The notes beneath the pieces are model-generated. The model was not told the origin of the DNA, did not search any database, and worked only from the letters and a program-made list of their open reading frames with translations. Positions 1-64,000 of a stretch of 64,000 nt of DNA are shown here, in pieces. A program made the translations under genes and the position numbers. Origin of the DNA: Prochilodus magdalenae (lineage: Eukaryota; Chordata; Actinopteri; Characiformes; Prochilodontidae); the NCBI GenBank assembly GCA_024036415.1, contig JAMWET010003618.1, forward strand, positions 682,001-746,000. Reading direction: 5' to 3'. Numbering within the stretch: the first letter of the stretch is position 1; every line of letters begins with the position of its first letter.

Positions 1-52
1 TTTGTTGACTTATTTAGTACATTTGCTGTGTGCTGACCTGAAGGTTTCTTAC

Positions 53-194
53 CTTGAGCTCTGTTTCTGCTCCACAGCAGGTCTCTTGGCCTGAGACTCC
101 AGCTGTTGAAGATGACGTTGCCGCCGTTTCCGGCTGGGTGCCACATCTGTGATATCATTTAAGCTATCATCCATTGGGTTGTTTGCCAGCACCT
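53..194 (-). CDS. xrcc4: xrcc4 coding exon 6 (NLS exon)
   Basis: Acceptor TTTATAG ends at 195 and donor AG|GTAAGA lies at 53/52. The exon begins with 2 nt completing a Glu codon and ends with 2 nt of the next codon. It encodes the basic SRKRRQR motif after a [10 protein letters not shown] stretch, both typical of vertebrate XRCC4. The terminal exon must follow to the left of the window. Confidence 0.93.
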
Positions 195-3100
195 CTATAA
201 ACAGGGCAGAACACATTTAAGTTAATCACTATCAACTTTCTATAGAACGCACCACAACTTCTAGGCTCTGGTTTACAATGAACCAAACTGTAAGTAAACA
301 TATAAAAAAAACGGCAACCACTACATTTTGCTACACTTTAAAAGAGGGTCTATTCAGGAAGTCAATAATAGTATTCACCACATATCATAAAATACAGTTT
401 ATGTATGTTTTGGCCTTTACATACTTCTTGGGCTGGCAGTCAAACCATAACGCAGCGTTCTTAAAATAAACTACGTTATTCAATTTGCATAAAATATATG
501 CATGATGCTATATATCTGACTAATGACATAAAAAAAAAACATTGGCATTAACCACTCAATTCCAATCATCAGGCACAACTGACTGAACTCAACAAGTCTG
601 ACTGACTCTGGTATCTGGAAATCATGGCTAGTACTTTTGTCCTCCCTAGACAGGAACAACTTTATTGTTTTGGAAACCAAACATCCCAAAGAACCAAGGA
701 GCAGCTCCAAAAAATACTACCACCTGACTTCCTGCCAACTCTTTTCTAAGACTTTACATCATCTCGCTGTCGCATCGCAAAAGCAGAGTAAATTCCATTA
801 TACATCACCGTCTCTAAATTGCCTTAACATTAATTGGCAGGTGACTGAGACTGGAAGATTATATTTAACTGCCTTAGGTGACAGCTAATTCTGTGGTAAC
901 AAACTCTATAGTTTTTCTGTTTTATCTGTTTTGCTCTTTGTCCACACAGACACAATGTGCAATATTCAGTAGGCATGGATACATTATGTGCATGTATACA
1001 AAGAAATAAAATGGAGATCGGTTTCTGTTTCAACTCCACATCGTGACAGAGCAGCTAAACAATGAACACAAAACAGAAAATTAAAAAGATTTACAATCAG
1101 GTACTGCTGCTACTCAGTCAACAACATTGTGAAATGCTCACTGGAAATTTTATGCAAGTTCCATGAAGGATAAACTCTCCCATGTGTAAACCTAATTCCA
1201 AAAATGATGGGACAGTACATAAATTGTACATACAAACAGAAAGCAGTGATTTCTACAGACACCTTAACCTATATTCAAAAGAAAACAGTTCAATGAGTAG
1301 TTAACATCAGCTCATTTTTAAATTGCTGTCTGCATCACCTACCAAAAATTAGTAGGTTTCCTCCGTGGGCAATACTTTGACCAGTGTCAATAAACAACAT
1401 TAATGCTGGATCCACAAAATGCAAGATGTGACTGCACTACACACAACAAAAGCCATTTGTCAAAAATGTTCAGAAATGTTGCCAACATTCATTGTTGTCA
1501 AACAAACCTAAATTTAATTGATGTAATGTAGACATGTGTACTACGGTGTGATGAGTCAGCTTTTAAGGTAGTTATAAAAATAAAGAACATTGTATTCGCT
1601 AGGATGATGAAGTAAAAGACCATCCAGATTGTTTCACTCAATTCCAGCTATTCCTTTGTCCTCCCCAGCCAGGAACAACTTCATTGTCTTGGAAACCAAA
1701 CATTATTTAGTTTATGAAAATAAAGGATGTTGCATTCTCTAGGATGGAACCGTAAAAGATCCTCCAGATTGTTCCCAGTATAAAGTTCCAAAGTCAGGTC
1801 CTGCAGTGGTATAGGGATATAACAGAGCATAACTTGCACATCAGTGAAAGCCCTATTGATGATGTATGAAACAAACAGCCTTTTAAAAGTGGTTTGATTT
1901 GCAAATGTGCTTTTTTCCATCATGACAACGGCAAGGCACATTCCTCAAGCATCACAGCAGCATTGCTGCATAACCAATTAATGTGAGTGAATTAATTTTT
2001 GTCTGCTACAGAACATGTGTGAGGCTTGTTGAAGTGCAAAATACAACAAAGATCCCATTTAGTTGCAGTAAAAGATATTGCTGAATAATGATCCACAAGA
2101 TCCATTCGTGTCTCCAGTCCCTAAAAAAGAATCCAGTTTATTGGCCAGGTATGTTGACACACACTTTGTGTCTTTCTAGTACTGTACCAATATACACATA
2201 CGTTACTAACAGTCCACAATATACACAATGACTCCAAATATACCTAATAAATTCAGACATGGTACAATATACCATCTGCACAGTATACACAATATACAAG
2301 CAAGTACAAATAATACATAGTTTACAAATTATTTACAAACACAATATGATGCAGTAGTGTTGAGGTAGTGCAACAGCATCAGTACTGAGGGAATGTTCAT
2401 CAAGTGCTGCTAAAAGGTGATGTAATACATTGGTAAACATGTTCCTGCCTCATCATTTTTGGGATGCTGTGCAGACATTATGTAAAACAATTAACAAGTT
2501 AGACAACACATAGTATATTTTAGCAACACAGATCAAATGAAATAAAATAATCATTGCTTTTTGTTTTATCAACATTTTACATACCATCCCTGTTGTTTTG
2601 AATTGGGTCTGTAGTTGATTACTGCTACTACTATTGCTGAATCTTCATAGGAGTTGGTAGGAATGCATATATGAATCTTACTGTGACATTGTGGTACACA
2701 AATTCTGTATGTGTAGCTCAATACATATTTCACATATCAGTCAAAATTTACCATCTTTTACTGTTCCTGGTAATCTTTATCTTCCTTCCGAATAGCACTT
2801 AAATCTGATACTTACTTCTAGGTGCAACCATTCCTTTGATGATGAGTGTATTTTATTTCAACAATATCAGAACATACATACTACAGAATACAACATCCAC
2901 ACAATCTCCCTAGTTTATCCTACTATCATTTATCCATTGATGTGAGAACAGATGAATTAAGGTACACATATTACAGAAGCCTGATATATACAAACACATC
3001 ATGTTTAGTGATAGGTTTGTTACTAAAAGGAAGCAGAGACAGACTTAACAAGCAGCTAATCCAAAGAGGTTAGAATGGCAAAAACAGAAGTTGAGCAAGA

Positions 3101-6100
3101 CAAAAATCATCCAGCCTGCCCCACTTATTTCCTTTCAGCCTTTCCAAATGCAATGACGCAAAAGCCTGTTTAAACAGAGGGGCTCAAAAAAGACATGATT
3201 CTCATGTCTGTAGCGTTAACATGACTTAAGGTAGGATATAGCGCACCTGATTACCTATAAGATATCTTGCATTAATGTAAAATATGACAAACACATAACA
3301 CATTCTCTTTGAGGAAAAATCAGACAAGCTGAAATTCTGATAAACAACTAATAAGCCTACACTCAAAGTTGTGTGACCTTAGTGGTGTGGGTTAATACAA
3401 CGGTTAAAATTAAAAGAGACTATGCCGATTCCTACCCGAAAGTCTTCTCTGATGGCCTATTATACACACATTATCAAAAGAACAGTTGCACAAATAGTTG
3501 CACTCAGAAGGAATCAACTACCCGGAATGAAACTTGATAGGTAGGTTGGACATCGTAAGACATGAAAATGATTTAAGGTTTATACTCGGCAGTGCATGTG
3601 ACTCGACAGTGCATGTGTGGACTAGCCTTATTGCTGTACCTGACTGGCCCAACAGTCATGATTGCGGACATTCATTGACAGGTGATGCCCTCCGAGTCAT
3701 CCTGTTAGCGCCAGCATCACTGGTAGACGGCAGGACTACTGTACATGCAGATGGTTATGATGACCGCCCGTACCACCACGTCAACCTCGCAAAAGACTGC
3801 AATGGTGTTGTGCCAGACTGGCAGTGGGTTATCTTCCATCACGAGTCCCGCTTTTGTCTTGGTGAAGATGACCAATAAATCCATGTGTGGAGGCATTATT
3901 ATTATTATTATTAAAGATAAACACATTGCTGTCATGAGTCACATTTCCAGATAGCCACATCCAACCCTACCGCAAAATCTGTAGGAACTGTGTGAGAATT
4001 TTCAAGCTGCATGTGATGGATTATTGCAGGACACCATTAGGAACCTCTACAACTCCATGTCAAGACATCTGCATGTTGCTTTAGCAAACAATGCGGCCCA
4101 AAACCATATGGAGAGACACTACTTCTGTATGTGTAGCTCAATAAATATTACCCATATCAGTCTAAATGTATCATCATTTACTGTTCCTGGTAACCTTTAT
4201 CTTCCCTTCGAACAGCAATGCAATCAGACACTTTATTCTGGGTGCAACTATTTTGAGGATGAGTGTATTTTATTTTGAACCAAATCAGAATACACATATT
4301 CTCAATCACATCCACAAAATCTCCCTAGTTCAGTAGTTAGGCTACTGCCAAGGAATTCAGCCTTTATTAGGTGTATCATTATGAAAATTGTTCAAACACA
4401 ATGAAAGCTTTGTTTTGTGAATTCCCACTGTGCCCTATAAAATTAGAACATCAATTGTTCCAAATATACAGTCAGCTGTTAAATGCAAGGCATATGTCTG
4501 TATTGTCACTAAGATTTCTAAATTTCTTTCTATTATTATGTTCATAATAATGCAGAGACCAAATATACTGGCACCCTAGATTTCAGTAGTTTGTGGCGTC
4601 TCCTCTGTTAAGAATGACAGCACTCAGCATTTTTCTGTAGTGTTAGAGAATACTTGCAGAGGGATCTTGGAACAGTCTTCCATGCAATTACAACTCATTG
4701 AGATTCTTGAGTTTTCTTTTGCGAACTTCCCTCTTCAGTTGAGGCCCCAGATTTTTTATTGCCTTCATGTCTGAGAGAGCTATTGCAAAACCTTGATTCT
4801 GTGTGGCTGCCACCATTTCTCTGTCGATTTTTTCATGTCCTTTAAATCATTATCTCGTTGGAAGACTCAAGCATGGCCCAGAGTCTGGCAGAGGCAACAA
4901 GATTTCAAGCGAAAACGTTCTGGTATTGAATGGAATTCAGTATGCTACTGACCTTGATAACAGCCCTTGAACCACCAAAAGGAAAACAGCCCCAAAGAGC
5001 CACAACCATATATTCCAGTTTGTATGACCTCCTTTTCTTTGCAACCTGTCCACTTATATGTCAAACATGTCAGTGGTATGCATGGCCAAAAAGCTACATT
5101 TTTGGTTCAGATACTGAGATTTGGGTTTTGGTCTCAAAAAAAGTATACCCAGAAGGAATCAACCGACAGGAATAAAACTTAGGTTTGACATCATAAGACA
5201 TGCAAATGATTCAGGTTTCACACTTGACTACCCATGTGACATAGGCCAAAGTGGGCCTTATCGCTACTTCTTATAACATCATGTTACCATGTCAAAGACC
5301 GCAATGGTGTTGTACCAGATGCATTATATGTCATGTTGTGTTAGCAAACATGGTGGCCCATAACAGTCTAAAATGTATCATTTATTGTTCTGGGTAACCT
5401 TCATCTTTCTTCCCAATAGCATTGCAGTCTGACACTTCCTTCTGGGTGCAACTATTCTTTGGTATTGAGTATACATACATGTTTGTACGTACAAGTTTGA
5501 ATGTTTGTCAACCACTCTAAAATTTACTTTATTCTCTTTTAACCTTTTTTGGTAGAACAACTTGTGTGATTGGAGTCATTGTTTTGCTGCATGGCATTTA
5601 AGACTTTTCAAAAGTAATGTGACTCTACCTCGACTAGTAGAAGGTAGTTTTGAATCCTCTGTGCTTTCGTCCTCTGTGGTGCTCCCATAGTCACTCTCTT
5701 CCTCAGGCTTCCTATCTGCAAGACCACTTTCTTCATTGCCAGCAGTTCCTTTATTCCTTCTTAAAAGACACACATATAAAGGCATAGCAATTACAGACAT
5801 TGCTTCACCTGCTTCATAAATTATTCAGACATTTCTTCCACTGTCTCACTATACACAGTTATTCTCACATTTTCATAGGTACATTTCTTACTGTTTTTCT
5901 AATAAGCCTCCATCAGTCATTGGTTATTATTGGTTAATCTGAATACTTCTCTATATTTATTATTGTACATTAATTGTAACATGTTATCCTTTTTATAGAT
6001 GGTTTTCCCTTTTGAGTGGTTCCTGTTGAGGGAGTTTTTCCTTGCCACAGTCACCCCTGGCTTGCTCACTGTGGGCTTGGACCTGGACTTTCTGTAAATT

Positions 6101-9100
6101 TGCTTTGTGACAACATCTATTGTAAAAGATGCTAAAATACTGCTGTGTAGATTGAGCCACAGGAACATTAATGAGTTCAGGTACCGATTCTTCTTCTGGA
6201 CCACTAAGGGCACTGTAACACATCCCAAAGGTATTTCGAGGGTGCTCCAGAATTGCATTGCAAATGTTAATATGCTTTAGGTTTCTACCACCCCCCAGTG
6301 TCTCGGAGAGAACTGAAGAAACAGTGTTTGCCATCACTGTGCCACTCTTGCTACCCTTGCTGCCCAGGAAGTGACTACTACTGTTCTGTGAAAGGTTTCC
6401 CTCGAAGTTCCCTGCTCCACCAGTCGCCCCTGCTATGTCCTGCTTCCCTCTGTAGCTCCGCCCTATCTATGAAATTCCTGCGCACTTCATCTATGCCCAA
6501 ACTCTTTCTCAAGTCGAACTAATAAACAGACTTTGCGTTTGTATCTGCTTGCCTTGTCTGCACCATATGTATGTACATTTTCTGCCATCACTATTTCATT
6601 TTGCTTTTTAGAGAAACAGGGCAGAGGAGTTTCAATCCAATAACACCTTTAAGATGAACAGAGGACACATGTTTTATAAAGTTCACAAATATTGTGTCAT
6701 ATTATATGGGATTTTGTTTGTGATATCAAAGTTAAAAATGATAGTACATCCTCTTATGCCGTGTTCAAATTATGGCAGAGGTCTTGACCGACTATGCAGT
6801 GATCTGTCAAGCAATCAAAATGTATAGATTGTTATTTTTAATAAGCATTATCACAAAGCAGTTTTACAGAAAATCCAAGTCCAAATAAAAGAAGAAACAA
6901 CATGAATAATCAGTCTGTCACTGGACAAAAGTATGTGTATTAATGTTAATATTGTTCTCACAATTTGTATTTTGTATTTTAGAATTGCTACACAGAATAT
7001 AGAACAATTAATATCTGTAACAACATATATGTTTTAATCAAGTTTCGATTACATTGGAAGCTGACAAGAAGACAAAGCAAGCAGATCTAATAGACTACCT
7101 TCTGCTCAATTTCTCAGCAGGTTGAGATGGATTTCAGCTTTAGGTATTATTCATTTAAAACTTGACTGATGTGGCTCTGTTCACTAGAATCCAAGATTGT
7201 TACCCAGGGAAGGAGTCTAAATGTCAAACACCACAAAAAGTCACCTTGTATATGAAAACATAGATATCCATTTCCCCGTCCCAGTTCAATTTTGTCTCTG
7301 TGCTCTTATGGTGCATCCAAGAACCCTGTGTTGCCCTTATGGCATACACTTAAATGTCTTTCTTCCTGTCTTTCTCATTTTTCTTGAATGTATGTATTGT
7401 TGTTTATTGTTAGTTAAAGAAAGGAAGTTATCTGACTGACTTTCAGTTTGACAAGCTTTAGCGTCTATGTGATGATGTTTTGTAAATGGTCAACCTTACT
7501 ACGACTCCGTCTTAATTGGCTAAGGTTTAACTTGGTGTTTAGTCAGCATTACGACACCCTGCACGAGAACACTACAAACCCCCAAGTTAACCCAGAATAA
7601 AAAACCATGATCTTTTGCTTGTGTACCTCTGCTTTGCTGTCTCAACAGTGTCTTGTAGTCGTTTTATCTCCTCCTGTAAGGCCCGGATTTTGGCCTTCTT
7701 CTCATTGAGGACCAACACAAAGCGGCTGTACATGTCTTTTTCCAAAGTTTCTTTCCCCTGGACATATCTCTCCATTCTGTGAAAAAAATTATTACAGATG
7801 AAAAATGGTCCACAATAAGGTCCACCTTAACCTTCTTTATATAGGCGATATCAATATATGCTTTGACTGGCTGTCAAACAACACTAGCAGATTCTGATTC
7901 AGATATGCCTGTTCTATTAGTCTATGCCATGGGTGGTGGGGTCATTCAGTAGTATTAGGCAAAAACGATACTTCTGTAAGAGCTACCCACATATCAAACA
8001 CAGCCAAGGATTACTCATTTTGGGGTCGTATGTGACATTTACCTCATGTGCTGGCATATTTCTTCAAAAAGGAAATAGAAATTTCCCTTTTTCTGGGAAA
8101 ACTATAGCATCACTGATCTTGAGTTCTTCAAACATGATGACTCACTATGGAAGAAAGGGAACCTTGTGTCTCGTGTGCTTAGAGTTCCTTAGCAACAACA
8201 GTCACAAAAAAATTACGATTATGTCAAGAAGGTGCTATTTATATTTCTATTGTTTATTTAAATTATGTAACTATGGAAGACACAGAAAAGCTCTTAGTAA
8301 CCACTGAAATATAGAATTTTAACTTTGCTTTAATGTTGATTACTTAGCTATTTTCTTATAGCAGCAAACTCTTTACTCTTTATTAAAAACACTTTATTTA
8401 CTATCTTATTTTTATCATTCCAAGATAAGTGCTCCTATGCCAGAGAAACATGGCAAAAATTAAGCAAAGGACAAAATAAAAATTAAAAATAAATTAATTA
8501 ATTAATTAAAAAAAAAATAAACAGCTCATGGTATATTATCCAGATCACCATAGGGGGTATTATAACCTTAATAAAACCAATGAAGCATTCACTTTAAATA
8601 ATTTACCAGGCTTCTTGTTTAATTTCAACACGGTACAAAACCGCAACATCAATAAATCATTACTGAGTACTGTTTTTCCAACTCTTAAGGAAGACAAAAA
8701 AAATTAAGTGTCATTTTGTTAAACCATTTTTAGATGAAAACAAATAATAAAATCTTCTCACCTTCATCGTGATGAGCTTATTAGGCTGGTATTTTTCACT
8801 TTAAACATAAAGTGAAAAATACCAGTCTTAAACAAAAATTTAAACAAACAAACAAATTAAACACCTGTAGTTTAAGATTTGGACAGATAGGTTTGTGTGA
8901 GTCTGAGACAGGATTTGGTGCTCTCTATGCAGCGGTTCTCAAAATGGCGAGAGCAAGTGATTCAGCTGCTGGATGTTCGCTGCCTTGTAAACAGTCTTGC
9001 TGCCTGCTTTATGTGTAGTAGAATATAGTATATCAGGCTACATAATTGCATAGTGGTTGCCCCTGTTGCACTGTAAGTTATTTACAAGTTTGAAGCTTAA

Positions 9101-12100
9101 TGCACAAACAAATACAAAAATTGAGCCTTTATTAAAGGCAACACTGTTTATTGATAAAAAAAATAAAAAATCTTTCATTGACACTATTAGACAGACTACT
9201 AAAATAAAAAAAGTTTTTAAGTTCCCCATAAATAAATTCTGGCATTAGGTAATGTCACCTAAAACCTAAAAAATAACTAACTTATTTACTTACTTAATAA
9301 ACCTTTTAGTCCTTTATCACTCATTAACACATAGTAAATATGATCAGTAAGACTGTAGCATCTGCAACAGAAGCAATTATTTATAATTTATCCTGATCAT
9401 GCTAATGCTGAAAATAATGAACTTATTATTTCAGATTTGGCATCGACTAGCCCTATTTTCCTTGCTATATATCCTTGCTTATGAAACATATTTTCTCAAT
9501 TAAAATCACGTAGTGAAATATACATACGCAAGGACCAGTCTCAAAGAAAAATCTGCTCCAAGCTGACTTACTCTGCGGTGATGTGCTCCTGCTCATTCCT
9601 TAGTCTCTGGTTCTCCTCAAGCAGGTGGTGGTTCTTGGCCCACAAAGACGCATTCCGCTCCAGGCCATAGCTAATAAGTTCCCTTATGACTTCAGCAGGC
9701 TCTGGCACAGGTAGCAGTTCCACCATGCCAAGCCGGACCTGAAAGAGCAGACATGTTGATAGTGATATTTCAGCAGCAGTCGGATGAAACAACAGTTTAG
9801 TAGTGTTTGAGCAGGGAAATCACTGAACTGTTTGCCACCTACACCTAAATTGTACAGAAATATCTCATAAATGGAACAGCTGTTAAATACCAGTAAGAAA
9901 TGATTTGGTGATTGACTTCATATGCTTCAAATAAAGCCCGTGTTAGCTGCCCATTTTCTGTACCCTGGTGCTTCATGTGGCTACACAGTGTGTCCTTGCT
10001 CATCTGCCTTTTGGACCAAGTGTACAACAGTTGTCATTGACTTTCATGGGTTTTCACAGTGATAGACTCCTAACAGCAGTCACTAGTAACAGCAAGTCAT
10101 TTCATTTTCTTATTTCTTTTTCTCTATATACTTCATCTTGATTGTAAATTCTTATCCTGTTAGCTCTTAAGAGTTCTTCCATACCACTAAAACATTAAGC
10201 TTGCTGATGAGGGGCTGGGCCCTGATTTTCTGTAAGGCTGCTTTGTTACAAAGCCTGTTGTAAAAAGCACTGTACAAATAAACCCTGTAGACCCTGTAAA
10301 CATCTGATCAAAGTTTTTACGGCTTTGTGCATGTAATAAATTTGGGGCCTTTTAGGAGGAGTTCCAGACCACCTTTTTTTAGATCCGTCTTAGAACCAAC
10401 CTGAACCAACCTGTCACTTGAAACTGAAATTTCTCTTTCTGCAGATTCACAAACTAACCAATACACAGCAAATCATTCCGCATAAAACAACAAGATGAAG
10501 CACATTCTTGCATGCCTTATTATAAATGGAACAATCAGTTTTGAATGAGGGGAAACAAGTTGGTAATAGGGTTGAGCATAAATGTGGGACAGAAGTTAAC
10601 ATTATTTTCTGGGTTAAATTAAATACATTAATATGGAAATATTTTAACACTAAATTGCTTGGCTCTTAAACAACATTGAAATTATGGTTCTATTAAAAGA
10701 CTTGATGCAATGATACAATTAAATTAATTTTACAATACAATGTCAGTTAAAAAAAAAACAACAAAATTATATGTTCAGGGAAAGTGACCACAACATGTCT
10801 AACTACATTATTAAGCATTGTAGCGGGGCTACGTTCCTTATAATGTTTCACATTGTAGTAACTAATAAAGAAATACAATCTGTCCTGACAGATGGAGGAG
10901 TTGTAAAAGACAGAAAAAACAGAAAGTGCATTTCTGTTTACTTTCAGTACACATTAGCATGCTGTAGCGATCAGAAACAAAGTAAATGAAAATTTACTTT
11001 TTTAATCATTCTTTTTTCAGCCAGTAGAATTATTGTACAAACGTGACAAATATCAACAAAACTTGAAAACTCAGTTCAATGAAAGCAAATAGAGCAACTT
11101 TCTTTCTAAGAATGTCTAAGCTGACATCAGCGATTCCAGCAATAGCCATATGAGACAATTAAACAAAAGTTTTGAATCACAAAATCCTTACCTATATTAA
11201 AACACATCACAACCAAAATGAGGAAAACCTTCTCTGTTGCAGAAGACTAAATTCTACATTTCAGCAGGATTTAATGGTTAAACAAGTGATGCTGCTGAAA
11301 GACACAATGGGCCAGATTCATTAAACTAAGTGATAACAGCTCAACATTGCGCAAAATATAAAAGAGCTCATACATATTAAATACGTATGTCAAGTGAAGT
11401 TCCAGTTGTCTGTCAAAATAAATAAAACAAAACAAAGAAAAAAGCCTACATTTTTAGAAACAAAGCCCAGAATGTTAGAACAAGTTCTACCAAATAATAA
11501 TTGTTGCTTTTAAGATGCTTTTAAAAAGAACAAGTTCTGCCAACTTATAGTCAATTATTTGCAAAGATGCTTTTCACAGAGAAAGTTTATTTTTTAGAAA
11601 ATGTTTTTACTATAAAAAGAGAACAATGTAAAAAAGCTATTCCATTAGTTTTGTGAATATTTTGTTTCACTTTAAAAAGTTACTACAGCTACATTCTGTA
11701 CAAGCTGTAGCACTTGACGTAGGACAAAACATGTAACTAAAGAAGCTGGTGAAAAGAAAGCCAACTTTAGACCTGTTTAAAGATGAACTGGAGCTTTAGC
11801 TGATATGTAAAAATTCCAGGGGTGTCAATTTGGTGTAGTCAGGACAGTTACGTTAACAGTTGTGGACTGTTTTACAAACACAGGATTTGTATTAAAAGGA
11901 GGAGACAACAATTGTTGAGGTTAATGGTATGTCACTATTAGATACTGAACAGTTTTACATTATATGATACATATGATTCTGCAAAACCTGTAGGCCTCAT
12001 TTAATGCACTCTGACTTTTAAATGAGAAATTAACTCCTGAGTGTTAACTCCAGGCATTATTTTGTGCAGAACTTTGTCATGTTATGAATCACTTCCACAG

Positions 12101-15100
12101 AATTTAAGTGAGACGATAGAGTACATGCATGTTTCACCTTGCCCAGCTGGTCAAACACACCAGTAATCATCATTTATGAATGACCAGATGTGCAACTCCC
12201 ATGCTATATTTCCTGGAGTCATGGTAAATCTGGTGGTGCATTTTATAAATCTGGACAAATGTGTTTTAGAACCCATGGACTTGCTATGATACAAATAGCT
12301 AAATAGGTCTGCAAAACATGTTTAGGACCTCATGGAGTTAAATAATTTAAAAAAATTCATACTATTAGGGCTGAACAGGAGAAGTAATGAAAACTAGAAA
12401 AGAAAGCTGTAACCAAAAGAAGTATTACTGATGGAACACACCACCAGGCCAAGTGCCACACTACAAGATCTGCACGAAGAACCCTCTACAGAACAAGCAT
12501 TGTTTCTTTACATAGCTGGTCTGGAAAGCATTAGTCAGTTACAACTCTGCAATCAATCAACCAACCAGCACAACTTTCGGCAGCCATCATCTTCTGCAAG
12601 AGTGCTGGGAACCAAACTCAGTTTGTCCTGGGGGAACAACTGTGCACAAAACGGCTGTGCCCCACAGAATGCAGTACAATTAGCAGTTCACTTTTAAGGG
12701 TTTCCCCAAACAGTATTGCATTTTTTGGCTTTGTGATAAACTCCACGCAGTATAGAAAAACATTTACAATTTAGTTTTTTCTTTTATTTGTTATTAACTT
12801 AATTTCTATTACATTTAATGTTTTATACTTGCACATTAATAATGCTCACCAACCCAAATTTACATAAACTGTATTTGTTAATACATACTTTGACCCAAAT
12901 CCAGAGCAGAGCACATGCTGTTTAGCTATAGGAAACTTTTGTTAAACGTATCTACACAGATCCTGTATATACATACTGGAAAACAAGCCTCTGAGCCTCA
13001 GGCCATCACTGTCAGGGTTGTTTACCCCTGCACTTCTAACAGACGACAATGATAATGATAACTGATGGTTAATAGATCCATATCCAATAAACCTGCACAA
13101 GGCTTTAAAAGAAATAAAAGTGCTATTTATGAAGAATATTAGTTCTTTAAATGACATATTTTACATAAGACTGTAACAATGTCAAATTATTTTATATAAT
13201 ATATACACATTTGTGCTCAAAAGTTTACATACCCCGGCAGAACTTTTGCTTTCTTGGCTTTTTTTCAGAGAATATCAATGATAGCACAAAAACTTTTTTT
13301 CCACTCATGGTTAGTGGTTGGGTGAAGCCATTTATTGTCAAATTACTGTGTTTTCTCTTTTTTTTTTTAAATCATAATGACAACCAAAAACATTCAAATG
13401 ACCCTGATCAAAAGTTCACATACCCAGGTGATTGTAGCCTGATAACATGCACAGAAGTTGACACAAATGGGTTTGAATGGCTACTAAAGGTAACATCCTC
13501 ACCTGTGACCTGTTTGCTTGTAATCAGTGTGTGTGCATAAAAGCGTGAGAGTGAGTTTCTGGGATCCAGACAGACTCTTGCATCTTTCAGCCAGCCACAG
13601 ACGTTTTTGCATTGTGAGTCATGGGAAAAGCAAAAGAATTGTCAACGGGTCTATGGGAAAAGGTAGTTGAACTGTATAAAATAGGAAAGTGATACAAAAA
13701 GATATCCAAGGAATTGATCATGCCAGTCAGCAGTGTTCAAACTGTGATTAACAAATGGAAAATCAGGGGCTCTGTAAAAACCAAACCAAAGACCTATAAA
13801 AATTTCGGCCACAACTGCCAGGAAAATTGTTCGGGATGCAAGGACCCGAACAACCCACAAATAACATCAGCTGAAATACAGGATTCTCTGAAAACTAGCG
13901 GTGTGGCTGTTTCAAGATGCAAAATAAGGAGGCACTTGAAGAAAAATGGGCTGCATGGTCGAGTCGCCAGAAGAAAGCCATTACTGCGCAAATGCCACAA
14001 AGTAACTCACCTACAATGCGCCAAACAGCAGAGAGACAAGTCTCAAAACGCATGGGACTCACTTGTTTGTTCCAACATAACGACGATCCAAAACACAAGG
14101 CCAAGTCAACCTGTCACTGGCTACAGCAGAACACAATGAAGGGTTTGGAGTGGCCATCTCAGTCTCCTGACCTCAATATCATTAAGCCTCAATATCATTA
14201 AGAACGGGCAGCTTTACCATCTGAGAACATAAAGAGCCTCATCCACAACTACCACAAAAGACTTCAAGCTGTCATTGAGGGGGCAATACACAGTATTAAG
14301 ATCTGGGGTGTGTAAACTTTTGATCATGGTCATTATGATTTAAAAAAAGAAAACACAATCTTTGGACAATAAATGGCTTCACCCAACCACTAACCATGAG
14401 TGGGAAAAAAATTGTGTTATCATTCATATTCTCTGAAAAAATTGAATATGTATAACATATATATACATACACACACACACACACAATTAAAAGCATTTGT
14501 TATATATCACACTTTACCGAATGTTCGGCAACCTATATTATTCAGCCTCTATCTGTGTCGTGATAACTGATGCTCTTATCCACCTGATGCACTATTCAAT
14601 TTACAGGTAGGCCAGTGCAATGTTTGAAGTCTTGCCCAAGGACTTATCAGACAACACTTATTGGTGTTGCACAGCATTTGCTACCTAGACTGCGATTTGC
14701 ACACCTGTCTTCCACATGGGTGGTATGGGGTGATAGCTCTCTGGAGGGTAGTGGTTTTAACCGCTGAGCCACACCAACCACAGTGCGTTTGTGAATGCAG
14801 TAAACTTGTTGGCTGGGATGTATTTAACTGATATTATGCTTTGATGGTATGTCTGCTGGGATGTTAAATCTTCAGTGTTCAGTAAGTATGTTTAAACTAC
14901 AGTTTAGTAATTGCTTTTACTTTGGAAACCTACTTTGGAAACAAAAATACATCCCATTCAGTAAACTGATGACCACCTTAGGGCCATGCCTCAGTCGAAA
15001 GTAGGCAACTCCGTCATATCTGTGCCACCAGAAACCAGAATTGGACCAGATTTGTTTTGGGAAAGGTGGGTTACATGCATGTTGTAAATATGTGGGTCAT

Positions 15101-18100
15101 CTATTGCTCACAGCAGATGGGCCAACAGTGGGCCAGCAGTGATATCTTTGCCAGAAGTGTCCACTATCCGCTTGTTTATGCAATGGTGAAAAGTGGCAAA
15201 AGCTAAAAAAACACAGTTAAAAAACACCTCCTTTATTCAGGCGTTGGCCGGATGTTTCATTTTCTACGGTTTCGGCCGAAAAAAATTATGAAATGCATTT
15301 CAGTTTATTTTACAGTTTTTTTCCATTTCAGGCTGGTAATTTAGCTGAAAAGCTTGCCATTCTTTCAGCTTTCTGTTGATGGCGGACTTTTACACTGGAA
15401 GAAAGGTTTTTAGTTGCTTAGAAGTTACCATGGATCCACTGTGACCTTGCAGAATATTACACGTCTTGCTCTTGAAGTGATCTTTGTTGTTTGACCACTC
15501 CTCAGTAGGGTAACAATGGCATTGAACTTCCTCCATTTGCACACAATCTGTTTAGAGACAGTTTTGCAAACCTTCTCAGCCCAGTGAGTATTAACAACTA
15601 ATTTTCTGAGGTCCTCAGAAATCTATTTTGTTCATGCCATGATACACTTCCACAAACATGTCTTACGAAGATCTGATTTTTTTTTAAAACATCAGGCTGG
15701 CCACTCACACATGATTGTCCCACTGATAGATAACACTTGGCTCTAATTTCACCCTCAAAGTTCACATACTTTTGCCATATGCAGAGATATAATATTAGAT
15801 CATTTTCCTCATCAAATAAATTAATTCATACTTTTGACTAATTTGTTGGTTCACTCAAATAGGTTTGTGTGTTGCATCAGGTGCAAAATAAGGGTCGTTG
15901 TGTGGTTCCAGATTACTATGCTAATGGTTACAACTGACTGCTCATGTTTGCCAGATTTGAGATCACTGAAGAGGATTTGGAGAAAAGGATCCTGAAATCT
16001 GGACAAGTCCTCACTAAGGTTGAGGTCTTAACTATTATAAAAAGGTGCCATCTTCACGCACTGCATATCCTCTCATCTAAGCTTTATTAGGAGCTGTCTC
16101 AGCAGGACAAACATCTGTTTTGAACTTGCATATGATCCCCTTAATGGACCCCCTTCAGCTGTTACATTGCGAAAAGCACAGTTATGTTGAAGCTCATTTA
16201 AAATGTTTACAAGTAAAAGGCAGACAAGCAAATCTATTATTGTACAACAAAGGCATAACATGCAAAAATTTCAATAATGAATCATCTCCAAGCTCTGCAG
16301 TATGCCTTCTATTGTTTTCTTCATTTAACAGTCATAAAAGAACAAAAGTACAGGTGCTGGTTATAAAATTAGAATATCATGAAAAAGTTGATTTATTTCA
16401 GTAATTCCAATCAAAATGTGAAACTCATTTGTTACACACAGATTGATATATTTCAAGTGTTTATTTCTTTTCATTTTGATGATTATAACTGACAACTAAT
16501 GAAAATCCCAAATTCAGTATCAGAAATTAGTATATTGTGAAAAGGTTCAATATTGAAGACACCTGGTGCCACACTCTAATCAGCTAATTAACTCAAAACA
16601 CCTGCAAAGGCCTTTAAATGGTCTCTCAGTCTAGTTCTGTAGGCTACACAATCATGGGGAAGACTGCTGACTTGACAGCTGTCCAAAAGACGACCACTGA
16701 CACCTTGCACAAGGCGGCAGGCAAGACACAAAAGGTCATTGCTAAAGGGGCTGGCTGTTCACAGAGCTCTGTGTCCAAGCACATTAATAGAGAGGCGAAG
16801 GGAAGGAAAAGATGTGGTAGAAAAAAGTGTACAAGCAATAGGTATAACCACACCCTGGAGAGGAGTATGGAACCAAACCTATTAAAAAATGTGGGGGAGA
16901 TTCACAAAGAGTGGACTGCAGCTGGAGCCAGTGCTTCAAGAACCACCACATATGCAATACATGGGTTTCACCTGTTGCATTCCTTGTGTCAAGCCAGTCT
17001 TGAACAAGAGACAGTGTCAGAAGCATCTCGCCTGGGCTAGAGACAAAAAGGACTGGACTGCTGCTGAGTGGTCCAAAGTTATGTTCTCTGATGAAAGTAA
17101 ATTTTGCATTTCCTTTGGAAATCAAGGGCCCAGTGTCTGGAGGAGGAGAGGAGAGGCACAGAATGCATGTTGCTTGAGATCCAGTGTAAAGTTTCCACAG
17201 TCAGTGATGGTTTGGGGTGCCATGTCATCTGCTGGTCTTGATCCACTGTGTTTTCTGAGGTCCAAGGTCAACGCAGCCGTCTACCAGGACGTTTTAAAGC
17301 ATTTCATAATTCCTGCTACTGACCAACTTTATGGAGATGCAGATTTCATTTTCCAACAGGACTTGGCACCTGCACACAGTGCCAAAGCTACCAGTATCTG
17401 GTTTAAGGACCAAGGTATCCCAATTCTTAATTGGCCAGCAAACTCGCCTGACCATAACTCCATAGAAAATTTATGGGGTATTGTGAAGAGGAAGACCCAA
17501 CGGCAGTCCCAACAACGCCAGACCTAACAATGCAGAAGAGCTGAAGGCCACTATCAGAGCAACCTGGGCTCTCATAACACCTGAGCAGTGCCAAAGACTG
17601 ATCGACTTCATGCCACGCCGCATTCCTGCAGTAATCCAGGCAAAAGGAGCCCCAACTAAGTATTGAGTGCTGTACATGCTCATACTTTTCATGTTCATAC
17701 TTTTCAGTTGGCCAACATTTCTAAAAATCCTTTTTTGTATTGGTCTTAAGTGATATTCTAATTTTCTGACATACTGAATTTGGGGTTTTCATTAGTTGTC
17801 AGTTATAATAATCAAAATAAAAAGAAATAAACACTTGAAATATATCAGTCTGTGTGTAATGAATGAATATAATATACAAGTTTCACTTTTTGAATAGAAT
17901 TATTGAAATAAATCAACTTTTCCATGATATTCTAATTTTATGACCAGCACCTGTAATAGCAACCCCCTCCACTCTCAGCATGTTCCAGAATAGTTTAGAA
18001 TTTCAAAAAGAATATTCCAGGTCTGTTTAACCTATTATCCTAATTCTTCTGAAATTCTACAGCTTTGAACTTTAACAACATTTTGACATTGGCCTTACTG

Positions 18101-21100
18101 CGAAAGTTGATCAATATATTAGCTCTACTGTCTTTAGCAAGCTGGAAAATGGTAAAAACCCAGGTGAAATCCATTATATGCATTATATATGTATTGTTAT
18201 GGTCAGTGTTCTATCTGTTACCTTTAAATCTTTTGTAATTTGTAAATTGAGCTGTTCCCATGTTATCAACTCGCAAGAAAGGATACCCTTTACAGAAAGG
18301 CAGTTTATGTAATGAACGAAAAACAAAGGAGTCCATGTATTAAAGTATTATTTAGTATTAAAGACTGGAATGTGGGTCCCCACCAGAGATACAGTGAGGA
18401 AAATAAGTATTTGAACACCCTGCGACTATGCAAGTTCTCCCACTTAGAAATCATGGAGGGTTCTGAAATTTTCATCTTAGGTGCATGTCCACTGTGAAAG
18501 ACATAATCTAAAAAAAAATCACAATGCATGATTTATTAATAATTTGTGTGTTACTGCTGCAAATAAGTATTTGAACACCTGTGAAAATCAATTTTAATAT
18601 TTGGTACAGTAGCCTTTGTTTGCAATTACAGAGGTCCCGTAGTTTTTCACCAGGTTTGCACACATTGCAGCAGGGATTTTGGCCCATTCCTCCACACAGA
18701 TCTTCTCCAGATCAGCCAGGTTTCTGGGCTGTCGCTTGAGTTTGAGCTCCCTCCAAAGATTTTCTATAGGGTTTAGGTCTGGAGACTGGCTAGGCCACTC
18801 CAGAACCTTGATATGCTTCTTACAGAGCCACTCCTTGGTTATCCTGGCTGTGTGCTTTGGGTCATTGTCATGTTGGAAGACCCAGCCACGACCAATCTTC
18901 AATGCTCTAACTAAGGGAAGGAGGTTGTTCCCCAAAATCTCGCAATACATGGCCCCGGTCATCCTCTCCTTAATACAGTCCAGTCGTCCTGTCCCATGTG
19001 CAGAAAAACACCCCCAAAGCATGATGCTTCCACCCCAATGCTTTACAGTAGGGATGGTGTTTTTGGGATGTTACTCATCATTCTTCGTCTTCCAAACACG
19101 GCGAGTGGAATTAAGACCAAAAAGTTTATTTTGGTCTCATCTGACCACAGACCTTTCTTCCATGACTCCTCTGGATCATCCAAATGGTCATGGGAAAATT
19201 TAAGACGGGCCTGGACATGTGCTGATTTAAGCAGGGGAACCTTCCGTGCCATGCATGACTTTAAACTATAATGTCTTAGTGTATTACCCACAGTAACCTT
19301 GGAAACAGTGGTGCCAGCTCTCTTCAGGTCATTAACCAGCTCCTCCCGTGTAGTTCTGGGCTGATTCCTCACCTTTCTTAGGATCATTGATACACCACGA
19401 GGTGAGATCTTGTGTGGAGCCCCAGTCCGAGGGAGATTGACAGTCATGTTTAGCTTCTTCCATTTTCTAATTATTGCTCCAACAGTTGATTTTTTTTCAC
19501 CAAGCTGCTTGGCAATTGCCCCGTAGCCCTTTCAGCCTTGTGGAGGTCAACAATTTTGTTTCTGGTGTCTTTGGACAGCTCCTTGGTCTTAGCCATGCTA
19601 GTAGTTGGAGTCTTACTGATTGTGTGGGGTGGACAGGTGTCTTTATGCAGCTAACGACCTCAAACAGGTGCTTCTAATTTAGAATAATAAGTGGAGTGGA
19701 GGTGGAGTTTTTAGAGGCGGACTAACAGGTCTTTGAGGGCCAGAATTTTTGCTGATTGGCAGGTGTTTAAATACTTATTTGCAGCAGTAACACACAAATA
19801 AATTATTTTAAAAATCATACATTTCCAATTTTTTTTTTTTTTAGATTATGTCTCTCACAGTGGAAATGCACCTAAGATGAAAATTTCAGACCCCTCTATG
19901 ATTTCCAAATGGGAGAACCTGCAAAGTCGCAGGGTGTTTAAATACTTATTTTCCTCACTGTATATCCATATCCACACACACAACCCACTACTTCAGCAAA
20001 TGAGCAAGAAATGGTTTCAGTTAAGAAATCAATCTTGACACTATATTATTTCTTACAAAATGATTCTTCCTGGCCCACATGTTTTCATCACACTCAATTA
20101 TAAAAAAGTAAAAGAATTCTTGAAGACATTGTGACTCCAAAAACAAAACAAAAAGGTTTAACGTCTAACTTAACATTGTGGCTTAGCTCAACTCCACACA
20201 TCGTTCTAACATTTGAGTGAAGGTGCAGTACTAAACTGTCACAATCCGTGTTAGCTACTCAGTACACACAGCTGGGCAAGCAAGGTGGCTAATCAGCCTG
20301 TTTGACCATTTTAGGCTTGTATTTTAATGGTTGTAAACAAGGACAAAAAAGAAGCCAATTAGTATTATTTACAAAGCAATGAACAGTCAGCTACATTTTT
20401 ATGATCATGACAGCCCTAGTCATTGTATTGAAAAAAAATACAAAACACAAAAGCATTATTAACTGCAATACAAATTCACTAGCTACTAAGGCCTGAGCAT
20501 CGTCATGAGAAGTTGGACTGTCTCTGAACCAGTCTCTTTGGCTGTGGATTTCTTGCCTTCCTTGTAATTGGCAAAGGCATCAAACACAAATCAATACCAC
20601 AGATAACAGACCTCTGCACTCACTAGTATAAGCTCTGTACTCATTTACGTATGTCTGTCTTTGATCTGTGTGATTTGTACAAGTTAAGTGATAGTAATAA
20701 TCCCATTTTATATCGTTTTGATCCTCTCTCAGATTTCACTTCCACATCTGAGCTGACCTCAAGCATTGAATCTCTCCCTTTCTGACAACTTATAAGCACC
20801 AAGCTAGAACATGCCACTTACTGAGATGTCACTTTGCACTTTCTCATAAAACAGCTGGAGCATAGGGCCACCGGTTTTCTCAGGGGCCAGATGGAAGCTG
20901 TAACTCTGGGTTGGCAGGTCCTCCCCTGTCAGAGCCAGCTGCAAGTCACGGACATATTTTTCTCTCGTCATCTCCATTTCCTGGGCATCCTTGGTCACAT
21001 CATCCTCTGAAACTAATAACAAATTCACAGACAAATTAATATGACATTAAACAAACAACATACAGCTTTTTTGGCCAGACTAACTGAATGCTGCTCACCT

Positions 21101-21237
21101 TCACCACTCCATGCAGAAATGCCATCACAGAGCACAACAACAAAGCCAGCCCCCAGGTCATCGGCCCATTCCACCTTGAGGTAGAATGTGGTGTCAGGTT
21201 TTGAGACTATAGAAATCTGACACACAGTGACCTTCAT
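53..21237 (-). CDS. xrcc4: xrcc4, non-homologous end-joining scaffold (C-terminal end outside window)
   Basis: XRCC4 is the nuclear scaffold that binds DNA ligase IV and XLF in non-homologous end joining. Six coding exons on the minus strand join in consistent phase: 21237-21099, 21006-20822, 9738-9572, 7776-7627, 5759-5629 and 194-53 (914 coding nt, 304 codons plus 2 nt). Order of domains: N-terminal head (residues 1 to about 115), helical coiled-coil stalk with the conserved run [16 protein letters not shown], an acidic Ser/Thr/Glu-rich tail, then [11 protein letters not shown], which matches the human nuclear localisation region. The human protein is about 335 aa, so roughly 30 residues and the stop lie left of position 1. 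The start ATG at 21237 was chosen because the next residues align with the human N-terminus. Introns of up to 11 kb hold most of the transposons in the left third. No frame damage is seen. Confidence 0.96.
195..2680. other. xrcc4 intron sequence, unremarkable part
   Basis: AT-rich intron between coding exons 6 and 5. Apart from the duplication near 1580-1860 and a short TATACACAATATAC-rich stretch (about 2190-2340) I see no gene or clear element. Confidence 0.6.
1580..1860. repeat. Imperfect tandem duplication in xrcc4 intron
   Basis: Two related units begin at about 1580 and 1722 (AAATAAAG-A--TTG-ATTC-CTAGGATG). The stretch GGAACAACTTCATTGTCTTG (1672-1691) also recurs at about 652-671 in variant form. 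Confidence 0.5.
2690..2870 (+). mobile_element. Solo end of the 'TTGCACCCAGAA' Tc1-like family
   Basis: About 180 bp closely matching 4125-4280: GTATGTGTAGCTCAATA, then ACTGTTCCTGGTAA, then GATGAGTGTATTTTATTT. Only the 3' end is present. Confidence 0.6.
3465..4285 (+). mobile_element. Internally deleted copy of the 'TTGCACCCAGAA' Tc1-like family
   Basis: Left end near 3475 (ATTATCAAAAGAACAGTTGC) and right end near 4280 (GATGAGTGTATTTTATTTTG) are inverted relatives. Inside are transposase bits: [20 protein letters not shown] at about 3813-3873 (the first catalytic Asp is replaced by His) and a C-terminal [15 protein letters not shown] at about 4027-4070. Confidence 0.65.
4555..5138 (-). mobile_element. 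Decayed Tc1-like fragment
   Basis: Minus-strand remnant resembling the transposase family of the 63055 element: a variant of the 'tggtaccc' end is at 4565-4576, followed by antisense of the catalytic domain (ATCTCGTTGGAAGACTCAAGCATGGCC region, 4850-4880; GGTTTTGGTCTC near 5121). Too many indels for an ORF. Lies between xrcc4 coding exons 6 and 5. Confidence 0.55.
5140..5480 (+). mobile_element. Short deletion derivative of the 'TTGCACCCAGAA' family
   Basis: Left end AGAAGGAATCAACCGACAGG (5150) and right end CTTCTGGGTGCAACTATTC (about 5440) with roughly 300 bp between. It abuts the decayed Tc1-like fragment ending near 5138, so the two are nested or adjacent insertions. Confidence 0.55.
5629..5759 (-). 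CDS. xrcc4: xrcc4 coding exon 5 (acidic linker)
   Basis: Acceptor TTTTAAG and donor G|GTAGAG flank 131 nt. The exon encodes a low-complexity tail rich in Glu, Ser, Thr and Asp (for example [15 protein letters not shown]). It corresponds to the region of human XRCC4 around residues 220-255, a phosphorylated tail in mammals. Phases 2 in and 1 out fit both neighbours. Confidence 0.9.
5990..6130. repeat. Dispersed retroposon-like 3' tail, copy 1
   Basis: GGGAGTTTTTCCTTGCCAC, GGCTTGCTCACTGTGGGCTT, then TTTGTGACAACATCTATTGT. The same pattern recurs at 10185-10290 and 33880-34015. It looks like the 3' end of a LINE/SINE family; class not determined. Confidence 0.5.
6131..7626. other. xrcc4 intron 5, no gene seen
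   Basis: No exon-like frame. A GC-richer patch at 6290-6530 holds an open frame of low-complexity Ser/Cys/Leu, which I do not take as coding. Confidence 0.5.
7627..7776 (-). CDS. xrcc4: xrcc4 coding exon 4 (coiled coil)
   Basis: 150 nt between acceptor TTTCACAG and donor AG|GTACAC. It encodes the second part of the coiled-coil stalk, including [18 protein letters not shown]. This segment matches the human stalk where ligase IV BRCT repeats bind. Confidence 0.95.
7777..9571. other. xrcc4 intron 4, no gene seen
   Basis: Contains only the hairpin at 8786-8825 and an AATTAATT-rich tract (8487-8518). Confidence 0.6.
8786..8825. repeat. Perfect 18-bp hairpin
   Basis: CTGGTATTTTTCACTTTA (8786-8803), loop AACA, then its exact reverse complement (8808-8825). 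Intronic in xrcc4. Could be a short palindrome of a transposon; no gene role seen. Confidence 0.85.
9572..9738 (-). CDS. xrcc4: xrcc4 coding exon 3 (head-stalk junction)
   Basis: 167 nt between acceptor CTTTCAG and donor GA|GTAAGT. It encodes the end of the head and the start of the stalk; PAEVIRELI is identical to the human motif. Confidence 0.95.
10185..10290. repeat. Dispersed retroposon-like 3' tail, copy 2
   Basis: GATTTTCTGTAAGGCTGCTT, CTGTTGTAAAAAGCACTG and TACAAATAAA, typical of the tail family at 5990-6130. Confidence 0.5.
10291..13140. other. xrcc4 intron 3, left part, no gene seen
   Basis: AT-rich, with no recognisable protein similarity in any frame. A near-duplicate pair, AACAAGTTCTRCCAA, lies at 11479 and 11530. 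Confidence 0.5.
13213..14440 (+). mobile_element. Tc1-like transposon, internally deleted, right tip lost
   Basis: Left end CAAAAGTTTACATACCCC and about 200 bp of sequence recur inverted before 14440 (CACTCATGGTTAGTGGTTGG type). The outermost roughly 50 bp of the right end are replaced by an AT/CA microsatellite (14455-14486). Copy length about 1.2 kb instead of the usual 1.6 kb. Confidence 0.8.
13621..14201 (+). pseudogene. Tc1-like transposase remnant, catalytic core deleted
   Basis: Starts [20 protein letters not shown], then a stop (IGK-stop-YKK), then an HTH-like part with [13 protein letters not shown]. The stretch carrying the first Asp is missing, and the frame then jumps to [12 protein letters not shown] and WPSQSPDLN. 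It cannot be functional. Confidence 0.8.
14455..14486. repeat. TA/CA microsatellite
   Basis: TATATATACATACACACACA and onward; it abuts the truncated right end of the Tc1-like copy at 13213. Confidence 0.85.
14598..14780 (-). mobile_element. Diverged second copy of the tRNA-derived SINE
   Basis: Minus-strand start TTGGTGTGGCTCAGCGG matches 21663-21644; the B box is degraded. The body (GCACAGCAT, CTTATTGGTGT, GTAGGCCA) matches 21492-21663. Confidence 0.7.
15395..15855. mobile_element. Decayed DNA-transposon-like fragment
   Basis: The segment with TTCATGCCATGATACACTTC and TTCACATACTTTTGCCA resembles a dispersed repeat I have seen in fish genomes. No ORF remains. Class uncertain. Confidence 0.35.
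16351..17953 (+). mobile_element. Tc1-like transposon, full length, TA-flanked
   Basis: Termini CAGGTGCTGGTTATAAAATT and its inverted partner ending CCAGCACCTG, both flanked by TA (16349-16350, 17954-17955). 1603 bp. It lies in xrcc4 intron only about 440 bp from the next Tc1-like copy, which is of a different family and opposite orientation. Confidence 0.92.
16654..17666 (+). pseudogene. Tc1-like transposase, two frameshifts
   Basis: Starts [20 protein letters not shown], ends [12 protein letters not shown]. Frame changes around 16950-17000 and 17505-17540. The middle frame keeps [18 protein letters not shown] and [11 protein letters not shown] with 34 residues between the second Asp and Glu. 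Confidence 0.85.
18392..19960 (-). mobile_element. Tc1-like transposon, full length, TA-flanked
   Basis: Termini CAGTGAGGAAAATAAGTATT inverted at both ends with TA flanks; long inverted repeats of about 200 bp. Related to the 41461 element but with distinct ends. Lies in xrcc4 intron between coding exons 3 and 2. Confidence 0.92.
18594..19596 (-). pseudogene. Tc1-like transposase, frameshifted
   Basis: Minus strand, start [20 protein letters not shown] at 19596, end [12 protein letters not shown] at 18594. A lost base early in the HTH region, an inserted base near 19125 and a stop near 19068 break it. [14 protein letters not shown] and NPIENLW motifs remain. Confidence 0.85.
19961..20821. 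other. xrcc4 intron 3, right end, no gene seen
   Basis: No repeat or frame of note. Confidence 0.6.
20822..21006 (-). CDS. xrcc4: xrcc4 coding exon 2 (head domain)
   Basis: 185 nt between acceptor TTTCAG and donor CA|GTAAGT. It encodes the C-terminal half of the head domain, corresponding to the human segment that runs from EADDMAMEKGKYVGEL into the sheet before FRLG. Phase 1 in, phase 0 out. Confidence 0.94.
21099..21237 (-). CDS. xrcc4: xrcc4 coding exon 1 (start codon)
   Basis: The ATG at 21237-21235 opens the frame encoding the first head-domain strands ([24 protein letters not shown]), aligned with the human HFLQVSWEKTLESGFVI region. The exon itself starts near 21259 after acceptor TTTTAG, leaving about 22 nt of 5' UTR. 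The donor is GAAG|GTGAGC at 21099/21098. Confidence 0.94.
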
Positions 21238-21349
21238 AGCCAACTTGAGGTGTACAAACCTAAAACGTAGATATGGCAGCATTATAAGCACAATTTAAAT
21301 AGTCCAGCAAATGGCAAATATGAAAAAAATAATAAATTCTACAGGCATC

Positions 21350-21755
21350 TATAATGTTTTGCTGGCTTTTTATATAATACAAATCCGAATATCACAAGAA
21401 AGTGTGGATATGACAAGTATGTATAGTGTCCTGCTTGCTTTTTAAACAGCACAAGTCCAAATATCACAAGAAACTGTGGATATGACAAGTATTTACATTT
21501 ACGGTATTACAAGTAGGCCAATGTAGTGTTAGGAGTCTTGCCCACAGACTCTTATTGGTGTAGCACAGCATAGTCACTGAGCCCGGGATTCGAACCCCAG
21601 TCTCCCACATGTGTGGTGACTACTTGGCGGGTAGTGGTGTTATCCGCTGAGCTACACCAACCATGTCCAACACCTTATAATGTCCTGCTGGCTTATTATA
21701 TAGCACAAGTCCAATTATCACAATAAATTGAAGATTTTACAAGTACTTGTCCTGC
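21350..21755. repeat. 72-bp tandem repeat split by a SINE
   Basis: Units at 21350, 21422 and 21675 share the pattern TGTCCTGCTGGCTT, then CACAAGTCCAA-TATCACAA, then TGACAAGTA. A partial fourth starts near 21748. The SINE lies between units 2 and 3. Confidence 0.7.
21492..21663 (-). mobile_element. tRNA-derived SINE
   Basis: Read on the minus strand it begins TTGGTGTAGCTCAGCGG, with an A box (TAGCTCAGCGG, 21654-21644) and a perfect B box (GGTTCGAATCC, 21596-21586). These are RNA polymerase III promoter boxes. It ends in a short TAAATGTAAATA tail. It interrupts a 72-bp tandem repeat. Confidence 0.8.
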
Positions 21756-22630
21756 TGAATTTTTTAAATTGCCAATCAACTGTCAAAACTTACAAATTCT
21801 CTGGCTTATCACTGGTGAAAGCCTTAATGCTCTTTATTAGAAAAAATACCATCCTTGTTTGGAGCTTCCTTAATCACAAAATATTTATAACAGTATTTAA
21901 AAGTTGAGGGAACAGGTTTTTTTCTATTAATTTCTTAAATGGCGTCCGACCAGAAGCTATACAGAGCACCAGCACTTTACTGGTTTTCATGTGTGCTGAC
22001 ACAATGCTAAGAAGTAAACTGAAAATAATTCAGAAGTTGTTAGAAACAGCAGAAATTTAACTTTTAAATGAAATAATAGTTTTTTAATGATATTGTACTA
22101 CTTTCCTCTGAGGTGTAAAGTCAAATCAAGAAAATTTAACTCTGTTAACCTTATATTTCCCAGAAATGTTAATTAACTAGACATAACAATATATTTTTAT
22201 GATGCATGTTGTATCATCACTATCATCGTTCTCCAAAACTTTGCAGGACAGGACAAAAACCTAATGTAACATTAATGTAAGTCAATGGAAACAGACTTCT
22301 TCCCCCCCAAAAAAGATGAGAAATTTTTGTTGGGCCAATCTTCAGGAAATGTTCACAAAAAAGACAAACTTGTGAATTTGGAATTGGAATTTTTTTCTAT
22401 GTATATGTATAATACGTGTTTGTAAATAAGTGGATTAAGGACTTCATGTAGAATGGGGTTTTAAATTTTGTATCAGAGTAAATCACTGTCTTACCTCTAT
22501 AAATGGTTGCAGAAAACTAATATAATTAATTATTGCTTGCAATAAAAAAATAAGACTATAAAAGACAATTAAAATAATTCATAAATACATAAGTGCAGTA
22601 TCCAGAGTATATATATTCATGATTTTTAAA
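21756..22630. other. xrcc4 intron before coding exon 1, no gene seen
   Basis: AT-rich, no element recognised. Confidence 0.55.
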
Positions 22631-22634
22631 TTAC

Positions 22635-22710
22635 CTGATTTGCCAGCAAATGCACATAGTCTTCGTGAACCTACATTTCCTTCTCTTTTACCGACCCGGA
22701 AGTCAAAGGA
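22635..22710 (-). other. xrcc4: Probable non-coding first exon of xrcc4
   Basis: On the minus strand a good donor, CAG|GTAATT, lies at 22635/22634. It is the nearest upstream donor that could feed the acceptor at 21260. The 5' limit is not visible; I placed it near the ETS-like CCGGAAGT box at 22696-22703. Inference from splice signals only. Confidence 0.5.
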
Positions 22711-23135
22711 ATATAAACCTTATTTTATTTTTTTATTACGGAAATTACATCGTGTTTACAGTGTTTGGTTATTCAGTAACTGTATAGTTAATAACATATT
22801 CGATGTAAGGATAACTATTTCTGAGAGGAAATGACGTGTTTGCCAACTAGCTTGCTAACGTTAGCTAGCAAAACAAAGGCATTTTAAATGTACCTGCGAA
22901 CATGCCATGAGCGAAATTGTGAATACACAAGGTGCCGTGTCTCCTCACCTCAACTCGATTGCCTATGCAGTATAAACTCTACAGTGTGCTCAGCTGAATA
23001 CACAGCTTTTAACGTAACCACACTTGTAGCCTTTTCCCCTACCTTTAGTGAAATTTCTACTCGCCCGGCGCATCTGTATCTTCGTCATTTCCTCTGTGTT
23101 CAGGAAGTGTGAGGTGGCTTGCTAGAGCTAGCGAA
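22680..23135. promoter_or_regulatory. Shared divergent promoter of xrcc4 and tmem167a
   Basis: About 450-500 bp separate the inferred first exons of the two head-to-head genes. ETS-type boxes are visible at 22696-22703 (CCGGAAGT) and 23102-23109 (AGGAAGTG), one near each gene, with no obvious TATA box. ETS sites are common in divergent housekeeping promoters. Human TMEM167A and XRCC4 are also head to head, as I recall. Confidence 0.6.
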
Positions 23136-23138
23136 ATG
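23136..23138 (+). CDS. tmem167a: tmem167a exon 1, coding part (ATG only)
   Basis: Exon 1 ends exactly on the initiator codon: GCGAAATG|GTAAGA. Exon 2 starts with TCT, giving Met-Ser-Ala as in the human protein, so the first intron is phase 0 after codon 1. Confidence 0.93.
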
Positions 23139-25851
23139 GTAAGAAAGTTGTACGTTCCCTTTTCATTATGTAGCATTGTAGTTGGTAAATCTCTGTCGTC
23201 ATTTGAAATATCTCTTTACAGTTTTTGCTTAGCTTATTTGATGGTTTTTTTCCGTATTGTAGTTTAGCTCAATTTAAAAGCGCCAGCTAACGGAGTAATT
23301 CTACATTAGCTGGCTAGCTTGGTAACTGAGATCACTGTATCGCTCCCAGAGTCTCTACGAGAATAAATTGTGTGAACGTACAGACTATTCGTTTAAGTCT
23401 ATATCCTTTAAACCCATGACGCAGGGATGTTTCTAAGTGTTAGCAAGTTAGTGGTTGGTGTCCAGATTTGTGCCTAACTACCGGTGTGTGTGATGATGTG
23501 GCAGTAAACACTCCGGTTGGCTACCCTTAACAAAGTGTATAACATAATGTATATAATGTATAATATAACCGATCATGCTATTACAAGTTCGATAGAGGCA
23601 AAATATGCACTGAACCATATGACCATCATTTATAAGGGTTACTGTGAAGTTAAAAGAGATGGTTGATCTCGTCCTACGTTGTTTTTAATCACAAATCTCT
23701 ACTTTTTTTCAGTCTGCCATATTCAATTTCCAGAGCTTACTTACTGTCATCTTATTGCTCATCTGCACCTGTGCCTACATCAGAGCACTAGCACCAAGTC
23801 TACTTGATAAGAATAAAACAGGGTATGTATCTGAAATGTTCTGCAATGCATTGTCGTTCTTCCATCCTCAAAGTGATATTTGCAACCAGCCACCATAAAA
23901 AAGTCCTGACAGTATTTGCCCAGGGCTCACACTATTTAAGATCCCATGAGACAGGGATGTGAACACTCCATTTGTATGACCTGTGGGAATTCAGCATAAT
24001 ATGCCTGTTTTAATGTCTGACTCTTTACAGATCCTTGATTGCTGTTATATTGTTTCTACATCTCCAAATCAGAGTCTACATCTACCTTTTATATTCCTAC
24101 TACTACTTTATACTGTAGTAATAAAAAGATGGGCCTTCAGGTGGACAAGATTGAGACTCTCTGCTCTTCCAATGCACAGTTATTATGCTGATGTTGCTTT
24201 TAAAGCCAACTTTCAGAACTCTATTGAGTGATGCGAGAGAGATTTTTACACAATATGTCAGCCACTCGTGGCTATGCTGTTGTTGCTCTGATTTACAGTT
24301 GAGAGGGACAGGTCTTACAGAGCAGAAATTTCTTTTTTGGTAACTTGTGATTAAGGTGGGATCCTATGACAGTTCCACACTGAACTCCCTGAGCTCTTCC
24401 ATATGACCTATTCTAATTGCCAGTGTTTATGGAGATGACATTTTCGTGCTTGGGTTTATACATCAGTCAGCAATCAGTGTGGCTAAAACACTTGAACTCA
24501 CTCATTAATTAGGAGGAATTATTAATGACAGTATAAAAAAGCAGTATAATTATTCATCAGGGAAAACATATTGGGTATGTGGTTATGATAACATTTTCAA
24601 TATTAAATATGAGCAAATTCTTTAATTACATTTCATAGACCAGCAAATGCCTTTGTTTATTATTTCATTTATTTCCCTCTTGACCAAGATTTATCTCACA
24701 GGGTAATATTTGTTCTTGAGGAAATTCATAAAGAAAAATAGTCTTTTCTGTCCAAAGCAAATCCAATGATGTGCCTATCAGATGGTCTGAAAAGGAAATG
24801 AAGAGGAAAGCTTGTTTAAGCCTCTGTTCTGATCTCAGCAAATAAATGCTCTTGCTGAAAAGGAATTGAACCCCTCAGAAAGTCTTGCTTCTGTTTAACT
24901 GTTCATTTTGGGCACTACACCGTTCCCACTGCACTGTTATCTGTTTTGACATTTGTATTGCAAAGGAAAGTATATATGTTTCCTGCCACTTTGTCAACAG
25001 TCTTAATTGTTTATAAGTGATGGGTGAAAATGAAAGTTGAATATGTTTACCTTAAACCGTGTTATTTAGACAAAACATAATGTTTTAAATGTTTAGTTTT
25101 ACAGAACCAGCCACTGTTTAATTCCCTGTGGAACTTCCAGTTTGTTGCTAGGACTACTATAGAGTTCTGTTGTTTCCGTCCATGCCAGATTTTCGGGTCT
25201 CTGTTTTTAGAGTTATTATTGTATTGTACGGTTTTGCTTGTCAAGGCCTCCTTGCTCGAGAGAGGCTTGTTACTTATCTAGACTAGTCATCTCTGTGCAC
25301 GAATATGGCTTAATGAGTGCTTATTTCTCCCTTGGCAAGTAGTCAAGAAGTAGTTGTTCCTACAAAGCTGTAGTGTACTTCTTTGTTTGCTGTCTTTGCT
25401 TTTCCATTGCTGTCACATTTAAAAGGGATCTTTAGTCCTTTGCATGAGAAGGCAGTTAGAGAAGATGTATGACTGTGTATTTAAAGAATGAAACAATATA
25501 CAATTACTAACGGCAGTCAAAGTAACCTAGATACATACCTTTCCAACAAAATCACATGCGTTTGTTTCATGCCAGTCGGTTCATAACTAACACTAACCGT
25601 AATTAAAAGGCAGTCTCACACTCTTTTTTTTCTATTCTTTCCCCTCACAGATTTTTGGGAATATTCTGGAAATGTGCAAGAATAGGTATGTTATACTTGT
25701 GAAAATCAGCCTGGAATGGTAGTGTTCAATTACTTGCTATGTTTTTCTTTAATCATCCCCCCCCCTCCTCTTTCTTCCAGGTGAACGGAAGAGCCCTTAT
25801 GTGGCTTTTTGCTGTATCATCATGGCTTTCACCATTTTATTTTCAGAGTAA
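23136..25851 (+). CDS. tmem167a: tmem167a (kish-A), small Golgi membrane protein
   Basis: Complete gene for the 72-residue Kish-A protein, which acts in the early secretory pathway at the Golgi. Exons: 23136-23138 (only the ATG), 23713-23822, 25651-25685 and 25781-25851, with the stop TAA at 25849. The product starts [20 protein letters not shown] and is nearly identical to the human protein. An N-terminal hydrophobic segment (about residues 7-25) and a second one near the C-terminus (about residues 52-69) suggest two membrane spans. The last residues (FSE) differ from human FIQ. Translation depends on splicing directly after the ATG. It is divergent from xrcc4. Confidence 0.97.
23139..23712. 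other. tmem167a intron 1
   Basis: 574 bp. It begins with donor GTAAGA and ends in a T-rich acceptor. Nothing else seen. Confidence 0.7.
23713..23822 (+). CDS. tmem167a: tmem167a exon 2
   Basis: 110 nt from acceptor TTTTTTTCAG to donor GG|GTATGT. It encodes the first membrane segment and the [11 protein letters not shown] stretch. Confidence 0.96.
23823..25650. other. tmem167a intron 2
   Basis: 1.8 kb without recognisable elements. Confidence 0.65.
25651..25685 (+). CDS. tmem167a: tmem167a exon 3 (35-nt exon)
   Basis: A very short exon between acceptor CCCCTCACAG and donor G|GTATGT. It encodes [11 protein letters not shown], identical to human apart from the first residue. Phases 2 in and 1 out fit the neighbours. 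Confidence 0.95.
25781..25851 (+). CDS. tmem167a: tmem167a exon 4 with stop codon
   Basis: The acceptor is a long pyrimidine tract with TTCTTCCAG. It encodes [20 protein letters not shown] and ends FSE-stop. The 3' UTR follows. Confidence 0.96.
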
Positions 25852-27001
25852 CTTTGAGAGAACATTGGCAGATGACAAATTGGAAACGGCAGTATATAAG
25901 AAGATGCTGTCTCTGCACCAAGAAATCTGCAATTTGTCAGCGTTTGGATTGGATTTCTCATCTGTTTGGCAGTGCTGCTGGGGTTTTGTTGAAGCACAGT
26001 TTTCAAGCATGGGGACACAAACTGCTTTTGAAGTACAACCAATAGATTTTTCTGCCTCCCGGACCTTCTTTATGTAAACATCAACTGTTGTTTGCGCCCC
26101 TGATGCTCCCATCATCTCAGGCCCCTAAAGCCATTTTGCTATTAACAAAATGTTTGTGGGCTTAGGAGGGACTGTGTCTCAGTACAAGGCATGTGGACCA
26201 CATAGTTGCACATATGTGCCTTGCTTTGTGATTATTCTTGTGAATGTATTCTTTTGAATCCATTCAGGTTTACCTTGGTTGTATTAAAAAAAAAAATTAA
26301 ATATCTTTTTTTAAATAGAAGTAAAGATTTATTAAAAAGAACCACACCCATATCATCTAAATCGTTAATGTACTTTTTGTCACCTGTTATGATGTACACC
26401 ATATACCATTAGTGGGCGTGGGAGTAAGTGTAGTTGTGGACATTCAAGGAGGACCACCCCAGTGATGGTTATACCTTTGATCTGCAAACAGTACATCTTG
26501 TTTAGGGAGTTTTGCAATTGCAATGGATCACAGTGTTGGCACATAGGAATACAGTGCAAAAGAAATTTAACTGAAAATTTGCGATTACTGTCTTGAAGAA
26601 TTTCAAAATCTAAACCGTGAATCAAATCCCTCTGGAGATTGTAAATAGTTAAACTGCCAGGTTGGAACCTTCTTTACTGACTACAAGAAGCTTATTTAGA
26701 TGTTCACTTGAAGCACTCTGTTAGCAACATACGTCATTGTTAGTGTCTGTCAGTCGAGGAAAGCCAAGTTTTCTTGCATAAGGTTTCCAAGAAGTGGTCT
26801 GACTTGTGTATAAATCTGTCTTTATCCTCCAACAAACTGCTGAGAAAAGTAATGTGTTTCTGTAATGGTTGAAATGCTTAACGTGGCCATTACTATAGCA
26901 CCAAGTAGTATCTATGTCGAATAAAAGGTTGGTTAATCACTCATCAGGGTGTGAAACATTTTTTTATTACGTATTACTATATAAATTCTGAAGACAATAA
27001 A
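25852..27001 (+). other. tmem167a: tmem167a 3' UTR and polyadenylation signals
   Basis: No gene is seen after the stop. AATAAA hexamers occur at 26920-26925 and 26996-27001, giving a 3' UTR of about 1.1 kb. Which one is used cannot be told from sequence alone. Confidence 0.5.
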
Positions 27002-29225
27002 GAACATCCTATTCAGCTGTTTCCTGACCCCCCACTTTGTAGTAGTTGCTGTTAGTGCACCTAATATTTCCAAATGGGATTCTAGCCTCAAAAAGCAGAA
27101 ATATTTATAAGCATTGTTATAAGCATTATTTATAAGTCATTTTAAGGTTTTATAAGGCCAAATTCTTAAGTTTGTCTTTGTGTTATCTATATCTTTTTTT
27201 TGTCTATGTTAGATTAACTTTACAAAAATCTCTGAAAGTTAGGGCATTTTGGAACCAACCATTATAACACAGTAACTAACATGACTCCACACTGATGTTT
27301 TTGAGAGGGCCGCATTTAGACTCCAGATGTATTCCTTCCTTGCCGAATGAAAGAGAAACTTTATCCCTGATTATAGTCTAGCAAACATTGAAACAGTTGG
27401 GTTGTGGTAGAAAAGATAATAAATACTATAAAACAGGACATTTCTCTTGACAGCTTGTGTCAATGTGGCATGAAAAAACTCATCCCAACAAGGCTTTAGA
27501 ATGGCTCAAAACAGTTGAGGAGGCTGGGATGTGCCCTCCCACTTTCAAATGAAAGAAAAACGCTACAGGCTATTGTCCCGTAATGCCACTCATGACTAAA
27601 TGCAGTGGGGACTGCTGGGTGTTATTTCACCTAATTAAAATTAACACTCACCATTTTGAATGGAAACAATAATCAGTATTAGGAAATGTATACTAGTGCT
27701 GTAAACATACAAGCATGCCACCCAACAGAAAGAAGACCAAATGGCATAGTCACAAAAAAACAATTGACTGGTTATGCATTATGCTGAGTGAACACTGAAG
27801 TCATACAATCAAATACAATGTTGCCTTGACTTTAGGACTGAACGATTTGGGAAGAATATATAATTGGGTTTTCTGATCTGTTTTCTAGGAACTGAAGTCC
27901 AGGCCAATTATTTGGTCAGTAAGACCAGAGCATCCCCTTTCTCAGTTAGCCATGGTTGTGATGTCACAGTATATAGTTTTTTAACTGTTTCTGATTGGTC
28001 TAACTCATGTGCAGGCACTGATATTATGTTAGCTTTCCCTATATAAGATGCAAACTTAATAAAATAGCCTAGAATTAAAATCGCAGCTTCTGTGATTTAA
28101 AAATTACACTCTTTTATATTGCAATTTCGATATAAAATTGATTAATCCTTCAGCCATACCTGACTTCCTGAAAGTGGCAAGACTTCATTGATGCAGTTTG
28201 GGTCAGAGGCGCTGAAATGACCACATCCAGTGGTTTCTTGAACCCGTGTATGCTTACCTGAAATCATATTCCAAAAAAAAGGTTTAACGCTATACTACCT
28301 GAAACAGAAAAGAGAGAAGTCAGCATTTTATCAGATCCGCTTTGTCATCGACACATTTTGAACGTGGTCGTTAAAAATACTGTTGCTAGTAAATGTCTTT
28401 TCCTCACCATAGTTAATGGTTTCCAGATACTAATAAAAAGTAAAAGAGGTTTAAGGTTCAAACAACTATATCAAGAAATGGTTACTACAGCACTGTTCAA
28501 AATGTTGCCTACAAGTACACAGAGTGCCTTCCCTGTCATCAAAGTATTGGCCAGAGTAACAGGGTGCCATGTTTAAAAAAATCTAGATTACTTTCAAGAC
28601 TTGGGTTAAGAGAACGTAAAAGATAAGCAGAACACTATAGACATACAAGAGCCATTGTGGATGCAAAACCCCATTGTGCTAAATTGAAAACAGAGTTGTG
28701 TGGTAAAGCATGCTGCGATGAATGGATCCTCTGTGTCTTTGTTATGTAATCTTACCCCCTGCAGATTTGATATTTGCGAAATTGCATAATAAGCATCACA
28801 TAGATCTCAGCTGGCAAGACATTCCCTGTCTTTCACATTCATTTCAGGGTGGTGCAGGATGCACACACAGGCAGACATGAGTGCAGATAAGCCTGTGGGC
28901 ACATTTGAAGTGGTACTCTCTGGGCAGACCTGAGTGTTTGAAGATTGCCGTGTACATGCTGCCAAAGGGGGATTTACAAGGGAAACCATTTCAAGCTGCC
29001 ACTGCTCTACCTGCTACAAAGCATGTGAAAAGCATTACAAAAGGATTTCTGTTATTTGTAAGAAATCTATAAATATTTACAGAAATCTGTGTTCCAGCCC
29101 CTAGTGAGCAAGAAGAAAATCAGAGGAAGAGGTTCCAGTAAACTGCGATTTTGTATCAAGATGATAAAAAAATGGTTTCAAGTTCTAAAAAGCCCTTGTT
29201 ATTGGGGTGCAGGGCTTCTCTCACA
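27002..29225. other. Intergenic, tmem167a to repeat cluster
   Basis: No supported gene. Short open frames lack any recognisable domain. Confidence 0.5.
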
Positions 29226-29400
29226 CACATACTCAACTTAACTGGACACTCTTTCACCATTTTATCAGCATTTTATCAGGGCCACTACAGAACCACCACA
29301 GAGTAGGTATTATGTTCGTGGTGGATCATTCTTAGTACAATGGTGGTGGTGTGTTAGTGTTGTGTGTTGTGTTGGTATAAGTGACACTGGTGTCAAAAAT
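29226..29400 (-). repeat. Fragment of a dispersed fish repeat
   Basis: On the minus strand it contains CACACCACCACCATTGTAC, GAATGATCCACCAC and CTCTGTGGTGGTTCTG, resembling a very common otophysan repeat. No ORF. Confidence 0.55.
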
Positions 29401-30635
29401 GGGATCGGTATATGAAAGGCATTAAAAGGTAATAATGGAGCTCTGGTTAGGTGTACAATATGCAAGAACTGAATATATATATATATATTCTATCATATAA
29501 GAAAGGTATTAGTTTTTATAGAGATATATATCCAACTTTTACTTACCCAGTGAACCAGTGAACAAACTTTGGTAGCTCACTCACTGCTGTTGCGCATTTT
29601 AAAGGCTTAGAGGCACAGCCGAAGGTTTCATGTGCAGGCCTGCGGGGTGTCACTCAGTAGGAGGTTATGTGGTGCACATATGCATTAAAAAAACAGCAAA
29701 CAGCAAGCCAACTTTGTGGAGTTTAGAGGTGAGGTGACACATCCATGACTCATCCCACAGTGGGTGCAGTCTGTATTTTAAATGTCTCATCATCAGAGAA
29801 ACTTTGAAGCAGGGCTTTTGGAAACAGACTGTAAAGTTTAACTGCTGGCATCTTATATTTCACAGAAACAAGCAAAACATACCACTTCTCCATGGGAAGC
29901 AGCTGAATGTAAGAACACATGCTCCTGACATATGTAGCATGTTCTTGGAAAGAGCAATTTTCTTCTCCTGCAGAGTTACCATTCGGGAGATGTAGAATAT
30001 ATATTAACCAACTCTTCATCACCTAAGCAACTATTTTACCTAAATGCTTATGCTTTAAGTTCTGGCAAGTAATGCATTATATTGCATTACAATAAACAAG
30101 CATACACATAAATTCAGTAAAACATTACACTTTTTACTTTTAAAAAGTAGCTGATAGATTGCTGTTGGGTAGTTCCAGATGGCTCTAACCATTTCATGGC
30201 TTTACTGAATTCAAACTTCAGCACACTTAGATTTAGTATAATGTAGAAATGATTAATTAGCCAAACTAAGGTTGGATGAGGAATTATAATTAATGCTGGG
30301 ACAAGAAAAGAGTCTGATGACTTATATACACAGAGGTTTATTTAGTTTTCCTGTCTCTGTCTTTTTCAACATGTTGCTTCTTGTGTGATCATCACAGTCA
30401 GAATCGGAATATTCATGCTCTCACCAAACATGAGAAAACAGCTTGTTTCATTCTATGGCCAAATTATAGGGGTGTAAATGCTTGTGTAAAACTTCATCTG
30501 GGCAATTTTCTCCCTGACTAAAGTCAAATATTGTTTTTGTAGAGTAACTTTGATACCACCTTTAATGTTATTTGTATTGATTTTAATAATAGTAACTTTT
30601 TCTAAGCAAATAAAAGTGTAGAAATATAGCTTTGT

Positions 30636-30902
30636 CGGTTTCACTGCAGTGCTGAGAATGATCTCCCACATAATGCCTGCTCTGTGGTGGTCCTGTGGGG
30701 GTCCCAAACATTCAAGAATAGGGCAATAGCAGACTAACAAGGTATGCTTAAAAACGGATAGACTACAATCTGTAATTGTACCTTCAAAGCATACACCAAC
30801 ACGCCACCATGATGTTGGTTTCACTGCAGTGCTGGGAATTCCAATAGATCCAGTACCCTAATAATGCCTGCTCTATGGTAGTCTTGTGGGGGTCCTGGAG
30901 GA
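30636..30902 (+). repeat. Two head-to-tail copies of the same dispersed repeat
   Basis: Copy 1 (30636-30810) and partial copy 2 (30814-30902) both start GGTTTCACTGCAGTGCTG and include TAATGCCTGCTCTRTGGT and CTTGTGGGGGTCC variants. Same family as 29226-29400, opposite strand. Confidence 0.6.
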
Positions 30903-31071
30903 AACACAAGAAAATTAATGCATAATGTACCAGAATTCATTTCTTTTACCAGGCTAATATGACAGATTTGGGTTGAACTCTCATTTATACACCTTTATGG
31001 TCTCATCACCACTTTAGCCGCCATCGCATCGATTTTCCAGCTCCTCCCTTTCCGTTTACCTTTGCACTGTG

Positions 31072-31132
31072 GTATAGATAGATAGATGGATGGATGGATG
31101 GATGGATGGATGGATGGATAGATTGATAGATT
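31072..31132. repeat. GATA/GATG microsatellite
   Basis: TAGATAGATAGATGGATGGA continuing with GATG units, then GATA units again. Confidence 0.9.
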
Positions 31133-32994
31133 TTGTAACTGCATTACAAAAAATGTCCAAATTATGTTAGAACATACCAACAGATTATAACAAAATTTTA
31201 AGCACCATTTAAAGGTGTCATGACGCTAAAAATGGCCAGTTAGCAAAGATCTTTAGTTTTGTGATGTAGTGTACAGTAATGTAGAAACAGCTTCTATGCA
31301 CCCATTAGTGTGCAGACTTACTTATGTGGTTGTGACAGTGTATGCCCTTAAAAAAACACTACATGACAAAAGTACATTATATACAACATAGTCTGAAATA
31401 AAAGTTCCAGCGCTTAGTTGTTGCCACAGCACAAAACATTTTTGGATACATCAACTTCATTTTTCAGGAAAACAGTGAAGATATTTTTCCTAACTGTTTT
31501 AGGTGTGTAGGGGTAGGCATCTAAGATGTTCTCCACATGTACACGTCCTAAACCCCTTCTGTGAAGCAAGGCCTCTGTCAACTCCACTGGGCACTGATTA
31601 ACACCATATGGGGCTACTTCCCCTGATGTGATCCAAACCTAAGGGGGCATTTTAACAGGGCCAGTATAAGGCTCTCTCAACACATGCAGAGTTACTTTGT
31701 GGAACATTGACCAGAGGGGGTAACTGAGCACACTGATGACAGGCACTAGTGTAAATTCTTAAATGTGAATCCTAAAACAGCGATTTGTGAACGTCGCAAT
31801 TACGAAGACTGTTGTTGCCACCAATTTGGACCCTTAAGATATAAAATTATATGCAATGAATTCAGAGCATATTATGAAGAGTGATTTTAAACATATAATG
31901 TGCGTTTTGCTCTTTGCCTCCTGTGAGCCAGGTGAACCAATTTGCTGAAGTACTGAAAGGGCTCATACAGTACTGCTTGCCCCTGGGCTCTAATGGAAAA
32001 CATATGTATGGACCAGAAACTGAAAGAGGGGAGCAAGAAAAGGAGCAGAAGAAAGCAAAACTGGCAGTGAGCTTGGAGCCTTCTAGGGCTTACATCATCT
32101 GTGATGCTGAGCTCTTTACTGGTTCCACTGGGGATTTTTTCCTCCTTAAAAAAATTGGAGACATTACCTTGGCTTACTAAAGTTACACACAGTTGTAGAT
32201 CTGCCTTGTTCTAATAACAGAAGATACATTGCAATTTTATTGACTTTTTTTTTTTTTAACTTTATCAAGCTTTAAACACTATTTAAGCACCCTTACCCAT
32301 GGCCAGGTTAGCACATCCATATAAGGTTTTAATATGTAATAAGCAGTATATAGATCTCATCAGACAGGAGCTAACTAGAGATGTAATGCATTTTGTGGCT
32401 TGGTTAAACCATTAAACAATGGTGTTCTTCCTTCTCTAAAAAGAAAAGAAACCATGAAGCTCAGTTGTCCTCCATAAGCTGAAACTGTTTCGTGTACTCT
32501 GGGATATGAGGCCATCTGCTGGTTCTGTACGTCTGGCAACTATAGCTCTTGGAGCGCACAACTTTTTTCCATGGGAGCCACAGCTCTGTATCACTTGTCA
32601 GATTTCCCCATGCAGTCGAGGAAGCATGTGCTCTCATTAAAGGCTATTATAAAGGGAAACAATGGGCCATTTGTTCAACAAATCCAGGAAACAGTATTGG
32701 TTGGCCATAGCACAAAGAGCGAATGATGGCTAAAATTCTATTGTATACTCTGCTGCTGTCGTTTGTAGCACAATAAAGCATTGGTGGAGTACTGAAAATC
32801 TTTAATGCAGATCTCATTTTCTTCAGTAATAAAATCATAATCATTACATCACAGTATGTCAATTGTTACAAATGTTTTCATAATACTAAATGTTTCGCTT
32901 TTAACTTTGTTGCACACTTGGAAACGATTGTTTGTCCCTCATCCTTTTACCATCATCATACTTACTGAACAAAAACAGCAATATTTATCACAAA
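31133..32994. other. Intergenic with an unrecognised 88-codon frame
   Basis: An open frame at 31914-32180 (plus) contains QVNQFAEVLKGLIQYCLPLG and a Glu/Lys-rich middle. I do not recognise it; it may be chance or an old fragment. Nothing else is seen. Confidence 0.3.
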
Positions 32995-33239
32995 CTTTGT
33001 TTCTGTATGCAGGACAATAAAGTAAAAATAGTATTTTTCACATTGCGTAGTGAAGTGTAAAATTTTACACACTGCATACAATAGATACTGTAAAGTAATA
33101 TATATTTTTCTAGAACATCAAAAATTGTGATTAATCAATAACTGCACATTTGCAGTTTCGATGATTCATGCACTTAAATCATTCTTCAAAACTTCGTCAA
33201 AACCAAATAAAATTCTGACATCTAAACGAGCAGCAATCG

Positions 33240-33483
33240 CCCACTTTACCTTCAAGAGTTTTTTGCAGTGCTCCCACATGAAATTTGGTGCCAACAGTTT
33301 GTCTTAATGCATGACAGGCATGATAAAGTAAGCTTTGTAGGCTTCACACAACTATGAAGATACTCTTAAGGAGTACTTTCTCACTCTGTTATGATAAATT
33401 AGTCACAGACATACCAGAAATTAGTCTGCTAGATACAGCAACTTCTTGGTCCCCTTTAAATTAAATGTCGCTCCACTATCCAT
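33240..33483 (-). pseudogene. Broken Cys-rich exon of copy B
   Basis: Begins ATG GAT AGT GGA at 33483, matching copy A, but reaches a stop at codon 21 and has further indels. The region up to the donor at 33250/33249 is recognisably homologous to 54754-54990. Confidence 0.6.
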
Positions 33484-33552
33484 TTCCTCAGCTGGAACAT
33501 AAACTGTTGTTGTTTTAACACACCTGTATTTATACTGCTATGTATACAGATG

Positions 33553-33620
33553 GACAGTCCCAGACAGTTCTAGAACGTTCTAAAAGTTTCAGGAAGTTTC
33601 TAGAAAATTCCAGACAGTTC
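33553..33620 (-). promoter_or_regulatory. Heat-shock-element-like array in copy B
   Basis: Fourteen 3-bp modules follow each other at exact 5-bp steps from 33553 to 33620, alternating between GAA-like and TTC-like. Nine are exact: TTC at 33568, 33578, 33588, 33598, 33608 and 33618; GAA at 33573, 33593 and 33603. The five from 33588 to 33610 are consecutive and perfect. This is the layout of a strong heat-shock element. TATAAATA follows 19 bp away on the minus strand. Confidence 0.65.
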
Positions 33621-33879
33621 CACAAACTACTTGAAGTCTACTCAGCACTGAATGTATCGTAGATGTTCTGGATAATAGAGAACTTTTTAAAACATCCTTC
33701 ATTGTCCTGACCACAGAAACAAAGATTATTTTTTGTACATTTTAGGCCTAATGGATTAAGAAAACAGGCATATCCAGGAACAAGAAAAAATAAACATTTA
33801 TAACAGTGTAATCTTTCAAATAAAAAGTGAATATTCATTGTGTTGTTGCTGTCTTATTGTTTGCTTTCTGGTGTCTAGT

Positions 33880-34015
33880 ACAGGTTCTGTCTAGTTCAGT
33901 CTTCCTCTCAGGAAGTTTTTCCTTTCCTTGTCAGCCTTGGCTTGCTCACAAGGGGCTTAGATTTCTGTGAAGTTGTTTAGTGATGATATACATATAAACC
34001 TGAATTGAACTAAAT
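33880..34015. repeat. Dispersed retroposon-like 3' tail, copy 3
   Basis: GGAAGTTTTTCCTTTCCTTG, GGCTTGCTCACAAGGGGCTT, then GTGAAGTTGTTTAGTGATGA; a diverged member of the same family. Confidence 0.45.
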
Positions 34016-36148
34016 TAAATCTTTATAGGTTTATATAGATTTATAGGTTTATAATAACATGATTATCCACAATTTTGTTGCTGAATGAGGGTTTACTGAG
34101 ATTGCTTAATTTGCAGAAACTTATATATAGTTAGCACAGAATCTGTGAATTATCATAATCCACGGCACATAACTGGCCTGCAGTTCAGAACGTTCACCTC
34201 TGTTCCCAAACACTTGTGTTTGTAAAAGAAGAGGTGATGAACATGAATGGTCAACCCAAAAAAAAAAAAACAAGTTAGTTGTGTAATAACTATATATTAT
34301 TTTTGTAATGTTTTCTGATGAATAGAGTTTCAAAAATCAACTATAAACCATTGATTTCTGTTTTATTTGACATTTTTCTGTTTCACTTTTTTAAAAGCAA
34401 CTAAACTGTATTTTACTAATATGGAAATAAGTATTAAAATTTATGTGCAAGGTCTTCTAGAGTAATACTTTTGAATTGCGATCCTTTAAAAGCAAGATTT
34501 TACATCAAATGCTTTTAATGTAACTTGTTCCGCAGCTGTTCCTACATAAATATCTTTGTCTTTTATCATTCATTATCAATCAAAAGTACATTTCAGGAAA
34601 GCAAACCAGTACACATAATTACACACAGCCAAACAACTAAAATACTTGGTGAATTAATGCATGTGCTCATTAAATGTCTATGCCAGTTGCTCCAGAATGG
34701 TCTGGGAACTGAAACCCTAAATTAAATCAGCTTTCTTCCTCATTTGCAGATAGTAAAACAAAATCCATGTCAAAAATCCCAAATCCCAGTCTCTGGCATA
34801 GCTGCAAAACCTGGCTCAAACTAATGCCTTACCCCCATGTAAAGGAAAAACAACGACAACAATCCCATCTATTGCAAAACACAATACTGTTGTGAAATCA
34901 TATCAGGAAAAGCATGATGGCTAGACTAAACACTGTAAATGAACCCTAATTCTTTGTTTGTAGGACAGTTCATCAAACAAACATTTACCAGGCAACACAA
35001 TCTAAAAAAAAATGTCTTATAAACTATATATGTGGAAAATGTATCCTTAGTTTCAAAAGGTGTTCTAAAAACACATTTAACAAAAAATAAACTGCACACT
35101 TTAAATCCTATGAGAACAACATAGCATAACCTTTGAAGAGGCATCTGTCTATTAGATCATTATGTCACCAGCAGATATCAGTAGTACTCAACACATTAAG
35201 CATGAATCTTTTTCCAATTTCATTGCTTTCACATAATTGTAATAAAGCTTTAATAAAGTGCTAAATAAAATGAATATATTCTAATATGTCTGAGAGGTCG
35301 TTCAGGGCCTTGGCACATTCCCCAACAAACCTACATTCTAATGACTGCATTTTACATGGAAGTCTAAAACACAATATGTCTAATAAACAGTTCAGAAAAC
35401 ATGAACACTTTGTATGTTGCAGTTGTTTATGCAGTAAATTCTCTAACTTATAGCCTACCTCGGTATATAACTGGATTAGCCTGTTAGCAGTTTCCTGTGG
35501 TGAGACTGACTTTTCCTTCTCCAATCTAGGCTGTGCCAGAATATCCTAGTTAAAAATATGTTTCTCATGTGGGTGCATGAGAGCTTAGTTCCCAACAGAA
35601 AAAGGAGGGCGGATACAAAAATAAGACATGGCATATGCAACGTAAACCATTTCAGAAACAGTCAATATAGAATCACCATGCATTTAAGAATCAAATGTTT
35701 TTCTCACCACTGCTGAGCTATGGCCTTTGCTTTGTAAAGTCTCTTTACCTTTACATACATTGCTGTTACATATTCAACAAGAAAAGAGCTAACATTCATT
35801 AAACTGGCCTTATTAACAGCTGATGTGCAAAAGTCCATACAATAATTAAAAAAAAGGAAAAACACTGTAACAAACCATTTAAGCATCTCAGCATGTCCCT
35901 GGATGCCCATGCTCCCTTTTTATGTTGTGGCAATGCAAAACAGATTTAACCAACAGGCTAGAACTGCCACATCTGCCCCAACAAACCTAAGCATGGGTAA
36001 AAGCAAACATCCATACACTGCTTCTACAGTAAAATTCAACAGAATTCAACCCAAGAAGGCACTGATCATTATTTCTATGTTTAATGAGGCAAAATGCTGA
36101 AAGTCTGTAGTGCTTTGTTCTGCATGGACTGGGGTCCGTGTTAAAGCC
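34016..36148. other. Intergenic and atg10 3' flank
   Basis: Contains the atg10 3' UTR (left limit unknown). An open minus-strand frame at 35524-35261 (87 codons, with ETANRLIQLYTEVGYKLENL) is unrecognised. Confidence 0.4.
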
Positions 36149-36248
36149 TCAGTCAGGAGCAGCCACTGCTGTGCAATAGCTTAGTGGTACTTCCAGTCTC
36201 ACCATTGGTCCTACCACACTCAGCCATGTAACGATGTAGTTAACTCTC
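36149..36248 (-). CDS. atg10: atg10 last coding exon
   Basis: 100 nt from acceptor TTGTTGCAG to TGA at 36151-36149. It encodes RVNYIVTWLSVVGPMVRLEV, matching the human NYITSWLSIVGPVVGLNLPLSY end. The C-terminus is a little shorter than human. Confidence 0.93.
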
Positions 36249-38972
36249 CTGCAACAAAACATAGAAATTGATCAAAGGAGGAAAGCATACTAATATCACA
36301 GAGTGTACTACTTTAGTGAACTATCACTGAGGTTTCATTTTACAATAGCTAATTTGACAAAATTACCTTTTCTCAGCATGTGCCATTTGCAAAACTGGTC
36401 GCATAAACTCCTCAGTGCGGCATGGATGGAGCATAAAGAAGGGCTGTCCCAGTAAGGGATGTTCCTAACACATAAATACAAAACACTGTGTAAATTTTAA
36501 CCTTTATCCTTTGTAAAGTGTGAGAAAAAATAAATCATTCTTTTTCCATCTTCGTCATAGTATTAGTGTTGTTAGCAATAAATTAACCATGCATTTGTAA
36601 TATGCCTTATCAACATTCTTTAAAAAAAAGTAAACATATAAATTGTCCAGTAACAGCAGAAGCAAACAGACGGATTTTACAGAGGTCATATACATTTTAA
36701 GAACACATTAAGAGTGAAGATGTTGTGGTAGGAATCCGACCACATATTTCCACTAAATGTTACGACCTCACAATCAAATATCCTGTTAGGAACAATCAGA
36801 AGTAAGCATGGCTTTGATGCGATCGGGTGTGACAATCACTGGTTGAACCAAAGCTTAAAAAAATAAAAGTCATTGGTGTTTTGTGAAGCACACGTTGTAT
36901 AATTGTTCAGGAGCTGACGGATTTAAGGGGCTCATACTCTTAAGATGCAATATTAGGGGATAAGACCTAAAGCAATTCAGCAACCTTATTATTACTGCAT
37001 ATTTATTTAATGGCAAGAACAAGAAAACATAATTACTTTAAAAATGGCTAACACACTCTAAAAAACAGAGAGAATTGTCCATTATAGAACTTCTCTGGCT
37101 CAAACTTGCATGTTTTTTAATCAAGTATCATAAATCTACTAATATCTTACAAAAATTCAACTGTTTTCTGTTATCACTGCTCTTGTTTTCTTAAGTCACA
37201 CTTTTTGTTCTATTAGCTCTTTCAAAACATGGCATCCATCCATCCACTTCAATTAATCAAATGTTCTATTAAGTGTTTTTTATTTCTGATGTTACTTTGC
37301 TCTCTGCAAAGCATTTTTTGCAATTAAAAATGTAAAACTGGAAAATGAAGTTTTGGAATGTGTTTTATTTTACTTCTCATGTAGGGTTTATGTAACTTTT
37401 CTGAAACTTTTTTTCCCCATGTAACTGAAGAGAAAATTAAAATGAAATATTTCCTCAGGATTCAGCATTTCCCCTACCACAAGGTAGCCACAAACTCTTG
37501 TGACTCCCCAGCTTGAGTGAGAAACAGACATTTAAGACATAAGTGGTTAAGTAAATCCATCGTCGAATATGCTTTTCATGTGGTATTGCACAATTTTGGC
37601 CAAGCCAAATTTCTATTGTTTTCTTTTCAACCGTAAAGATGCAGTAAATTCTAATTATTCAAAGCAGATATGATCATTGCTGTAGCAATGTGATACAGGG
37701 GTGCAATACAGCAATGTCTTGGGAATGTGAGGTCTTGACCCAGTGTCTTGTGAGTGATTAGCCACCGTGGCAGGGTTAGCCGATATAGGGTAGTTCTGAA
37801 AGGCTAAATCAATCTTCCTTTCCTACCTGCCTTCCTTGATATTCAATTATCTGTAGCCCACTGACTCACTAAAACATTGTAAAGCATGTAGACCTACATG
37901 GCTACTAGGCAGAAAACTACATAAAAATATAAAAACTATATATACAATAAAAGATTAATTCAACTATTTGGACATACCTTTACTTAAACAGCAAATCTAT
38001 TCTGATGGCCAATTACAATATGAATTTCTTTCTTTCATATTAAATGACATAAAGCTGGTAAGATCAATATAGCCATGAGTTTCACCTGTTGGGTTAGAGT
38101 ATCCCAAGGTCCTTGCAATAGCTGTTTTCTGTAGCTTGGGTGAACATGGTTCCAAACCTCTTCAAGGGATAAAAGCCTTCCATCTGTAATGGATGAAACA
38201 TAGAGAGCTCTTCTGGCACATCAGCTCATATTAAAAACAATCTCAAATTCAATCTGAACACTGCGTAAAGTAATCACCAACAGCATAAAATGCTATAAAC
38301 TTACCCAGTGTGGATGCTCTGAAGTACAGGATAGGAACCTGATAGCTGCAGGAGTACAAAACATGATATTCATAGCGCATTACAGTTTGGCTCTCACACA
38401 CTGCATTATTGCCAGCATCATGATCCACCTAAACAGAGAGAGATTAAGAGAGGTAGACAAAATTTAAATAGCTAATAATACTTATTAGAGTAAGTTAGTG
38501 TAAACCACACAAACAAAACCAACACTAAGTTTAAGTTAAGGTCGCTTTTTCTCTGATGAGTGTAAATAGATTTTACCTGGTCTTCTATGAGACAGTCCAT
38601 GTCATCCTCAATCTTAAGCTGCTGGTTTAGCAGAGAATGTACTCCTCCAGGTATTAGAACAGTCTTTTTCAAGTAGCCTTCTTTAACGCCCTAAAGGAAA
38701 GTAACACTGTTAGATGACACTTGAATACAAGAAGCATTATACACGTTAAAACTCACTATCATGCAAAAAAGAAGAGAAAATAAAATAAAAAACATTTTGA
38801 CATAAAGACATAAAATTTTGTTCCAACAGCAATGATAAAGCACCTTGAACACTGTCCAGCTCCATCCATCTTTGAGGACATTGGCATGCTGGAGGAAAAG
38901 CTGGCAACACAGATGGAAGCTTTTCTCATCCAGGTAACAGCTAGCAGCACTTGATTCTTCTTTATTTGACAT
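36149..38972 (-). CDS. atg10: atg10, E2-like enzyme for ATG12-ATG5 conjugation
   Basis: ATG10 is the cytosolic E2-like enzyme that takes ATG12 from ATG7 and joins it to ATG5 in autophagy. Six coding exons: 38972-38844, 38690-38577, 38428-38305, 38183-38086, 36464-36367 and 36248-36149. They sum to 663 nt, or 220 aa plus TGA, the same length as human. The core matches human ATG10: YEYHVLYSCSYQVPILYFRA, then LLQGPWDTLTQQ and EHPLLGQPFFMLHPCRT. The catalytic cysteine is Cys170 in the HPC motif (Cys166 in human). The N-terminal 45 residues are diverged. All splice phases agree. The first exon (ending 44084) carries another in-frame ATG, so the protein may have one extra Met. Confidence 0.96.
36367..36464 (-). 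CDS. atg10: atg10 catalytic-cysteine exon
   Basis: 98 nt between acceptor TGTGTTAG and donor AG|GTAATT. It contains EHPLLGQPFFMLHPC; the final Cys of this stretch is the thioester-forming residue by alignment. Confidence 0.96.
36465..38085. other. atg10 intron between coding exons 4 and 5
   Basis: 1.6 kb, AT-rich, no element recognised. Confidence 0.6.
38086..38183 (-). CDS. atg10: atg10 coding exon 4
   Basis: 98 nt between acceptor ATTACAG and donor CAG|GTGAAA. It encodes DGRLLSLEEVWNHVHPSYRK and LLQGPWDTLTQQ, close to the human DGRPLTLKDIWEGVHECYKM segment. Confidence 0.95.
38305..38428 (-). CDS. atg10: atg10 coding exon 3
   Basis: 124 nt between acceptor CTGTTTAG and donor GG|GTAAGT. 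It encodes the E2-fold strands YEYHVLYSCSYQVPILYFRA, almost identical to human. Confidence 0.95.
38577..38690 (-). CDS. atg10: atg10 coding exon 2
   Basis: 114 nt between acceptor CCTTTAG and donor CAG|GTAAAA, exactly 38 codons. It encodes GYLKKTV and the acidic IEDDMDCLIEDQ stretch. Similarity to human is weak here; assignment rests on phase and position. Confidence 0.88.
38844..38972 (-). CDS. atg10: atg10 first fully coding exon
   Basis: 129 nt (43 codons). The acceptor CTCATAG is followed immediately by ATG. DEKSFHLCCQLFLQHANVLK and the WSW core align with human [25 protein letters not shown]. The donor AAG|GTGCTT is weak. Confidence 0.88.
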
Positions 38973-39159
38973 CTATGAGGAAGTGAAGTTGAACAAAAAC
39001 TAAAACCATTTAATCAAAGAACTATAAACTTAGTATTAACTTAAACAAGTACAGTAACTATAAACTAAAAAAGAGAAAATAAGGTGCAATGCGAATTAGA
39101 AAAAGTTAGCCAGCGCTCCTACTTAGAGTCACCGTATGAACCGCAAACTGGTCTACTTC

Positions 39160-39620
39160 CATACACTCATTATCAAAACAATAGTTGCACCCAGAATGAA
39201 GTGGTGGATTACAATGCTACTGGGAAGGAAGATAAAGGTTACCATGAACAATAAATGATGATAAATTTAGACTGATATAGGTAACATTTATTGAGCTACA
39301 CATACAGAAGTAGCGTCTCTCAGTATGGCGTCAGGCCGAAATGTTTATTAATGCTATAGAGGCTCCTAATGGTGTCCTGCAATAATCCATCCAGTGATCA
39401 TCCAGTCAGTTTACAGCTGACTGGCATAGAACCATTGCAACCGATGCTGATATGGTGTTAGGGGCAGTGGCCATAATGATCTGTGTGCATGTAGTCCCAG
39501 GTTCTCCTTTTGGGCATCACTGCTGGTTGAATGCCCGTAATATTGGCTGCCGAAATGCATGTCTGTGAGGTACAGCAATAAGGCCAATCCTTGCTTAGGT
39601 CACATGCTAAAGTAAAAACT
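39160..39620 (-). mobile_element. Deletion derivative of the 'TTGCACCCAGAA' family
   Basis: Starts CACTCATTATCAAAACAATA and TTGCACCCAGAA (about 39185), followed by GTAACATTTATTGAGCTACA as in the other copies. No ORF. It sits just upstream of the first fully coding atg10 exon, in intron 1. Confidence 0.6.
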
Positions 39621-40124
39621 TCTACAAATCTTGCAAGTGTAGTGGATCAGTAGTACAAAAACATTCCATATCTACTGTACATTAAACACTATTCTATGCT
39701 AACTAAAAAAAATGTTGTCCTGCTCCCTAAGAGGAAGTGTTCACTATGTAAGTCAATCAGATATAGCTATACACACCTGTGATCTTTATTAAACGTTTGC
39801 TGAACAACTGCTTTTCTGTTTGGTTAAGGTCTTTAGAGAAAGTATGGAGATGGAAACACTACCACCAAGTCTTAAGAGATCATTACTCTGGTTCCAAAAG
39901 CCATCCGATCACTCTTCTAATAATGATTATAAAATATTGACCCTAATTATTGTTAATTATAACAGGATTTCCATTAAAACATGAAAAAGCAAATAATTAG
40001 GGATGCACCAATCCAGCTTTTCCATTTTCAAAACCAGCTCCAAAACATAAACTTTGCATATCTGTCAATACCTAATATCGATCAGATACCATGTTTGAAT
40101 AAATGCACTCTAGTGTATCACAAC

Positions 40125-40186
40125 ATACACACATGCACGCATGTACACACCCGTGCACACACAAACACACACACACACACACACAG
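40125..40186. repeat. CA microsatellite
   Basis: Interrupted then pure (CA)n, longest pure run about 22 bp. Confidence 0.9.
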
Positions 40187-40199
40187 TAATTTTAACAAA

Positions 40200-40990
40200 A
40201 ACTGAGGTATGTTTTTAAATGTTTCTTAAATGTGAGCACTGAGTTAAACTGTCTAATAGAAGCTAGGGTTGAGTTCCACAATTTAGAAGCATGACTGAAA
40301 GAGGTCTCTCCATGTTTCCTGTATTTTACAGAAGGTATTTGCAGAACGTTAGCATCTGTAGATTTAAGATCATGAGCTGGAACATAAACAGAGAGACATT
40401 CTGTGATGAAAGCAGGTGCTATATGATTTAGGCCTTATAGACCAGCAGCAGAACTTCAGAAGTCTATTCTAATAGATACAGGTAGCCAGTGCAGCTCTTT
40501 CAGAACAGGTTAGAATGTGATCTGCTGTGTTCTGTACAAGTTGCAGGGAATAGACGGTTTTCTTAGGATCCCCAGTAAGAAGAGTATTACAGTAATCGTT
40601 TCTGTTTGTAACAAACGCATGAACAAAGTCCTCTGCATCACTCTGACACAGAAAGGCGGAACTTTATCAACATTTCCTAAATGATAAAAAGCTATTTTAG
40701 TGACTTTGCATTGACATGCGGGATTAAACTGAGCTCAGTCTCCAAGATCACGCCCAGGTTTCATACTTCAGGTTTTACATTGGTAGCTAAAGAACTGAGT
40801 TTGTCATTAAGTATTGTACCACTTTGCCATGTTGGAGAGATATAAGGCACCAGTATCGAAATAAACAATACCTTACTAAGCTTACTCATAGGCTCACTCC
40901 AGTTTGTTTTGTTTCTATATTTGGGTTCCTGCAGATCCACCTCTGGCAACTCGGGGGAGACAAAGGGCAACCAATGAGGAATTAAACAGC
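40200..40990 (+). repeat. Long dispersed repeat, copy 1
   Basis: Shares with 59870-60440, in order: CTGTCTAATAGAAGC, TGAAAGAGGTCTC, TTTCCTGTATTTT, CATAAACAGAGAGACATTCT, TATAGACCAG, CACCCAGGTTT type words. No coding frame. Unclassified; probably an old transposon. Confidence 0.6.
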
Positions 40991-41163
40991 AAAAGCTAAC
41001 ACCTGCAGGTCACGCAACTGAAGCGTGAGAATGCCAAAACCTTATATTAAGAAATTAGTGATAATTCTGTAATATGAACACTAAACAATGTGTGTGTGGT
41101 GGGGGCTGTGTTTTCTTGACTATAAAATCCAAAATAATAGTTAACTTGCCTAAAACATTAGTT

Positions 41164-41260
41164 AAGAGTCAAGTCAAGTGTCTTTTATTGTCATTTCAGC
41201 TCTGTACAAGTACACAGTGAAATTAAATTACGTTTTTCCAGAACAAGGGTGCCAAATTGG
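41164..41260 (+). repeat. Short dispersed fish repeat
   Basis: GAGTCAAGTCAAGTGTCTTT, then CATTTCAGCTCTGTACAAGT, then ACAGTGAAATTAAA; a repeat form I associate with otophysan genomes. Confidence 0.5.
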
Positions 41261-41460
41261 TAGAGTGCCACATCTGCACAAAAATAAAACACTGTTCTCT
41301 AAAAAAAATAACTGTCTCAGGTTATTCAGACAACTTTTTAACTCCAATAGAAAGTTATACAGTCACCATGATTTCTTACAAAAACATATTCCTGTTCAAG
41401 AATATGTTTTAATATCCTGTCTGAAGTCATGTCAAACTGCCAATGCGTTTGTAAAGGATA

Positions 41461-43060
41461 CAGTGGGGAAAATAAGTATTTAGTCAGTCACCAATTGTGC
41501 AAGTTGTCCCACTTAAAAAGATGAGAGAGGCCTGTAATTGACATCATAGGTAGACCTCAACTATGAGAGACAAAATGTGGAAAAAAATTGAGAAAGTCAT
41601 TTTGTCTGATTTTTAAAGAATTTATTTGCAAATAATGGTGGAAAATAAGTATTTGGTCAATAACAAACAAGCAAGATTTCTGGCTGTCACAGACCTGTAA
41701 CTTCTTTTTTAAGAGGCTCCTCTTTCCCCCACTCATTACCTGTATTAATGGCACCTGTTTGAAGTCGTTAACAGTATAAAAGACACCTGCCTACAACCTC
41801 AAACACTCACACTCCAAACTCCACTATGGTGAAGACGAAAGAGCTGTCGGAGGACACCAGAAACCGAATTGTAGACCTGCACCAGGCTGGGAAGACTGAA
41901 TCTGCAATAGGCAAGCAGCTTGATGTGAAGAAATCTACTGTGGGAGCAATAATCAGAAAATGGGAAGACCTACAAGACCACTACTAATCTCCCTCGATCT
42001 GGGGCTCCACGCAAGATCTCAGCCCGTGGGGTCAAAATGATCACAAGAACGGTAAGGAAAAATCCCAGAACCACAAGGGGGGATCTAGTGAATGACCTGC
42101 AGGAAGCTGGGACCAACGTTACAAAGGCTACCATCAGCAACACACTACGACGCTCAGATCTTGCAGTGCCAGACGTGTCCCCCTGCTTAAGCCAGTCCAT
42201 ATCCAGGCACGTCTGAAGTTTGCTAGAGAGCATTTGGATGTTCCAGAAGAGTATTGGGAGAATGTCATATGGTCAGATGAAACCAAAGTAGAACTATTTG
42301 GTAAAAAAAACACAACTCGTCGTGTTTGGAGGAAAGTGAATGCGGAGTTGCATCCAAAGAACACCATACCAACTGTGAAGCATGGGGGTGGCAACATCAT
42401 GCTTTGGGGCTGTTTCTCTGCAAAGGGACCAGGACGACTGGTCCGTGTACATGAAAGAATGAATGGGGCCATGTATTGTGAGATTTTGGGTGCAAACCTC
42501 CTTCCATCAGCAAGGGCAATGAAGATGAAACGTGGCTGGGTCTTTCAGCATGACAATGATCCCAAGCACACTGCCAGGGCAACAAAGGAGTGGCTTCGTA
42601 AGAAACATTTCAAAGTCCTGGAGTGGCCTAGCCAGTCTCCCGATCTCAACCCCATCGAAAACCTTTGGAGGGAGTTGAAAGTCCGTGTTGCCCGCCGACA
42701 GCCCCAAAACATCACTGCTCTAGAGGAGATCTGCATGGAGGAATGGGCCAACATACCAGCAACAGTGTGTGCCAACCTTGTGAAGACTTACAGAAAACGT
42801 TTGACCTCTGTCATTGCCAACAAAGGATATACAACAAAGTATTGAGATGAACTTTTGTTATTGACCAAATACTTATTTTCCACCATTATTTGCAAATAAA
42901 TTCTTTAAAAATCAGACAAAATGACTTTCTCAATTTTTTTCCACATTTTGTCTCTCATAGTTGAGGTCTACCTATGATGTCAATTACAGGCCTCTCTCAT
43001 CTTTTTAAGTGGGACAACTTGCACAATTGGTGACTGACTAAATACTTATTTTCCCCACTG
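41461..43060 (+). mobile_element. Tc1-like transposon, full length, TA-flanked
   Basis: Inverted termini of about 200 bp starting CAGTGGGGAAAATAAGTATT, very similar to each other, each next to TA. Length 1600 bp. It is inserted in the large first intron of atg10, opposite to the gene. It encodes a nearly complete transposase. Confidence 0.94.
41826..42845 (+). pseudogene. Tc1-like transposase with two indels
   Basis: Starts MVKTKELSEDTRNRIVDLHQ and ends NKGYTTKY. One extra G near 41962 shifts the frame and gives a stop shortly after (CACTACTAA); a small deletion around 42150-42160 brings the original frame back. The catalytic half (42234-42845) is open: [16 protein letters not shown] and NPIENLW are present with DD34E spacing. 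Few lesions imply a fairly young copy. Confidence 0.88.
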
Positions 43061-44083
43061 TATATCTTGGTGAATGGTCCTTGCCATTTCAGAACCTTAT
43101 AAGTACCGAAGTGAGAGAAGTTATGCTTAAAACAATCCACAAATCCTATCCAGCCAAAGCTTTTTTTAATCGCTACAAGCCTGACACTGAAATTAATGGT
43201 TAATTCTAAGAAAATATATATAAGCAAAGTTGTTAGTCATCTGCTTTTGCAATGTGCATATACAATTAGAATTCTTCTGATCTCTTGATATTTATTCAGA
43301 CTATTGATGATTTTTCGTTATGTTATATTTAATTATAGGAAAGTGATTAAAAGTAAATATTTCATAATAAATCGCATTTTCTTACTTGAGGAATACCTTA
43401 TTCGTAAATGTTAATTCCATAGGAAAAAAAACTTTATTTCCGGCTTTCAAAAATAAACCTAATCAATACAAGGTCCCTGAACACAATTCGCAAAATCCCA
43501 AAGTGAAGCAGACAGAGTTACTTTAATAATCTCTTTGGCTCCAAACTTTTTATTGTTGTTATCATCATCATCATCTTCTTCTTCTTCTTCTACTCTTTAT
43601 ATTTGTAGAAACCTCAACACAATGTCGTGCATTGTTCTGTTTTATAGTGCCTATAATTGTAAAAGCTGTAAAAAAAATAAAATAAAATAAAATAAAACTG
43701 TTAAACATTGAACCCTGTTATGTCTGAATATTCGCCTGTATTTTGCATGACGTTTTAGGTATGTGCATAGATACGCGTGTCTGTGGTCTACAAATCAGGC
43801 AGAATCGAAATTAGAAAGGACATTTCAACTACGCAGCATCGGTGAGCTAGCTCTGCTAGTTTTAACCATGTTTACTGCTTATGTGACAATTTAGTCAGTC
43901 TACTGCCAAAAAACATCATTAGCTGCGTAAAGTTAGTATGTGCAAGCTCCTTGTTATTACCAAATCTAAACTGACCATTTGCGCGTCACACGTGTGATGT
44001 GTGGTGCTGTGGAATTCATATAAATGGTACTTTTACGACGTTGTATTTATTTAAAAACAATATACAGATCTGTGTTGTCTTAC
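43061..44083. other. atg10 intron 1, right part
   Basis: Simple repeats only (43565-43592; AAAAT units 43668-43697). Confidence 0.55.
43565..43592. repeat. ATC/TTC microsatellite
   Basis: ATCATCATCATCTTCTTCTTC tract in atg10 intron 1. Confidence 0.8.
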
Positions 44084-44165
44084 CATGGTGAGTTCGTTCC
44101 ACTTCCGAGATGCGTCTAGCAAAAGAGGTGGGGGAATTGGCTAAACACACACCCAGCGGTATTAA
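44084..44165 (-). other. atg10: Probable atg10 exon 1 ending in an in-frame ATG
   Basis: On the minus strand a strong start context and donor coincide: CACCATG|GTAAGA, exon end at 44084. Joined to the exon at 38972 this gives ATG-ATG-TCA in frame, so translation could start here with one more Met. The 5' limit is approximate. The intron is about 5.1 kb and holds a complete Tc1-like element. Confidence 0.65.
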
Positions 44166-44280
44166 ACCACGCGCAGTAGCTAAAAAGAAAACATGAAAAA
44201 TATATGAAAATATGTGGCCAAAATAATTTAAAGAAACCCCATTACAAAAAAAAAAAAAAAAAGAATGGGTTGTCTCACGA

Positions 44281-44289
44281 TCACGTGAC
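44281..44289. promoter_or_regulatory. CLEAR/E-box-like motif upstream of atg10
   Basis: TCACGTGAC, with the palindromic core TCACGTGA at 44281-44288, lies about 200 bp upstream of the end of atg10 exon 1. The core equals the TFEB/TFE3 CLEAR element known from lysosome and autophagy genes. Binding is inferred. Confidence 0.5.
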
Positions 44290-44299
44290 CTGCGCCACA

Positions 44300-45910
44300 T
44301 GATGTCATTTCCTTAAGAAAAAAAGAAGTTGAATTATAGCGTTTCTACGGTTAGGGTCACATACCATAGTTTTTAATATTTATATTAATGACAATAATAA
44401 TATGATAATAAAATAATAATGTTACATAAAGAATTAGCGCTGTTATACTTCTTATAGGAATGAAACATTTTAGCGTTATAAATAAATTAATAAATATGGA
44501 TAAAAAAGAAATAATCTGAGGGTTATAATAAACCTGCTGTAGACCTGAGAGATCGGTATTTGCAGAGAGACGAGACTTTCAGAAACAGTAAGCTGTCAGT
44601 TAAAGTAATTTTAGGCTTAAAGGGACTTCAGTATTTTACTTGTAATATTTAGATGTGTGGAATTATATAGAATATTTCAGAATGGTGTTAAAAAGCATTT
44701 TTATATTATTAATGCAAAATTTATGCAACATAGCCTGTTTACACAGACATTAAAAAAACAAGTACATAACAGTGGTTTGAGTATAAACATTTTAAAAATA
44801 CAGAAAGTAATAAGAAAAATACTTCCTATAATAATTGATTAAACTATGAACTTGGAATGCAAGAAAGATTATGTGACAAATTTGTTTAGTGTGTCAAACT
44901 AAATTAAAGCAAAACACTGCATAATGGCGGCCTATTTTGAAACGACCACAGGATTCATATTTGTCTTATCCTGATCATTAATTATTGTTTTTATGCTTTT
45001 GAAGGATTTGCAGCCCAGAGAACTGAGAATGGGTGCATCATAGTATAATTCCCCACACCCAATCTAATGTGACAGGATGCAGCTAGATGCTTAGCTCTGA
45101 TAATTGACAGCAAATTCCATAAAATGAAAGGTGCTCTAAAGGGGGTGTAGAATGGAATGGAATTAAATTTCACTTTATCTGATTTATTCTAATTCTGTGG
45201 TCAAGGTAATCTTGTCTGCATATATAAGGGCATGTAAGGAGGTGTGGTAAAAGATGTTGTAACATTACTATATCAGCCACAGAACGCACCATTTGTGTGA
45301 TGTTGTCTCAAATAAATGGGCAACAAAAAAGGCCCCCTACAATTAGATGGGTTACTACTACCCTGATCCCAAGAAGCTGGAATGAAAAATGTAAATACAA
45401 ACAATCTATGAATGTGCATTCAAGCCCTGTATTTAATGGAAAACAGTACAGAGACAAAATTCATATTCAACACCGCTTACTCTTGGTCATCTTAGCCATA
45501 AACCATCCTAGTTCCTTAGTCATCATCAGTCACAAACTATTTGTGTCAAGTTATTACGCTTTATTTGAAGAGATGCCAGCCAGCATCAGTTGCCTCCAGC
45601 TGCCATGACTGATGTCTTGGCTCAGCCAGTCAAACACCCCAATTTTTGTGAATCTTCATAAATGTTGATAGATTTCTCCCACCTGGCCTACAAAAGGAAA
45701 TCTGAACCTACTATTTGAAGGTTCAACCAGGTAAGTGTTCACAGCAGAGTTACGATTAGTTCAGAATTGTATTCATGTATTTAACAGAGCCTCTAACTGC
45801 ATCTATACTCACAACGAACACAACATTCAAATATCTTCATACATCTTTAATGTTCTTGGAGGGGAAAAAAGACAATAGAACCCACAGAAGTTTTAGGCTA
45901 ACTTACAATG
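44300..45910. other. Intergenic, atg10 promoter side to zcchc9 3' end
   Basis: No rps23 or other gene seen. The frame at 45297-45608 has no recognisable domain. Confidence 0.5.
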
Positions 45911-46105
45911 TTTATTTGAAGAACATATGCTCTATAAATTGATGATTTGCAAATGTTTTATTGTTTGCAACATACACTATAACTCCAACTAAATCAGTCT
46001 CTTCAGGGAAATGAGTACTGCGATCACAGGCATACTACAGACTGAGTGCCATCAGCAAGCAATAAAAATATAATGTTTATTGTAGACACAGACAATAGGC
46101 TTAGC

Positions 46106-46218
46106 TCAGAAGACCACAACCTTAGTCTTCCTGGGTGGCACATGCTTTACAGAAACATGAACGTCCTCCTGATCAGCGCTTATCTTGTTGGACAGGCGGC
46201 TAAGCGTGATGGAATTTG
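46106..46218 (-). CDS. zcchc9: zcchc9 last coding exon
   Basis: 113 nt from acceptor TTCTGCAG to TGA at 46108-46106. It encodes NSITLSRLSNKISADQEDVH and a PPRKTKVVVF end, aligned with the human ERMVTVGRWAKGMSADYEEI tail. A minus-strand AATAAA lies at 45916-45911, about 190 bp past the stop. Confidence 0.88.
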
Positions 46219-49019
46219 CTGCAGAAGAAAGTGAAAATTTGAAATGCATCATTCCATAATTTATAGACTACAGACAGAAAAATCATGCTTAACCCATTAT
46301 CACTAGAGACACTCTGGCGAAAATAGAAAAATGTAACAGTGTCTACGTTGCAGAAACAGAAAATATGTTCTGAGAAACTTCTTCATTACAGTACTTTGTT
46401 AAGTTCTAGCCAAATACTAGTGCTTTCCAATTTTTTGTGCGTACAAAGATTGAAAGTTTAATTTTATATGCATCACTGGAGGGGGCCTTGCTTTTTTTCT
46501 TTCCCCCCCAAAGCTGGATAAACACTTTCTTTTCTAGTTTAAAAAATGCAGAACACAGTCACACAGAGTGCGCTACCAAGAGGAATGCACACTACATACA
46601 TAACATATCAACAAATACTACAACAAATATTGTCATGGAATATGAAATATCAGTCAAAAAAGACCCCCTAAACAAATATAAACATTAACACTGAATATTG
46701 AAAAACAAAATTTAAGAGGTTTCAAGAATTTGCAGGAACCCTGGCCCAACCTCGTCCTTAGAAACCACTAGCCTGCATGCTGTAGTATTTTCTAGGTCTG
46801 CCCTCTAGAAGTCGACAAGTCGAATTGTAAACAGACTAAAGCTTAAAAAAAAAAAATGCACAAGAACTTTAAGAAAGACATTTTAATAATTATTAAAAGG
46901 GGAATAATAAATATATATTCAAGTTCTAGCTGGGCTATGACGCATGCTTGCTAAAATATTAAATTCACGCTGACGGTTCACCTCTGAAGGATGCTAAAGC
47001 TGTGAAGCTGAGAAACAAGGGTGGACCGATGTCTCAGAAAAAGTCTGGAGGAGCTTTAGAAAATAATCCAAACAACTTAAACCTTATTCTGCTCTTCATT
47101 TAGTTAGACATTGAACACTGCTTCAAACGAGTGAGTTGACTTTCGTTTTAGACATGATGGCTGTTTGCAGTGAAGGAAAAACGGACCGAAGATGTTTGTA
47201 TTATTATAATTTCATTATTTTAGAACCTAAATTACAGATGTTTTGATTTATTCATCCACAGCCAAGATTATTTTTATTTAAAGATAAGTACATTCACTTA
47301 ATACGCCTGCCGATAAACGAGAAATGGTTTCAGCGCGGGTAATATAATAATTAAACTGTTTCAGGTTTACCATTCTTCTTTTCATCAAAAAATTATTTAA
47401 ATATTGACTCATTTTGGTTTTATTTAGCAGTTCATTATTTATGAGAGATGAAAGACAAAAGGGTCATCCTACTGAAGAAGCTGTTAAAAGTGAAATTAAA
47501 CAGACAGGCTATAAGCGCTAATGTTTAGCATGAATATGTGCTTGCTGATCTGAAACGTATGAAAATTGATTTACTAGATAATTTACATGGAGAAAAAACA
47601 TGAACAAAGCATTGAATCGTCGGCCAGGATGGGCGAATCCGATTCGATGGACAAAATTCTGAGTGGGGTACAGCCCTAGTATTTTCCTTCCTGACGAATG
47701 TATTTGCACATACTCTTTGATGCATGAATGCCTACTTAAAAGACTCGTTAAAATATATTACCTGAGGTCTGGTGCTCTGGGCAGTCCTTCTGGAAATGTT
47801 CCACTGAACCACATACACGACAGCAGCCACCTGAACCAACAAACAGCACACACATCAAAGAAAATATACCTTGACCTTAATGTTAATTAGTATCTGCATA
47901 CAAACATGCAAAAATAGGATATATACTGGTTTCAATACAAAGTTTTTATACAATTAAGATTTATATAATAACTTCATATAATCAAGGTTTTTATTTTTTT
48001 AACAGCAAGTAGTTTTTAAATGGTGGCAGTTGTCTAAGAACACACCTGCAGCATACAGGCCTTTTGGGTTATCCCGGCAGGATCTGGAAAGGTGACCAGT
48101 CTGGCCACAAATGAAACATTTGGCATAGGGATAATCGCCTACAAAAAATTGACAGGAATATCAGGATTCACATGGCATGGTATTGCACTGGCTAGGAATT
48201 TCATAAATAATGTTAACAAAGGAGCTACATATGTAATTTAATACCCTCCTAATATTAGAGCATCACTGTCTATTATGTATTAATCTGTCCCCAGCTCCAG
48301 CACATCATCTTAGTTAATTCTAGTTTTTAGTGTTTTGTTTTTTGCCCTTGATGACATCCTTACCCAAAGCAGGGTCCACTTTAGCTCGACACCTTTGGAT
48401 CTCATGCTCTGTAGACCCACAACGATAGCAGATTCCTCTGCCCATCTCTTCGTCATTATCAGCCTCTGGGCAGTCAGCCAGTCCATGGCCAGGCTTTCTA
48501 CAGTTAAAGCACACCTAAATATATTGAAGACGATAAAAGAATTCATATGAAGCCGGCATATTAACCTCTCACAAAATGTGACCCCCCGCACAATCACCAT
48601 CAGTATTTAAAGCTACATACCATGTTATTCTTTTTAGTGTTCTGTCTCTTTATCCTCCGGGCTTCTGTTCTTTTGTCTTTTCCTATTGCTGTGGCTACGT
48701 CGTCAAAATTCAGCTCCTCAGAGGCTCCATTTTGTGGTCCTAAATCTAGTGGCTGCCCTGTCTTCTTCAAATACTCCATGAATCCATTCACATCAAGTTC
48801 TCTTTTTTTGTTAGGTTTCTTTTTAAAAGGGCCTGGCAGAGCTTGCCGTGTACTACATGATGCACCATCCCTGACACGTGGACCTGAAGACCTGCCTTTT
48901 CTGGATCTTGTCTCAGTTTCAGCATTCCCTTCAGCTTTACCTGTCTTTAGCTGGCTCCAGGGTGTAGCTTCCGCTGCTTTGTGTTTATGAACATTGTTGG
49001 CTCTGGCCCACCGTGTCAT
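46106..49019 (-). CDS. zcchc9: zcchc9, zinc-knuckle nucleolar RNA-binding protein
   Basis: ZCCHC9 is a nucleolar or nuclear protein with CCHC zinc knuckles that bind single-stranded RNA or DNA. Coding exons: 49019-48621, 48514-48364, 48138-48046, 47830-47762 and 46218-46106; 825 nt, 274 aa plus stop (human 271). It starts MTRWAR like human, then a basic, Ser/Lys-rich stretch and DVNGFMEYLKK. Four knuckles follow: CFNCRKPGHGLADC, CYRCGSTEHEIQRC, CFICGQTGHLSRSC and CRVCGSVEHFQKDC, all C-X2-C-X4-H-X4-C. The short tail ends KTKVVVF. All phases fit. An intact Tc1-like transposon sits in its 5' UTR intron in the same orientation. Confidence 0.96.
46219..47761. other. zcchc9 last intron
   Basis: 1.5 kb; AT-rich, no element recognised. 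Confidence 0.55.
47762..47830 (-). CDS. zcchc9: zcchc9 exon with fourth zinc knuckle
   Basis: 69 nt between acceptor TTCAG and donor CAG|GTAATA. It encodes CRVCGSVEHFQKDC. Confidence 0.94.
48046..48138 (-). CDS. zcchc9: zcchc9 exon with third zinc knuckle
   Basis: 93 nt between acceptor TTTTGTAG and donor CAG|GTGTGT. It encodes CFICGQTGHLSRSC and DNPKGLYA. Confidence 0.95.
48364..48514 (-). CDS. zcchc9: zcchc9 exon with first and second zinc knuckles
   Basis: 151 nt between acceptor ATATTTAG and donor G|GTAAGG. It encodes CFNCRKPGHGLADC and CYRCGSTEHEIQRC, ending AKVDPAL as in human. Confidence 0.96.
48621..49019 (-). CDS. zcchc9: zcchc9 first coding exon
   Basis: 133 codons, starting at ATG 49019-49017; the exon begins at 49026 after acceptor TTATTCAG. 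It encodes the MTRWAR start, a basic linker and the conserved DVNGFMEYLKK and KRQNTKKNNM segments. Confidence 0.95.
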
Positions 49020-49059
49020 TATGTCACTGAATAAGAAAAAAAAATGTTAATTTCTTATA

Positions 49060-50612
49060 CAGTCATGGCCAAAAGTTTTGAGAATGACACAAATATTATA
49101 TTTTCACATGATCTGCTGCCCTCTGGTTTTTATGTGTGTTTGTCAGATGTTTTTATCACATAGACATAAATTGCTATTATGAGTAACAAAATTGACAGTT
49201 AGAATGAGTTAATGCAAGCAAGTCAATATTTGCAGTGTTGACCCTTCTTCTTCAGGACCTCTGCAATTCTCCCTGGCATGCTCTCAATCAACTTCTGGAC
49301 CAAATCCTGACTGATAGCAGTCCATTCTTGCACAATCAATGCTTGCATTTTGTCAGAATTTGTAGGTTTTTGTTTGTCCACCCGTCTCTTCATGATTGAC
49401 CACAAGTTCTCAATGGGATTATGATCTGGGGAGTTTCCAGGCCATGGACCCAAAATCTCTATGTTTTGTTCCCTGAGCCATTTAGTTATCACCTTTGCTT
49501 TATGGCAAGGTGCTCCATCATGCTGGAAAAGGCATTGTTGATCACCAAACTGCTCTTGGACGGTTGGGAGAAGTTGCTCTCGGAGGACATTCTGGTACCA
49601 TTCTTTATTCATGGCTGTGTTTTTAGGCAAGACTGTGAGAGAGCCGATTCCCTTGGCTGAGAAGCAACCCCACACATGAATGGTTTCAGGATGCTTTACA
49701 GTTGGCATGAGACAAGACTGGTGGTAGCGCTCACCTCGTCTTCTCCGAACAAGCTGTTTTCCAGATGTCCCAAACAATCGGAAAGGGGATTCATCAGAGA
49801 AAATGACTTTACCCCAGTCCTCAGCAGTCCACTCCCTGAACCTTTTGCAGAATATCAGTCTGTCCCTGATGTTTTTTCTGGAGAGAAGTGGCTTCTTTGC
49901 TGCCCTCCTTGAGACCAGGTCTTGCTCCAAGAGTCTCCGCCTCACAGTGCGTGCAGATGCACTCACACCTGCCTGCTGCCATTCCTGAGCAAGCTCTGCA
50001 CTACTGGTAGCCCGATCCCGCAGCTGAAACACTTTTAAGAGATGGTCCTGGCGCTTGCTGGTCTTTCTTGGGCACCCTGGAGCCTTTTTGGCAACAATGG
50101 AACCTCTCTCCTTGAAGTTCTTGATGATGCGATAGATTGTTGACTGAGGTGCAATCTTTCTAGCTGCGATACTCTTCCCTGTTAGGCCATTTTTGTGCAG
50201 TGCAATGATGACTGCACGTGTTTCTTTAGAGATAACCATGGTTAACAGAAGAGAAACAATGATGCCAAGCACCAGCCTCCTTTTAAAGTGTCCAGTGGTG
50301 TCATTCTTACTTAATCATGACAGATTGATCTCCAGCCCTGTCCTCATCAACACCCACACCTGTGTTAATGGAGCAATAACTGAAACGATGTTAGCTGGTC
50401 CTTTTAAGGCAGGGCTGCAATGAAGTTGAAATGTGTTTTGGGGGATAAAGTTCATTTCCTAGGCAAATATTGACTTTGCAATTAATTGCTGTTAAGCTGA
50501 TCACTCTTTATAACATTCTGGAGTATATGCAAATTGCCAATATAAAAACTGAAGCAGTAGACTTTGTAAAAATTTATATTTGTATCATTCTCAAAACTTT
50601 TGGCCATGACTG
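49060..50612 (-). mobile_element. Tc1-like transposon, full length, TA-flanked, intact transposase
   Basis: Inverted ends CAGTCATGGCCAAAAGTTTT at both sides (about 38 bp of matching terminus), each flanked by TA, the Tc1/mariner target. Length 1553 bp. It holds one uninterrupted transposase frame on the minus strand. It is inserted in the zcchc9 5' UTR intron in the gene's orientation. Confidence 0.93.
49223..50239 (-). CDS. Tc1-like transposase, uninterrupted, 338 aa
   Basis: Cut-and-paste transposase. The frame is open from 50272, but the ATG at 50239 (MVISKETRAVIIALHKNGLT) is the usual Tc1 start. N-terminal paired-like helix-turn-helix DNA-binding region (about residues 1-110), including GKSIAARKIAPQSTIYRIIK. 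Catalytic residues by motif: Asp149 in FSDES, Asp241 in FQHDGAP, Glu277 in NPIENLW. 35 residues lie between Asp241 and Glu277 instead of the 34 usual in Tc1, owing to one extra residue in LGPWPG. The C-terminus ends QHCKY. The absence of stops or frameshifts suggests recent insertion; activity is not shown. Confidence 0.92.
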   Translation of the reverse strand: MVISKETRAVIIALHKNGLTGKSIAARKIAPQSTIYRIIKNFKERGSIVAKKAPGCPRKTSKRQDHLLKVFQLRDRATSSAELAQEWQQAGVSASARTVRRRLLEQDLVSRRAAKKPLLSRKNIRDRLIFCKRFREWTAEDWGKVIFSDESPFRLFGTSGKQLVRRRRGERYHQSCLMPTVKHPETIHVWGCFSAKGIGSLTVLPKNTAMNKEWYQNVLREQLLPTVQEQFGDQQCLFQHDGAPCHKAKVITKWLREQNIEILGPWPGNSPDHNPIENLWSIMKRRVDKQKPTNSDKMQALIVQEWTAISQDLVQKLIESMPGRIAEVLKKKGQHCKY

Positions 50613-50806
50613 TATATAACAGCAAATTCTGTTCATGACAAGTATGCAAAGTTTTCATGTCATTGAGAATGAGTTAAGAGGTCAAAAACCAAAATGAGGA
50701 GAGGCTGCTGGACAGAACACCTAATAACTGATCCTTACTGGAGGCTAATAGAGTTGTGTGGTAGTATTTACAATGTAAATACTCTTAGTTGCTGCAATAT
50801 TATTAC

Positions 50807-50838
<32 letters not shown>

Positions 50839-51956
50839 TACACAATATGTAGTTTTTATACTATAATCTAAAGCAGTGTCACATAATTATCACCTCAACT
50901 ACATTAAGTTCTAGTCATAATTGAAAACACTCTCATTAACATATAACTAATTAGGTTGTGAAATAAAGAGAGACAAGCCGTGTGTGTGGAACTGGAGTAG
51001 CAGTATGTATTATCAATGGCATGTGCCTTGAACATAAATTATCCTACTACATAGGTGGCAAATGATGCATCCCTTGGAGTACAGTGAGAACATTTTTCCT
51101 AAAATGACCTTTATGGTGTGAACAGAAACTAACACAGCTTGGAACCTGGAGAACATTAATAAGACTCGATCCAGAAACCCTGAAACCTCTTTTTTCTAAT
51201 TTTGTGGAACCATCTTTTCTACTGTGCAAATACTGGGAGATGTGGCCAGAAATCTACCACAGTGGCTTCCATGCAAGAATCAAAAGTGTATGCAACCCGG
51301 GACATAATACACAGATTTTAAGCAATGCCAGCGCTCACACACCCAGAGAGAGAGAGTTTATATATTCTCTGCATGCTTTAGGGCTAAAAGATGATCGGTA
51401 GCCATAGCAAAAGTTATTGGACACACAGTTAAGTCCATAGAAAACTTACATCTTTCTGTAATAGATTTCTTAGAAACCTTCTAAGATCAGCCCTGGATGT
51501 TCAGACCATTCCCACCACAGTTTTTTTTTTCTTTGTTTTTTGAGTCCTAGCCAAAGATAAAAGAAGTTTACCAAACTCTCTCATTCCCTGGCCCTCCAAC
51601 AACAGACTTGCTGCTGTTTACCTGGAAACTGACTTTCTTAATAGGTGCAGCTCTTTTATATCAGAACCTCTGCACCGAGAATCTTGGTGAATATGGTTGT
51701 TCTGAAAAAAGTCACGCCTTACGACAATCACTAAACAAACCATAACAAACCACCTGACAGGAACACAAGCCAACATCTATAGCTAAATAACCTTTAGAAC
51801 GAACTTCTGGTAATAGATAAATGTAGCCAGTAGCTAATTAGCTAACACAAAACATTAAGTTATAAAGATAATCCGCCAGATATTGCTAACCCTAAGGTAA
51901 GGAGCTAATGGAAACTCGAATTATATGGGGAAAAAATAGAAGAAAACAGGTCTTAC
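50613..51956. other. zcchc9 5' intron, upstream part
   Basis: Holds the AAT microsatellite and otherwise nothing clear. Confidence 0.5.
50808..50838. repeat. AAT microsatellite
   Basis: (AAT)n of about ten units in the zcchc9 5' intron. Confidence 0.9.
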
Positions 51957-52030
51957 CACAAGAAATGTTTTCGTTGCACTTGATAAGTTCACGTGTTTTT
52001 CTGTTAGCTGTGTGAAGATAACACGAGCGA
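51957..52030 (-). other. zcchc9: Probable non-coding exon 1 of zcchc9
   Basis: The minus-strand donor TGTG|GTAAGA lies at 51957/51956, upstream of the acceptor at 49027. No better donor is seen between. The 5' limit is not visible. The intron would be about 2.9 kb and contain the 49060-50612 transposon. Confidence 0.5.
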
Positions 52031-52282
52031 GCTTAGTAGGAAAACCGTAACCGTAACTATGCTTTTCAAAATAAAAGCCTTGTGCGCTTAGTTAATATTT
52101 ATGAAAATGAATAGCATATAATAGCATATAATATTCCAATATATTCTGAAAACACTTTGTTTTATTTTAAATCAAACAGGAATTAATGTGACGTACGTAG
52201 GATTCAGTTATACTGTGGGTGTAAAATGTATTTTGGCCTATTAAACAATTATTTTATTTGCCTGCAGCCTAAACAACACATT

Positions 52283-52469
52283 GTGTCAACACAAACCCAT
52301 AGTCAATGGAATCATCAGACTTTCCTCTGTCAGAAAACATTGCATCTGGTACCAAACAAGCATCTCTGCTTATGTAGGAGTCACTCATACTATAAAATAC
52401 CAAATTCTAAATTTTTTGACAGAGGAGGATCTGATGATTCCATTTGACTATGGGTTTATGGCTTGACAC
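52283..52469. repeat. Inverted repeat, about 47-55 bp arms
   Basis: Left arm 52283-52337 (AAACCCATAGTCAATGGAAT core) and right arm 52412-52469 (ATTCCATTTGACTATGGGTT core) are near-perfect reverse complements around a loop of about 75 bp. Part of a larger foldback cluster. Confidence 0.75.
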
Positions 52470-52948
52470 CATGTATAGTTTGGGCATCAGACAATTAAAA
52501 CTATGTGCATGTTTTTTAAAGATTAATGCAGTACTAATAATTCATTAATTAAATACTATATTTTAAGCATGTCCCTCCCACAGTATGAGTGACTTCTAAA
52601 TGTGTGGTGGTGACTGGATTAAGAAAAATAAACATATATTTGTAGTTGCTATACAATAATTACAGTTTATGTTGACACCATTTTCAAAATTTTTTTAAAT
52701 ATTAATGCTATGGGCCATCAGACATGTCCCGCCCACAGTATGAGGGACTCCTACATGTGCAGTGACACTTGTTTGATACCAAACTTAATGTTTTCAATTA
52801 AAACTATGTGCGTGCTTTTTTAAGATTAATGCAGTCTTAATAATTTATTAATTAAATACTTTATTTTAAGCATGTCCTGCACACAGTATGACTGACTCCT
52901 AAATGTGCAGCAGTGTTCTGACTGAATTAAGAAAAATAAACATAAATA
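52323..52948. repeat. Foldback and direct-repeat cluster
   Basis: 52327-52400 is an inverted copy of about 52735-52795 (GTAGGAGTC-CTCATACT, TGGTA-CAAACAAG). Direct repeats of about 150 bp lie at 52493-52638 and 52795-52948 (AACTATGTGCRTG, AAGCATGTCC, CAGTATGA-TGACT). No ORF. Confidence 0.65.
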
Positions 52949-53261
52949 CTTTTTTGTATAAGAACAACATCAACGCTGTATACAATTATTACAGCTAGCA
53001 ATGAAACTTATTACATCAAATTCCTTAAACGAGGAAATTGTGTCATGTCTGCTCTTTTCGCAACAAAAAAAAAACTATTTTTAAATCACTCATAAATACT
53101 ACAACCGTGTTATATTCACTAAATATTTCACCAAAGATGTCACTTTAAATGTGCGTTGGTCATTCAGAACGCTGTAACAATATATAATCGTGTTTGAAAG
53201 TTTTAAACGATTCATTACTGTATTTTGAAATGGAACCATGGGGGAAATATAAAAAAATAAT

Positions 53262-53708
53262 ACTTCCGGGTAAAAGTCTTTGCTTGTTGTTGCTGATCGA
53301 ACGGAGCGTTTTTTGTTGTATGTGGTCCGATGTGTTAAAGCGTCCGCCGTGTTTCCTCATCCACTTTTCGTTCCACGTTTAATTTGGCATCAACGTGAGG
53401 GAAGGTGGAGATAAGGCAGGTTCAGAGTTCATAACAGCAACAAAATCCAAATGTGCAGAGTAACACAGTATCTACACCTTAACATGCACAATATTAACAG
53501 GTTAACAGGAGTTTATGATAAGGGTTAAGGGATTCTTATGTGGTTTGATCCCAAAATCCTGCGTTATTAGCTTGTAGTTGAAGTAAACGGTTTACAGCGG
53601 TAGACCACGCCCACCCCTCTGACTTCACAGCTGGACTGCTCTCCACAGTCAGTCCGCTAAGACTGCAGGAGCTCGGAAGTTCTTTAAGTGTTGTCTGCTG
53701 AAGTGAAC
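53262..53708 (+). promoter_or_regulatory. Probable promoter and 5' UTR of the SAM synthetase gene
   Basis: No ORF of note. An ETS-type box (ACTTCCGG, 53262-53269) and a GC-rich KLF/SP-like stretch (CCACGCCCACCCC, about 53605-53617) lie upstream of the ATG at 53709. The start site is not determinable. Confidence 0.4.
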
Positions 53709-53784
53709 ATGAACAACATCGGCCACGGCAAATCAGGAAAAACGTTCCTGTTTACCTCGGAGTCTGTGGGTGAAGGACACTCTG
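53709..53784 (+). CDS. mat2al: SAM synthetase exon 1
   Basis: ATG in context GAACATGAAC; encodes [13 protein letters not shown], including the catalytic His24 by alignment. Donor G|GTGAGA. Confidence 0.93.
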
Positions 53785-56700
53785 GTGAGACTTTATTCGC
53801 AGTATGAACTGGTATAAGAGAGAGAAAGAGATGATAGGTAGGTAGGTAGATAGATAGTTTATTGTTTAAGTTTAGCAGAGAAATACACAATACAGCACAG
53901 TAAAGCAAAACAAAGAGGGTTGTAGAGAATAAACCTAAATAGGTAGGTACCACCTCAGCAAAAGATTAAACTAGAAATAGTCCAGTATACTTTAGATAAA
54001 TATATCTCATTTATTACAATAATACAAGAAAGTCTATCTACAAAAGTACAAATAGAACTGTAGAAAAAACTTTGCTGATCAGTTTTTTAGACAGCAGAAG
54101 AGAGACCACTGTCAAGTCCAGACATGTTCCCCAGATTAACCTGACCTGCTGTCATTGTGTAACCGTGTTTGCTGATAACGTTGCTGGTTAATTATCAGTT
54201 GTAAAGCTGTTATTTGTTGCAGTGTGTATTTATTGAATCTTAAACTGACACAGTTCTGTTCTCTATCTGACCCACAGATAAAATGTGTGATCAAATAAGT
54301 GATGCTGTTCTGGATGCATATCTCTCTCAGGACCCTGAATCCAGAGTGGCCTGTGGTGGGTCTGTAATGATGATGTGCTGTTTTAGGATGTCTAATTGTT
54401 TTTCTTCTATAGTTTAGTCATTTGGTGTCAATTCACTGTTGTGAACTCTTAGGCCTAAAATGTACATAAAATGCTTATGGGGCTACATAAACGTTGCCTT
54501 TGTGGTCAGGACAATAATGTTTTGAAAAGTTCTCTATTTTCCTCAACATCTCACATACTTTCAGTGCTGGGAAGATTTCAGGTAGAATCTAGAACCATGC
54601 TCCAGAAGTTTATAGAACTGTCTGGAATTTTGAGAATCTTCGAAAATCTTAGAATTTTCTAGAATTGTCTGGAACTTTCCAGTAGTACATACATAGCAGT
54701 ATAAATACATGTGCAATTAAACAACCACTTCAGGTTATTTTCCAGCTGAGTAAGTGGATAGTGGACACACAGCAACATTCGATTTAGATGGCATCAAGAG
54801 GTCGCTGCATCTGTCAGATGCATTTTTCTACGTTTGTGGCCATACAAGGGTGAAACAGTACACGGTTAAAGCATCTGTTGTGTTGTGTGAGGCATGCAAA
54901 GCATACTTCAGGATCCCTGTTGGGTACCTAGATAAAACACAGGCACCTCATATTATGTGCAAGCACTGCAAGAAAACTTTTAAAGGTAAGGTGGAAGATT
55001 GCTGCTCATTTAGATGACAGAATTTTATTCTGTAAAGTTTGAAAGTTGAAATTTAAAGAGATTTGCTGCAATATATGTTTTTTTCACTGTGTTAATATAA
55101 AAAAAACATAACTTTCATTGTCCTGGTCACAGAAACAAAGTTTGTGATGAATATGTTAGAATAGAATATATAGGATATATATAGGTTTTGCACATAAGAA
55201 ATTGGAATATACAACATAGAAGGCAAGAACAAAAATCTGATTATGTAGTGTAATTAAATGGTTAAGATGTAAACAGAGTCATTCAGGGAACTATAGAATT
55301 CTATGCAAAGAATTAAAAAAATCTCTAGCAACAGTGAAATTACCCTGTAAGTACCGTTTTATGTACTTCTTACATCTCTGCATGTTTTTCATAACAGAGT
55401 GTGTGGCTAAGACAGGCATGATCCTGCTTTGTGGAGAAGTGACATCAAAGGCAGTGGTTGATCTTCAAAAAGTGGTTAGAGACACTGTGAAGAGTATCGG
55501 ATATGATAGCTCATCCAAGGGTAAGATACCGTATTTATACAAAAAAATGACTGAAATGAGGTTAATAAGTTATCCTGCTGGGTTTATAGATTTGAGGAGA
55601 AACAATTTATGAAAATATACAATTGTTATACAGAATATATGGAATGTTCTGGTTCAATTTGTCTAATTAGTGAAACGGAGCAACATTATGTAAAGGAATG
55701 AGCACATTGGAGCCAAATGTAAATATTTTGTTGCTGCTTTCCTCTTTAGGTTTTGACTACAAGACGTGCAACGTGCTCGTGGCCTTGCAGCCGCAGTGTG
55801 ATGAGATTAGTGACTGTGTTTTTGAAGGGAGGGACGAGGAAGACATTGGTGCTGGTGACCAGGTTAGATACTGACTTTTCAAACATGGATAGTCTATTAT
55901 CACGTGGTACCTGTGTTGCTCATGCATGACATGATGTGAGACAGCATTACTATGAACAGTCAGTGTCAGTGGAACATCTGTCCAAAAATGTCTCCGATAT
56001 AAAGCATCTCCATGTTCTAATTAGAGGAAACATCTCTACAGGGTTTAATGTTTGGCTACGCAACCGATGAGACAGAGGAGTGCATGCCACTGACTATCCT
56101 CCTGGCCCATAAGCTCAATTACAGGATGAAAGAGCTATCAAGGAATGGAGAGTGTCCATGGATACTGCCTGACTGTAAATCCCAGGTAAAATGTAAAAAG
56201 GTGTCTGCTCACATGACAGTCTCCCTGAAAGCAGTTCAGTTAAAAATGTTTCTTCTTGACAGGTTACGGTGGAATATCTTAATAACATGGGAGCTACAGA
56301 GCCGCTCCGTGTCCACACCGTAGTCATCTCAGTTCAGCATAAACCTGACATCACACTGTCAGAAATCCGACAGGCTCTGATGGAAAAAGTGGTCAAAGCA
56401 GTAATTCCAGCTAAGTACCTGGATGACAGGACAATCTATCACCTGCTGCCTAGTGGGAAGTTCCTTATGGGTGGTCCACAGGTAAATACATTACCTGTGT
56501 TTGTTGCTGTAACATCAGAATCAGATCATTTGCACTGTGTCAGTCATTTGGCATTTTTGTGGATGTCATTATTCATGTTTCTACCCCTGAAAACCAATCA
56601 CGAGTAATATATATTGTTTATTAATAGGGGGACGCAGGACTTACAGGCAGAAAGATCATTGTTGACACGTATGGTGGCTGGGGAGGTCACGGAGGTGGAG

Positions 56701-59122
56701 CCTTCTCCGGTAAGGATTACTCCAAAGTGGACCGTTCTGGAGCCTATGCTGCTCGCTGGGTGGCCAAATCTCTCGTCAAAGCCAAGCTATGCAGACGAGT
56801 ACTGGTGCAGGTAAGGTCACTATGGGTCTGTCTGACCCTGAATAAAGTACACTAATGATCATAGTTGCACCCAGAAAAAAGCATTGGATTGTTATTGGGG
56901 AGGAACATAAAGGTTACCAGGAACAGTACTGATATGGACAACATTTATAGAGCTTCACATAGAGAAGTCGTGTCTCTACCAGTTTCTCAGTAGGACCGCC
57001 ATTTTTGAAAATGCAACATGCCAGATGTCTCAGCATGGAGTTGTAGAGGATCCTGATGGTGTCTTGAGATAATCCATCCCATGCAGCTTGTATATTCTCA
57101 GATTGCAGTAGAGTGTTGAAAGTGCATTCAATAGCAACCTGCAAATCTTCTATCAGAGATAGGTCTGCTGATACGGCTTAAGTATGAGTATCTGTGTCAA
57201 GCATTGGCCTGTTGGAATAGCACACCCGGCAGTGTGTCAAGAAAAGATAAGGTCACTGGTTTCAGGCCCTCAATAACATACAGCTGGGGTGTCAAATTAA
57301 TGTTATGAAGACCTAAAGTGATTTAAATCATATGTAATTGTACCCCAGACCATGACACCAGACTTTCTGGATGTGTGACGCATGAAAACAAAACATTTAT
57401 CTTGGTTGCCTTCATCAAGACAAAACTGGGGCTCATAACTGAAGATGACCATCTGCCATTCTGAGTAGCTCCATGACAGTCTGGCACAAAACCATTGCAG
57501 CATTGACGTTGACATGGTGTTAAGGGCAGTCGTTGTAATGGTCTGCCAATGGTGCTAGCACTAACATGATGAGTTATGACTGTGGGTCACTCTGTGCATG
57601 CATAGGTTCTCCTTCTCAGTGTTTTGTGTAGGTCTTCCAGACGCTTTGTGTCTCTGTTGCATGCCTTCTTCTATTCACGGCAACGAACAGCTTAGGTCAA
57701 AATGCAAAGCATACAAAACATGAAAATATAGTCCACATAGTCAGTCAGGTGAAGTTATGAGACCCAGCAATCAGGCCCATCCTTGCTTACATCACATAAG
57801 AGGCTGAAAATGAAACTTAAATCAATCATTCACATGTCTCAAGGTGTAGATGTAGATGTTCTTCATGAGATTATAACAACTGGGTTGGAAACCCTTTAAT
57901 AATTATGGCGGGCTGTTGTTATGGTCTTTATATTGAGCTGAAAGTGAAAAGTGTCAGTTACTGTAAAATCCTTTTATTTGACTACTGATTATGTCTTATT
58001 TCTTTTAATAGATCTCCTATGCTATCGGTATAAGCCATCCCTTGTCAGTCTCCATTTTTCATTATGGCACATCAACAAAAGATGAAGATGAGCTATTAGA
58101 AATTGTTCAGAAGAATTTTGACCTAAGGCCAGGAGTAATCATCAAGTAAGTAAACATCAAAAGCTGAGCTAACTTTAAATTATGTTCATTGCTGTGCAGA
58201 GCTTAAAGAACACCTTTCATTGACTTAATTTCCTGCATTTTTAGAACAAGTTATTTAGCTTTCAGGAGATTAGATATAAGACAACCCACTTTCACAGTGA
58301 AGCAGAACTATCAAAGGAAAACAAGTTTAAAAAATCAGGAGTTAACAAATCTGAGGTTACAGAGCTATAGAGATAACAGGGCTATTAACAATCACCTGGA
58401 TGACCTGGTAGACAACCAGAACTGACTGCATCAAATAAACAGCACTTCAAGATTTCATCTTTAAGAGAGAGGAGAACATCACCCTTGCTCTAGATCTGAA
58501 TACATCCACAGGTGCTTCTGTACATCCTTCCACTGTAAGAAGATCAGCTCAATGCTTTGGAACTGAAATATCACTAAATGTGGTTTTGTTTAATGTTGAG
58601 TAGCAGAAAAATGCTAAACCAACTTATATAAGTAACAAGTTGTAGAAGGCTATTTAAGGAACTAAAAGTGTGTGCACCAAAAGAAATAGGAACTATAATA
58701 AAGGTAAAGAGAAGACATAGTAAAGACTCCAAACATCCAATATTAAAAATAGCTGATGAGAATACTGGGTAATTTCCTTCTAAATGTGTTTTCTGCTACT
58801 TTTTTCTTGAAGCTGCGAAATAATAATGTTGACTGACAAAAATGAATGGTCTCTGAGTTGTGCACAGTCTTGTATGCCCTTAACATTAAAAGGCATTGTT
58901 ATTGTTATTACTACTATTATTAATAAATCATTTGTTCCTGTAATTTTATACACATTATAACATTCTAAAAATAACAGACTATTGACTGATCATGTTGTAA
59001 TCCAAATATTCCTTTACAGAGAGCTTGATTTGAAAAAACCCATCTACCAGAAAACTGCCAGCTACGGACATTTTGGAAGAGCTGAGTTTCCCTGGGAAAA
59101 ACCAAAGAAACTAGTGTTTTGA
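53709..59122 (+). CDS. mat2al: S-adenosylmethionine synthetase, MAT2A-type paralogue
   Basis: Methionine adenosyltransferase makes S-adenosylmethionine from methionine and ATP in the cytosol. Nine exons: 53709-53784, 54278-54355, 55398-55520, 55750-55862, 56042-56185, 56263-56481, 56628-56810, 58012-58145 and 59020-59122; 1173 nt, 390 aa plus TGA (human MAT2A 395). Signature stretches are intact: [24 protein letters not shown] and GGGAFSGKD. The usual GHPDK reads GHSDK (Ser25), and the loop after VALQPQ differs strongly from MAT1A/MAT2A. The short N-terminus and these changes suggest the third fish paralogue, mat2al; that choice is inference. Intron 2 contains a repeat element with heat-shock-like motifs, intron 7 a Tc1-like remnant. 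A polyA signal lies at 59479-59484. Confidence 0.93.
54278..54355 (+). CDS. mat2al: SAM synthetase exon 2
   Basis: 78 nt, acceptor ACCCACAG, donor G|GTGGGT. Encodes [20 protein letters not shown]. Confidence 0.94.
54605..54679 (+). promoter_or_regulatory. Heat-shock-element-like array in copy A
   Basis: Modules at 5-bp steps: GAA 54605, GAA 54615, GTC 54620, GAA 54625; then GAA 54634 and TTC 54639; then GAA 54652, TTC 54657, GAA 54662, GTC 54667, GAA 54672, TTC 54677. Alternating nGAAn units are the binding pattern of trimeric HSF. Five of the last six are exact. Function is inferred. Confidence 0.6.
54700..54707 (+). promoter_or_regulatory. TATA box of copy A
   Basis: TATAAATA begins 21 bp after the last TTC module. 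The surrounding ACATAGCAGTATAAATACA is identical in copy B. Confidence 0.55.
54754..55017 (+). CDS. Cys-rich domain exon carried by copy A
   Basis: An 87-codon open frame beginning with GTG; copy B has ATG at the same place. It encodes YVCGH, then [20 protein letters not shown] and [13 protein letters not shown], with Cys pairs that could bind zinc. From memory this resembles the N-terminal Cys-rich segment (pattern KKAY-YF-GDQDK-WAPH-CC) of repeated uncharacterised proteins in fishes and arthropods; that link is unverified. A consensus donor (AAAG|GTAAGG) lies at 54985/54986, so the last 10 codons are likely intronic. Unlike copy B it has no internal stop. Confidence 0.5.
   Translation: MDSGHTATFDLDGIKRSLHLSDAFFYVCGHTRVKQYTVKASVVLCEACKAYFRIPVGYLDKTQAPHIMCKHCKKTFKGKVEDCCSFR
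55398..55520 (+). CDS. mat2al: SAM synthetase exon 3
   Basis: 123 nt, acceptor TTCATAACAG, donor G|GTAAGA. Encodes [20 protein letters not shown] and the GYDSSSKG stretch. Confidence 0.94.
55750..55862 (+). CDS. mat2al: SAM synthetase exon 4 (active-site loop)
   Basis: 113 nt, acceptor CTCTTTAG, donor CAG|GTTAGA. Encodes [15 protein letters not shown], then a diverged flexible loop, then EEDIGAGDQ. Confidence 0.94.
56042..56185 (+). CDS. mat2al: SAM synthetase exon 5
   Basis: 144 nt, exactly 48 codons. Encodes [19 protein letters not shown], a MAT signature. Confidence 0.95.
56263..56481 (+). CDS. mat2al: SAM synthetase exon 6
   Basis: 219 nt, 73 codons. Encodes [20 protein letters not shown] through [12 protein letters not shown]. 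Confidence 0.95.
56628..56810 (+). CDS. mat2al: SAM synthetase exon 7
   Basis: 183 nt, 61 codons. Encodes [20 protein letters not shown] and the glycine-rich GGGAFSGKD phosphate-binding segment. Confidence 0.96.
56845..57840 (-). mobile_element. Copy of the 'TTGCACCCAGAA' Tc1-like family in SAM synthetase intron 7
   Basis: Right end TTGCACCCAGAA at about 56864. Minus-strand transposase parts: [20 protein letters not shown] and [13 protein letters not shown] (57515-57303), then [15 protein letters not shown] (57080 region). The first catalytic Asp is replaced by Tyr. Opposite orientation to the host gene. Confidence 0.65.
57303..57515 (-). pseudogene. Tc1-like transposase fragment
   Basis: 70-codon open piece with [14 protein letters not shown] (Tyr for the first catalytic Asp) and [11 protein letters not shown], typical of Tc1 transposases. 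The second Asp and the Glu are not in frame. Confidence 0.65.
58012..58145 (+). CDS. mat2al: SAM synthetase exon 8
   Basis: 134 nt, donor AA|GTAAGT. Encodes [20 protein letters not shown] and [10 protein letters not shown]. Confidence 0.95.
58146..59019. other. SAM synthetase intron 8
   Basis: 874 bp, no element recognised. Confidence 0.6.
59020..59122 (+). CDS. mat2al: SAM synthetase exon 9 with stop
   Basis: Encodes [20 protein letters not shown] through KKLVF, then TGA at 59120-59122. AATAAA at 59479-59484. Confidence 0.95.
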
Positions 59123-59869
59123 CTTCTTCAACATGACCCTAAATCTCTTTTCAGAAGACCAATCATTAATCTGCTTATTTTTTTTTACTAAATTGCAGAA
59201 ATTTTGAGCATATGTGGGATTTTTGTTTAAATGATTAGAAAACGAATGCGTTGTTTAGAGATCAGACTTCCTTCTTGAAATCCTTCGTTTAGTCTTTCAG
59301 AAATTATTTTATGATTTTTCTATTGATCTCACAGCTGTTGTCATGTAAAAATATCTTGACACTCCATGCACATTCAGATCTGACACTGACAGCAAATCAG
59401 TTTTATCTGCAGTTCTTACATATATTATACCTAGTTCTTTTGCAATGTATAAAATGATGTGAACAAAGTGCACACATCAATAAAAGCTCTTTCATTTGTT
59501 AAGAAGTGTTTGTTTTGAAGGTCGAAAGGTTCTCGACACATCTCCTTATTTTCTACTCTTTCTCTCACTAAGCCAGCTGTAGTAGATATTTGGAATAAGC
59601 CAAACCTGCAACCAAAATCCCAAATAACTGACGTAAGTTGTTTATCATTTTCCATAATCAAATCAAGAGAAGTCTTTTTCTTTTCTCAAGAAGTTTTTTC
59701 TTTTACCATTTAAAATAATAATAATAATTATTATAATACCATTGGCAACTTAAAATGCTTTACAAACAGTCAACATCAATAGTAAAAAGTTTTACAATTT
59801 AATGAGATAAATGCACAAAACCTGTATAATGTAAAAAAAATATATCAGATTATATAGTTTTAATTAAAC

Positions 59870-60440
59870 ACTAAAAGAGTAAAAGAGCTATGTTTTAAAT
59901 GCTTTTTGAAAGTATGCCCTGAGCTCAACTGTCTAACAGAAGTTGGAACCCACACACTTTAGAACTGAACTGAAAGAGGTCTCCACGCGTTTCCTGTATT
60001 TTGTGGAAGGTATGTGCAGAAGGTCAGTCTCTGCAGATCTAAGATCATGAGTGGGAACATAAACAGAGAGACATTCTGTAATGTAAGTAGGTACTTGATT
60101 ATTTAGAGCTTTATAGACCAGTAGCAGATCTTTTGTGCAGGTCTTTTAGAACAGGAGTGATATGAGGTAGTTTTTGTACGATTTAAGCTGGTGCATTTTG
60201 CATGAGTTGTAGGAGATGTTTTTTTTTTGTTTGAGAACCCCAGTAAGGAGAGCATTACTGTAATCAGGTCTACTTGTAACAAAGCATGAACAAGTTTCTC
60301 TGCGTCACTCTGAGACAGAAATGGACGAACCTTAGCAATATTTCTTCAGTGATAAAAAGCTACTTTAGTTTATGAAGGAGTAAAACAGAGCTCAGAGTCT
60401 GAGATCACACCCAGGTTTCCTACTTCAGATTTTATATCAG
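59870..60440 (+). repeat. Long dispersed repeat, copy 2
   Basis: Same orientation and word order as 40200-40990, starting near ATGTTTTAAATGC and running to the CACACCCAGGTTTCCTACTT stretch. It lies 3' of the SAM synthetase gene. Confidence 0.6.
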
Positions 60441-61555
60441 TAGCAAGAGCAGTGTTTGCAACTCTTTGCAACCCCTGCAACTCTAAAGGGGCTTGTTAAT
60501 GAACTGATAGGTGGAAACAGGTGTATAAGGAGCAGGGAAAGCACTAAATGTGCAAGGCAGGGTGCGGCCAAGGGCAGGGTTGAGAAACACTGAACTAAAG
60601 AAAGCAGTCTGTCATAAAACATTGTTTTCATAGCAAAAATCAGAAGGAGTAACTGAATGTGGTAAGAAGGTAAATGAGAGGGCAGATGTTTAGCTGTGAT
60701 TTCACTGGAGCACTATTCCTCCTTCTTCGCTTAGTGTGTTTGGATTTTAGAGATTTCACAGGTTTTTGAGAATCATTCGGATACCTTGACTGAGAGAGTA
60801 AGAAACATTTATGGTTTTATAAACTCTTGTTAACTATTAATAAGATGTGCTAGACATGATTAACTTGGCTGGTTTGCTACTAAGCTGACTAATATTGTGC
60901 ATCTCCAGTGCAGCATGACCCTAATGCCTGGACTTTTCAGGCTTTGTGTCTGGTACTCTGGTTAGTCCTGTGTTCCCACTGCATTTAGCCATTTAGAGGT
61001 AATAACACAGACATTAGCTCAGCTGAGGTTTAGAGTTTAACCCGAGTTTAACCCTTAACGAGTCATGTGGGTAATTAAATGCTACTATGTGTCCAGGGGT
61101 GGATCTAGAAAAATATTTATGGGGTGGCAAGAGGGGGGCAGGAATTTTTGAGGGGTGGCAACATATGGCAGACGTATATATGCTGAATTTAATTTTAACA
61201 GTTATCACAGTTTGATGAGAAATAGTACGTACACAACACAAGGGAGCACGGGCTGCCACTTACAAACTTAATCTCATGCAATCAATGCCTTGCATCATGT
61301 GAAACGGTTTAGGAATTATTAGTATTAGGATTAAGTGACCATACAATATGATCTCACTTAATAGGAGATAGAAGTACGGTAACACTACTCTAGGTGAGCA
61401 TTATTAAAGGAAAGGCATTAAAGTAAGACACAGGTGATGAATGGCAGATTTGTGAGAGGACAGGCAAAAAGTTTTTGACTGTGTCAGAGTGCCAGTGTTG
61501 TAGGCAGCATTTGTACAAGAAGAAAATATCCCAAAAAAAATTTTCCCATGAAAAT
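60441..61555. other. Intergenic 3' of the SAM synthetase gene
   Basis: No gene seen. A GGGGTGGCAAGAGGGGGGCA stretch (about 61122-61141) is G-rich. Confidence 0.5.
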
Positions 61556-61860
61556 CTATGGACTGAGCTGTACTAAGTAAGCATAAGTACACTGTGGAAA
61601 TAAAAGGGTCATGAAATTCAGATCAAGGTACTCTACATCGCTTTTAATTCCATTTACATGGCCTTCAGATCTGGCATGAGAACAGAAACCACTGTCTTTC
61701 ATTGCATCCTTAGCATCAGGGAGGGAAAACTGACTACAAGCAAAACAATAAGCTGCATCTTTCAATTGCGAGTATTCTATCCGGATGAGATTTGTACCAG
61801 TCGCTGCGGAAGCTCCCTCTGGTTCCTCCCTGGAGGGTCTTAGGAAAACTCTCGCATTGG
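61556..61860 (-). pseudogene. Fragment of a hAT-like TTF zinc-finger transposase gene
   Basis: Minus strand: RIEYSQLKDAAYCFACSQFS and GFCSHARSEGHVNGIKS, typical of the TTF-type zinc finger in hAT transposases and ZMYM1-like genes (EYSQLKDAAYCFAC motif). The upstream RSDWYKSHP piece is in another frame, so a frameshift lies near 61795-61800. No catalytic domain is seen. Confidence 0.65.
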
Positions 61861-63054
61861 CTGCACGGACACCTCACACCTGGACTTGGATACGTCTATA
61901 AGATAGAGGGGAGGAAAGATTCAAACTGCATCTGAACTAATTATACAATCTAACAACTAGCAAAAAAAAATCAATTTGGAACTGTCGTTGATTAGTTATA
62001 ACCATCTGGCTGCGTTAGCACACACTAACATTTTAGCCTGCGAGAGTATTTTTAGGTTCATTTTGGAATTTAACCTGAGCAATAGATCTAAAATACACTG
62101 AACACAAAATATTATAGCTCTGTCCCCATCTCATCACACTTTTATACTTACAAGCCTCTCCAAATATTCATATTTAAGTAAACATGAATATTTATATTTA
62201 TTTGAAGATGTCTACACCATGTCTCATAAATACACCTTATAGCAAAATGTCTGTTTTTATCTTTTGATGTTCTTATTCATATGTAACTCTGTATACTATG
62301 CAGCAACAATTTCCATACCCGGTGGACCAGCTTGACTGAAGATCGTTGGTAATGGCTCAGGCACTCTCCTTTCCCTTTTCACTGTCTGAAGCCCTGCATG
62401 TTATCTTGTCTCTTGCTTTCTCCCTTCTCTATATCTTCACCGCTGTGGTGTTCTCCCACCTCCTCCTGTCCCTGGTTGCCTTGGCCTTGTATTCTATCGC
62501 TGTCATGTTTCTGTTGCCTCTCTCCTTCCACCTTGTCCTTCTCTTCTCTCTCTTTCCACCTCTTTTCTCTCTTAATCCATCTCTTTTCTCTCTCCTTCCA
62601 CCCTATCCTTTTTTTCTCTCTCTCCTTCCACCTCATCTTCATTTACCTTGCTCAGTTGTTCATTTCACTCGCCTTTCTCTATGGTAAGAAAAAATGATGT
62701 ATGCTACCTTTCCTCTTCATTTCTGTAAGATTCAAAGTAACTTTACAATGTTTTCCCTGAAGTTGAATCAATATTAGCTTAGCTGCTTTACACAGAACTA
62801 ACGTCAGACCTAGCTAACATTACATGTATAGCTGGCGAAGTAACTTGATTTTAAGTGATTTTTATCATCTCAAAATTAGCATCGCAGCTATACGAGCACT
62901 GTGCTTTCATTATTCATTTCTTGATAGACAGTTAATCAGTTTTTACCTCTTTCCTCCCGTGTCTACTTTCCTCACGAAGTGTCCTGGTGTGTCCTGGCTC
63001 TCTCGCTTCACGCCACTTTTCCAAACAGATCAGTCTCCTACTGCTCTGACGTTA
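61861..63054. other. Intergenic with CT-rich minisatellite
   Basis: Apart from the minisatellite at 62400-62640 no gene or element is recognised. Confidence 0.5.
62400..62640 (+). repeat. CT-rich minisatellite
   Basis: Repeats of the form CTCTCTCCTTCCACCT at variable spacing. The apparent 113-codon frame (Leu/Phe/Ser/Pro only) is a by-product of the repeat, not a gene. Confidence 0.6.
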
Positions 63055-63216
63055 CACACGTGGACAAAATTGTTGGTACCCCTCGGTTAATGAAAGAAAA
63101 ACCCACAATGGTAACAGAAATAACTTAAATCTGACAAAAGTAATAACAAATAAAAATTCTATGAAAATGAACAAATGAAAGTCAGACATTGCTTTTCAAC
63201 CATGCGTCAACAGAAT

Positions 63217-63253
63217 TATATATATATATATATTTATTTATATATATAAAAAC
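63217..63253. repeat. TA microsatellite inside Tc1-like element
   Basis: (TA)n with one ATTT interruption. Confidence 0.85.
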
Positions 63254-63469
63254 ACCTGAAACAGGCCTGGACAGAAATGATGGTACCCCTGAAAAATGTG
63301 ACCAAAGGGACATGTTAAATTAAGGTGTGTTCACTAAATAGCATCACAGGTGTCTACAATCTTGTAATCAGTCGGTGGGCCTATATATATATAGGGCTAC
63401 AAGTAGTCACTGTGCTGTTTGGTGACAAGGTGTGTACCACACTCAACACCACTCAACCAACCAGCGGAA

Positions 63470-64000
<531 letters not shown>

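Follow-up and report, generated by a model that had tools for sequence, protein, structure and literature searches.

The stretch at 54448-55250 (+) of the analysed Prochilodus magdalenae DNA (64 kb, G000:C3589:682001-746000, hereafter the window) looks like a decayed copy of a repeated transposon, with the apparent promoter and first exon of a lost transposase. With a probability of roughly 0.7, we read it as a MITE-like, non-autonomous element derived by deletion from a cut-and-paste transposon of the Chapaev3 type, related to Merrow and Garfield, whose transposase would have been driven by a promoter of the hsp type. Between its two ends the derivative retains a promoter-like region and exon 1 together with the splice donor, and it is present in hundreds of copies in the genome. 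An earlier note on the window had described a transposon-like element carrying a heat-shock-type promoter and its own exon inside a SAM synthetase intron. Every feature that it listed is present, with corrections to the ends and to the name, and its interpretation is partly supported.

The element had been placed at 54498-55140. It is indeed repeated, but homology reaches from 54448 to 55250, as seen by BLAST against 38 copies, by comparison with a second copy in the window and from a family consensus of about 0.95 kb obtained from a 40-copy MAFFT alignment. Repeated starts are found at 54448 and ends extend to about 55258. The consensus begins with CACTACRTTACAAATG... and finishes with ...TTATGTAGTG, and this 3' terminus is found at 55250 in the window copy, which aligns with consensus positions 63-952, its first ~62 nt being lost or too diverged. 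The second family copy occupies 32980-33808 on the minus strand; its 5' terminus, CACTGTTATAAATG with TTA ahead of it, lies at 33808, and it runs to about 32980. It is ~70% identical to the window copy. As had been claimed, it carries the same array, TATA box (from 33534 downward) and exon region, but at the donor only a donor-like GGTAAA replaces GGTAAG. Across consensus positions 205-660, the copy at 54448-55250 and the second copy diverge from the consensus by 16.5% and 16.8%, respectively, whereas the mean for all copies is 13.3% from the consensus and 22.5% pairwise.

That many further copies exist, which the earlier note had proposed to check, is confirmed by the 22-mer at the TATA box, CATAGCAGTATAAATACAGGTG, which occurs 388 times (187+201) with at most two mismatches in the 1.18 Gb of the genome (7790 contigs), compared with 0+0 for a reversed control. 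In a search with the exon, all of the 150 candidates scored, out of 1078 first-look candidates, matched (worst E 2.3e-18). The loci collected comprise 38 copies, 30 loci from the exon search (7 of them duplicates) and 8 longer stretches (4 duplicates); of the 67 non-duplicate loci, those with a match across the TATA box form the 62-copy set used below. Since the collection consists of the loci most similar to the window copy or to the exon, promoter retention among them is biased upward. Two of the copies, L042 and L044, are 90% identical over ~3 kb including the element; they represent a segmental duplication and are not independent of each other. At L043 (G000:C7707:10008-10730), a second HSE/TATA part adjoins a copy, and seemingly two arrays are present at one locus. 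No copies were found in viral_contigs or, by protein search, in genome_contigs, and bacterial records gave 17 exact matches to a 17-mer, which are regarded as chance. The window also contains an uninterrupted Tc1-like transposase frame of 363 aa, named by eye, at 49223-50314 (-), possibly a recent insertion, and further Tc1-like frames at 16886-17527, 18594-19070, 19043-19531, and 42096-42845.

The inverted ends of the earlier note are real repeats and are found in the consensus; they are, however, subterminal. The 5' arm GTGGTCAGGACAAT at 54502-54515 (+) corresponds to consensus 117-130 and the 3' arm ATTGTCCTGGTCACAG at 55117-55132 (+) to consensus 833-848, that is, ~116 bp inside the 5' end and 104 bp inside the 3' end, and as termini they are ruled out by copies that align beyond them. 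The ends proper do align between copies, further out than had been proposed. Among the 67 non-duplicate loci, 19 of 21 5' ends begin with CAC and 13 of 19 3' ends finish with GTG, the ends having been found with a template that itself begins with CAC and ends with GTG. The 3' ends are flanked by TWA in 11/19 and by TWAT in 9/19 cases (background 4.1 and 1.1%), and ATWA precedes 8/21 of the 5' ends (background ~1.1%). Five copies possess both ends; three of these show TWA on both sides, and in one (L041) the two are identical. L012, which lies below the 3' cut-off of the end count, has TAA/TAA by eye. In the window copy, TAA and then T abut the 3' terminus (55251-55253), which by flank preference is the position of the TWA target-site duplication, and with the loss of the 5' end no partner can be recognised on that side.

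The CAC...GTG ends, the A-TWA/TWA-T flanks and the match of exon 1 to the N-terminus of a RAG1/Transib-fold family together lead us to assign the element to Chapaev3. CACTA/EnSpm was considered since the termini read CACTA; Chapaev3 was preferred for its A-TWA-T target and the RAG1/Transib-like relative. Judged by anatomy and description, the nearest relatives are the two-exon Merrow/Garfield group of Chapaev3 (Zhang et al., 2014; PMC4079192), for which the available text gives CAC...GTG termini and a TWA target between A and T, for Merrow a two-exon transposase with an exon 1 of 78 aa, and short Merrow copies of 304-833 bp in catfishes, tuna, sturgeon, and paddlefish. The P. magdalenae family resembles this group in its termini, its TWA target and an exon 1 that is followed by an intron, a likeness judged from that description. 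Unlike Merrow, it keeps an exon 1 that mostly lacks a start codon, and the collected loci yielded no exon 2. The words "promoter" and "heat" are absent from the main text of PMC4079192 as available, which hence describes no HSE/TATA module.

Sequence and relatives define a decayed transposase exon 1 at 54727-54985 (+), made up of a putative 5' UTR and a Cys-rich frame, and the splice donor proposed for its end is present as G/GTAAGG, with GTAAGG at 54986-54991 (+), in phase 1 for the ancestral frame. The donor GT is kept in 43/56 copies and GTAAG is exact in 15. The Cys-rich frame of the window copy is open to 54985, as described, but the zinc-finger frame begins with GTG and not with ATG. Likewise, the consensus frame is open across the Cys domain, with a first codon that is GTG in 46/58 copies and ATG in 4; an alternative start codon is ATG in 6/62 copies, and at least one stop interrupts the consensus frame in 34/55. 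Conservation outside CpG is equal at the three codon positions (0.893/0.880/0.883) and therefore gives no sign of present exon function. A functional exon product such as a repressor-like protein was considered and, for this family, ruled out by the GTG starts and the equal codon-position conservation. Judged by these features the exon of the family is dead, and the lost start, the stops, the equal codon positions and the lack of an exon 2 or core among the loci make the amplified form look non-coding. Exon, donor and promoter persist as passengers, and their presence in many copies is no evidence of function now. What the earlier note called the element's own exon would be exon 1 of a lost transposase in a dead deletion derivative, not an evolved means of exon delivery.

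The match of exon 1 is to the N-terminal end of a transposase family with the RAG1/Transib fold, and fish proteins are among the relatives of the exon. The Cys domain of the five best-matching copies is 42-44% identical to one relative (P0016), and another relative (P0002) has 78 residues ahead of the split codon, compared with the 78 aa given for Merrow exon 1 (PMC4079192, available text). The donor at the end of the Cys-rich frame agrees with the two-exon Merrow/Garfield organisation, in anatomy only. No Pfam family reached the cut-off (zf-AD at E 0.035) and PDB gave no match by sequence. Two single-exon Chapaev3-like relatives in the same genome, L085 and L086, share the N-terminal Cys domain with the window family; unlike in that family, L085 holds the exon-1 domain and the core within one open frame. 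The DDE, C(2)C, LH, and H(4)H motifs occur in 67/67 sequences, namely L086 and 66 homologues, and L086 has the RAG1/Transib fold. In the ~700 bp upstream of L085, the array described below was not found (longest alternating run 2, 10-bp run 1). Comparison of the L086 frame with 71 loci by tblastn gave no match, and the family copies keep only exon 1. The exon-2 parts of P0016 and P0054 produced only gapped run-ons into the intron of the collected loci, and no exon 2 was seen by eye in 8 longer regions (6 kb). A transposase-core probe hit 21 places, with relatives at 37-56% identity and two short pieces at 69 and 77%. As no autonomous copy of the family was found with the core probe, in the longer regions or by tblastn, we can only infer that a transposase used the promoter. 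Related exon copies at L081 and L082 adjoin immunoglobulin heavy-chain V-like frames, with nearly the same exon on two contigs, which suggests that this insertion was duplicated together with the V segments.

Upstream of the exon, an array resembling heat-shock elements (HSEs) extends over 54605-54679 (+), in which GAA recurs mostly in a 10-bp register (54605, 54615, 54625, then 54642, 54652, 54662, and 54672) with TTC-type modules between. It was evaluated by shuffles and by comparison of copies. Within 54570-54699, five GAA share one 10-bp phase, the consecutive count is four and eight modules fall into alternating phase; none of these values is reached in 2000 dinucleotide shuffles. For the consensus the same measures are 8, 8, and 10, each again with 0/2000 shuffles. 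The longest unbroken perfect alternating run is three modules in both the window copy and the consensus, as reached by 14/2000 and 10/2000 shuffles, respectively. In the window copy a perfect trimeric HSE, GAATTTTCTAGAA / GAAnnTTCnnGAA, lies at 54652-54664 (+), and the second copy contains a perfect HSE of five modules at 33610-33588, the sole alternating run of at least four within the 64-kb window. At least three perfectly phased modules are found in 44/62 copies but in 5/769 of the 160-bp pieces taken from the flanks (Fisher p 9e-53); both strands of a piece give the same run score, and each piece was counted once. Chance does not account for the GAA/TTC array. Exact phase, put forward in the earlier note as a check, is strongly enriched over shuffles and flanks, and the 5-bp array described there is upheld on three measures, though its longest perfect run is only three. 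At least three contiguous alternating nGAAn modules at 5-bp phase, by which a promoter would be predicted to respond to HSF, are present.

The consensus contains two GAAnnTTCnnGAA trimers, at 246-258 and 276-288, in which TTC is exact in 39/51 and 43/56 copies, respectively. Of its nine TTC slots, seven are not TTC and read mostly GTC, CTC, TTA, TTG, or GTT. As most slots are not TTC, the array is not perfectly alternating; it consists of GAA repeated every ten bases and includes two complete trimers. CACTA elements carry subterminal repeats that are bound by their transposase, and the decamer array might be of the same kind, its resemblance to HSEs being secondary. The dominance of the 10-bp direct repeat over mostly inexact TTC slots, its location ~205-300 bp from the consensus 5' end and the CACTA precedent agree with such a role. 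We nevertheless consider it unlikely, as no counterpart is found near the consensus 3' end, where a single TTCTAG occurs at 729, as the second window copy has five perfect modules and the consensus two perfect trimers, and as the array ends 20 bp before a TATA box with an initiator-like site at normal spacing, ahead of exon 1. At least one perfect trimer is intact in 32/45 alignable copies vs. 21.7 expected from each copy's own identity, an excess that counts against mere transposase binding and is not read as selection because the array consensus lacks CpG and the copies were chosen for similarity. Conservation is 0.899 at GAA positions vs. 0.851 at other array positions (p 6e-4), with small base-matched differences, and selection on the HSEs of individual copies is not claimed.

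The anatomy downstream of the array fits a promoter of the hsp type. The TATA box TATAAATA at 54700-54707 (+) follows the last TTC by 20 bp, where the earlier note had given 21 bp, and TATAAA is exact in 33/57 alignable copies. The start-like site is present too, as an initiator-like CCACTTC at 54725-54731 (+), whose A, at 54727, lies 27 nt downstream of the T with which the TATA box begins. The initiator consensus is YYANWYY, and 31/62 copies conform to it at the corresponding place. A heat-shock-type promoter, as had been proposed, is thus predicted to the extent that phased HSE, TATA box and initiator stand at normal spacing. Genome-wide, a perfect HSE trimer lies 20-50 bp ahead of TATAAATA at 123 places (61+62), compared with 23 (13+10) for the reversed control, and 62 of the 100 pairs scored, out of the 123, resemble the family spacer more than every shuffled-interior score. 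These 62 pairs belong to this Chapaev3-like family, which is therefore the main source of HSE-TATA pairs in that sample, and the earlier suggestion of an element family that would spread heat-responsive promoters is to this extent put into numbers. Several further HSE-TATA matches (G000:C862, C904, C1515, C1704, C2871, and C3267) come from another repeat, which contains TATTTATA...TTTCCTGAAACTTC. A near-identical hsp70 gene cluster with long uninterrupted frames, at G000:C6325 and G000:C2220, offers a natural positive control for HSE promoters, and another hsp70 locus lies at C806.

The promoter would originally have belonged to the transposase gene and would have resembled that of an hsp gene. 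HSF trimers would bind the phased nGAAn/nTTCn modules, transcription would start from the TATA/initiator region at about 54727, and in the ancestor exon 1 of the transposase would have been spliced from that start to exon 2. Transposase would thus have been made in cells with active HSF, i.e., upon heat or other proteotoxic stress and possibly in germ cells. Using the transposase of the autonomous element, the short form would have spread and dispersed cassettes of HSE, TATA box, initiator, exon, and donor, which might give rise to short transcripts that lead nowhere or to transcripts fused to exons of the host. Against this main reading speak the dominance of the GAA decamer, the longest perfect run of the window copy, which 14/2000 shuffles reach, the array-free upstream region of L085 and target-site duplications that are seen as flank preferences, with identical sides in one of the five copies that possess both ends. 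A farther-reaching proposal, which we regard as possible and put forward tentatively, is that in a RAG1-like Chapaev3 lineage of fish an hsp-type transposase promoter tied jumping to HSF, and that its hundreds of cassettes, accounting for most of the sampled TATA-proximal HSE trimers, can feed heat-dependent transcripts into host introns.

The window copy sits in an intron of a SAM synthetase (MAT)-like gene, as the earlier note had recognised. Part of the upstream host exon (54280-54350, +), defined by translation, and the next exon (55398-55520, +), with a phase 1 acceptor, both match S-adenosylmethionine synthases of the PDB. The element lies in sense orientation, from which a stress-dependent transcript could start and splice into the next exon. 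Both the element donor and the host intron are in phase 1, and a fusion of the element exon to the host would therefore be in frame. In the fused frame, the only ATG after the last in-element stop is found close to where the element exon ends. It could be supposed that the host has adopted this copy as a heat-inducible alternative first exon, as orientation, the intact TATA box, the initiator-like site, the full donor and the shared phase would allow; however, an in-frame phase is a one-in-three chance, a product begun at that only ATG would lack the enzyme's N-terminal part, and the copy is more diverged than the family mean, so that we consider adoption highly improbable. Somewhat unlikely, yet less so than either a transposase-bound array or host adoption, is that the array is the remnant of a dead transposon and, even if it was formerly a binding site of HSF, regulates nothing today. 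The age of the copies, apparent from their mean divergence, and an exon that decays without codon constraint fit such a remnant, whereas the genome-wide enrichment of HSE-TATA pairs does not, nor does the survival of the trimers, though low CpG or the choice of copies may explain the latter.

Stress-responsive mobile elements are already known in plants and nematodes. ONSEN/COPIA78, an LTR retrotransposon of plants, carries a heat-responsive promoter whose activity has been shown. The P. magdalenae element shares with ONSEN a predicted heat-responsive promoter on the element itself and differs from it in that ONSEN is a plant LTR retrotransposon. A heat-responsive plant element is also cited in the available text on Caenorhabditis Helitrons, according to which Helitrons hold 61.4% of the C. 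elegans HSEs, and the Rep-helicase gene of a full-length copy has HSEs in its promoter and is heat-induced, with HSF-1 ChIP (Garrigues et al., 2019; PMC6927752). In both cases a mobile family seems to scatter HSEs through a genome; as far as that text goes, Helitrons are rolling-circle elements of nematodes with HSF-1 ChIP and induction, whereas the present family belongs to a RAG1-like DDE lineage and carries a compact, predicted TATA/initiator promoter. For Cryptococcus, a possible action of the HSEs within the TCN3 LTR is suggested by the authors, and CNEST, a CMC element, is more mobile at 37°C (PMC12810828, available text). Alu repeats with HSF binding (PMC3334603, available part) are likewise vertebrate repeats with HSF-type sites but are SINEs with an antisense mechanism; we know of no hsp-like promoter of a transposase. 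The word HSF is absent from the available text of a review on elements and stress in vertebrates (PMC7922186), and in the open-licence literature, as far as accessible, neither Chapaev3 nor any fish DNA transposon was found to be described as having an HSE promoter.

If the main reading is true, a vertebrate DNA transposon family with an hsp-like transposase promoter would tie transposition in fish directly, and in a testable way, to temperature, within a lineage related to RAG1. It would also offer hundreds of natural copies for asking whether element-borne promoters yield new heat-responsive transcripts. Judging from the cassettes left in this genome, an old transposon may have dispersed hundreds of heat-responsive switches throughout it.
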